Of a DNA stretch of 40,114 nt, positions 1-40,114 are shown one piece after another. Made by a program: the position numbers and the translations under genes. The number at the start of each line of letters is the position of its first letter. The first letter of the stretch is position 1. The notes beneath the pieces are model-generated. The model ran no database searches. It saw only the letters and a list, made by a program, of their open reading frames with translations, and was not told the DNA's origin. Source of the DNA: Actinomycetes bacterium (GTDB taxonomy: Bacteria > Actinomycetota > Actinomycetes > S36-B12 > UBA5976); assembly GCA_021814565.1 (NCBI GenBank), contig JAKAIC010000008.1, positions 1 through 40,114 of the forward strand. The letters run 5' to 3'.

Positions 1-75
1 CGAGCCGTCGGGAATGCTGGCATCGGCGGGGACGTCCGGCCCGTACTGTCGCAGCCAGGGTCGATCGAGTGTCAT
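1..75 (-). CDS. Long-chain acyl-CoA ligase, N-terminal fragment (partial)
   Basis: Only the first 25 codons are inside the window; the gene runs off the left edge. Reading leftward from the ATG at 75, the product begins MTLDRPWLRQYGPDVPAD. The pattern RPWL-x-x-Y-x-x-x-VPA is the usual opening of AMP-forming long-chain fatty-acid-CoA ligases (FadD type) in actinobacteria, which activate fatty acids with ATP and CoA. A GGAG ribosome binding site lies about 7 nt before the start. The gene is divergent from the diguanylate cyclase at 368. The call rests on a short N-terminal signature only, so another AMP-binding enzyme is possible. Confidence 0.6.
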   Translation of the reverse strand, partial: MTLDRPWLRQYGPDVPADASIPDGS

Positions 76-142
76 TCAGGTCTCCGAATCCACCAGCCGC
101 GGTCGGCACGGGCTACGCGCTCCGCAGCACGTAAGTTACGCG

Positions 143-148
143 AGCGTA
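143..148 (-). promoter_or_regulatory. Candidate -10 box for the acyl-CoA ligase
   Basis: On the minus strand this reads TACGCT, the same TAnnnT hexamer found before other genes here. A second candidate, TAACTT at 132-137, sits inside the perfect 11-bp palindrome CGTAAgTTACG (130-140), which could be a regulator site. No convincing -35 was seen. Confidence 0.3.
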
Positions 149-340
149 GGTTGTGGCGCCAGCGTCGCGGCCTGCCGGCCTGCGCAATCGGATCTCCGTT
201 CGCTGTACGGGGCGACATCAATGATCGGTTGGCGCAGGAGCAGGTCGGGGAGGGCTCCGGTCGGCTCCAAGGGCCAGGCTCCCGGTCGCCGGGGCAGGGC
301 CGGCGGCTGCATTGTCCGCAGCGAACGCCATGGGCCTCCC

Positions 341-346
341 TACAAT
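341..346 (+). promoter_or_regulatory. Candidate -10 box (TACAAT) for the diguanylate cyclase
   Basis: TACAAT differs from TATAAT at one position. A start of transcription about 7 nt downstream would give a leader of roughly 15 nt that still contains the GGAGGT ribosome binding site at 355-360. No good -35 is visible. Confidence 0.4.
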
Positions 347-367
347 CGTGAAACGGAGGTGTCGCTG

Positions 368-1390
368 ATGGATGTACAGGCCAAGCGTGCCTTCCGTATG
401 GACCTGGCTGGTCGCGATGCCCCGATCCAGTTGCGGTGGGCCATCATCGTCATGGTCGTCATGTCGCTGCTCAACCGCGGCTTCGGCGTGCACTCGGTGA
501 CCAACATCATCATTGACGCGCTGCTCATCCTGTGGATGCTGGCAAGCTGGTGGCTCTCCCGGCACCTCCGAGTGAATCCACACTTCACGCCCTGGTTGAC
601 GGCCAACGTCGGCGTTTCGGTGATGGTTGGCCTCACCCTCGAATACGCCGGGACCCCCTCGCCAACCAGTCCGGGCTACACCTACGTCCTGTTGGTGATG
701 GTGGCCACCGGACCTATGTGTCTCGGCTACCTGCCGACACTGGCAGCGGGCGCCGTCATGTTCCTGTGCTTTGCGCAGTTCCGGGGCGAGTGGAGCAGCA
801 CGGACCAGCGCAGCTGGCTGTTGACCTCGATCGCGGCGGTCGCCGTGGCTCTGGTGCTGCTGCGGGTTCGCGTGCGCGCCATCGACGACCTGGCCGAGTC
901 GAGTGAGCAGGTGCATGCCTTCGCCCTGCAGGACCATCTCACCGGCGTGCTCAACCGCCGTGGCCTCACCGAGCGGTTCAATGCCCTGTTCGCCATGTCG
1001 GTGCGCCTGCAGCAACCACTGTTCGCCTGCTTCATCGATGTCGACGGGCTCAAGCGCGCCAACGATGTCCATGGCCACGAGGTTGGTGACGCCGTCATCT
1101 GTGCGGTGGCTGATGCCATCCACCGTGCCATGCGCGAGTCGGATGTGGTGGCACGCTGGGGTGGCGATGAATTCGTGGTCGTGGGGATCGGCGCACCCTG
1201 GCCGCCGGAGGCGATCGAAGGCCGCATCCTGGATCACCTGCGCCAATCCGGTTGGGACCCGGCACTGTGGACACCGGCGGTGAGCGTGGGTGTGGCACGG
1301 GCCGATTCCGCAGAGCGGGATCTCGAGGGCCTGCTGGCGGCGGCCGACCAGGACATGTACGAACGACGCTCCCGGCGCCGAGCCGACTGA
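368..1390 (+). CDS. Membrane-anchored GGDEF diguanylate cyclase
   Basis: 340-residue protein predicted to make cyclic di-GMP from two GTP. Residues ~23-170 hold about five hydrophobic segments (a small membrane sensor region I do not recognise); residues ~185-335 form a GGDEF domain. The active-site motif GGDEF is intact at 265-269, and the product-inhibition site R-x-x-D (R256, D259) stands exactly five residues before it, so feedback inhibition is expected. The DHLTGVLNRRG stretch (~189-199) is the typical domain start. The ATG at 368 is chosen because GGAGGT lies 7 nt upstream; the frame is open further upstream but that part does not look coding. There is no EAL partner in the window. Confidence 0.9.
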   Translation: MDVQAKRAFRMDLAGRDAPIQLRWAIIVMVVMSLLNRGFGVHSVTNIIIDALLILWMLASWWLSRHLRVNPHFTPWLTANVGVSVMVGLTLEYAGTPSPTSPGYTYVLLVMVATGPMCLGYLPTLAAGAVMFLCFAQFRGEWSSTDQRSWLLTSIAAVAVALVLLRVRVRAIDDLAESSEQVHAFALQDHLTGVLNRRGLTERFNALFAMSVRLQQPLFACFIDVDGLKRANDVHGHEVGDAVICAVADAIHRAMRESDVVARWGGDEFVVVGIGAPWPPEAIEGRILDHLRQSGWDPALWTPAVSVGVARADSAERDLEGLLAAADQDMYERRSRRRAD

Positions 1391-1414
1391 TTGACCGCGG
1401 CCTCCGTAGCAGGG

Positions 1415-1451
1415 CTGCCCGCCCTCGGAATTGCCGGGCCCGAGGGGGCAG
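1415..1451. terminator. Stem-loop between the GGDEF gene and the DUF1697 gene
   Basis: Arms 1415-1428 and 1440-1451 pair over 12 bp with a 2-nt bulge (CTGCC-cg-CCCTCGG with CCGAGGGGGCAG). No T-run follows, which is common for actinobacterial terminators. It lies 24 nt after the GGDEF stop and could end that transcript. Confidence 0.45.
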
Positions 1452-1500
1452 ACACGACGACTCCTTCGCGGCACAATGCGCTGCAAGGGAAGGTTGGGCA

Positions 1501-2061
1501 ATGTCGGGTGCGCAGGCTTGCGTCGTGTTGCTGCGGGGAGTCAATCTGGGCGGACGCAATGTGCTTCCCATGGCTGACTTGCGCAATGCGCTGAGCGCCG
1601 CTGGTCTGCACGACGTCCGCACTTACATCCAGACCGGCAACATCGTGTGCACGGCAGTGGATGGCGCATCGCCGGACTCCATCGGTCGCCTGGTTCACAG
1701 CGTGCTGCGTCAGCAGTTCAGTCTCTCCGTCCCGCTGATCGTGGTGCCGAGAGCCGAACTGCAGGCCGCCGTGAGTGCCATGCCCTTCCGCGGCGCCGCA
1801 CCCACATCAGTGCATGTGATCATGCATGCCCAGCCCGCAGAGGCGGAGAACGCCCTGACCCGCGCCCTGGCCTTCGCCACACCTGCCACCGCGCATGACC
1901 AGGCGGTGCGCAGTGGTCGAGTCATCTACCTGCATACACCCCACGGTTTTGCGCGCAGCAAGCTGGCGGCCGACATCCTGCGCTTCGGCAACGGCACGGC
2001 ACGCAATCTGGGCACTGTTTCCACCTTGCTGCACATGTGCGATGACGTGCAGGTGGCGTGA
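1501..2061 (+). CDS. DUF1697 family protein
   Basis: 186-residue cytoplasmic protein of the DUF1697 family, whose biochemical role is not established. The family hallmarks are visible: an opening LLRGVNLGGRN (residues ~9-19), a helix starting MADLR, and Y-I-Q-T-G-N-I-V (~42-49), matching the usual [YF]-x-x-[ST]-G-N. Its length matches the family norm of about 175-185. The ATG at 1501 follows an AAGGGAAGG ribosome binding site (1485-1493); the upstream open frame is not typical coding sequence. It is convergent with the S51 peptidase gene with only 6 nt between stop codons. Confidence 0.85.
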   Translation: MSGAQACVVLLRGVNLGGRNVLPMADLRNALSAAGLHDVRTYIQTGNIVCTAVDGASPDSIGRLVHSVLRQQFSLSVPLIVVPRAELQAAVSAMPFRGAAPTSVHVIMHAQPAEAENALTRALAFATPATAHDQAVRSGRVIYLHTPHGFARSKLAADILRFGNGTARNLGTVSTLLHMCDDVQVA

Positions 2062-2067
2062 GCCGGA

Positions 2068-3225
2068 TCAGGCGATGGACCAGGTGGAGCCATCGGGCGT
2101 ATCCGTGATGGTGACACGGAGATCGCGGAGCCGGGTACGTATCTCGTCGGCCTCGGCCCAGAAGCCGTTCTGGCGAGCAGCACTTCGGGCAGCCAACAGA
2201 GCCTCGATATAGGGACCCACGATCTCAGCCAGGTCAAGGCTGGGATTGGCCGCCAGTTGTCCCAGATGGATGATGACGGCGTGCATGGCCGCCCGCTTCG
2301 CGGGGTCACGCTCCACATCGTCAAGCGCCAGCAGCGCGTCGACCGCGTCCTCGACCCGTCCCTCGTCCAGCATCGAGTGCAGGGTCAGGTCGTCCCAGAC
2401 CACGGGTGTCGACGTCTCCGAGGTGGTGAGTCGGGTACCTGCGCGCTCCGCGACTTCCTGCACCGAGACCTCGCCGCCGGTGGGTACCACCCACATGAGG
2501 CCGTTCATGCGCACCGTCATTCCGCCGCGACCGAAGACGTGCACCCGTTGCGAATCCAGGTCGAAGCGCACGCCGGTGTGTTCGTCGATTCCGAGTACGA
2601 AGCAGTCCTCGGGGAGCATGGCCTCCAGCGCTGAGAGGCGACGCTCGCCCACGTAGCAGAATCGAGTGTCGTGGGTGCCACCCTCGGCATTGTCGAAGTG
2701 CGGGATGACGGCAGCACGCAATCCCGTGGCATGCCCGAGGAAATCGAGACCGGGCAGCCAATGCGGATCCTCGCCGACCTTGTAGATCTCGTACACCGGC
2801 ATGGTGAAGGCCCCGGCCGTGAGTGCGGCAGCCGATGCGAACACCACGTGGCCACGCGCCAGCACCGCCTCGAAGGCGCTGGCGGCACCGGTCTCGCGCC
2901 ATACGCGCAGGGCATAGGTGGGGCTGCCGGGGCCGGCGAAGACCCAACGTGCGCGGCGCAGCGCCTCGACGGTGGTGCCCACCACCAGCGCTGCAGCGTC
3001 GGGACTGCGCAGGCTGGCCACGTCAATGCGGCGACCCACTGCATAGGCGAAGTAGCGCAACACGCGTTCGCTGAGTTCGTCGGCGTTCTCCTGGAAGCCG
3101 TAGGGGCTGTCCAGAGTGAGGGCCGCTCCCGGTGACGAGGGCACATCGGCAAGCAGGCGCTGGTGCGCGGTGACCATGGTGGGGCTGGTCTCGCCGGACC
3201 CCATCAGTACCAGACTTCGTGCCAC
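2068..3225 (-). CDS. Peptidase S51 / cyanophycinase-like protein with CysRS-like C-terminal tail
   Basis: About 385 residues. Residues ~1-250 resemble the S51 peptidase/cyanophycinase-like group with a class-I glutamine-amidotransferase fold: the opening SLVLMGSGETSP, the GPGSP turn at ~99, and a probable serine nucleophile elbow FASAAALTAG at ~129-138 (Ser ~131). Substrate is unknown; no cyanophycin synthetase is in view. The last ~35 residues (ARQNGFWAEADEIRTRL..., then DTPDGSTW) look like the C-terminal end of cysteinyl-tRNA synthetase. I prefer the GTG at 3225 because it gives the usual N-terminus and has CATGAT 6 nt upstream (leaderless spacing); a GTG at 3243 would add six residues. There is no clear Shine-Dalgarno for either. 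Confidence 0.75.
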   Translation of the reverse strand: MARSLVLMGSGETSPTMVTAHQRLLADVPSSPGAALTLDSPYGFQENADELSERVLRYFAYAVGRRIDVASLRSPDAAALVVGTTVEALRRARWVFAGPGSPTYALRVWRETGAASAFEAVLARGHVVFASAAALTAGAFTMPVYEIYKVGEDPHWLPGLDFLGHATGLRAAVIPHFDNAEGGTHDTRFCYVGERRLSALEAMLPEDCFVLGIDEHTGVRFDLDSQRVHVFGRGGMTVRMNGLMWVVPTGGEVSVQEVAERAGTRLTTSETSTPVVWDDLTLHSMLDEGRVEDAVDALLALDDVERDPAKRAAMHAVIIHLGQLAANPSLDLAEIVGPYIEALLAARSAARQNGFWAEADEIRTRLRDLRVTITDTPDGSTWSIA

Positions 3226-3231
3226 CGCAGC

Positions 3232-3237
3232 ATCATG
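3232..3237 (-). promoter_or_regulatory. Weak -10-like hexamer before the S51 peptidase
   Basis: CATGAT on the minus strand, six nucleotides before the GTG at 3225, mirrors the spacing of the stronger leaderless promoters in this window but lacks the first T of TAnnnT. Confidence 0.25.
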
Positions 3238-3310
3238 GCACACGGTGCTGAACGGCGTCCCTGCCAGGCAGAAGGCAACAGGCCACCTGAGCAGTCATTG
3301 CCGATCCGCG

Positions 3311-4036
3311 TCAGATGCTCCGTCGCTTCAAGGTGAGCGATCCGATGACGACGCACCCGACGACGAAGGCCCAGATGACACCGAATTTCCACCACACCTC
3401 GGAGGACAGCGTGGCCTGTGCCGACACGCCATTGAGTACATCCACGGCGTAGGAGAGTGGCAGCAGATTGCTGATGGGCTGCAGGATGTGATTGAGGCTG
3501 TCGCGTGGGACGAAGAGCCCGCACAGGAAGAGCTGGGGGATGATGACCGCCGGCAGGAACTGCACGGCCTGGAACTCCGTCTGCGCCAGAGCGCTGAGTG
3601 CCAGGCCCAGGGCGGTACCGAGCTGGGCGACGGACATGGCCACCACGATGGCCATCCACTTGGGGCCGGCGAACTGCAGGTTTAGCCACCACACCGCGAC
3701 GCCGACAGCGATGAGCGATTGCAGCAGCGAGAGCACCGCAAAGGCCAGTTGGTAACCGATGATGAAATCGACTTTGCGCATGGGCATGGAGAGCAGGCGT
3801 TCCAGGGTGCCGGATTGACGTTCTCGGAGCGTGGCGATGCTCGTCACCAGAAACATGGTGATGAAGGGGAAGATGCCAAGCATGGAGAGACCGATGCGGT
3901 CGAAGACCGGCTGGGGGAAGATCCATGACACCAGCGCCATCAGGAAGACGGGCACGATCATGAGCAGGGCCATGGTGCGTCGATCGTGACGCAGTTGCTT
4001 GAGCACCCTTTGGGCAGTGGAGGTGATGCGATTCAT
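3311..4036 (-). CDS. ABC-2 type transporter permease
   Basis: 241-residue integral membrane protein, the membrane half of a DrrAB-like exporter. About six hydrophobic segments are visible, the first at ~22-40 (ALLMIVPVFLMALVSWIF) and the last at ~217-233. The cytoplasmic loop TLRERQSGTLERLLSMPMRK (~69-88) is the classic ABC-2 signature; the ending SLTLKRRSI is also typical. Its ATG overlaps the stop of the ATPase gene (ATGA, 4033-4036), so the two are translationally coupled and should form one complex. Substrate cannot be told; drug, lipid or polysaccharide export are all possible. The 85 nt before the next gene (3226-3310) hold nothing I recognise. Confidence 0.88.
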   Translation of the reverse strand: MNRITSTAQRVLKQLRHDRRTMALLMIVPVFLMALVSWIFPQPVFDRIGLSMLGIFPFITMFLVTSIATLRERQSGTLERLLSMPMRKVDFIIGYQLAFAVLSLLQSLIAVGVAVWWLNLQFAGPKWMAIVVAMSVAQLGTALGLALSALAQTEFQAVQFLPAVIIPQLFLCGLFVPRDSLNHILQPISNLLPLSYAVDVLNGVSAQATLSSEVWWKFGVIWAFVVGCVVIGSLTLKRRSI

Positions 4037-4743
4037 GCTGCAGCTCCGTCAATCAGCGCGAGGAACGCCTGCTCGACGTTGTTGGTGCCGGTGCGGGTGA
4101 GCAGAGACGGGATCTCCTCATTGGCCAGCAGTTTCCCGTCGCGGAGGAGGAGCAGGGTGTCGCAGCGCTCGGCTTCATCCATGACGTGGCTGGAGACCAG
4201 CACGGTGTTGCCGGCGTCCGCGAGCCGGCGGAACAGAGCCCACAGGTCGCGTCGCAGCACCGGGTCCAGGCCCACGGTGGGTTCGTCGAGCACTAGCACG
4301 GGTGGCTGGCCCAGCAATGCGATGGCCAGCGAGCAGCGTGAGCGTTCGCCGCCGGACAGCGAGGCAACGCGCGCGGTGGCCCGGTGGTTGAGGTCGACGC
4401 TGTCGATGGTGAAGGGGATTCGGGAGTTGTCGAGGCCGAGCACCCGTGCGAAGTACTCGAGGTTCTCGAGCACGGTGAGGTCACCGTAGACCGAGGGCGC
4501 TTGCGTGACATAGCCAACGCGGTGACGAAGCGAGGGACTGCCCGCTGGCTCGCCAAGGACCATAACCTCGCCCGAGAGGATGCGCTGCACGCCGACGATG
4601 GAGCGAATGAGCGTGGTCTTGCCGCCGCCGCTGGGGCCTACCAATCCGGTGAGCCGACCGGCATCGATGGCCACGGAGAAATCGGAAAGGACCACATTGT
4701 GACCGCGTCGTACGGTCAGGTTGCGGACACTGATGGACGCCAT
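4033..4743 (-). CDS. ABC transporter ATP-binding protein
   Basis: 236-residue ATPase that powers the permease encoded just downstream. Walker A GPSGGGKTT at residues 36-44, Q-loop in GYVTQAP, signature LSGGERSR, Walker B VLVLDEPT followed by GLDP, and the switch histidine in VSSH are all intact. The C-terminus stops soon after the core domain. The ATG at 4743 has the purine-rich ribosome binding site GAAGGGAAG just upstream; the frame is open further upstream but with no credible start. With its permease partner it forms a two-gene exporter of the DrrA/NatA kind with unknown substrate. Confidence 0.9.
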   Translation of the reverse strand: MASISVRNLTVRRGHNVVLSDFSVAIDAGRLTGLVGPSGGGKTTLIRSIVGVQRILSGEVMVLGEPAGSPSLRHRVGYVTQAPSVYGDLTVLENLEYFARVLGLDNSRIPFTIDSVDLNHRATARVASLSGGERSRCSLAIALLGQPPVLVLDEPTVGLDPVLRRDLWALFRRLADAGNTVLVSSHVMDEAERCDTLLLLRDGKLLANEEIPSLLTRTGTNNVEQAFLALIDGAAA

Positions 4744-4770
4744 CGGGTCTTCCCTTCGCAGGCTGCGTCG

Positions 4771-4776
4771 AGCGTA
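4771..4776 (-). promoter_or_regulatory. Candidate -10 box (TACGCT) for the ABC exporter genes
   Basis: TACGCT on the minus strand; transcription would start about 7 nt on, giving a leader of about 20 nt that includes the GAAGGGAAG ribosome binding site. The rest of the 264-nt divergent gap up to 5007 is GC-rich, with a short tandem GCTGGCCCC repeat at 4848-4865. Confidence 0.35.
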
Positions 4777-5007
4777 GCAACGCGGACTGGCGGCGGCGGG
4801 GAATGATGCCCGAGCAAGGCCCGTCGAATCCCGGACCGCCGACCCTCGCTGGCCCCGCTGGCCCCTCTGGCCAGGTGGTGAAGGACGGGCCTCCGTCGCG
4901 CGCAGCCGTCCCCATCGCCGCGGGCTGCCGGCGGCGGGCGTCGCTGCTGCACATGAAGGGAACGTCGCAAAGGTGCGCGCGATCAGGGCACCTGCTTCAC
5001 TGCGCCC

Positions 5008-5694
5008 GTGACCATCGATCAGAAGCCATCGGCCGCACCCGCGGGCCTCGGCAGCCGCAGCCAACACACCTACTACGCCACCGTGGTCGCGGTCTTCTGC
5101 GTGCTGCTGCTCATCTCGAATATCGGGGCGGTGAAGCTGATCCAGATTGGTCCACTGGTCTTCGACGGTGGCGCGATCCTCTTCCCGATGACGTACATCG
5201 TCGACGACATCCTGGCCGAGATCTACGGTTTCAAGAACTCCCGTCGCGCCATCTACACCGCCATGTTCCTGCAACTGGTGGCGGCGCTCGCCTTCTGGAT
5301 CGTCACCGAACTGCCGTCCGCTCCCGGCGGAATCGCAGCGGATACCTACTCGCAGGTGGTGGGTTTCGTACCGCGTATCGTGGGCGCCAGCCTCACCGCC
5401 TTCATCTGCGGGGAGCTGCTCAACTCACTGGTACTGGTCAAGATCAAGCAACGCACCAAGGAACCCAAGCTATGGCTGCGGCTGGTGTCGTCCACGGCTG
5501 TCGGTGAGCTCACCGACACCTTCATCTTCTGCACGGTGGCCTTTTTCGGTGTCATCACGGGTGCGGAATTCGCCAACTACGTGTTCACGGGTTACGTGTA
5601 CAAGGTGGGCGTGGAGATCCTGATGCTGCCGATCACCTATCGCGTGATCGCCTGGCTGAAGCGCCACGAGCCGACCTACGTGCCCTGGGTGTGA
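5008..5694 (+). CDS. Queuosine-precursor transporter (DUF165/YhhQ family)
   Basis: 228-residue inner membrane protein of the VUT/YhhQ family, which takes up 7-cyano- or 7-aminomethyl-7-deazaguanine (or queuine) for tRNA modification. Six or so hydrophobic segments; family features are LLLISNIGAVKL (~34-45), FDGGAILFPMTYIVDDILAEIYG (split over ~52-75) with its acidic residues in the membrane, and ELTDTFIF (~168-175). The GTG at 5008 is the start; TTCACT lies six nucleotides before it, near the leaderless spacing used elsewhere here, but no Shine-Dalgarno is seen. The gene is convergent with tgt, the enzyme that would use the imported base, which supports the assignment strongly. Confidence 0.88.
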   Translation: MTIDQKPSAAPAGLGSRSQHTYYATVVAVFCVLLLISNIGAVKLIQIGPLVFDGGAILFPMTYIVDDILAEIYGFKNSRRAIYTAMFLQLVAALAFWIVTELPSAPGGIAADTYSQVVGFVPRIVGASLTAFICGELLNSLVLVKIKQRTKEPKLWLRLVSSTAVGELTDTFIFCTVAFFGVITGAEFANYVFTGYVYKVGVEILMLPITYRVIAWLKRHEPTYVPWV

Positions 5695-5707
5695 CACCAC
5701 CGGTACC

Positions 5708-5775
5708 ACTTCTGCCACCTGATCGCGCGTTCAAGCGGTAACTGCCGCATGAACGCGCGATCAGGTGGCAGAAGT
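5708..5775. repeat. 26-bp perfect inverted repeat between the queuosine transporter gene and tgt
   Basis: Arms 5708-5733 and 5750-5775 are perfect reverse complements over 26 bp; after one A:A mismatch the stem resumes for 4 bp (GCGG 5735-5738 with CCGC 5745-5748) around a 6-nt loop. The right arm contains the tgt stop codon (5761-5763) and its last four sense codons. Placement between two convergent genes suits a bidirectional terminator, but the arms are far longer than needed and no T-runs flank them, so a REP-like or mobile palindromic element is also possible. Confidence 0.85.
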
Positions 5776-7014
5776 TGCAGCCGAGGCTGCTCCGGGTCGG
5801 GTATAGCCGCCCAGGAACTCGTCGCGGAAATCCCAGTAACTGCCATCGATGATCGATGCGCGAATGCGGGCTACCAGACCAACGATGAAGGCCTGGTTGT
5901 GAATGGTGGCGAGCGTCGCGGACAGCATCTCCTTCCCACGGAAGAGATGGTGCAGGTAGGCGCGCGTGTAGTTGGTGCAGGTGTAACAACTGCAGTCGTC
6001 CTCGATGGGGATGAAGGAGCGGCGGTGGCCGGCGGCCATCAGATTGAAGCGGCCATGTCGCGTGTACACGGCGCTGTTGCGCGCGACTCGCGACGGACTC
6101 ACGCAGTCGAAGGTGTCGATCCCGTGCTCGATGGCGGTGAAGAAATCCTCGGGCTCACCGATGCCGAGCAGGTGCCGCGGCTTGCCTTCAGGCAACTCCT
6201 CAGTGACCCATCCGCAGATGGTGCCCAGCTGCTGCTTCTCCAGGGCGCCGCCGATGCCGAAGCCATCGAAGGGCAGAGAGGCCAGATTGCGCGCGGCCTT
6301 GCGGCGCAGGTCCTCGTACTGCGCGCCCTGCACCACGCCGAACAAGCCCTGGTACGGCTTGCCAACGCGCGCTGAGGTGAGCCGTTCGTGTTCCACGACG
6401 CAACGCCGGGCCCAGGCCAGGGTGCGGTCGAGCGAGTGCTCCTGGTAGTGGCGGGTGTTCATGAGTGTGGTGCACTCGTCGAACGCGAACATGATGTCGG
6501 CACCGAGCTGGTGCTGCACCTGCATCGACACCTCGGGGGTGAAGCGGTGCATGGAGCCGTCGATATGCGACTTGAAGGTCACGCCGTCGTCGTCGACGTG
6601 GGCCAGTCGGTCCTTGCCGGCTGCTATGACGTCGTCGTCCTGCTTACCCTGCACATCCATGGCCAGGATCTTCTTGAAGCCCACGCCCAGCGAGAGCACC
6701 TGGAAGCCGCCGCTGTCGGTGAAGGTGGGGCCGGGCCAGTTCATGAACTGCGACAGGCCACCTGCCTCATCCACGATCTGCGGGCCGGGCTGCAGATACA
6801 GGTGGTAGGCATTGGCGAGGATGGCATTGGCGCCCAGCCCGGCCATGGCCTCGGGCAGCACCGATTTGACGGTTGCCTTGGTGCCGACCGGGATGAAGGC
6901 CGGAGTGGCGATGTCACCGTGCGGAGTGTGGAGCGTGCCTGCGCGCCCGAGCGTGGCAGCACCGTCACGAGTGGCGAGCCGGCGCTGGATGGTGAAGGGA
7001 AGCCGCGGATTCAC
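5761..7014 (-). CDS. tgt: tRNA-guanine(34) transglycosylase
   Basis: 417-residue enzyme that exchanges guanine-34 in GUN-anticodon tRNAs for a queuosine precursor. Catalytic aspartates are present in FTDSGGFQV (D100) and GIDTFDCV (D303), with SPSRVARN following; the Zn site is C-S-C-Y-T-C at 341-346 plus a downstream His; FDECT (C181) fits a bacterial base-binding pocket. A roughly 25-residue acidic insertion around 115-143 (QDDDVI...AHVDDDG) is typical of actinobacterial Tgt as I recall it. The GTG start at 7014 overlaps the marR stop (GTGA, 7011-7014), so it is translationally coupled. The last residues are encoded inside a long palindrome, so the Ala/Thr-rich C-terminus may be a late addition. 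Confidence 0.96.
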   Translation of the reverse strand: MNPRLPFTIQRRLATRDGAATLGRAGTLHTPHGDIATPAFIPVGTKATVKSVLPEAMAGLGANAILANAYHLYLQPGPQIVDEAGGLSQFMNWPGPTFTDSGGFQVLSLGVGFKKILAMDVQGKQDDDVIAAGKDRLAHVDDDGVTFKSHIDGSMHRFTPEVSMQVQHQLGADIMFAFDECTTLMNTRHYQEHSLDRTLAWARRCVVEHERLTSARVGKPYQGLFGVVQGAQYEDLRRKAARNLASLPFDGFGIGGALEKQQLGTICGWVTEELPEGKPRHLLGIGEPEDFFTAIEHGIDTFDCVSPSRVARNSAVYTRHGRFNLMAAGHRRSFIPIEDDCSCYTCTNYTRAYLHHLFRGKEMLSATLATIHNQAFIVGLVARIRASIIDGSYWDFRDEFLGGYTRPGAASAATSAT

Positions 7015-7481
7015 GGATTGGGGATCTCGACACTGGCGCCGAGCGCCGTCACCAGCTTGGCGGAGGCTTCGCCCAAAGCCTTGAACTCCTCAGGTGTCAA
7101 CACATCAACCATGTGTCGCCGAACCGACTCCACGTGGTCCTGTGCTGCCTTCTGTAGCAGCTGCCAGCCCTTGTCGCTCATGACCGCGAGCAAGCCACGG
7201 CCGTCGTCTTCGCACACCCGTCGAGTGACCAGGCCCGCGCGTTCCATGCGATCCACCTGATGCGTTAGTCGCGATCGGGAGACCAGGGTCTTGTGTGCCA
7301 GCTCGCTCATGCGCAGCGAGTGGGAGTCCGATTCAGACAGCCGAACCAGGATGTCGTAATCGGCAAGGGTGAGCCCGTGCGACTCCTGCAGTTCGCGGCC
7401 CAGCACCTCGGGGACGAGCGTCATCGCGGTCAGCCAGGAGCGCCAATGCACCTGTTCCTGGTGCGACAGCCAGCGGGTCAT
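7011..7481 (-). CDS. MarR-family transcriptional regulator
   Basis: 156-residue winged-helix repressor-type protein. The helix-turn-helix region is around residues 58-80 (SLRMSELAHKTLVSRSRLTH), followed by the wing VTRRVCEDDGRGLLAVMSDKG (~92-112), the standard MarR layout; ligand is unknown. I place the start at the ATG at 7481: it gives the normal family length and has a TACACT -10 box six nucleotides upstream. It overlaps tgt by four bases, so it is the first gene of a marR-tgt unit and could respond to the supply of a queuosine precursor, though that is inference only. Confidence 0.88.
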   Translation of the reverse strand: MTRWLSHQEQVHWRSWLTAMTLVPEVLGRELQESHGLTLADYDILVRLSESDSHSLRMSELAHKTLVSRSRLTHQVDRMERAGLVTRRVCEDDGRGLLAVMSDKGWQLLQKAAQDHVESVRRHMVDVLTPEEFKALGEASAKLVTALGASVEIPNP

Positions 7482-7487
7482 GCGGGC

Positions 7488-7493
7488 AGTGTA
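7488..7493 (-). promoter_or_regulatory. Leaderless-type -10 box (TACACT) for marR-tgt
   Basis: TACACT on the minus strand ends six nucleotides before the ATG at 7481, so transcription should start at or next to the start codon. There is no Shine-Dalgarno, consistent with a leaderless mRNA. Confidence 0.5.
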
Positions 7494-7549
7494 GCCACGG
7501 TGGGACGACAGCACGGGGAATCACCGGGCCGATGCGGCCACGCAACCGA

Positions 7550-8287
7550 TCAGACGGTGTGGTCCCACAGCCGCACTCCACCCAGCAGCCCGGCGGTGTT
7601 GGAAACGATGTGGCAGCGAGGCGGCAGTTCGAGGCCCGCCAGGCGAACAGCATTGCCACCGCCGATGTAGCAGTGATCGAAGAACAGGATCTGGTCAAAG
7701 AGGTCGATGGCCCTGATCACCCGGCCCATCCATCGTTCGTTGCCGATGGCCTTGCGCGCGACGTTGCCGATGGCGGCATCGAAGTCGGTGTCGGTGCGGA
7801 ACAGGGCATGGGAGAGTTCCAGGTGGGGCAGCAGCACACCATCCTGGAAGACCGCGGTGCCTATGCCGGTACCGAGGGTCATGACGAACTCGAAGCCCCT
7901 GCCCTCGACCACGGCGGCACCTTGGACATCTGCGTCGTTGGCCAGTCGCAGCGGTTTGGGAAACACCTGCTGCAGCGCGCGCTGCAGGTCGTAACCGTGC
8001 CAGGCCGCGACCAGTGCCGGATCGGTTACACCGTCGTAGGCGCTGCGCGACAGGGAGGGTATGTTGCCGACGACCCCATTGCGCACCAAGCCGGGGAAGC
8101 CCACGGAGACGCGGTCGTAGTCACCCAGCGGGGTGACAAGTTTGAGCAGGCTCTCCACCAGACGCGATGGCGGGCAGGGGTATGGCGTCTTGATCTTGAC
8201 GCGTTCGCTGATCATGGTGCCGTCGTCGCTGCACAGCGCCGCCTTGAGCCCGCTGCCGCCGATGTCGATACAGAGTGTGGTGGTCAT
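7550..8287 (-). CDS. ROK-family glucokinase, polyphosphate-glucokinase-like
   Basis: 245-residue sugar kinase. Phosphate-binding loop [11 protein letters not shown] at ~5-15, GFPG at ~63, LANDADVQG at ~115-123 with the catalytic Asp, and TLGTGIGTA at ~136-144. Size and pattern match actinobacterial polyphosphate/ATP glucokinases (PpgK), which lack the ROK zinc cluster. One difference: the sugar-binding E-x-G-H is E-L-S-H here, keeping Glu and His. The ATG at 8287 overlaps the map stop (ATGA, 8284-8287), so the two genes are cotranscribed; the frame upstream is only the antisense of map. Phosphate donor cannot be settled from sequence. Confidence 0.82.
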
Positions 8288-9129
8288 GGCAGCGTCAGGA
8301 TCTCCGATCCGGTCTCGGTGACGACGATCGTATGTTCGAACTGTGCGCTGCGCTTCCTGTCCTTGGTGACAACGGTCCAGTTGTCGTCCCATTGGTCCCA
8401 CTGGTAGGTGCCAAGCGTCAGCATCGGTTCGATGGTGAAGGTCATGCCGGCTTCCATGGTGGTGTCGTAGCGCTCATCGTCGAAGTGCGGTACGACGAGA
8501 CCGGAATGGAAGGCGGTGGAGATGCTGTGCCCGGTGAAATCGCGCACCACGCCATACCCGAAGCGGGACGCGTAGGCCTCGATGACCCGACCGATCACAC
8601 TGATGGGGCGGCCCGGTCGCACCACAGCGATGCCGCGGCGGAGGGCTTCGGCCGTGCGTTCCACCAACAGCCTTGATTCCTCATCGACATTGCCGCAGAG
8701 GTAGGTGGCGTCGGTGTCGCCGTGGACACCACCGAGGTATGCGGTGATGTCGATATTGACGATGTCGCCGTCCTGCAAACGCGTGGAGTCGGGGATGCCA
8801 TGGCAGATCACCTCATTGATGGAGGTGCAGATGCTCTTGGGGTAGCCGCGGTAGCCCAGTGTCGAGGGATAGGCGCCATGGTCGCACAGGTACTCATGGG
8901 CGACGCGATCGAGTTCGTCAGTGGTCGCGCCGGGAATGACTAACTTGGCGGCCTCCGCCATCGCTCGCGCGGCGATGCTGCCGGCGATGCGCATGCGCTC
9001 GATGGTGTCGGCGCTCTGGATCCAACTCCCGGTATAAGGAGCAGGCAAAGGCCGGTCAACGTACTCGGGTCGAGGAATGGTCGCGGGCACAGGCCTGCGT
9101 GGCGAGATGACTCCGGGAACCAACGGCAT
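8284..9129 (-). CDS. map: Type I methionine aminopeptidase
   Basis: 281-residue enzyme that removes the initiator methionine from nascent proteins. Residues ~1-40 form the Pro-rich extension ([19 protein letters not shown]) seen in actinobacterial MetAP1. The pita-bread catalytic domain follows, with metal ligands in [19 protein letters not shown] (two Asp), TGHSIS (His), TFTIEP (Glu) and QFEHT (Glu). The usual GHGIG reads GHSIS here, but the His ligand is kept and [12 protein letters not shown] follows normally. ICHGIPD carries the conserved substrate-binding His. Start ATG 9129 has TACACT six nucleotides upstream. It is coupled to the kinase gene downstream. Confidence 0.95.
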
Positions 9130-9135
9130 GGCGCG

Positions 9136-9141
9136 AGTGTA
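9136..9141 (-). promoter_or_regulatory. Leaderless-type -10 box (TACACT) for map
   Basis: TACACT on the minus strand ends six nucleotides before the map ATG at 9129. It starts only a few bases beyond the terminator hairpin of the upstream H1-like gene (9148-9180), so terminator and promoter are packed together. Confidence 0.55.
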
Positions 9142-9147
9142 CAAATG

Positions 9148-9180
9148 CGAAGGCCCGCGTCATGACGACGCGGGCCTTCG
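9148..9180 (-). terminator. Strong terminator hairpin of the H1-like gene
   Basis: Perfect 14-bp stem (9148-9161 with 9167-9180) and a 5-nt loop, 9 nt after the stop of the H1-like gene. On the minus strand it is followed by CATTTGT, a short T-rich tail. This is the best intrinsic terminator in the window. Confidence 0.8.
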
Positions 9181-9189
9181 AGAGCCGAC

Positions 9190-9564
9190 TCAGGCCTTCT
9201 TGACCGGTGCAGCCTTCTTGACCGGTGCAGCCTTCTTGACGACCTTCTTAGCAGCAGCCTTCTTGACCGGTGCAGCCTTCTTGACGACCTTCTTAGCAGC
9301 AGCCTTCTTGGCCGGTGCAGCCTTCTTGACTGCAGCCTTCTTGACTGCAGCCTTCTTGGCCGGTGCAGCCTTCTTGACTGCAGCCTTCTTGGCCGGTGCA
9401 GCCTTCTTGACGACCTTCTTCGCAACTGCCTTCTTGGGTGCAGCCTTCTTGGCCGGTGCAGCCTTCTTGACGACCTTCTTCGCGACTGCCTTCTTGGGAG
9501 CAGCCTTCTTGGCTACCTTCTTCGCGACTGCTTTCTTCGGAGCAGCTTTCTTAGCCACTGCCAT
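9190..9564 (-). CDS. Histone H1-like lysine/alanine-repeat DNA-binding protein
   Basis: 124-residue, almost wholly low-complexity protein starting MAVAKKAAPKKAVAKK, built of Lys, Ala, Val and Pro in KKAAP/KKVV units. It resembles the C-terminal tails of histone H1 and of actinobacterial HU proteins, and probably binds DNA or RNA by charge to compact the nucleoid. There is no HU domain or other globular part, so it is a stand-alone tail. The ATG at 9564 is set by TGGAGGA 3-4 nt upstream; the frame upstream lacks the composition. The 269-nt gap before it (9565-9833) is AT-richer than its surroundings and holds no gene I can support; it likely carries the promoter. Repeat number may vary between strains. 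Confidence 0.82.
   Translation of the reverse strand: MAVAKKAAPKKAVAKKVAKKAAPKKAVAKKVVKKAAPAKKAAPKKAVAKKVVKKAAPAKKAAVKKAAPAKKAAVKKAAVKKAAPAKKAAAKKVVKKAAPVKKAAAKKVVKKAAPVKKAAPVKKA
9193..9561. repeat. Internal tandem repeats of the H1-like gene
   Basis: Near-identical units recur with a 45-bp period around 9227-9310 (15-residue KKAAAKKVVKKAAPV-type unit) and a 60-bp period around 9391-9500 (20-residue unit), with a shared GCAGCCTTCTTG core throughout. All periods are multiples of three, so copy changes keep the frame. Confidence 0.85.
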
Positions 9565-9813
9565 ATGTCCTCCAGAATTTGGCGCCCCCGACATAGGGCG
9601 ACTAAGCAAACGATGACACATGTATCGCAGATTGCGAAGCATTCGGTGCAACTCGCAGCGGTGTGTCGCATTGCGTTGTAGTTGCAAACACTGCGACTCA
9701 TTCGCCTGTCTTTGCCCAACTGCTACCGCACCCTGGCTGCTCGGCGTGATCGCCATGCTCCTCACACGATCGCATAGCGTCGCGAATTGTGATTGCGAAA
9801 TATAGGGAAATCA

Positions 9814-9832
9814 TGCACTGCAGAGAAGTGCA
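9814..9832 (-). terminator. Weak hairpin after panB
   Basis: A 6-bp stem (TGCACT 9814-9819 with AGTGCA 9827-9832) one base past the panB stop, followed on the minus strand by TGATTTCCCTATATTT, which is T-rich for this genome. Confidence 0.35.
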
Positions 9833-9833
9833 C

Positions 9834-10667
9834 TCAGTGGTACGTGTGCTCCTCGTCAGGATATGCAGCGCTTGCGACATCGGCGGCCCAGCGCTGAACA
9901 GCGTCCATCATGATGTCCGAGAGGCGACAATATTCGCGTACGAATTTCGCAGTGTGTCCGCGTGTCATGCCCATCAGATCGTGCCAAACCAGCACCTGAG
10001 CATCGGTGGTGTTGCCTGCGCCTATGCCGATGACGGGGATGTCCAGTGTTTGGGTCACACGAGTTGCGAGCTCTCTCGGCACCACTTCCAACACCAGGGA
10101 GAAGGCTCCCGCATCCTGCAGTGCAAGTGCGTCCTCGATGATGCGATCACCCGCATCGCCGCGTCCCTGCACCTTGTAGCCACCGAATTGATGCACCGAT
10201 TGCGGCGTGAGGCCGAGATGAGCCATGACCGGAATGCCGGCCTCCGTCATCGCGCGAACCTGTGGCAGCACTCGAGCACCACCCTCCAACTTCACGGCGT
10301 GCGCACGACCCTCCTTCATGAAGCGAGCAGCGGTATCCATGGCTTGCGCAACCGACGACTGGTACGACCCGAATGGCAGGTCGGCGACCACCATGGCCCG
10401 CTTGGAACCGCGCTCCACGGCGCGCACCAAGGGCAGGAGTTCATCCACTGTGACAGGGATGGTGCTGTCGTACCCGTAGATCACCATGGCCGCCGAGTCA
10501 CCGACAAGCAGCACAGGGATGCCGGCCGCGTCGAAGATGTCGGCCGTGGATGCGTCGTAGGCCGTGAGGCAAGGCCAGCGTTCGCCGCGTTGCTTGGCGG
10601 CGATGAGATCGGAAACGGTGACGCGGCCCCGTGAGGTACCGCCGTACAGGCGCATGGCGTCAGACAT
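9834..10667 (-). CDS. panB: 3-methyl-2-oxobutanoate hydroxymethyltransferase
   Basis: 277-residue enzyme of pantothenate (coenzyme A) synthesis; it makes ketopantoate from 2-oxoisovalerate and methylene-tetrahydrofolate. A TIM barrel with LTAYDASTADIFDAAG (~34-49), LVGDSAAMV with the metal-binding Asp (~54-62), VKLEGG (~123-128), HLGLTPQS (~144-151) and VIGIGAGNTTDAQ near 217-229 is fully recognisable, and the length is standard. Start ATG 10667 follows GGTGGGAG; the ATG at codon 5 is an alternative. No other pan gene is in the window. The gene lies alone on the minus strand downstream of nadE with a 95-nt gap. Confidence 0.95.
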   Translation of the reverse strand: MSDAMRLYGGTSRGRVTVSDLIAAKQRGERWPCLTAYDASTADIFDAAGIPVLLVGDSAAMVIYGYDSTIPVTVDELLPLVRAVERGSKRAMVVADLPFGSYQSSVAQAMDTAARFMKEGRAHAVKLEGGARVLPQVRAMTEAGIPVMAHLGLTPQSVHQFGGYKVQGRGDAGDRIIEDALALQDAGAFSLVLEVVPRELATRVTQTLDIPVIGIGAGNTTDAQVLVWHDLMGMTRGHTAKFVREYCRLSDIMMDAVQRWAADVASAAYPDEEHTYH

Positions 10668-10762
10668 GTTGGGACTCCCACCTCGAGGCCCGTTCGGGTC
10701 CCCGGATCGTCCCAGTGTGGCACAGGCAGGGCTGATCTGCTCGTTTGCTCCTGCGCAGCGAA

Positions 10763-12499
10763 TCAGCTGGTTTCGTGCCAGCGATTGGTGATGGGCAGGC
10801 GGCGATCACGCCCGAAGGCACGAGTGGAGAGCTTGGGGCCTGGGGGGTACTGACGACGCTTGTACTCAGCCGAATCGACCAGCCGCAGTACGCGATCGAC
10901 CAGGGACGCGTCGAATCCGCGCGCCTTGAGTTCACGTCCCCCGAGGTCGCCCTCCACGTAGAGGTCAAGCATCGCATCCAGCACTTCGTATTCGGGCAGT
11001 GAGTCACTGTCCTTCTGGTCGGGACGCAACTCGGCCGATGGCGGCTTGCTGATCGAGGACTCCGGGATCGGCGGCACTTCGCCGCGTGATTCCGCATATG
11101 CGTTACGCCAGCGGGCGAGGTCCCAAACCAACGTCTTCAATAGGTCCTTGATGGGTGCGTATCCACCGACTGCATCTCCGTAGATGGTGGAGTAGCCCAC
11201 CGCGAGCTCGCTCTTGTTGCCAGTGGCAAGCACGAGGTGGCCCTCCTCATTGCTGACCGCCATCAGCGTCGTGCCCCGGACGCGTGCCTGCAGGTTCTCA
11301 GCAGCCAGACCATGCAGCGGCATGGACGCCTCATATGCGGCCACCATGGGCTCTATGGCGATGGTGCGCAGGTGGCAGCCGATGCGCTCCGCCAGATCGG
11401 TGGCATCGTCACGCGAATGCTGTGACGAGTAACGCGACGGCATGGAAATGCAGTGGACGTGCTCCGGGCCTATGGCATCCGCGGCGATGACGGCCACCAG
11501 GGCCGAGTCGATACCACCGGAAAGTCCCAGAGCCACGGAGGTGAAACCGTTCTTGCGAATGTAGTCGCGGGTGGCGAGAACCAGTGCGTGATAGGCCTCG
11601 GCATGTGGATGTGGGAGGTCGGCAATCGTGGGTTCGAGGGCTTTGAAGCCATCGACGGCGAAACGACCGACTACGACCACCTCGGTGCCGTCAGCGAGCA
11701 TCGGCACGTTGTCGGCTTCCTGCAGGTCGAGATCGACGAGCATGACACCCTCATCGAACATGGGCGCGCGGGCCAGGGTGTTGCCAGCGAGGTCAACTAC
11801 ATGCGAATCCCCGTCGAAGACGAGCTCATCCTGGCCGCCGACCATGTTGACGTAGGCGATGGGGCACCCGGCCTCACGCGCTCGTCGTTGTACCAAGGCT
11901 CGTCGCACATCGGTCTTGCCCTGCTCATAGGGGGAACCGTTGATGACGACCAGCAGGCCAGCGCCCTGTTCACGCACCAGCGCCACCGGGCCGCCGTCCT
12001 GCCAGAGGTCTTCACAGATGGCGAAGGCCACATCGACACCGGCTATTCGTGCCACCAGTGGTTGGGTTCCCGGCACGAAGTTGCGGAACTCGTCGAAGAC
12101 GCCGTAGTTCGGAAGATGGTGCTTGGCGTATGTGCCGACAACGCGTCCACGATGTATGACGGCAAGACAGTTCTGGGGTGCGCCTGTCGGCATTCCCAGA
12201 GCAGGAGCGCGGTCGTCGCTGACACCGAGATAGCCGACGATGACCACTGTGTCACCGCACGCGTTGGCATCGAGATCCCTGGCCAACTGCGCGACCGCTG
12301 CCAGTGAGGCCTGCTGGAAGGACGGGCGCAGGGCCAGGTCCTCAATGGGGTACCCGCACAGCATCATCTCCGGGAAAAGCACCATGTGCGCGGCACTGAA
12401 TGCCGCCTGCTTGGTCGCGTTGAGCACCAGCGCGGCATTGCCGGCCAGATCTCCGACCGTGGGATTCACCTGGGCAAGCGCGATCCTCATCTGGGCCAT
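10763..12499 (-). CDS. nadE: Glutamine-dependent NAD+ synthetase
   Basis: 578-residue two-domain enzyme that amidates deamido-NAD with ammonia taken from glutamine, the last step of NAD synthesis. Residues ~4-270 form the nitrilase-like glutaminase with the Glu-Lys-Cys triad visible: LFPEMM (E44), YAKHHLPNYGVFDE (K126), FAICEDLW (C162). Residues ~295-578 form the ammonia-using synthetase with the PP-loop LGLSGGIDSALV (SGGIDS at 327-332) and KPPSAELRPDQKDSDSLPEYE near 485-505. Start ATG 12499 has TAGGCT six nucleotides upstream and no Shine-Dalgarno, so a leaderless mRNA is likely. It is divergent from glnA, 130 nt apart. Confidence 0.96.
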   Translation of the reverse strand: MAQMRIALAQVNPTVGDLAGNAALVLNATKQAAFSAAHMVLFPEMMLCGYPIEDLALRPSFQQASLAAVAQLARDLDANACGDTVVIVGYLGVSDDRAPALGMPTGAPQNCLAVIHRGRVVGTYAKHHLPNYGVFDEFRNFVPGTQPLVARIAGVDVAFAICEDLWQDGGPVALVREQGAGLLVVINGSPYEQGKTDVRRALVQRRAREAGCPIAYVNMVGGQDELVFDGDSHVVDLAGNTLARAPMFDEGVMLVDLDLQEADNVPMLADGTEVVVVGRFAVDGFKALEPTIADLPHPHAEAYHALVLATRDYIRKNGFTSVALGLSGGIDSALVAVIAADAIGPEHVHCISMPSRYSSQHSRDDATDLAERIGCHLRTIAIEPMVAAYEASMPLHGLAAENLQARVRGTTLMAVSNEEGHLVLATGNKSELAVGYSTIYGDAVGGYAPIKDLLKTLVWDLARWRNAYAESRGEVPPIPESSISKPPSAELRPDQKDSDSLPEYEVLDAMLDLYVEGDLGGRELKARGFDASLVDRVLRLVDSAEYKRRQYPPGPKLSTRAFGRDRRLPITNRWHETS

Positions 12500-12505
12500 G
12501 GTGAA

Positions 12506-12511
12506 AGCCTA
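12506..12511 (-). promoter_or_regulatory. Leaderless-type -10 box (TAGGCT) for nadE
   Basis: TAGGCT on the minus strand ends six nucleotides before the nadE ATG at 12499, the same arrangement as before marR, map, lemA and the GNAT gene. Confidence 0.5.
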
Positions 12512-12571
12512 GGGCGACCAGCGGGCCGCCGTGCGGTGCCGGAAGCAGCCATGGGCTCCCGGCAATCTGGC

Positions 12572-12600
12572 TGTAACACACCGGTGGCACGCTCCATATT
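12572..12600 (+). promoter_or_regulatory. Possible glnA promoter
   Basis: TGTAAC (12572-12577) and CATATT (12595-12600) are separated by 17 nt and precede glnA by about 30 nt. The -35 match is poor. GTAAC alone recalls one half of a GlnR site but the second half (GAAAC) is absent. Confidence 0.25.
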
Positions 12601-12629
12601 GGCTGGTTCTGACTGGAAGGCTGTGACGC

Positions 12630-13967
12630 ATGGACAAGCAGACCGAATTCGTCCTCCGCTCGATCGAGGAGCGGGACATCCGCTTCGTACGCCTGTGGTT
12701 CACGGACGTGCTCGGGTTCCTCAAGTCCGTGGCCATCGCGCCGGCCGAACTCGAAGGTGCCTTCGAGGAGGGCATCGGTTTCGACGGCTCGGCCATCGAG
12801 GGTTTCGCGCGCGTGCACGAGAGCGACATGCTGGCCTGGCCCGACGCCTCCACCTTCCAGCTGCTGCCAACGCGCAGTGAGGTCAGTGGTGTTGCACGTA
12901 TCTTCTGTGACATCACCATGCCCGACGGCTCCCCGTCCTGGGCCGATCCGCGCCACGTGCTCAAGCGCTCCCTGGCCAAAGCCTCGGACATGGGCTTCAG
13001 TTTCTACACCCACCCTGAGATCGAGTTCTTCCTGTTCAAGGCCGAACCTCAACCAGGTGCGCTACCGGTGCCGATCGACAATTTCGGCTACTTCGATCAC
13101 TCGCCGCACGGCATCGGTCACGACTTCCGGCGCGAGGCCATCCTCATGCTGGAGGCCATGGGCATCTCCGTCGAGTTCTCGCATCACGAGGGCGCACCCG
13201 GCCAACAGGAGATCGACCTGCGATACGCAGACGCGCTCACCACCGCCGACAACATCATGACCTTCCGCGCCATCGTCAAGGAGGTGGCCTTGAAGGAGGG
13301 CCTGTACGCATCCTTCATGCCCAAGCCCTTCAGCACAGCCCCCGGTTCCGGCATGCACACCCATCTCTCACTCTTCGAAGGCGATCGCAACGCCTTCTTC
13401 GACGCCAACAGCCAGTACCAACTCTCCAAGGTCGGGCAGTCCTTCGTCGCGGGCCTGCTGCGTCACGCCGGTGAGATCACAGCGGTGCTGAACCAGTGGG
13501 TGAACTCCTACAAGCGACTCGCTGGCGGCGGCGAGGCACCGGCGTACGTGTGCTGGGGTCACAACAATCGCTCGGCCATGGTGCGCGTCCCCATGTACAA
13601 GCCGGGCAAGGGCAACAGCACGCGCATCGAGGTGCGCTCGCTCGATACCGCATGCAACCCCTATCTGGCGTTCGCGGTGCTGCTCAATGCCGGACTCAAG
13701 GGCATCGAGGAGGGGTACACCCTGCCACCGGGCGCGGAGGACGACGTGTGGAGCCTCAGCGCGGCTGAGCGTCGCGCCATGGGAATGACAGCGCTTCCGA
13801 CCAGCCTGGGCGAGGCCATTCGCGTGATGGAGGCCAGCGATCTGGTGGCCGAGACCCTGGGCGAGCACGTCTTCGATTTCTTCCTGCGCAACAAGCGCGC
13901 GGAATGGGAGGAGTACCGCCGTCAGGTGACGCCGTTTGAGCTGGAGAAGTATCTTCCCGTCCTGTGA
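12630..13967 (+). CDS. glnA: Glutamine synthetase, GlnA2 type
   Basis: 445-residue type I-fold glutamine synthetase (glutamate + ammonia + ATP). Recognised by GFDGSAIEGFARVHESDM (~50-67), the active-site run PGSGMHTHLSL (~238-248), NSYKRLAGGGEAP (~291-303), GHNNRSAMVRVP and the C-terminal FFLRNKRAEWEEYR. It resembles mycobacterial GlnA2 in length and in its C-terminal half. The adenylylation loop, NLYDLPP in GlnA1, aligns to DDVWSLS here: the modified Tyr is a Trp, so the neighbouring GlnE should not control this enzyme. GlnA2-type proteins in some actinobacteria act on polyamine-like amines, so glutamate may not be the only substrate. Start ATG 12630 with GGAAGG upstream. glnE follows after 12 nt. 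Confidence 0.93.
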   Translation: MDKQTEFVLRSIEERDIRFVRLWFTDVLGFLKSVAIAPAELEGAFEEGIGFDGSAIEGFARVHESDMLAWPDASTFQLLPTRSEVSGVARIFCDITMPDGSPSWADPRHVLKRSLAKASDMGFSFYTHPEIEFFLFKAEPQPGALPVPIDNFGYFDHSPHGIGHDFRREAILMLEAMGISVEFSHHEGAPGQQEIDLRYADALTTADNIMTFRAIVKEVALKEGLYASFMPKPFSTAPGSGMHTHLSLFEGDRNAFFDANSQYQLSKVGQSFVAGLLRHAGEITAVLNQWVNSYKRLAGGGEAPAYVCWGHNNRSAMVRVPMYKPGKGNSTRIEVRSLDTACNPYLAFAVLLNAGLKGIEEGYTLPPGAEDDVWSLSAAERRAMGMTALPTSLGEAIRVMEASDLVAETLGEHVFDFFLRNKRAEWEEYRRQVTPFELEKYLPVL

Positions 13968-13979
13968 CGAGGGGCGGGT

Positions 13980-16900
13980 ATGCCGATGAACGCTGACGGC
14001 ATGCAGCGTGTCTCGTCCACTTCGTCGCGGCTGCTGCGTGTGGGTGTACGCAACACCGATCTGGCGCTTGTGCTCCTGTTGCAGGAACCGCTGGCGCAGG
14101 TGTTCGCCGGGGAATCACTCGAGGACCTGGACCTGGCGGCGGACCCCGACCACGTGCTCTCGGTGCTCGCCGACATGGCGGCGCAGGCTCCGGGCGCACT
14201 CGCGATCCTTGCGCACGACCATGGCGCGCGTCACCGTGCGCTCTCGGTGCTCGGTGCCTCGCGCGGCCTGGCCCAGCATTTCCTGCGCAGGCCCGAGGAC
14301 CTCGCGCTGTTCGCCACCGATGGTCCCTGGGAGCGGCTCAGCTCCGCAGCGGCCATGCGGGCCTACCTGTTTGAGGGTGTTGCCGCCGAGCCCCTCGCCG
14401 AACCCGCGTTCGCGCGCCTGACGGGAGCGGCGGCTCGCAATGCATTGCGAATCCGCTACCGCCAGTTGCTCTCCTGCATCGTGGCACACGACGTGGCCCA
14501 CGGCGTGTCCTTCGAACGCATTGCGGAGATGCTGTCGGACCTGGCCGATGCCGTCTTGCAGACGGCCCTGGCCATAGCGCAGGCCGAACTTGCGCCCACG
14601 GCCACGGCTTGTCGCTTCGCTGTCATTGCCATGGGCAAGTGCGGCGGCCGCGAACTCAACTACGTGAGCGACGTCGATGTCATCTTCGTGGCCGAGCCGC
14701 TCGCTGCTGAAGATGACCCGACCGATGCCCTGCGCACAGCAACCGGTATGGCCACCAACCTGATGTCGATCTGCCAGGACTTCACCGACGAGGGCACCAT
14801 CTGGCAGGTGGACGCCGCACTGCGTCCCGAGGGCAAGGACGGCGCACTGGTTCGCACCCTCAGCTCACATATCGGCTATTACGAGCGCTGGGCCGAGACC
14901 TGGGAGTTCCAGGCGCTGCTCAAGGCGCGTCCGGTCGCGGGCGACATGGCCCTTGCCGCCGCCTACATCGACGGCGTGATGCCTATGGTGTGGACAGCCA
15001 CCGCTCGCCCCGATTTCGTCAGCGAAGTGCAGGGCATGCGCAAGCGCGTGGAACGCGAAATCCCCGCCGATCAACTGTCGCGGGAGATCAAGTTGGGACC
15101 CGGTGGTCTGCGTGATGTCGAGTTCTCCGTGCAGCTGCTGCAATTGGTGCACGGTCGCACCGACCCCTTGGTGCGGGGTCGGGGCACCTTGGAGGCGTTG
15201 GCAGCCCTGGCCGATCACGGCTATGTGGGTCGCGAGGATGCGGCGGTGATGGCCAGCTCATACCGCTTCGAGCGCACCCTGGAGCATCGCATCCAGTTAC
15301 TCGAAATGCGGCGCACACACCTGCTGCCCACGGACGAACTGCAGTTGCATGCCATCGCGCGCTCGTTGCAGTTGCGCAACACCGAGCAGCTGGACAAGGC
15401 ACTGCGTCATCACACCAAAGACGTGCGACGCATCCACGAGAAGCTCTTCTACCGCCCCTTGCTGCAGGCGGTCGCGCGGCTGGACGCGGGTGACGCGAGG
15501 CTCAGCATGGAGCAGGCGGTGGAACGCCTGCGCGCGCTGGGCTATCGCGACCCGGAAGGTGCGATGCGCCATGTGGAAGCACTCACCACCGGTGTCTCCC
15601 GCCGCGCCGCCATCCAACGCACATTGCTGCCGGTGCTGCTCGGCTGGTTCGCCGAGACTCCGCTGCCGGATCAGGGCCTGCTGGGGTTCCGGCGCGTGTC
15701 GGATGCGCTGGGTGCCACGCCCTGGTACCTGCGGCTGTTGCGCGACGATTCCGCCGTCGCCGAACGCATGGCGCGCATCCTGGGTTACTCCCGTCTGGCC
15801 ACAGATCTGCTGCTGGCGGCACCGGAGGCGGTCGCCATGCTGGAGCGGCTGGAGGACCTGCAGCCGCGCAGCCTGGAGCAGTTGCTGGGCGAGTTCCGGG
15901 CGACTGCGGAGCGACAGTCCGACGCAGCCGGAGCTGTGCAGATGCTGCGCAGCCTGCGTCGTCGGGAGCTCTTCCGCATCAGCGCCGGAGACGTACTCGG
16001 TCTCACCGGCCCGGTCGATGTCTGCCACGCACTGAGTGACGTCACCGAGGCCACGCTGGTAGCAGCCGCGGAGGCCGTCATCCGTCATTGGGAGCAGCGC
16101 CGACAGTGCCCTTTCCCCACCCGTTTCGTCACCGTGGCCATGGGTCGATTCGGTGGGCGTGAACTCTCCTACGGCAGTGATGCCGACGTCATCTTCGTCC
16201 ACCAAGCCCTGGATGAAACCGCCGACTGCCAGGGTGCCGCCATCGAGGTCGCAAGTGCGGTCACCAACCTGCTGGGGCAGCCCGGCACTGAGCCGGCGCT
16301 GCTCGTCGACGCCGACCTGCGGCCCGAGGGGCGAAGCGGTCCGCTGGTGCGTTCGCTTGAGGGGTACGCCAAGTACTACCAGCGCTGGTCGTTGAGTTGG
16401 GAGAGCCAGGCGCTGCTGCGCGCTCGTCCTTTCGCCGGCGATGTGCAGCTGCGTGATGACTTCGTCAGGCTCATCGACGGCCTGCGCTATCCAGCGGCCG
16501 GCCTGCCTGATGCCGAGGTGCGCGAGATCCGCCGACTCAAGGCGCGAGTGGAGGCCGAGCGACTGCCGCGGGGTGCCGACCCCACCCTGCACATGAAGCT
16601 GGGTCGTGGGGGATTGGCGGACGTGGAGTGGCTGGTGCAGCTGCTGCAACTGCAATTCGCCTCCTCCGTCCCCGCGCTCCGCGACTTGTCGACCCTGGGT
16701 GCTCTGGCGGCGGCCCGGGATGCCGGACTCATCAGCGCCGACCAGCACGAGGTCTTGGTGCACGCCTGGCTCACAGCCACGCACCTGCGCAACCTGCAGA
16801 TGCTGCTTACCGGTAAGTCGCAGGACCAGGTGTCCACTGACCTCACCGATCTGCGGCTGATGGCCGAGGTGCTGGGCGTACCAAGCGGTGCCGCGCTGCT

Positions 16901-16991
16901 TGATGACTACCGTCGCGCCACGCGGCGTGCCCACAAGGTGTTCGAGCAGCTGTTCTACGGCCTGGATGCCGATCGGCCCGACCTCCGCTAG
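13980..16991 (+). CDS. glnE: Bifunctional glutamine synthetase adenylyltransferase / adenylyl-removing enzyme
   Basis: 1003-residue regulator that adenylylates and de-adenylylates glutamine synthetase in response to nitrogen status. Two nucleotidyltransferase domains are evident: the N-terminal one with [20 protein letters not shown] at ~217-236, the C-terminal one with [20 protein letters not shown] at ~720-739. Both keep the G-G...D-x-D catalytic pattern. Each is followed by its helical domain ([18 protein letters not shown] and [12 protein letters not shown] repeats). Length is standard. Start ATG 13980 follows GAGGGG; ATG 13986 is an alternative. It probably shares a transcript with glnA. 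Its true target (a GlnA1) is not in this window. Confidence 0.96.
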   Translation: [1003 protein letters not shown]

Positions 16992-17080
16992 CCGGGTCCA
17001 TCGGTGACCGTTCGTCCAAACTTCGGCAAGCGTTTCCCGCGGGTCGCGGCCGGACATGGCGCCTGGTCGGGAGGGACCGC

Positions 17081-17086
17081 TACGGT
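17081..17086 (+). promoter_or_regulatory. Leaderless-type -10 box (TACGGT) for lemA-htpX
   Basis: TACGGT is followed by six nucleotides and then the lemA ATG at 17093; no Shine-Dalgarno is present. Confidence 0.5.
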
Positions 17087-17092
17087 GGCGGT

Positions 17093-17647
17093 ATGACCAC
17101 AACATGGATACTCATTGCTGTCATCCTCGTGATCGCCGTGGTGGCGATTTCCCAGTACAACGGTCTGGTCCGGCTCAATGTCGGAGTGGACGAGGCCTTC
17201 GCCCAGATCGAGGTGCAACTGCAGCGCCGCAACGACCTCATCCCCAACTTGGTCGAGACGGTCAAGGGCTACGCCGCACACGAGAAGGAGACCTTCGAGC
17301 GGGTGGTCAATGCCCGTGCGGCTGCCACCAGCGCCAAGAGCGTGCAGGACGTCGCCGCTGCCGATGGTCAGCTCACGCAGGCGCTGCGCGGGCTGCTGGC
17401 AGTCGCGGAGGCGTACCCGGACCTCAAGGCCTCCAGCAACTTCATGTCGCTGCAGGAGGAACTTGCCGGCACAGAGAACAAGGTTTCCTTCGCACGGCAG
17501 TACTACAACGACAATGTGCGCAAGCTCAACGCCACCATCAAGGCGGTGCCGGGCATGTGGTTCGCCGGCCTCGCCCACGTCACGGCACGGGTGTTCTATG
17601 AGGTCGATGACCCGCAGGCCCGTCAGGCGCCGAAGGTGCAGTTCTAG
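17093..17647 (+). CDS. lemA: LemA family protein
   Basis: 184-residue membrane-anchored helical protein. One N-terminal transmembrane segment (WILIAVILVIAVVAI, ~4-18) is followed by the family hallmarks: NGLVRLNVGVDEAFAQIEVQLQRRNDLIPNLVETVKGY spread over ~23-60, HEKETFERVVNAR, and a late SFARQYYNDNVRKLN (~135-149). Most of the protein faces outside as a long helical bundle. LemA's molecular role is unclear; in many bacteria it neighbours the protease HtpX, as here. The stop TAG shares its last base with the GTG start of htpX (17647), so both are expressed together. Confidence 0.93.
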   Translation: MTTTWILIAVILVIAVVAISQYNGLVRLNVGVDEAFAQIEVQLQRRNDLIPNLVETVKGYAAHEKETFERVVNARAAATSAKSVQDVAAADGQLTQALRGLLAVAEAYPDLKASSNFMSLQEELAGTENKVSFARQYYNDNVRKLNATIKAVPGMWFAGLAHVTARVFYEVDDPQARQAPKVQF

Positions 17648-18558
17648 TGGCGGTCAGTTTCGCGGCACGGCAGGAAGTCAATCAGCGCAAGACGATCGTG
17701 CTCCTCGCCTTGATGGCATCACTGGTCGCACTGGTCGTCTGGGCTGCCGGCCTCTATCTGGGATACGCGTCAGTGGGCGTGGTGCCGATCGCCGTCGGCA
17801 TCGCACTGGCGGGTGTGTGGTGGTCGTACTACGCGAGTGATCGGCTGGTCCTCACCATGACCGGTGCGCGCGTGGTCGATGAGAATTCCGCCCCGCAGCT
17901 GTACAACATCGTGCAGGAAGTCACGATCGCGGCCGGTATGCCCATGCCCAAGGTGGCCATTGTGCAGGATGAGGCCCCCAACGCCTTCGCCACCGGCCGT
18001 GATCCCGAACACGGCGTCATTGCCTTCACCACCGGCATCCTGCGCGTGATGGACCGTGAGCAGTTGCAGGGGGTAGCAGCCCACGAGATGTCGCACATCG
18101 CCAACCGTGACACCCTGGTGTCGGCGGTGGCGGCCACCACCGCCGGTGCCATCGCGCTGCTCTCGGACATGATCATGCGCATCATGTGGTTCGGCGGTGG
18201 GCGACGCGACAACCGCGACAACAACGGTGGCAATCCACTCATCATGATCGCGGCACTTGTCGTCATGCTGCTGGCCCCGCTTGCGGCAGTGCTGCTGAAG
18301 GCGGCGGTCAGCCGGAGCCGGGAGTCACTTGCCGACGCCACCGGAGTCGCACTAACCCGCAATCCCGCGGGCCTGCGACGAGCTCTGGAGACGCTGGCGT
18401 CCGACAACACGGTGGTGCAGCAGCGCTCCACCGCAGTCGCCCACGTGTGGATCGAATCGCCGCTTGACAGCAGCACCGTCAACAAGCTGTTCTCCACGCA
18501 TCCACCGCTCACGGAACGCATCGCCCTGCTAAGGGCCATGGAGACGGGCGGCGCCTGA
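17647..18558 (+). CDS. htpX: M48 family zinc metalloprotease HtpX
   Basis: 303-residue membrane protease that degrades damaged membrane proteins. Two N-terminal transmembrane segments (~20-35 and ~40-57) precede the catalytic domain; the zinc motif HEMSH (within AAHEMSHIANRD, ~140-151) is intact, and the third ligand Glu is expected in SRESLADATGVALTRNP (~225-241). Two further hydrophobic segments lie at ~155-180 and ~195-220. The ending STHPPLTERIALLR is typical. It starts with GTG at 17647, overlapping the lemA stop by one base. The MFS gene ends 4 nt downstream on the other strand. Confidence 0.95.
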   Translation: MAVSFAARQEVNQRKTIVLLALMASLVALVVWAAGLYLGYASVGVVPIAVGIALAGVWWSYYASDRLVLTMTGARVVDENSAPQLYNIVQEVTIAAGMPMPKVAIVQDEAPNAFATGRDPEHGVIAFTTGILRVMDREQLQGVAAHEMSHIANRDTLVSAVAATTAGAIALLSDMIMRIMWFGGGRRDNRDNNGGNPLIMIAALVVMLLAPLAAVLLKAAVSRSRESLADATGVALTRNPAGLRRALETLASDNTVVQQRSTAVAHVWIESPLDSSTVNKLFSTHPPLTERIALLRAMETGGA

Positions 18559-18562
18559 GTCG

Positions 18563-19774
18563 TCAGTCCGAGGGCTCGACGGACGTGATGGGCGAGGCCT
18601 TGTGCAGTGCGGGACGTAGCACCGTGCGCATGCCAACGGTGAAGATGACCGGCGAGGCGAAGACACAGATGCTGCCGAGCAGCAGTGTGACATGCGGGCT
18701 GAACCACTCCGCCACATTTCCCCCCAGGGCACTGGCCAGGGCTGAGGCGCTGCCCTCGATCGTCCACAAGGTGCCCAACGATGACACCGCCGTGCCGCGC
18801 GGGCGCACGATGTCGATGGTCTCAAGGTAGAAGACCTGGGCAGGTCCCATCATGGCGAAGGCCACGGTGATCTGGATCATCAGCCAGGGCCCGATGGGCA
18901 CCCAGGCCAGGGGTATGAGCGCAATGGCACATGCCAGGACCGAGTTGCGCAGACCGAGCAGGGGTGCCACGTTCTTGGCCTTTGCTCCCGCCCACACCGT
19001 GCCCACGATGGAGCCCACGCCGATGGCGCTCATCAGCGGTCCGGCTTGGGCGCGGTCGCCGGCCAGCGTGGCCAGTGCCGGGATTCCGATCATGATGAAG
19101 CCCATGGCCATCCCCATGGATGCGCCCTCCAGCGCCAGCAGCCGCATGGCGGGGGAGCGCAGGACACTGGGCTCCCCCATGACGCGGGGTTCGGGAACCC
19201 AGGATTTGGAGTGGGGATTGAGCGCGAGCGCCACGCCACCGATGAGCATGAACGCTGCCACGACGTCAATGGCCTGAGCGGTGCCGATGTGCAACGCGAT
19301 CAGCGTGGAGAGCACCGGGCCCAGGAGTTGCATGATGTTCATGTGTGCGGAATCCAGGCCGTAAGCGGTACGCACGCGCTCCTCGCCCACCACGTTCCTC
19401 CACAAAGGGCGGATGCTCATGTTGATGGGCGGTGCCACGGTTCCGCGGATGGCACTGAGCAGGATGGCGCTCGCGGCGGAGGACGCGAAGCTGCCGAGCA
19501 GCACACAGGCAGCTGCGTAGAGCGGCGCCAGGATGAGAATGGGAACCGTCTGTCCGAAGCGGTCCACCAGCTGGCCGCGCGGTGCCGCCGAGAGCGAACC
19601 GAAGAGGCCGCCCACGCCCAGCGCGATGCCTGCGGTCCCCACCGAGCCGGTGGCGTGCTGGATGTGGAAGAAGGCGGCCAGATCCACCATGGAGTAGGAG
19701 AGGCGGGGGAAGGTGGCGCTGATGAGCAGCGCAAGCACACCCGGTATGCGGAACATCTCCCGGTAGGTCCTCAC
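18563..19774 (-). CDS. Major facilitator superfamily transporter
   Basis: About 403 residues with 10-12 hydrophobic segments, organised as a standard MFS carrier. The loop GGLFGSLSAAPRGQLVDRFGQ after the second helix matches the MFS G-x-x-x-D-(R/K)-x-G signature, and the interior Gly/Ala-rich helices are like EntS-type exporters. Substrate is unknown; no biosynthetic genes are nearby. I place the start at the GTG at 19774 because TAGGGT lies seven nucleotides upstream (leaderless spacing) and it gives the usual short basic N-terminus; the ATG at 19813 would add 13 Arg/Gly-rich residues. Convergent with htpX, leaving no room for a separate terminator. Confidence 0.85.
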   Translation of the reverse strand: MRTYREMFRIPGVLALLISATFPRLSYSMVDLAAFFHIQHATGSVGTAGIALGVGGLFGSLSAAPRGQLVDRFGQTVPILILAPLYAAACVLLGSFASSAASAILLSAIRGTVAPPINMSIRPLWRNVVGEERVRTAYGLDSAHMNIMQLLGPVLSTLIALHIGTAQAIDVVAAFMLIGGVALALNPHSKSWVPEPRVMGEPSVLRSPAMRLLALEGASMGMAMGFIMIGIPALATLAGDRAQAGPLMSAIGVGSIVGTVWAGAKAKNVAPLLGLRNSVLACAIALIPLAWVPIGPWLMIQITVAFAMMGPAQVFYLETIDIVRPRGTAVSSLGTLWTIEGSASALASALGGNVAEWFSPHVTLLLGSICVFASPVIFTVGMRTVLRPALHKASPITSVEPSD

Positions 19775-19781
19775 CACCCGC

Positions 19782-19787
19782 ACCCTA
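19782..19787 (-). promoter_or_regulatory. Possible leaderless-type -10 box (TAGGGT) for the MFS gene
   Basis: TAGGGT on the minus strand ends seven nucleotides before the GTG at 19774. It decides my choice of that start over the ATG at 19813, inside which it would otherwise lie. Confidence 0.38.
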
Positions 19788-19962
19788 AACCGCCCGGTCG
19801 CCGATCCGGGCATAACGGAAGCAACACGCGCGCATTGCAGTTCGGCATCAATGCGGGTTTCCCATTACGCGGCGCCGAAAGCGCATGGTAGGAATGGCCC
19901 GTAAACACGCCGTATGCGTTGTGTTCCCCAGGCGCAGCGGCACAACCCAATTGGAGTGCAAC

Positions 19963-21039
19963 GTGCGCCTTTCCAAGCGCGTATTGACGGCTGCGATCGC
20001 CGTCACGACCGTCGCCCTAGCAGCACCCGCTGCGATGGCGCCGGCGAATGCCAAGACGACGGTCAAGGTCGGTCTGGCCTTCGACATCGGCGGCCGTGGT
20101 GACAAGTCGTTCAACGATTCCGCCTATGCCGGTCTGGTCAAGGCCCAGAAACTGCTCAAGGTGGTCACCAAGACTGTTTCCGCCACCGCGGGTGGAGCCG
20201 CCACCGAGCGCGAGGACAAGCTGCGCTTGCTCGCCCAGGCCGGTTACAACCCCATCATCGCGGTTGGCTTCCTCTATGCCGATTCGGTGAAGAAGGTCGC
20301 GACGGAGTTCCCCAAGACCAGGTTCGCCATCATCGACGACGCCAGCATCGCGCTGCCCAACGTCTCCTCGCTCGTCTTCGCTGAGGAGCAGGGCTCCTAC
20401 CTCGCGGGCGTCGCGGCCGCCAAGGCCAGCAAGTCGGGCAAGATCGGCTACATCGGCGGCGTTCGTATTCCGCTGCTGCAGAAGTTCGAGGCCGGTTTCG
20501 TCGCAGGTGTCAAGGCCACGCGCAAGTCCGCCACGGTTGACGTCAAGTACGTCTCCGAGCCCCCGGACTTCACGGGCTTCGCCGATCCCGCCAAGGCCAA
20601 GGTCATCGCCAAGGGCATGACTGATGCTGGTGCCGATGTCATCTACTCGGCCGCTGGTGGCTCAGGCAAGGGCAACTTCGAGAACGCCACCGAGGCCAGT
20701 GCGGCCGGCAAGCCGGTGTGGACCATCGGTGTCGACTCCGACCAGTACCTCACCGCCTCAGCCGCTGAGAAGAAGCACATGCTCACCTCCATGGTGAAGC
20801 ACGTCGACGTCGCCGTCTTCGACATGATCTCGGCCTTCGTCAAGGGCAAGAAGGTTGCCGACAATCTCGGCGTCGGCGCCGGCATCACCGGTCGTCGCTA
20901 CAACCTCAAGAACAACGGTGTGGGCCTGGCCACCTCGGGTGGCTACCTCAAGAAGCTCAAGATCGCGGCCGCAGTGAACGCTGCTGCTGCCAAGATCAAG
21001 ACCGGCGTCATCAAGGTGCCGACGGTTCCCGCCGCGTAA
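19963..21039 (+). CDS. BMP-family nucleoside-binding protein of an ABC importer
   Basis: 358-residue extracytoplasmic binding protein, first gene of the nucleoside uptake operon. A Sec signal peptide is clear: basic RLSKR, hydrophobic core VLTAAIAVTTVALAA, then cleavage probably at PANA-K (~30). Mature-domain hallmarks of the BMP/PnrA family: VGLAFDIGGRGDKSFNDSAYAG (in two parts, ~35-56), AEEQGSYLAGVAAA (~139-152), GYIGG, and FENATEA / WTIGVDSDQY near 238-262. There is no lipobox Cys, unlike most Gram-positive homologues. GTG 19963 is chosen over upstream codons because TTGGAG sits six nucleotides before it. The 188 nt upstream hold no other gene. Confidence 0.92.
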   Translation: MRLSKRVLTAAIAVTTVALAAPAAMAPANAKTTVKVGLAFDIGGRGDKSFNDSAYAGLVKAQKLLKVVTKTVSATAGGAATEREDKLRLLAQAGYNPIIAVGFLYADSVKKVATEFPKTRFAIIDDASIALPNVSSLVFAEEQGSYLAGVAAAKASKSGKIGYIGGVRIPLLQKFEAGFVAGVKATRKSATVDVKYVSEPPDFTGFADPAKAKVIAKGMTDAGADVIYSAAGGSGKGNFENATEASAAGKPVWTIGVDSDQYLTASAAEKKHMLTSMVKHVDVAVFDMISAFVKGKKVADNLGVGAGITGRRYNLKNNGVGLATSGGYLKKLKIAAAVNAAAAKIKTGVIKVPTVPAA

Positions 21040-21060
21040 TCTCGCGTTACACGCGCCAAT

Positions 21061-21096
21061 CCGCCCGCTGTAGGGAATACTTCCTGCAGCGGGCGG
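21061..21096 (+). terminator. Intercistronic hairpin after the BMP gene
   Basis: Perfect 10-bp stem (CCGCCCGCTG 21061-21070 with CAGCGGGCGG 21087-21096) plus an inner GGAA/TTCC pairing. No T-run. It probably causes partial termination or protects the upstream mRNA, giving more binding protein than transporter, as is usual in such operons. Confidence 0.6.
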
Positions 21097-21115
21097 ATCG
21101 CGTTTGGAGGATGGC

Positions 21116-22624
21116 TTGAACGAGCTTGCGGTAGAGCTTCGACACATCGTGAAGAAGTTCCCTGGTGTCGTGGCCAACAAGGACGTTTCGCTCAAGGCCA
21201 GGCGAGGGGAAGTGCACGCCTTGGTGGGAGAGAACGGCGCGGGCAAGTCCACGGTCATGAAGGTGCTGTACGGCATGCAACGCCCGGACGCCGGTGAGAT
21301 CCTCGTCGATGGCCAGCAGGTGCGTTTCCGCACGCCGGCCGAGGCCATTGCCGCTGGCATCGGCATGGTGCACCAGCACTTCATGCTGGCTGACAATTTC
21401 ACGGTGCTCGAGAATGTGATTCTCGGCTCCGAACCCACCAAGCACGGGCGTATCGACACTGCCGCTGCTCGTGCTCGCATCCTGGAGATGGCGGCGGCCT
21501 ATGGCCTCGACATCGATCCCGATGCCATGGTGGAGAACCTAGGCGTCGGTGAACGCCAGCGTGTGGAGATCCTCAAAGTGCTGTACCGCGGCGCCAAGAT
21601 TCTCATCTTCGATGAGCCCACGGCCGTGTTGGTGCCGCAGGAGGTCGACGAGCTCTTCGCTGCGCTGCAGGGGTTGCGGGCCGAGGGCCTCAGCGTCATC
21701 TTCATCTCCCACAAACTCGATGAGGTGCTGCGTGTCGCGGACAACGTCACTGTTCTCCGGCATGGCCAGACCGTTGCCGAGGTGGCGGCCGACTCGGTGA
21801 CCGCGCAGGATCTGGCGGAGCTCATGGTGGGTGCGGAACTGCCCACAGCGCCGCCCCGCAGCACCGTGCCCCACGAGCGGGTGGTGCTCTCCCTGCAGGG
21901 CATCACCGTGGGCGGCCAGGGCACGCGCGATCTACTGCACGATGTCAGCTTCGAGATCCGTGCCGGTGAGGTGGTGGGCATCGCCGGGGTTGAGGGCAAT
22001 GGGCAGCATGAACTCATCGACGCCATCATCGGTCTGGCACCGTGTCAGGGCACCATCGTCTACAACGGCACCGACATCTCCCGCTTCTCGGTGGCCCGGC
22101 GTCGTGACTCGGGCATGGGTCTCATCCCGGAGGATCGTCAGCGCGAGGCACTGCTCATGGGTTCCGCATTGTGGGAGAACCGCATGCTGGGGCACCAGCG
22201 CAGCGCGCCCGTCGCCAGGCACGGCGTGCTGCAGTTGAAGGCGGTGAAGGCGGACGCGGCTGTCATCATGCGCGAGTACGACGTGCGTGCTCCGGGACCG
22301 GAGACCCCCGCGCACGCACTGTCCGGCGGCAACCAGCAGAAGTTCATCGTGGGCCGGGAGATGAGCCGTCAACCGTCGTTGCTGCTGGCCTCCCATCCCA
22401 CCCGCGGCGTTGACGTCGGCGCGCAAGCGGCCATCTGGGAAGAACTGCGCAAGGCGCGCGACGCCGGCATGGCAATCCTGCTCATCTCCGCCGATCTCGA
22501 GGAACTCATGGCCATGTCCGACGTCATCAAGGTGATGCTGCGTGGCCGCATCTCCGGAACCTTCGATCCCCAACGCACGACGCTTGAGCAACTCGGGGTC
22601 GCCATGACGGTGGCCAGCGCATGA
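21116..22624 (+). CDS. Nucleoside ABC importer ATP-binding protein (two ATPase domains)
   Basis: 502-residue duplicated ATPase of the BMP-type (NupO-like) nucleoside importer. The first domain has Walker A GENGAGKST (~38-46), signature VGERQR and Walker B LIFDEPTAVL; the second is the degenerate copy typical of the family: GVEGNGQHEL, LSGGNQQKFIVGREM (~400-414) and ASHPTRGVDVGAQ. Start is TTG at 21116, five nucleotides after GGAGG (21106-21110); the TTG at 21104 would place the ribosome binding site inside the gene, so I reject it. The stop overlaps the next gene by four bases (ATGA). Confidence 0.93.
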   Translation: MNELAVELRHIVKKFPGVVANKDVSLKARRGEVHALVGENGAGKSTVMKVLYGMQRPDAGEILVDGQQVRFRTPAEAIAAGIGMVHQHFMLADNFTVLENVILGSEPTKHGRIDTAAARARILEMAAAYGLDIDPDAMVENLGVGERQRVEILKVLYRGAKILIFDEPTAVLVPQEVDELFAALQGLRAEGLSVIFISHKLDEVLRVADNVTVLRHGQTVAEVAADSVTAQDLAELMVGAELPTAPPRSTVPHERVVLSLQGITVGGQGTRDLLHDVSFEIRAGEVVGIAGVEGNGQHELIDAIIGLAPCQGTIVYNGTDISRFSVARRRDSGMGLIPEDRQREALLMGSALWENRMLGHQRSAPVARHGVLQLKAVKADAAVIMREYDVRAPGPETPAHALSGGNQQKFIVGREMSRQPSLLLASHPTRGVDVGAQAAIWEELRKARDAGMAILLISADLEELMAMSDVIKVMLRGRISGTFDPQRTTLEQLGVAMTVASA

Positions 22625-23730
22625 GCAGGCGATTCTCACCGCAATCCATTGCGCTCACCCTCGCCGCGCCACTCGTCGCGGCGGTGTTCGGTCTGGGGAT
22701 CAGCAGCATCGCGTTGATGATCACGCACAACAGCCCGCTCGAGACTTTCCGCGCCATGTGGGACTACGGCACCCAGGTCGGTTCGCTGATCGAGATGGTG
22801 AACCTGGGCGCCGTCTACTACATTGCGGCGCTGGCGGTGGCGCTCACCTTCAAGGCCGGGTTGTTCAACATCGGCGTGGAGTCGCAGATCCGCTTGGGCG
22901 CGCTCTTCGCGGCCTGGATCGGCGCCATGTTCACCTTGCCGCCGGTGCTCCACGTGTTCGTCATCCTGGTCGTGGCCTCGCTGGTCGGTGCCATGTGGGC
23001 CTTCCTGCCCGCGCTGCTCAAAGTGAAGCGCGGCGTCAGCGAGGTGATCTCCACCATCATGCTGAACTCCATCGGCAGTGCCCTCAGCGCATACCTACTG
23101 GCCGACCATTTCCAGCAGCTGGTGGCCGGGAGCAACAACGTCACCACCAAGCCGCTGCCACAGTCGGCGTGGGTGCCCGACCTCATGTCCTGGCTCAATC
23201 GTGTGGGCATCAAGGACGTGCCGGGCGGTGGTCCCTACGGCCTCGTATTCCTGGCGGTGGCCCTCGGATTCCTCTACTCCTTCATCGTCAATCGCACACG
23301 CTTCGGTTTCGATCTGCGGGCCTCCGGTGCCAGCCCCACCGCTGCCTCGGTGAGCGGGGTCAACCCCAAACGCATGATCATCCTGGCCATGATGCTGTCG
23401 GGTGCCTTCGCCGGTCTGGCCATGATGCCGGTGATGCTCGGCGAGTCCCATGCCTACACACTGGGCTTCCGTGGAGGTGTCGGCTTCACCGGCATCGCCA
23501 TCGCCCTGCTGGGACGGAACAACGCCGTGGGCATTGCCTTCTCCTCGCTGCTCTTCGGTTTCCTTGAGGTGAGCGCGCGGATTCTCGAACTAAACGGCAT
23601 CGCCACCGAGATCTACATCATCATGCAGGGCGCGATCCTGCTGAGTGCCGTCGCGGCTTACGAGGTGGTGCGGCGCTATCGCGAAACCTTGAACGCGCGT
23701 GCGCTGGCCAGGGCGGGAGTGACAGCATGA
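22621..23730 (+). CDS. Nucleoside ABC importer permease 1
   Basis: 369-residue membrane protein of the BPD_transp_2 (branched-chain amino acid/sugar type) permease fold, equivalent to NupP. Eight to ten hydrophobic segments; typical stretches are LTFKAGLFNIGVESQI (~75-90), VKRGVSEVISTIMLNSI (~135-151), SGAFAGLAMMPVMLG (~260-274) and GFTGIAIALLGRNNAVGI (~289-306). Starts with ATG overlapping the ATPase stop and ends overlapping the next permease (ATGA, 23727-23730), so subunits are made in step. Pairs with the next gene product as the transmembrane heterodimer. Confidence 0.92.
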   Translation: MSRRFSPQSIALTLAAPLVAAVFGLGISSIALMITHNSPLETFRAMWDYGTQVGSLIEMVNLGAVYYIAALAVALTFKAGLFNIGVESQIRLGALFAAWIGAMFTLPPVLHVFVILVVASLVGAMWAFLPALLKVKRGVSEVISTIMLNSIGSALSAYLLADHFQQLVAGSNNVTTKPLPQSAWVPDLMSWLNRVGIKDVPGGGPYGLVFLAVALGFLYSFIVNRTRFGFDLRASGASPTAASVSGVNPKRMIILAMMLSGAFAGLAMMPVMLGESHAYTLGFRGGVGFTGIAIALLGRNNAVGIAFSSLLFGFLEVSARILELNGIATEIYIIMQGAILLSAVAAYEVVRRYRETLNARALARAGVTA

Positions 23731-24968
23731 AGTCCAGAAGCATGCGGTGGTCCGCCTACGGGATCCTCGGTGTCCTCGTGTTCTCGCTGGTCCGAGCCAT
23801 CACCGGCTCCTCGGATCTGACGAGTGTCGGAACCTTCAATGCGGCGCTGCTGCTGGCCATTCCCATCGCGCTGGCCGGCCTCGGCGGACTCTTCTCCGAG
23901 CGTGCGGGCGTGGTGAACATCGGCCTCGAGGGCATGATGGTCATGGGCACCTGGGCCGCAGGATTCTGGGGCTACCAACGTGGACCGTGGATGGGCATCG
24001 TCATGGCTGTCATCTTCGGCACCATTGCCGCTGCAGTGCATGCGGTCGCCACCATCAGTTTCGGCGTCGACCACGTGGTGAGCGGCGTGGCCATCAACCT
24101 CATCGCCCCCGGCATCGTGCGCTACCTGTCCGTCATCGTGTACCAGGACAGCAACATCCCCGGTGCCGGTCCCACGCAATCGCCGAGTGTGCAATCCATT
24201 GGCAGCAACGGCCTGCCATTCCTCTCCGGCGGCCATGTCTTGGGCTGGCAGAGCCCAGACCTGCTGGGCAGCATCGGTGCCAAGGGCTGGTTCTTCATCA
24301 GTGATATCTCTCGCATCCTGCGAGGGCTCACCGGTGACGTCTCTTATGTCACCATGCTCTGCCTGCTGCTGTTCCCGTTGAGTTGGTATCTGTTGTGGCG
24401 TACCAAGTTCGGCCTACGCCTTCGTAGTGCGGGCGAGGCGCCGGTGGCCGCGGAGTCGCTGGGCGTGAACGTGTATCGCGTGAAGTACATAGGCGTGCTC
24501 ATCTCCGGTGCACTCGCTGGTCTGGCCGGTGGTTTCCTCGCCATCGTGGCCTCGAGCAACTACCAGGAGGGCCAGACCGGCGGGCGCGGCTTCATCGGTC
24601 TAGCCGCCATGCTCTTCGGCAACTGGAGGCCCGGTGGCCTGCTCATGGGCAGTGCCCTCTTCGGCTTCTCGGACGCGTTGCAGTTGAGGGCTTCGGACGC
24701 CGTGCACTCCGCGCTGCTGGTCATCGCCATCGGCTTCGCCGTGTACGCGGTTGCCCAGTGGCGACAGGGCAGGCGCGTCGGTGGTGCCGTCACGCTGGCC
24801 CTGGGCCTGGGAGTCTTCGCGCTGTTCACATACGTCAAGGAACTGCCCGGCCCCTTCGTCACCATGACGCCGTATGTCACCACGCTGGTGGTGCTGTCCT
24901 TGGCGACGCAACGATTGCGCATGCCGGCGAAGGACGGCGTTCCCTATCGCAAGGGCGGAGACTCCTGA
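23727..24968 (+). CDS. Nucleoside ABC importer permease 2
   Basis: 413-residue partner permease (NupQ-like). The family core is visible in GLFSERAGVVNIGLEGMMVMG (in two parts, ~53-73), FGVDHVVSGVAINLIAPGI (~112-130), and SGALAGLAGGFLA...GRGFIGLAAMLFGNWRPGG in the C-terminal half (~260-310). It is longer than many homologues: about 70 extra residues after the core form two more hydrophobic segments (~331-345 and ~350-372). Its stop overlaps the cdd start by one base (TGATG). Confidence 0.92.
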   Translation: MKSRSMRWSAYGILGVLVFSLVRAITGSSDLTSVGTFNAALLLAIPIALAGLGGLFSERAGVVNIGLEGMMVMGTWAAGFWGYQRGPWMGIVMAVIFGTIAAAVHAVATISFGVDHVVSGVAINLIAPGIVRYLSVIVYQDSNIPGAGPTQSPSVQSIGSNGLPFLSGGHVLGWQSPDLLGSIGAKGWFFISDISRILRGLTGDVSYVTMLCLLLFPLSWYLLWRTKFGLRLRSAGEAPVAAESLGVNVYRVKYIGVLISGALAGLAGGFLAIVASSNYQEGQTGGRGFIGLAAMLFGNWRPGGLLMGSALFGFSDALQLRASDAVHSALLVIAIGFAVYAVAQWRQGRRVGGAVTLALGLGVFALFTYVKELPGPFVTMTPYVTTLVVLSLATQRLRMPAKDGVPYRKGGDS

Positions 24969-25369
24969 TGGATATCGATTGGACGGCCCTGCACGGGGCT
25001 GCTGTGGCGATCATGCGGCAGGCCTACGCGCCCTACTCGCATTTCCCCGTGGGCGTCGCCGGACTGGTCGACGATGGCCGCATCGTGGTGGGCTGCAACG
25101 TGGAGAATGCCTCCTACGGACTGGGCCTGTGTGCCGAGTGCGGGCTGGTGTCCGCGCTTCACTCCAGCGGAGGGGGCCGGCTGCTCGCCGTCTACTGTGT
25201 CGACGCGCAGGGCTCTGCCCTCGCACCGTGCGGACGTTGCCGTCAGCTGTTGCTCGAGCACGGCGGCAAGGAGTTGCAGGTCATGGGAGCGCAGGGGCCG
25301 GTCACCATGGACGATCTGCTGCCCTGGGCCTTCGATGCCGATGAACTGCGGGCCGGGATGCACAAGTGA
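24968..25369 (+). CDS. cdd: Cytidine deaminase
   Basis: 133-residue zinc enzyme converting cytidine and deoxycytidine to the uridines. It has the short tetrameric form: FPVGVA (~24-29), NVENASYGLGLCAECG (~44-59) with the Cys-Ala-Glu catalytic triplet, and PCGRCRQLL (~86-94) giving the other two zinc cysteines. ATG 24968 overlaps the permease stop by one base and the end overlaps deoA (GTGA, 25366-25369). The position right after the importer genes indicates that imported cytidine is deaminated at once and passed to the phosphorylase. Confidence 0.96.
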   Translation: MDIDWTALHGAAVAIMRQAYAPYSHFPVGVAGLVDDGRIVVGCNVENASYGLGLCAECGLVSALHSSGGGRLLAVYCVDAQGSALAPCGRCRQLLLEHGGKELQVMGAQGPVTMDDLLPWAFDADELRAGMHK

Positions 25370-26652
25370 GTGTTGAGCCTTTCGCCGCGGTTGATGTGAT
25401 CGCGGCCAAGCGTGACCACCAGTTGCTGACGGACGCACAGATCGACTGGGTGGTCGATGCGTACACCCGGGGTGTGGTGGCTGATGAGCAGATGTCGGCA
25501 CTGGCCATGGCCATCCTGCTCAATGGCATGACGCGTGCGGAGATCGCGCGCTGGACGCAGGCCATGATCAACAGCGGCGAGCGCATGTCCTGGTCCCGCC
25601 TCTCGCGTCCCACCGCCGACAAGCACAGCACCGGAGGCGTGGGCGACAAGATCACGTTGCCGCTGGCACCGCTGGTTGCCGCCTGTGGAGTTGCGGTGCC
25701 GCAGTTGTCGGGCCGGGGCCTGGGCCACACCGGTGGCACGCTGGACAAGATGGAGGCCATCGCAGGTTGGCGAGCGGCACTGTCCAACGAGCAGATGTTC
25801 GCAGTGCTGGAGAGCACAGGCGCAGTCATCTGCGCGGCTGGCAGTGGCCTGGCGCCGGCCGACAAGAAGTTGTACGCCCTGCGCGACGTCACCGGCACTG
25901 TGCCAGCCATCCCGCTCATCGCCTCGTCCATCATGAGCAAGAAGATCGCTGAGGGCACGGGAGCTCTCGTCCTCGATGTGAAGACGGGGAACGGCGCCTT
26001 CATGAGCGAGCCGGACCGGGCCCGCGAGCTTGCGCGCACCATGGTGGACCTGGGCCAGGCCGCGGGGGTGCGGACGGTGGCGCTCGTCACCGCCATGGAC
26101 GTGCCGCTGGGCCGCACGGCCGGCAATGCCCTCGAAGTGCGTGAAGCGGTTGAGGTGCTGTCCGGCGGAGGCCCCGCGGACGTGGTCGAACTCACGGTGC
26201 TGCTGGCGGAGGAGATGCTGACCCTCGCCGGAACCCGCACCAAGCATCCGGCGGATGCCCTGCGCGATGGATCGGCGCTCGAGGTCTGGAAGCGCATGGT
26301 GCGCGCACAGGGTGGCGACCCCGATGCACCGCTGCCGGTCGCAGGGCATCAGCATCATGTGATCGCGGAGCGTTCCGGTGTGCTCACCCATCTGCATGCC
26401 ATGGGCATCGGCGTGGCCGCCTGGCGGCTGGGCGCCGGCCGTGCCCGTCAAGGCGAGCCGGTGCAGGCGGGCGCGGGTGTGGAGTGGTTCGTGCAGCCCG
26501 GCGACCTCGTCGTCGAAGGGCAAACGCTGATGACCCTGCACACGGACACGCCAGAGCGCATTCCCCTTGCCCTGCAAGCGCTTGACGGTGCTTACGGAAT
26601 CGGAACTGCCGCACATGCCCGCCTTCCCCTGATTGTCGATCGGATCTCCTGA
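25366..26652 (+). CDS. deoA: Thymidine / pyrimidine-nucleoside phosphorylase
   Basis: 428-residue enzyme that splits thymidine, deoxyuridine or uridine with phosphate to base and (deoxy)ribose-1-phosphate. Family signatures: KHSTGGVGDK (phosphate and base site, ~85-94), SGRGLGHTGGTLDKMEAI (~118-135), IASSIMSKKIAEG (~185-197) and DVKTGNGAFM (~204-213). Length is standard. GTG start at 25366 overlaps the cdd stop. Whether it is strictly thymidine phosphorylase or the broader pyrimidine enzyme (Pdp) cannot be settled here. The next gene's ATG overlaps its stop by one base. Confidence 0.94.
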   Translation: MSVEPFAAVDVIAAKRDHQLLTDAQIDWVVDAYTRGVVADEQMSALAMAILLNGMTRAEIARWTQAMINSGERMSWSRLSRPTADKHSTGGVGDKITLPLAPLVAACGVAVPQLSGRGLGHTGGTLDKMEAIAGWRAALSNEQMFAVLESTGAVICAAGSGLAPADKKLYALRDVTGTVPAIPLIASSIMSKKIAEGTGALVLDVKTGNGAFMSEPDRARELARTMVDLGQAAGVRTVALVTAMDVPLGRTAGNALEVREAVEVLSGGGPADVVELTVLLAEEMLTLAGTRTKHPADALRDGSALEVWKRMVRAQGGDPDAPLPVAGHQHHVIAERSGVLTHLHAMGIGVAAWRLGAGRARQGEPVQAGAGVEWFVQPGDLVVEGQTLMTLHTDTPERIPLALQALDGAYGIGTAAHARLPLIVDRIS

Positions 26653-27005
26653 TGCCCACACTGGTTCCCAACGTCGTCACCATTCCGGTACCCGGAGGCA
26701 AGCTGATCGAGGAGCACATCGGTGTGCCTTCGTCCGGCACCAGCGCCGTGTCCATCGCCCACATGCACGCGCCCGCGGGCTGGACGGAGCCCTTCCAGAC
26801 GCCGGAGTTCACCGAGTACACGGTGGTGCTGCAGGGCCTGGTAACGGTGGAGTGCGAGGGTGTGGTGCACGAGTGCCACGCCGGACAGGCCATCGTCACC
26901 CAGCCGGGGGAGCGCATTCGCTATGGCGTCGGTCCTCAGGGGGCCGAGTACTTCGCCATCTGCCTGCCTGCCTTCGCGCCCGACCTGGTGCATCGGGAGG
27001 ACTGA
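26652..27005 (+). CDS. Cupin-domain protein in the nucleoside operon
   Basis: 117-residue single-domain cupin with no signal or membrane segment. The two cupin motifs are present but altered: motif 1 area FQTPEFTEYTVVLQG (~48-62) lacks the His-x-His, and motif 2 area GQAIVTQPGERIRYGVGP (~79-96) has Arg where the second-motif His is usual. It resembles EutQ-like cupins more than metal-dependent oxygenases. It starts in the deoA stop (TGATG) and the add ATG follows its stop directly, so it is a full member of the operon. Function unknown; binding or isomerising a sugar phosphate or base released by the neighbours is only a guess. Confidence 0.8.
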   Translation: MPTLVPNVVTIPVPGGKLIEEHIGVPSSGTSAVSIAHMHAPAGWTEPFQTPEFTEYTVVLQGLVTVECEGVVHECHAGQAIVTQPGERIRYGVGPQGAEYFAICLPAFAPDLVHRED

Positions 27006-28094
27006 ATGACACTGGCGATCATCCCGACAGCGGAACAGGTGCGCCGTGCACCCAAAGCAGTGCTGCACGATCACCTGGACGGCGGCCTGCGGCCGCAGAC
27101 CATCCTGGAACTCGCCGATGGGATCGGTCACGCACTGCCGGCGCAGAATTCCGCCGCCCTGGCCACCTGGTTCCATCGAGGCGCGGCTTCCGGCTCGCTC
27201 GTGCAGTACCTCGAGACCTTCGAGCACACCGTTGGCGTCATGCAGACGGCAGCCGCACTGGAGCGGGTTGCCGCTGAGTGTGCCGTCGACCTGGCCAGTG
27301 ATGGCGTGGTCTACGCGGAGGTGCGGTTCGCTCCGGAACTGCATTGCGAGCGCGGGCTGCGCATGCCGGAGATCGTCGAGGCAGTGCTAGCGGGCTTCGA
27401 ACGCGGATCACGACAGGCGAGCGCCGCGGGGCATCCCATCCACATGGCCGCGCTGCTCACCGCCATGCGGACAGCGGACCGCGCGGAGGAGGTGGCGGCG
27501 CTCACCGTGCGCTATCGCGATGCGGGCGTGGTGGGCTTCGATATCGCCGGCGCGGAGAAGGGCTTTCCGCCCAGCACCCACAAGTCCGCTTTCGACTACC
27601 TGCGGCGCGAGAACGCGCATTTCACCATCCACGCGGGAGAGGCCTATGGCTTGCCGAGCATCTGGGAAGCCATCCAGTTGTGCGGTGCCGAGCGCCTGGG
27701 CCACGGCGTGCGGATCATTGACGACATCACCATGCGCAAGGACACGCCGGTGCTGGGTCGGCTGGCCTCCTATGTGCGCGATCGACGTATTCCGCTCGAA
27801 CTGTGCCCGACCTCGAACCTGCACACCGGCGCTGCGCCGTCCCTGCTCGAGCATCCCATCGGCCTGCTCAAGGATCTGCACTTCCGCGTCACCGTGAACA
27901 CCGACAACCGGCTGATGTCCGACATCTCCATGAGCAGTGAAATGCAAGGCCTGGTGGACACCTTCAAGTGGACGCTCGCCGATCTGCAGTGGGTGACCGT
28001 CAATGCCATGAAGAGCGCATTCACGCCCTTCGAGGAGCGGCTGCGCATCATCAACCAGGTCGTGAAGCCGGGCTATACAGCGCTGGTCTCCTGA
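27006..28094 (+). CDS. add: Adenosine deaminase
   Basis: 362-residue zinc enzyme turning adenosine and deoxyadenosine into inosines. Zinc and catalytic motifs in order: [14 protein letters not shown] (~17-30), [10 protein letters not shown] (His and catalytic Glu, ~206-215), ERLGHGVRI (~228-236) and [11 protein letters not shown] (~296-306), the last being the actinobacterial variant of the usual NTDDP. Length is standard. The ATG follows the cupin stop with no gap. It closes the nucleoside operon and is convergent with the GNAT gene, 17 nt between stops. No purine nucleoside phosphorylase is in this cluster, so inosine must be handled elsewhere. Confidence 0.95.
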
Positions 28095-28111
28095 GGCGAC
28101 TCACTGCTGAT

Positions 28112-28627
28112 TCAGAGCGCGAAGAAGTAGCGCAGCACGATTTCATCGCCGTCGCCGAAGGTGTCGTGGTAGGTGCCGCCAGCGTTTTCGATGACCCTCC
28201 GTGAGGCTGCGTTGGACTGGTTGCAGGTGACCAGCAGGTCCTGATAGCCCTGTTCCCGGGCGAACTGCACCATGGCCCGGAGCATGGCCGTGGCCACGCC
28301 CTGCCGACGCCTGGAGGGCCGCACGTCGTAGCCGATGTCACCATGCGTGGCGTAGTGCTCGAAGTTGTCGCGGAAACCGGGGAAGCGCAAGGAGATGCGC
28401 CCCAGATAGTGCTCGCCCTCCACCCACCAGCGATACCACTGTGAGGGTTCGGTGGCGTCCAGCCCCCAGATGCCCCGTGCTGCGTTGCCGATGGCGATGG
28501 CCAGATCCTCGTCCGAGCCATCGAAGGGCGGGTCCCAGGGCACGACCTCTCCCAGCTCCGCTGCCTCGCGCAGGGCTTCCCGGTATTCGGGCAGCCAGCG
28601 AGCGGAGGGAATGACGAGTTCAGGCAT
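28112..28627 (-). CDS. GNAT family N-acetyltransferase
   Basis: 171-residue acetyltransferase that would move an acetyl group from acetyl-CoA to an unknown amine. The acetyl-CoA binding motif is GYDVRPSRRRQGVATAMLRAMV (split ~98-119) matching Q/R-x-x-G-x-G/A with the second Gly as Ala, followed by LLVTCNQSNAASRRVIENAGG (~131-151), typical of the C-terminal part of GNATs. Start ATG 28627 is fixed by TACGCT six nucleotides upstream; there is no Shine-Dalgarno. It is divergent from the mra operon and convergent with add. Confidence 0.88.
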   Translation of the reverse strand: MPELVIPSARWLPEYREALREAAELGEVVPWDPPFDGSDEDLAIAIGNAARGIWGLDATEPSQWYRWWVEGEHYLGRISLRFPGFRDNFEHYATHGDIGYDVRPSRRRQGVATAMLRAMVQFAREQGYQDLLVTCNQSNAASRRVIENAGGTYHDTFGDGDEIVLRYFFAL

Positions 28628-28633
28628 GCCTCG

Positions 28634-28639
28634 AGCGTA
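28634..28639 (-). promoter_or_regulatory. Leaderless-type -10 box (TACGCT) for the GNAT gene
   Basis: TACGCT on the minus strand ends six nucleotides before the ATG at 28627. Confidence 0.5.
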
Positions 28640-28727
28640 GGCGTCCGCCACGCCCGCGCCCACCGCCGGACGGCCCCTCCACTGCCGCCGTCCCGCATCG
28701 AAGCCCAAGCCGCCTCCGTGCGGTGCC

Positions 28728-28763
28728 GGGGGGAGAAGCAGGGAGGAAGGGGCAGAAAAAGGG
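28728..28763 (+). other. G-rich purine tract, possible G-quadruplex
   Basis: Four G-runs (28728-28733, 28741-28743, 28749-28752, 28761-28763) with spacers of 7, 5 and 8 nt lie on the plus strand just upstream of, and touching, the mra promoter. Nearly all bases from 28728 to 28770 are purines. Folding is inference. Confidence 0.35.
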
Positions 28764-28801
28764 AGTGAAATGGTTGATTGTGGAGTGAAATGGAGTAACG
28801 T
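28761..28801 (+). promoter_or_regulatory. mra operon promoter with MraZ-box repeats
   Basis: Four units at exact 10-bp spacing (28761 GGGAGT, 28771 TGGTTG, 28781 TGGAGT, 28791 TGGAGT) fit the direct-repeat layout bound by MraZ in other bacteria. They overlap a promoter: -35 TTGATT (28774-28779), 16-nt spacer, -10 TAACGT (28796-28801). This predicts autorepression of the operon by its first product. Confidence 0.6.
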
Positions 28802-28842
28802 CCGCGGCAACAGGCAAGCCCATGGATTGGAAGGGAGGCGGG

Positions 28843-29271
28843 ATGTTTCTCGGAACTCACACCCCCCGCCTGGACGACAAGGGGCGCCTGATCCTCCCCG
28901 CCAAGTTCCGCGAGGGACTGGCACGCGGTGTCGTCATCACCAAGGGCCAGGAGGCCTGCCTGGTGGTGTGGCCCAACGAGGTGTTCGAGGAGTACGCGAC
29001 GCGCCTGCGGGCGGCCGCGCAAACCTCGCAGAGCGTGCGTGCCTATACCCGTGTCTTTTTCAGCAGCGCCTTCGATGAGGTCCCCGATAAGCAGGGCCGC
29101 ATCAGCCTGCCCACACAACTCCGTGAATTCGCCGGACTCGACCGCGACTGCGTCGTGGTCGGTGCCGACACCCGCGTCGAGATCTGGGACGCGACCGCCT
29201 GGGCGACATACCTGGCGGCGCAGGAACCGGGATTCGTCGGGCTCGACAGCGAGGTCATCCCGCCGATGTGA
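28843..29271 (+). CDS. mraZ: Transcriptional regulator MraZ
   Basis: 142-residue DNA-binding protein that controls the division and cell-wall cluster it heads. Two SpoVT/AbrB-like domains are visible: the first with [23 protein letters not shown] (in two parts, residues 1-23), the second with [24 protein letters not shown] (~75-98); each carries the D-x-x-G-R-(I/L)-x-(L/I)-P signature. I choose the ATG at 28843, which has GGGAGG upstream and gives the family N-terminus; the ATG at 28822 would add seven residues and swallow the ribosome binding site. Likely represses via the repeats at 28761-28796. Confidence 0.95.
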
Positions 29272-29336
29272 CCGTCCGCTGCGGCCCGTCGTCGGCCCCA
29301 CTTCCCCGGGGGCCGAACACGGACCGCAGCGGACGG
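29272..29336 (+). terminator. Large hairpin between mraZ and rsmH
   Basis: Starts on the base after the mraZ stop. Outer perfect 13-bp stem (29272-29284 with 29324-29336) and an inner 7-bp stem (CGGCCCC 29293-29299 with GGGGCCG 29309-29315) separated by internal loops. No T-run, and the operon continues, so attenuation or mRNA processing is more likely than full termination. Confidence 0.6.
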
Positions 29337-29371
29337 CCCGGGATTACCGCCTCAGGGAAGGGGAGGACCGC

Positions 29372-30310
29372 GTGAAGCACACACCAGTGCTGCTCGAACG
29401 TTGCCTTGCCCTGCTCGCTCCCGCCGTCTCACGGCCACAGGCGGTGGCCGTCGACGCCACCCTAGGACTGGGCGGTCACTCCGAGGCCCTGCTGCAGGGC
29501 TTCCCCCATCTCACCGTCATCGGGATCGATCGCGATCCCCAGGCTCTGGCCCTCTCCGCGGATCGTCTGCTCGGCTTCGCCGATCGCATTCATCTGGTCC
29601 ATGCCGTTTACGATGAAATCCCGGAGCTGGCGGCGCGACTGGGATTCCCCTCGGTCGACGGCGTGCTCTTCGATCTCGGCGTCTCCTCCATGCAACTCGA
29701 TGAGGCGCAGCGGGGTTTCGCCTACGCCCATGACGCACCGCTGGACATGCGCATGGATCCCACCGCTGGCGTCACCGCTGCCGATGTGCTGAACACCTAT
29801 GACACCCGCGAGCTCACGCGCATCCTGCGCATCTACGGCGAGGAACGCTTCGCCTCGGGCATCGCCCGCCGCATCGTGGCTGAGCGGGCACGAGAGCCTT
29901 TCAGCAACAGCGGCCGCTTGGTCGAACTCATCCGTGATGTCATCCCGGCACCGGCACGGCGCACCGGTGGCAATCCCGCCAAGCGCACCTTCCAGGCCCT
30001 GCGCATCGAGGTGAACGCGGAATTGGCCGTACTGGAGCGGGCCATTCCCGCAGCCCTCGACGCCCTGAAGGTGGGGGGTCGGGTTGCCGTTTTGGCCTAC
30101 CAGTCACTCGAGGACCGCATCGTCAAGCAGGCCTTCGCCGAACGCACCCGCATCAGCGCTCCCGCGGATATGCCGGTCATCCCGCGCGATGCCATGCCCA
30201 AGTTCACCCTCATCACGCGCGGCTCCGAAGTCCCCACAGCGGAGGAGATGGCCGCCAACCCACGGGCCGCCTCGGCGCGCCTGCGCTGTATTGAACGGAC
30301 CGCCGCATGA
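29372..30310 (+). CDS. rsmH: 16S rRNA (cytosine(1402)-N4)-methyltransferase
   Basis: 312-residue SAM-dependent enzyme methylating C1402 in the ribosomal decoding centre (formerly MraW). Features: [10 protein letters not shown] at the start, SAM-binding [15 protein letters not shown] (~26-40) and GIDRDPQAL (~49-57), [20 protein letters not shown] (~96-115), [11 protein letters not shown] and [12 protein letters not shown] (~208-219). Start GTG 29372 sits five nucleotides after GGGAGG (29361-29366). The open frame upstream crosses mraZ in another frame and is not coding. Its ATGA end overlaps the FtsL-like gene. Confidence 0.96.
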
Positions 30311-30828
30311 GCGCCCTGGCTGTCACCGAGATTCCCCGCCGATTCCCAGCGCCCCGGGTGATCGTCGGAACCACACCGCGGCTCACCAACGGTGCCTTCG
30401 CGCTGGTCATCGGTGCCGTCGGCGTCTGCGGGCTGATGCTGTCACTGCTCATCAATGTCGCCACCACGCAGGGTGCCTTCCAGGAAGCCTCGCTGACTCG
30501 CGACGTGCATGGCATCGAGGCCGCACAGCAGGCCGCTCAGCAGGCGCTGGCCATGCTGGCCTCGCCCGGAAACCTGGAGGCGCGAGCCCGCGCCATGGGC
30601 ATGGTGCCGGCTGCCTCCCCGGTGTTCCTGCGGCTCGCGGATGGCAAGGTCCTGGGCAAGCCGGAGGCCGCGCAGGCGCAGCCCGAGCCCAGTTCGGTGG
30701 CCCTGCTCATGCCCACGACGCAGGCCCTGGGGCCGGAGCTGCAGATGGCACCAGCCGCCGTCAAGGCCCGCGTGATCCCCCCCACCAGTGACGCCGCCGT
30801 CGAACTCCCGGCACAGCAGGCGCCGTGA
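30307..30828 (+). CDS. ftsL: FtsL-like division protein
   Basis: 173-residue single-pass membrane protein. A ~30-residue cytoplasmic N-terminus, one transmembrane segment ([20 protein letters not shown], ~30-49), a helical stretch of coiled-coil character (~50-85, with [11 protein letters not shown]), then [23 protein letters not shown] resembling the FtsL/DivIC end. The last ~55 residues are a Pro/Ala-rich tail not typical of E. coli FtsL. Sequence identity in this family is low, so the name relies mainly on position between rsmH and ftsI and on topology. Overlaps both neighbours (ATGA at 30307, GTGA at 30825). Confidence 0.8.
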
Positions 30829-32540
30829 GCCGGCTGCAAGCCCGACGACTGCGCCAACTTCGGGCCGTCGCCGTGATCGTCTTCTGCGGCTTCTTCGCCA
30901 AGCTCTTCCTGATGCAGGTGGTTCAGGGGTCCGAGGTGGCGGCGCAGGTCATCAAGGCCAGCACGGTCACCAGCGTCCTTGCAGCACCTCGCGGTGAGAT
31001 CCAGGACGTCAACGGCCTGCCCCTGGCGGTGACTTCCGATTCCTACAACATCACCGCGGACCAGACGCTCATCAAGAATCCCCAGGCCACAGCACAGGTT
31101 CTTGCTCCCGTGCTGGGTGCGGACATCACCGCGCTCGCCCAGCACCTGACGGGCACGCGCCGTTTCACCTACATCGCCAAGGACGTGTCCCCCCAGGACC
31201 TCAAGCGGGTCGAGGCGCTCAACCTGGCCGGCATCTTCTCCGAGCCCTCCACCCGTCGTGTCTATCCGCAGGGCGAATTGGCGGCCAATGTCATCGGCTT
31301 CGTGAACGCACAGGGCAGCGGTGCGGGAGGCATCGAGAGCACCTTCAACAGCGAACTCGCCGGCAAGCCGGGCAGTGTCGAATACGTGCAGGCCGGTGGA
31401 CAGCGATTGATCCCCACGGGCGACCAGACCATCGTGGATCCGGTGCCGGGAACAACCATCCGCCTCACCATCGACCGCGACGTGCAATGGGTCGCACAGC
31501 GGGCCATCGCCGATCGGGTGGCGTACGCCAAAGCGGCGTCGGGCACGGTCATCGTTCTCGACACCACAAACGGGCACATCGTGGCCATGGCCACAGCACC
31601 CACTTTCAACCCCAACTTCATCCGCAATGCCGATGTGGCGAACCTCGGCAATCGGGCCGTGAGTGACGCCTACGAACCGGGCTCCACGGCCAAGGTGATG
31701 ACCATGTCCGCCCTCATCGAGGAGGGGCTGGCCAAGCCGACCGACCGCTTCACGGTTCCTGGCGCACTGCGCTGGAAGCACATCCAGACCTTCCATGACG
31801 ATTTTCCGCACGGCGTCGAGAAGCTCACGCTAACCGGCATCCTTGCCATCTCCAGCAACATCGGGACCATCAAGGCGGCCATGCGCATGCCGGAGTCCAC
31901 CTACTTCAGCTACCTCCAGCGCTTCGGCATCGGGACGAGCACCGGCTCGGGACTGGCGGGCGAGGGCTCCGGCATCCTGCCGCCGATGTCCGCCTGGTCC
32001 GGGACCACCTACCCGACGATGGTGTTCGGGCAGGGCCTGTCCGTCACCGCACTGCAGGTCTCATCGGTTTTCGCGACGATCGCCAACGACGGTGTGCGCA
32101 TCGCGCCCACCATCGTCGCCGGCACGGTGGATCCGCTGGGCAGGTTCACACCTTCGGCTCCCGGCAAGTCGGTGCGCGTCCTCTCCGCGACCACGGCGCA
32201 GACGGTGCGCGCCATGATGGAGACGGTGGTGAGCAACGAGGGAACGGCACCGGGTGCCGCCATTCCCGGCTACAGCGTGGCCGGCAAGACGGGCACCGCC
32301 CAGCGCTATGACAGCACCTGCAATTGCTACCGTGGGTACGTGTCGTCGTTCATTGGTATCGCCCCGGCGGACCACCCGCGTTTTGTGGTGGCGGTGGCCC
32401 TGACCGACCCGCACAACGGCCATTTCGGCAGCGTGCTGGGCGGCCCCGTCTTCAAGGAAGTCATGACCTACGTGCTGCAGAAGGCGCGCATCGCCCCCAG
32501 CGGCAGCGTCGCGCCCAAGCTGCCGACGACCTGGAAGTGA
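30825..32540 (+). CDS. ftsI: Septal peptidoglycan transpeptidase (class B PBP)
   Basis: 571-residue penicillin-binding protein that cross-links septal peptidoglycan together with FtsW. One N-terminal transmembrane segment (~12-30), PBP dimerisation domain with APRGEIQDVNGLPLA (~54-68), then the transpeptidase domain: S-T-A-K (Ser ~287, in YEPGSTAKV), S-S-N (~342) and K-T-G-T (~487) are all intact. A short Cys pair (STCNCYRG, ~497) follows KTG, as in other actinobacterial homologues. No PASTA repeats. GTG start overlaps the ftsL stop; murE begins 3 nt after its stop. Confidence 0.96.
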   Translation: MSRLQARRLRQLRAVAVIVFCGFFAKLFLMQVVQGSEVAAQVIKASTVTSVLAAPRGEIQDVNGLPLAVTSDSYNITADQTLIKNPQATAQVLAPVLGADITALAQHLTGTRRFTYIAKDVSPQDLKRVEALNLAGIFSEPSTRRVYPQGELAANVIGFVNAQGSGAGGIESTFNSELAGKPGSVEYVQAGGQRLIPTGDQTIVDPVPGTTIRLTIDRDVQWVAQRAIADRVAYAKAASGTVIVLDTTNGHIVAMATAPTFNPNFIRNADVANLGNRAVSDAYEPGSTAKVMTMSALIEEGLAKPTDRFTVPGALRWKHIQTFHDDFPHGVEKLTLTGILAISSNIGTIKAAMRMPESTYFSYLQRFGIGTSTGSGLAGEGSGILPPMSAWSGTTYPTMVFGQGLSVTALQVSSVFATIANDGVRIAPTIVAGTVDPLGRFTPSAPGKSVRVLSATTAQTVRAMMETVVSNEGTAPGAAIPGYSVAGKTGTAQRYDSTCNCYRGYVSSFIGIAPADHPRFVVAVALTDPHNGHFGSVLGGPVFKEVMTYVLQKARIAPSGSVAPKLPTTWK

Positions 32541-32543
32541 CGG

Positions 32544-34016
32544 ATGCCCGAACTCCGACCGGAACCGGTGCGCGTGCCGCTGGCCGATGTCTGCAGGACC
32601 CTCGGAGTACCTGAGCAGTCGGGAGTCGTCAGCGGTCTTGCCCTGGACACCAGCTGCGTCATGGCAGGGGACCTGTTCGCAGCGCTGCCGGGCGCCAGGA
32701 CGCACGGCGCGCGCTACGCGCAACAGGCCGTGGCACTGGGTGCCACCGCCATCCTCACCGATGCTGCGGGAGCGGCCCTGCTAGACCGGGTGACGGTGCC
32801 CGTGCTGGTGGTCGCGGAGCCCCGGGCCCAGCTGGGCGCACTCGCACTGCGCATCTACGCGGCTGCCCGTCCCCGCCTAGTGGGCGTCACGGGCACCAAT
32901 GGCAAGACCACGACCACCTACTGCATCGCGGCAGCGGCCGAGGCAGCCGGACTGCCGACCGCAGTGGTGGGGACGCTTGGTGTGCACTTCCGCGAGCTGC
33001 ACCACTATTCCGGCCGCACCACCCCCGAGGCGCCGACGCTGCATGCTGCACTGGCGGCCATGGCGGAGGCGGGCGCCGAGTGGGGCGCCATGGAGGTCTC
33101 ATCGCACGCGTTGTCACTGCATCGGGTCGACGGCCTGAGCTTCGCGGTGTCGGCATTCCTCGGCCTCAGCCAGGACCACCTGGATTTCCACGGCAGCATG
33201 GAGCAGTACTTCCTGGCCAAGTCGCGCCTCTTCGAAGCGGATCGCTCGCAGCGCGCCGTCGTCAACGTCGACGACGACTGGGGTCGACGCCTGGTGCAGG
33301 GCATCTCGATTCCCTTTGCCACCTACGGGCTTTCCCCCCATGCGGATTGGACCGCTCGCGACGTCACCATTGACGGGCAGGGCAGCACCCACTTCACCGC
33401 TGTAGGACCGCAGGGAGGAGTTCCCGTCATCATGCCGCTACCCGGATCGTTCAATGTTGCCAATGCCTTGGCGGCACTCGCTGCGGTTGACGCCATGAAC
33501 GGCGACATCATGGTCGCGGCCAGGGGACTGCGCGATGTGCGCGTGCCGGGCCGCTTCGAACGCATCGAGAACCTGCGCGGCATCGCCGCCTATGTCGACT
33601 ACGCACACACACCAGATGCCGTGACCCGCGTGCTGGAGGTGGCCCGCGCCGCCACTTCCGGCCGGCTCATCGCGGTGCTGGGATGCGGGGGCGATCGGGA
33701 TCAGGCCAAGCGCCCGCTCATGGGCCGCGCCGCCGCTGCCCTCGCGGATCTCACCATCATCACCGACGACAATCCGCGCAGCGAGGATCCCGCGGAGATC
33801 CGGCGGCAGGTGCGCGCGGAGCTCACCGGCGATCCCTGGGTGTGGGAGATCGGCGACCGTGCCACTGCCATTGGCGCGGCGGTGGCCGAGGCCCGCGCGG
33901 GAGACTGTGTCATGCTGCTGGGGAAGGGGCATGAAGCGGGCCAGGAAATCGCTGGCGTCGTGTATCCCTTCGACGACCGAGTGGAACTGAGTCGCAGGTT
34001 GGGTGGAGAGGCATGA
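32544..34016 (+). CDS. murE: UDP-MurNAc-tripeptide synthetase (meso-DAP type)
   Basis: 490-residue cytoplasmic ligase that adds the third amino acid to the peptidoglycan stem peptide. ATP site GVTGTNGKTTTT (~114-125), substrate residues TTPEAPTLH (~153-161), the Lys of LAKSRLF (~224, carbamylated in the family) and the amino-acid pocket DDNPRSEDP (~408-416). DNPR is the meso-diaminopimelate form, against D(D/N)P-other in lysine enzymes. Start ATG 32544 with GGAAG upstream. Ends in an ATGA overlap with murF. Confidence 0.96.
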   Translation: MPELRPEPVRVPLADVCRTLGVPEQSGVVSGLALDTSCVMAGDLFAALPGARTHGARYAQQAVALGATAILTDAAGAALLDRVTVPVLVVAEPRAQLGALALRIYAAARPRLVGVTGTNGKTTTTYCIAAAAEAAGLPTAVVGTLGVHFRELHHYSGRTTPEAPTLHAALAAMAEAGAEWGAMEVSSHALSLHRVDGLSFAVSAFLGLSQDHLDFHGSMEQYFLAKSRLFEADRSQRAVVNVDDDWGRRLVQGISIPFATYGLSPHADWTARDVTIDGQGSTHFTAVGPQGGVPVIMPLPGSFNVANALAALAAVDAMNGDIMVAARGLRDVRVPGRFERIENLRGIAAYVDYAHTPDAVTRVLEVARAATSGRLIAVLGCGGDRDQAKRPLMGRAAAALADLTIITDDNPRSEDPAEIRRQVRAELTGDPWVWEIGDRATAIGAAVAEARAGDCVMLLGKGHEAGQEIAGVVYPFDDRVELSRRLGGEA

Positions 34017-35392
34017 CATGGACTGCCGCTGAGGTCGCATCGATCGTCAATGGTGACCTCTTCGCTGATGCCGACCGGGTTGTCACCGCTGTGTGCACCG
34101 ATTCACGCCAGGTGCATGCAGGGGACCTCTTCGTCGCCATCGTGGGCGAGCAGTTCGATGGCGCCGAGTTCGCGCGTGAGGCGGTGGCTGCTGGCGCGGC
34201 GCTGGTGCTCGCACAGCGGCGACTGGAAGAGCCGTGCATCGTCGTGCCGGATGCTGTGCACGCCCTGGGCCAGCTGGCCCGTGCCCATCTGCGGACCCTG
34301 ACCGGCGTCACGGTGATCGCCATCACCGGTTCCTCAGGCAAGACGAGCACCAAGGACCTGGTGGCGCAGGTGCTGGAAGGTGCCGGCCGCACCGTCGCAC
34401 CAGTCGGCTCCTTCAACAACGAGATCGGGCTGCCGCGAACCGTGCTGCAGGCCGATGCCTCGACGCGCTTCCTGGTGCTGGAGATGGGGATGCGTGGTGG
34501 CGGGCAGATCGCCAAGCTGTGCCGTATCGCGCCGCCGGATATCTCCGTGGTCTTGAACGTGGGCACCGCGCACGCAGGCGTCATCGGCTCGCGTGACGAC
34601 ACGGCTCGGGGCAAGGGTGAAATCATCAGTGCTCTGCACGCCGACGGTACTGCGATCATCAATCATGACGACGGCTTCGCCGCCTACTTCCGTTCTCTCG
34701 CACCCGGTGCCACGCTGGAATTCGGGTATGACGGGGCTTTCGTGCACGCGAGTGACATCGTGCTCGACGATCTCGCGCGCGCCTCCTTCATGCTCCACAT
34801 CGGTGACGCCAGCGTGCCGGTGCACCTGCAGTTGCTCGGCGAACACCACGTGGCGAACGCCTTGGCTGCCGCGGCCATAGCCCACCTGTGCGGCCTCGAC
34901 ACAGCGGCTATCGGCGCGGCCCTGAGCGCGGCCGACACCCGCAGCCACGGGCGCATGGAGCGCGTCGAACTGCCGAACGGCGTCACGCTCATCAACGATG
35001 CGTACAACGCCAACCCCGAATCCATGCGCAGCGCCCTGCGGGCGTTGGCCATGATCGGCCGTAATCGCCGCACCTGGGCGGTGCTGGGGGAGATGCGCGA
35101 ACTCGGGGAGTCCTCGATGCTGGAGCACGACGCCATCGGTCGGCTCGCCGTCCGCCTCGACATTTCCCACCTGGTGGCCATCGGTCGGGCGGGCAAGATC
35201 ATGCACATCGCTGCCACCAATGAGGGCTCATGGGGCGACGAAGCGGCGCATGTGGACGATGTGGAGGCGGCCGTGAAGTTCGTCACCGAGCGATGGCTGC
35301 CGGGGGATGTCGTCCTGGTGAAGGCCTCACAGTCCATCCACCTCGAACGCGTGGCGGAGGCGCTGCGGGTTGCGGGATCACGGGAGGATTAG
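34013..35392 (+). CDS. murF: UDP-MurNAc-tripeptide:D-Ala-D-Ala ligase
   Basis: 459-residue cytoplasmic ligase completing the UDP-MurNAc-pentapeptide. N-terminal domain with the uridine-binding region VCTDSRQVHAGDLFVAI (~27-43), ATP loop ITGSSGKTSTKD (~103-114), NNEIGLPRTVL (~138-148), NVGTAHAG (~182-189) and NDAYNANPESMRSAL (~328-342) are all clear. Translation is coupled to murE (ATGA). A GGGAGGA near its end serves mraY, which starts 3 nt after the stop. Confidence 0.96.
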   Translation: MTWTAAEVASIVNGDLFADADRVVTAVCTDSRQVHAGDLFVAIVGEQFDGAEFAREAVAAGAALVLAQRRLEEPCIVVPDAVHALGQLARAHLRTLTGVTVIAITGSSGKTSTKDLVAQVLEGAGRTVAPVGSFNNEIGLPRTVLQADASTRFLVLEMGMRGGGQIAKLCRIAPPDISVVLNVGTAHAGVIGSRDDTARGKGEIISALHADGTAIINHDDGFAAYFRSLAPGATLEFGYDGAFVHASDIVLDDLARASFMLHIGDASVPVHLQLLGEHHVANALAAAAIAHLCGLDTAAIGAALSAADTRSHGRMERVELPNGVTLINDAYNANPESMRSALRALAMIGRNRRTWAVLGEMRELGESSMLEHDAIGRLAVRLDISHLVAIGRAGKIMHIAATNEGSWGDEAAHVDDVEAAVKFVTERWLPGDVVLVKASQSIHLERVAEALRVAGSRED

Positions 35393-35395
35393 CCC

Positions 35396-36463
35396 GTGCG
35401 CCTAGTCATCATTGCCGGTTCCATTGCCATGTTGCTGGCGCTCCTCGGCACGCCCATCCTCATCCGCCTGCTGCAGCGTCGTGGGTACGCGCAGGCCATT
35501 CGCGAATCACATGACGGCATCAACTACCCGGAGCATTCCGGCAAGAAGGGCACTCCCTCCATGGGTGGACTGGCCATCCTGCTGGCCGTGGTCGGCGGCT
35601 ACACGGCCGCACACCTCGTCACCTGGACGCCTCCCACGCCGTCCGCGCTGGTGGCTTTCTTCCTGGTGTTCGCGTTGGGCGCTGTTGGTGTTGCGGACGA
35701 CTACCTGAAGATCTTCAAGCAGCGCGCGACGGGGGTGCGCGCCCGCACCAAGCTCATCGGCCAGGCGGCGGCTGCCATCATCTTCGCCCTGCTGGTGCTG
35801 CGATTCCCCGACGACGAGCACGTCACCCCGGCCACACAGGCCATCTCCTTCATCCGCGACACCGGCCTGGTTCTGCCACTGCTGCTCTTCCTGCTGTGGA
35901 TATGGTTCCTGATCACCGCCACCACCAACGGCGTCAATCTCACCGATGGCCTCGACGGCTTGGTGAGTGGTGCTGCTTCCATGACCTTTGCCGGGTACAC
36001 CATCATGTCGGTGTGGCAGTTCGGGCAGCGCTGCTCGGAACACCTGGCTCCCAACTGCTACGTGGTCCGGGACCCCTTCGATGTAGGGGTTTTCGCCGCT
36101 GCCTTCGCGGGTGCCTGCTTCGGTTTCCTGTGGTGGAACACCTCACCTGCTCGCATCTTCATGGGCGACACCGGTTCGCTGGCTATAGGAGGCGGGATTG
36201 CCGCGCTGGCCATCCTCACCCGCACACAGCTGCTACTGCCACTGATGGCGGGCCTCTTCGTGCTCATCACGCTGTCTGTGATAGCCCAGGTGACCTCGTT
36301 CAAGCTCACTGGCAGGCGTGTCCTGCGCATGGCGCCCCTGCACCACCACTTCGAGTTGCTGGGCTGGCAGGAAGTCACCATCGTGGTGCGTTTCTGGCTC
36401 ATACAGGGTGGGGCAGTGGCTCTGGGCATGGCCCTCTTCTACGCGGAATGGGTAGGCAAGTGA
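35396..36463 (+). CDS. mraY: Phospho-N-acetylmuramoyl-pentapeptide transferase
   Basis: 355-residue enzyme with about ten transmembrane helices that makes lipid I from UDP-MurNAc-pentapeptide and undecaprenyl phosphate. Catalytic aspartates lie in VADDYLKIFKQRATGVRARTK (split, ~99-119) and NLTDGLDGLVSGA (~179-191); the Mg site FMGDTGSLAIGG (~259-270) and substrate loop APLHHHFELLGW (~311-322) are intact. The extracytoplasmic segment around 205-225 (FGQRCSEHLAPNCYVVRDPFD) contains a Cys pair. GTG start 35396 after GGGAGGA. Its stop overlaps murD (GTGA). Confidence 0.96.
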   Translation: MRLVIIAGSIAMLLALLGTPILIRLLQRRGYAQAIRESHDGINYPEHSGKKGTPSMGGLAILLAVVGGYTAAHLVTWTPPTPSALVAFFLVFALGAVGVADDYLKIFKQRATGVRARTKLIGQAAAAIIFALLVLRFPDDEHVTPATQAISFIRDTGLVLPLLLFLLWIWFLITATTNGVNLTDGLDGLVSGAASMTFAGYTIMSVWQFGQRCSEHLAPNCYVVRDPFDVGVFAAAFAGACFGFLWWNTSPARIFMGDTGSLAIGGGIAALAILTRTQLLLPLMAGLFVLITLSVIAQVTSFKLTGRRVLRMAPLHHHFELLGWQEVTIVVRFWLIQGGAVALGMALFYAEWVGK

Positions 36464-37893
36464 GGGATCCTGATGTCCTCGGGCGGGCGTCCGACTGGTC
36501 GCCGTTCCGTTTCGGTGTGCTGGGCCTGGGGGTAGCGGGCTTCGCCTGCGCCGATTCGCTTTCCCAGGTCGGGGCACAGGTGGCCGCGGTGGATGCCAGC
36601 GATGCGGACGCCATCCGCGACAGGGCCACGCTCCTGGAACTGCTGGACGTCGATGTACGGCTGGGAGACGGTGCGCAGCTGCCGGATGACCTCGACGTGC
36701 TGGTCGTCTCGCCGGGCCTGCGGCCTTCGCACCCGGTCATCGTTGCGGCGCGTGAGCGCGGGATCACGGTGTGGGGCGAGTTGGAACTGGCCTGGCGGTT
36801 GCGCGACCCGGAGCGCCCGGCGCCCTGGCTCGTGGTCACCGGTACCAACGGCAAGACCACCACCACGCTCATGCTGGAATCCATGCTGCGCTCAGACGGG
36901 CTCCATGCCGCCGCTGCGGGCAATATCGGGCACTCCTTGGTGCAGACCGTCATGGACCCCGACGGTCCTGAGGTCATCGCAGTGGAGGTGGGTGCACCGC
37001 AGATGCCGTTCGTGTACTCCATGAGTCCGCTAGCCACGGCCTGCCTCAATCTGGCTGAGGATCATGTGGACCATTTCGGATCCTTCGCCGCCTACTCACA
37101 GATGAAGGCCAAGGCCTACCAACGTACGCAGCTGGCAGCCATCTACAACGTGCAGGACAGTGCCACCGAGCACTTGGTCGAAGCGGCCGACGTGATCGAG
37201 GGCTGTAGGGCCATCGGCTTCACCCTGGGCTCGCCCGGGCTCTCAATGGTGGGTGTGGTGGAGGACGTGCTCGTCGATCGCGCATTCATCGACAACCGGT
37301 CCTCTCACGCGCAGGAACTCGCCACCTTCGCAGACATCAATCCCTTCGCCCAGCACAACGTGGCGAATGCCCTGGCCGCTGCCGCATTGGCTCGTGCGTA
37401 CGGCGTGGCGCCGATCGCAGTGCGTGACGGCCTGCGCAATTTCCAACCTGCCGGGCATCGCATCGCCGATGCAGGGGAGGTGAACGGTGTGCGGTTCATC
37501 GACGATTCCAAGGCCACCAACACGCACGCCGCTGCCACCTCCATCGGCGCCTACGAACATGTGGTGTGGATCGCCGGCGGCCAGGCCAAGGGCCAGTCCT
37601 TCGACGACCTGGTAACCCGCATGCACTCGCGTATGCGGGCTGTGGTGCTGCTGGGCGAGGATCGCCACATCATCCGTGAGGCCCTGGAACGGCTGGCCCC
37701 CGCTGTTCCGCTGGTCGAGATCGCTGACACCAGCCCCGAAGCCCTGGACCAGGTCGTACGCGAAGCCGTGCGCTTCGCGCAACCGGGTGATGTCGTCCTG
37801 CTGGCGCCCGGCTGCGCATCCTGGGACATGTTCCGCAACTACGGCCACCGCGGCGATCGCTTCGTCGAGGCAGTGCGCCGGATCGGTGGTTGA
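36460..37893 (+). CDS. murD: UDP-MurNAc-L-alanine:D-glutamate ligase
   Basis: 477-residue cytoplasmic ligase adding D-Glu to UDP-MurNAc-L-Ala. N-terminal Rossmann part FGVLGLGVAGFACADSL (~18-34), ATP loop VTGTNGKTTTT (~127-137), AQHNVANALAAAALARAYG (~301-319), IDDSKATNTHA (~347-357) and PGCASWDMFRNYGHRGDRF (~449-467). The central motif, usually E-[LIV]-S-S-F-Q-L, reads EVGAPQM here (~173-179), and D-H-x-D-x-H-G-S reads DHVDHFGS. GTG 36460 is preferred because it forms a GTGA overlap with mraY; ATG 36448 in the same frame is possible and adds four residues. The adjacent D-Glu, ATP and Lys motifs argue it is functional. Confidence 0.93.
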   Translation: MRDPDVLGRASDWSPFRFGVLGLGVAGFACADSLSQVGAQVAAVDASDADAIRDRATLLELLDVDVRLGDGAQLPDDLDVLVVSPGLRPSHPVIVAARERGITVWGELELAWRLRDPERPAPWLVVTGTNGKTTTTLMLESMLRSDGLHAAAAGNIGHSLVQTVMDPDGPEVIAVEVGAPQMPFVYSMSPLATACLNLAEDHVDHFGSFAAYSQMKAKAYQRTQLAAIYNVQDSATEHLVEAADVIEGCRAIGFTLGSPGLSMVGVVEDVLVDRAFIDNRSSHAQELATFADINPFAQHNVANALAAAALARAYGVAPIAVRDGLRNFQPAGHRIADAGEVNGVRFIDDSKATNTHAAATSIGAYEHVVWIAGGQAKGQSFDDLVTRMHSRMRAVVLLGEDRHIIREALERLAPAVPLVEIADTSPEALDQVVREAVRFAQPGDVVLLAPGCASWDMFRNYGHRGDRFVEAVRRIGG

Positions 37894-37894
37894 G

Positions 37895-39052
37895 ATGCCG
37901 CGTGGGCTCCGCAGCCTGACCACGCCCGTGAAGCAGGCCTGGGTTCAGCCCGGCAATGAGCCGCGCGTGATCCGCGGCATCACCTACCTGCTGCTCGCCT
38001 TCGGGTTGGCCGCTGTCTTCTCCGCCTCGACGGTGCAGTCGCTCAACACCTACGGCAACGCCTGGACTATCTTCCTCAAGCAGCTCATCTTCGCCGTGCT
38101 GGGCGTGTTCCTCATGCGCGTAGCGGACCGGGTGCCGTTGCTCACACTGCGACGGCTGGCGCCGGCGTCGGTTGCAGTGGTGCTCGTGCTGCTCATGGCG
38201 GTACTGGTCATCGGGGCCACCATCAACGGACAGAAGAACTGGATCCCGCTGGGCCCCGTCACCATGCAGCCGTCGGAATTCGCCAAGCTGGCCTTCGTAA
38301 TCTTCGCTGCTGAGCGTGCAGCCACGCTGTCCCAACGCACCCGCGATCCCCTACGTATCGGCGCGCCCATCCTCATGGTCGCCTGCCTCATGATGGCCCT
38401 GGTGGTGCTGGAGAAGGATATGGGCAACGTGCTCGTCATGGCGGGCATCCTGCTCGCCATCCTCTTCACCATCGGCTATCCCGCTCGTCGACTCGGTGCG
38501 CTCGCGCTTGGTGGTCTGGTCATCGTCGCGCTGGCACTGAAGTTCGGGTCGCAGTACCGGCTGGCTCGCATCCTCAACTGGCTCAATCCCTATGCCGACC
38601 CACAGGGCCTGGGCTGGCAGTGGATCCACGGCAACTACGCCATGGCAGTCGGTGGCTTCCTGGGCCAGGGCCCGGGAGCCAGCAAGGAGAAGTGGGGCGC
38701 CCTCCCCGAGGCGCACACCGACTTCATCCTGGCGGTCATAGGCGAGGAGTACGGCTTCGTGGGCACCTGCATCACCATCGGACTGCTGCTCGCCGTGCTA
38801 ATCCTGCTCATTCGCGTGGCGCTGCGTCTGGGTGACGATCCCTTCCGCCAGGTGATCATGGTCGGCGTCGCCGCCTGGCTCTTCATGCAGAGCGCGTTCA
38901 ACATCGGTGCCGTGGTGGGCCTCCTCCCCATCGTGGGTGTCACGCTGCCGCTGGTGTCCTACGGCGGGTCCTCGTTGCTGCCCCTGCTGGTGGCGCTGGG
39001 TATTGTCATCCGATGTCTGCGCGAACCGCAGCAAGGTGAGGTGCGCGCATGA
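37895..39052 (+). CDS. ftsW: Septal peptidoglycan polymerase FtsW (SEDS family)
   Basis: 385-residue polytopic protein (about ten helices) that polymerises lipid II at the septum together with the class B PBP encoded upstream. SEDS landmarks: WIPLGPVTMQPSEFAKLA (~116-133), DPQGLGWQWIHGNYAMAVGGFLGQGPG (split, ~232-259), LPEAHTDFILAVIGEE (~268-283, with the catalytic Asp) and LPLVSYGGSSLLPLL near 350-364. Start ATG 37895 is one base after the murD stop; the cytoplasmic N-terminus is about 30 residues. Ends in an ATGA overlap with murG. RodA is a close relative, but the location favours FtsW. Confidence 0.95.
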   Translation: MPRGLRSLTTPVKQAWVQPGNEPRVIRGITYLLLAFGLAAVFSASTVQSLNTYGNAWTIFLKQLIFAVLGVFLMRVADRVPLLTLRRLAPASVAVVLVLLMAVLVIGATINGQKNWIPLGPVTMQPSEFAKLAFVIFAAERAATLSQRTRDPLRIGAPILMVACLMMALVVLEKDMGNVLVMAGILLAILFTIGYPARRLGALALGGLVIVALALKFGSQYRLARILNWLNPYADPQGLGWQWIHGNYAMAVGGFLGQGPGASKEKWGALPEAHTDFILAVIGEEYGFVGTCITIGLLLAVLILLIRVALRLGDDPFRQVIMVGVAAWLFMQSAFNIGAVVGLLPIVGVTLPLVSYGGSSLLPLLVALGIVIRCLREPQQGEVRA

Positions 39053-40113
39053 AGGTAGCCCTGGCGGGTGGTGGTACGGCCGGTCACATAGAGCCGGCAA
39101 TGAATGTCGCAGATGCCCTGGTGGCTCGTGGCGTGGACGTGGTGGCCATCGGCACCGAGCGTGGTCTTGAGCAGAAACTGGTGCCGGAGCGCGGTTATCG
39201 CCTGCGCGACATTCCGCCTATCCCCATGCCCCGCTCGCTGTCGGTGGACCTGCTCACGCTGCCCTACCGGGTCCTGGGTTCGGTGCGGCAGGCGTCGGCC
39301 ATCCTCCTGCAGGAGCGGGCAGATGTGGTAGTGGGCTTCGGGGGGTACGTGTCACTCTCGGCCTACTTGGGGGCTCGCCGCATCGGCGTCCCTGTCGTCG
39401 TGCATGAGGCCAATGCGCGACCGGGTTTGGCCAACCGCATCGGGGCGCTCTTGGCGGCGGCGGTCTTCGACACCGTGCCCGGTTCCCTGCGCGGTGCCCG
39501 CACGGTGGGCATCCCCGTGCGCGGGAACCTGCGTAATCTGGACAAGGCGGCGCTGCGTCCTGACGCCCTCAGCTACTTCGGGCTCAGTGCCGATCGTCCG
39601 ACGCTGCTGGTCTTCGGAGGCTCACAGGGAGCACGGCGACTCAACGACATGGTGGTCGCCTTCGCGGCCGACCTGATTGCCGAGGGTTGGCAGGTGCTGC
39701 ATGCGGTGGGCATCAAGAATGAGGATCAGCGCGTCCTCGATCTGCCGCATTACGTCTGCCTGCCGTATATCGACCGCATGGACCTCGCCTATGCCATCGC
39801 CGATGCCGCTGTCACCCGGGCGGGGGCCCTGACGGTGGCAGAGCTGGGCGTGGTCGGATTGCCGGCCATCTACGTGCCGCTGCCCATTGGCAATGGCGAG
39901 CAGCGCCTGAACGCGGCCGCCATGGTGGCCGCGGGCGGGGGCATGGTCATCGACGATGCCACCTGTACGCCTGAAAGACTCATAGAGGTCTTCCAGCCGT
40001 GGCGCGACGCCGATGCTCGCGCTCGGGCGTCAGCCGCAGCTCGCCAGGCGGGTTCCGGGGATGCAGCGGCGACGATTGCCGACACCATCATGAGCCTCGG
40101 GACATCACGGTGA
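39049..40113 (+). CDS. murG: UDP-GlcNAc:lipid I N-acetylglucosaminyltransferase
   Basis: 354-residue membrane-associated GT28 glycosyltransferase converting lipid I to lipid II. Recognised by the N-terminal GGGTAGHIEPAMNVADAL (~7-24), VVGFGGYVSLSAYLGARR (~96-113), VVHEANARPGLANR (~118-131), the donor-domain FGGSQGARRLND (~189-200) and RAGALTVAELGVVGLPAIYVPLP (split, ~261-283) followed by NGEQRLNA. The stop at 40111-40113 is within the window. The last bases (GTGA at 40110-40113) would allow a coupled next gene, presumably murC by cluster order. Confidence 0.96.
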   Translation: MKVALAGGGTAGHIEPAMNVADALVARGVDVVAIGTERGLEQKLVPERGYRLRDIPPIPMPRSLSVDLLTLPYRVLGSVRQASAILLQERADVVVGFGGYVSLSAYLGARRIGVPVVVHEANARPGLANRIGALLAAAVFDTVPGSLRGARTVGIPVRGNLRNLDKAALRPDALSYFGLSADRPTLLVFGGSQGARRLNDMVVAFAADLIAEGWQVLHAVGIKNEDQRVLDLPHYVCLPYIDRMDLAYAIADAAVTRAGALTVAELGVVGLPAIYVPLPIGNGEQRLNAAAMVAAGGGMVIDDATCTPERLIEVFQPWRDADARARASAAARQAGSGDAAATIADTIMSLGTSR

Positions 40114-40114
40114 A

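Follow-up and report, generated by a model that had tools for sequence, protein, structure and literature searches.

Anticodon-binding domains are usually regarded as parts of synthetases. In E. coli cysteinyl-tRNA synthetase (CysRS), R427, D436 and W432 contact G34 of tRNA(Cys), and R423 does so through water (PMC12684709, in the excerpt available). Among the S51 hydrolases, PepE has a catalytic triad of Ser120, His157 and Glu192, and MccG, which belongs to clade V, uses Asp (PMC9239234, in the excerpt available). The window analyzed here (the whole stretch of 40,114 nucleotides) contains a gene whose product combines these two kinds of protein, with an S51-like hydrolase domain followed by the anticodon-binding module of CysRS (CysS_C). 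Both halves are of known kinds, and the S51-CysS_C architecture is new relative to the open PMC papers searched, in which no description of the family was found.

The gene starts with GTG at position 3225 and ends with a stop codon at 2068–2070, giving 385 codons on the minus strand (Table 1); starting instead from a GTG at 3243 would lengthen the product by six residues. The source genome comprises 1,995,058 bases in 156 contigs and returns the query as a 100% self match; the nearest relative found is encoded in an Actinomycetes MAG and is 63% identical. Upstream on the same strand lie an ABC-2 permease gene (3311–4036), across a gap of 85 bases, and an ABC ATPase gene (about 4033–4797). A DUF1697 gene converges head-on with the S51-CysS_C gene and ends at 2061.

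Table 1. Features of the S51-CysS_C gene, in window positions
Feature	Positions	Strand	Basis or remark
Whole gene: S51-like hydrolase and CysRS anticodon-binding module	2068..3225	minus	385 aa, GTG start
S51-like (PepE/cyanophycinase fold) catalytic domain, residues 1–254	2464..3225	minus	AF2 model; VIA Z 24.5 to 6nqc
Ser131, predicted nucleophile	2833..2835	minus	Invariant, 96/96; aligns with Ser of 6nqc CSAGA
His176, predicted catalytic histidine	2698..2700	minus	Invariant, 96/96; aligns with PHF of 6nqc
Start of interdomain link, residues 255–273	2407..2463	minus	Runs into the lowest-confidence stretch; 271–275 below pLDDT 50
Reduced helical bundle, residues 274–338	2212..2406	minus	Collinear with CysRS bundle by hhalign
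CysS_C anticodon-binding domain, residues 339–385	2071..2211	minus	PF23493, 36.5 bits; 2.2 A over 56 residues to 1u0b_B 406–461
Stretch with R347, R351, W356 and D360 (equivalents of G34-contact residues)	2146..2187	minus	Alignment; contacts from PMC12684709 (excerpt); conservation
D375, equivalent of E. coli D451	2101..2103	minus	Invariant; also kept in YqeB

Domain architecture

The full-length AF2 model (pLDDT 90.2, pTM 0.80) matched 20 PDB chains at E<=0.001, every one of them S51 among the matches listed. The closest folds by VIA are 6nqc, the cyanophycinase-like exopeptidase of an acI-B1 actinobacterium (2.9 A over 231 residues), pseudo-CphB 7uqv (Z 24.3), cyanophycinase 3en0 (Z 23.2) and 1fy2 (Z 20.4). 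A preliminary description of the gene had called it an S51-type peptidase, a label that stands for the fold and falls short for the family profile: PF03575 does not match the query at E<=10 and matches 40 of 96 aligned relatives at E<=1 (best 3.1e-5). The protein is thus better described as S51-like by fold than filed as a member of the S51 family. It shares the fold and the positions of the Ser and His with PepE, cyanophycinase, MccG and 6nqc, whereas the nucleophile motif reads ASAAA in the query and CSAGA in 6nqc. The position expected to hold the triad acid, 215 (2581–2583 of the window), varies among the 96 relatives (63 E, 18 S and 15 G) although Ser131 and His176 are invariant; candidates for the third triad residue are D214 (94/96) and E146 (96/96). 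The family differs from the S51 enzymes in this variable residue, in its invariant signatures YExYKxG, NxxG and HxT, and in its additional tail of an RNA-binding type.

The end of the protein had drawn attention because it resembles that of CysRS, and the resemblance proved far beyond chance. The pattern occupies residues 355–366 (FWAEADEIRTRL) and 375–382 (DTPDGSTW), within a match of residues 340–382 to PF23493, the CysRS anticodon-binding domain, well above its curated cut-off of 23 bits (E=5.1e-9). The tail is found in all 96 aligned relatives (PF23493, E<=1), and a chance motif is ruled out by these values. With the query itself, phmmer recovered the CysRS structures 1li5 (E 0.0014) and 3tqo (E 0.0033), and a profile of the 96 sequences matched solved CysRS structures with E values between 1.7e-11 and 6.2e-5. 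Structure prediction agreed: the C-terminal 122 residues modeled alone reached pLDDT 85.1, and E. coli CysRS (1u0b_B) was the top match in both structural searches with the predicted tail module. By VIA, the predicted tail fits that chain with Z 8.3 and 32% identity, and no other chain reached Z 8 with this model. Neither outcome that would have spoken against the preliminary description, a missing profile match to the C-terminal domain of CysRS or another predicted fold, was observed, and its view of the tail is supported.

A degenerate CysRS is ruled out: the query scores 22.7 bits against the full-length NCBIfam cysS model TIGR00435 (cut-off 340 bits), by a match confined to residues 339–383, and it contains neither HIGH nor KMSKS. 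Since the same genome encodes a separate CysRS with HVGH and KMSKS, the S51-CysS_C protein is not the synthetase. With the CysRS C-terminal region (1u0b, 1li5; PF23493) it shares a homologous tail, a collinear bundle and the residues that contact G34, and it differs from CysRS in lacking the synthetase catalytic domain together with its HIGH and KMSKS motifs. In a tree of tails (154 kept of 159 input), S51, GT2 and CysRS classes are intermixed, the CysS_C domain being too short for a tree to settle the origin of the tail.

The region between the two domains, which had been left unassigned (residues ~250–345), now aligns with the helical bundle of CysRS. Family residues 264–385 aligned by hhalign with 26 actinobacterial CysRS at a probability of 99.3%, in register through the bundle. 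The middle alone has a probability of 28%; at the collinear place it scores 30.5, whereas 30 column shuffles gave no more than 15.4 and a reversed profile gave 11.0. In the search of Chloroflexota, the family profile also matched frames of CysRS length from positions ~258–296 to 412–415, beyond the tail. Bundle and tail superposed together give a poor 14.4 A, and when the tail module was searched by structure, the only hits to its helical part were generic helical proteins. The relation of the bundle to CysRS thus rests on the sequence profiles, by which the middle is apparently a remnant of the CysRS helical bundle, in register. In the f60 group and in divergent Chloroflexota members the bundle is shortened or replaced and the tail is retained.

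Residues that contact G34 and other carriers of the domain

By the phmmer alignment (offset 76), R423, R427, W432 and D436 of E. coli CysRS correspond to R347, R351, W356 and D360 of the query. R347, R351, D360, R363 and D375 are invariant in the 96 relatives, all of which have an aromatic residue at position 356 (67 W, 21 F and 8 Y). These residues are also kept in all 12 divergent and all three shortened (f60) members, and likewise in 36 CysRS, where the position of R351 holds R in 33 and K in three.

The domain is found in other settings as well, and the listing of tail carriers proposed in the preliminary description turned up CysRS, GT2 fusions and YqeB besides the S51-like family. Among 51 CysS_C proteins from 119 genomes of the actinobacterial phylum, CysRS accounts for 36, fusions to a GT2 glycosyltransferase for 14 and the window gene for one. 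The sample combines the best-scoring loci with 20 chosen by hand, many for an odd frame length, so that the proportions are those of a selected sample and no census. In the GT2 fusions, CysS_C lies at the N-terminus of the glycosyltransferase (Pfam was run on three, one from Chloroflexota). Two more were found in Chloroflexota, and the 16 loci in Actinomycetota and Chloroflexota are L128, L138, L169, L170, L172–L181, L204 and L212. All 16 keep the G34-contact residues; in one of them, K replaces R363. Six of the 16 were found to have an alpha/beta hydrolase upstream.

YqeB consists of a PH-like domain (PF23494) and CysS_C, the latter matched at 69.5 bits. As in the query, the domain is a C-terminal tail on a protein that is not a synthetase; in contrast to the query, the partner domain is another one and the G34-contact residues are mostly lost. 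Among nine YqeB tails, the R427 position holds R in one, the aromatic residue at 432 and D436 are found in none (short insertions there in YqeB make the placing of columns 432 and 436 dependent on the alignment), and the R423 and D451 positions are kept in all nine. One homologue found with YqeB as query, on Bacillus badius plasmid pPM400 (L248, 190–876), carries the label '50S ribosomal protein L29', probably in error.

Since YqeB carries the same Pfam domain with the G34 set mostly lost, this set is not merely a requirement of the fold, and a view of the tail as pure fold is weakened. Its conservation in the S51-CysS_C family suggests selection for anticodon recognition beyond the fold alone. 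The loss of the set in the repurposed YqeB and its retention here form the main, indirect, argument for RNA binding, by which the S51-CysS_C protein probably binds RNA.

Distribution and genomic neighborhood

The S51-CysS_C family has a wide distribution across Actinomycetota and Chloroflexota. Within the order, 49 of 99 genomes match at E<=1e-5, some of them through the tail of CysRS only. Within the phylum, matches at E<=1e-20 occur in 26 of 296 genomes, and 25 of the 26 matches have the tail. In Chloroflexota, 153 of 201 genomes match at E<=1e-10, most of them by sequences that resemble CysRS itself in frame length and in the part matched. The hydrolase part was matched in all 30 Chloroflexota loci examined, with the tail in 26 and no detectable tail in four. 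Thus, the fusion has been kept over a wide divergence. The four tail-less hydrolase homologues are L231, L233, L235 and L239; in two of these the match is interrupted by an in-frame stop. Another locus, L168, holds an incomplete copy that lacks the tail and contains an in-frame TGA; it is likely a pseudogene.

Four plasmid records contain a relative of the family, and the two annotated copies inspected are called 'hypothetical protein'. The search of phages gave no family match, and 11 pattern matches in viral contigs yielded zero confirmed relatives; a phage origin was rejected for this absence of confirmed phage or viral relatives. A defense system was rejected as well, as PADLOC matched none of the 96 members.

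In 26 of 79 loci from Chloroflexota and Actinomycetota, an alpha/beta hydrolase gene on the same strand lies directly or almost directly against the start of the S51-CysS_C gene; among loci with at least 900 bases upstream, the count is 24 of 70. For instance, one such gene (L010, 3973–4980) abuts or overlaps the S51-CysS_C start. The window gene has no adjoining alpha/beta hydrolase. Eleven of the 79 loci (including L032, 2915–3205, and L040, 2925–3233) have a small ClpS-like ORF, recognized by eye, at a distance of ~0.9 to 4 kb upstream.

The preliminary description had also raised a link to tRNA or to cysteine handling. For cysteine, the neighborhood gives no support: the neighbor clusters read revealed no recurrent cysS or cysteine gene next to the S51-CysS_C gene, and no tRNA(Cys) gene lies beside it in the window or in the 58 loci scanned (those numbered before L061). 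The predicted link to tRNA has gained strength because the G34-contact residues are retained. In nine of the 58 scanned loci (L027, L032, L037, L040, L042, L046, L047, L048 and L054), a tRNA-Glu (TTC) gene lies close downstream, an adjacency that probably reflects lineage synteny.

A possible tRNA(Cys)-directed hydrolase and its alternatives

We propose, with a probability of roughly 40%, that the protein is a tRNA(Cys)-directed serine hydrolase, in which an S51-fold domain has taken the place of the catalytic half of CysRS and the anticodon-binding module has been kept. The tail would recognize G34 and so bind tRNA(Cys), the bundle would space the hydrolase along the tRNA, and Ser131, activated by His176, would hydrolyze an acyl bond on tRNA(Cys). 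The most likely target would be the ester of an aminoacyl- or peptidyl-tRNA(Cys) that is wrongly charged or in surplus, making the protein a deacylase in trans; the choice of acyl-tRNA as substrate is tentative. The proposed way of working, with no homology claimed, resembles that of the trans-editing deacylases YbaK, ProXp and AlaX. These derive from synthetase editing domains, whereas the query hydrolase derives from an S51-like hydrolase.

Several points speak against a tRNA(Cys) hydrolase: the triad acid that is not fixed, the four tail-less members of 30, the absence of a recurring tRNA(Cys) or cysteine neighbor in the loci examined, and the poor superposition of bundle and tail together. 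Because some members have a shortened bundle or none, a fixed geometry from anticodon to CCA is less likely, and because the GT2 fusions keep the G34 set as well, the module may serve a purpose that has nothing to do with ester hydrolysis.

An ordinary S51-type exopeptidase or small-molecule hydrolase, with CysS_C reused as a folding or protein-contact domain and no tRNA involved, is a less likely account, and the best of the rivals. It would fit the nearest folds (PepE, cyanophycinase and 6nqc) and the homologues that lack the tail, and YqeB, with CysS_C after a PH-like domain and without the G34 residues, demonstrates that the domain can be repurposed. What sets the S51-CysS_C family apart from YqeB, and counts against this account, is that R347, R351, the aromatic residue at 356 and D360 are kept in every one of the 96 relatives.

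It is improbable that the protein is a detoxifying hydrolase similar to MccG, acting against aminoacyl-nucleotide inhibitors of synthetases and placed near tRNA(Cys) or CysRS by its tail. MccG enzymes of the S51 group do cleave an isoaspartyl-nucleotide that inhibits AspRS (PMC9239234, in the excerpt available), but an anticodon reader would be superfluous for a small-molecule substrate, and no antibiotic gene cluster was evident in the neighbor clusters examined. It is also quite improbable that the protein works on the anticodon loop itself, for instance by stripping off or changing an acyl or amide group of a modified base, with the GT2 fusions as glycosylating sister enzymes. Such an activity would agree with the same G34 residues in all 16 GT2 fusions and with hydrolases in which only a short link joins domain and tail; it is pure conjecture, and we know of no such modification of the anticodon loop of tRNA(Cys) in Actinomycetota or Chloroflexota. 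An artefact (chance motif, misassembly or frameshift) is refuted by the same architecture in relatives of 37–63% identity from dozens of independent genomes, including named isolates of Ferrithrix and Dactylosporangium.

If the tRNA(Cys)-directed hydrolase is real, it would be a case of one half of a synthetase being reused, and a tRNA-specific enzyme outside the synthetases, with G34-reading residues kept across two phyla. The prediction is specific as to which tRNA, which base and which residues. The family might then, as a possibility we hold with some doubt, represent the first known class of serine hydrolases guided by a tRNA anticodon, reading G34 of tRNA(Cys) and deacylating it or transferring an acyl group, and CysS_C would be a mobile tRNA(Cys)-reading module placed on unrelated enzymes (the S51-like hydrolase and GT2). 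Such an enzyme could point to a form of quality control, or to tRNA(Cys) being put to a second use.
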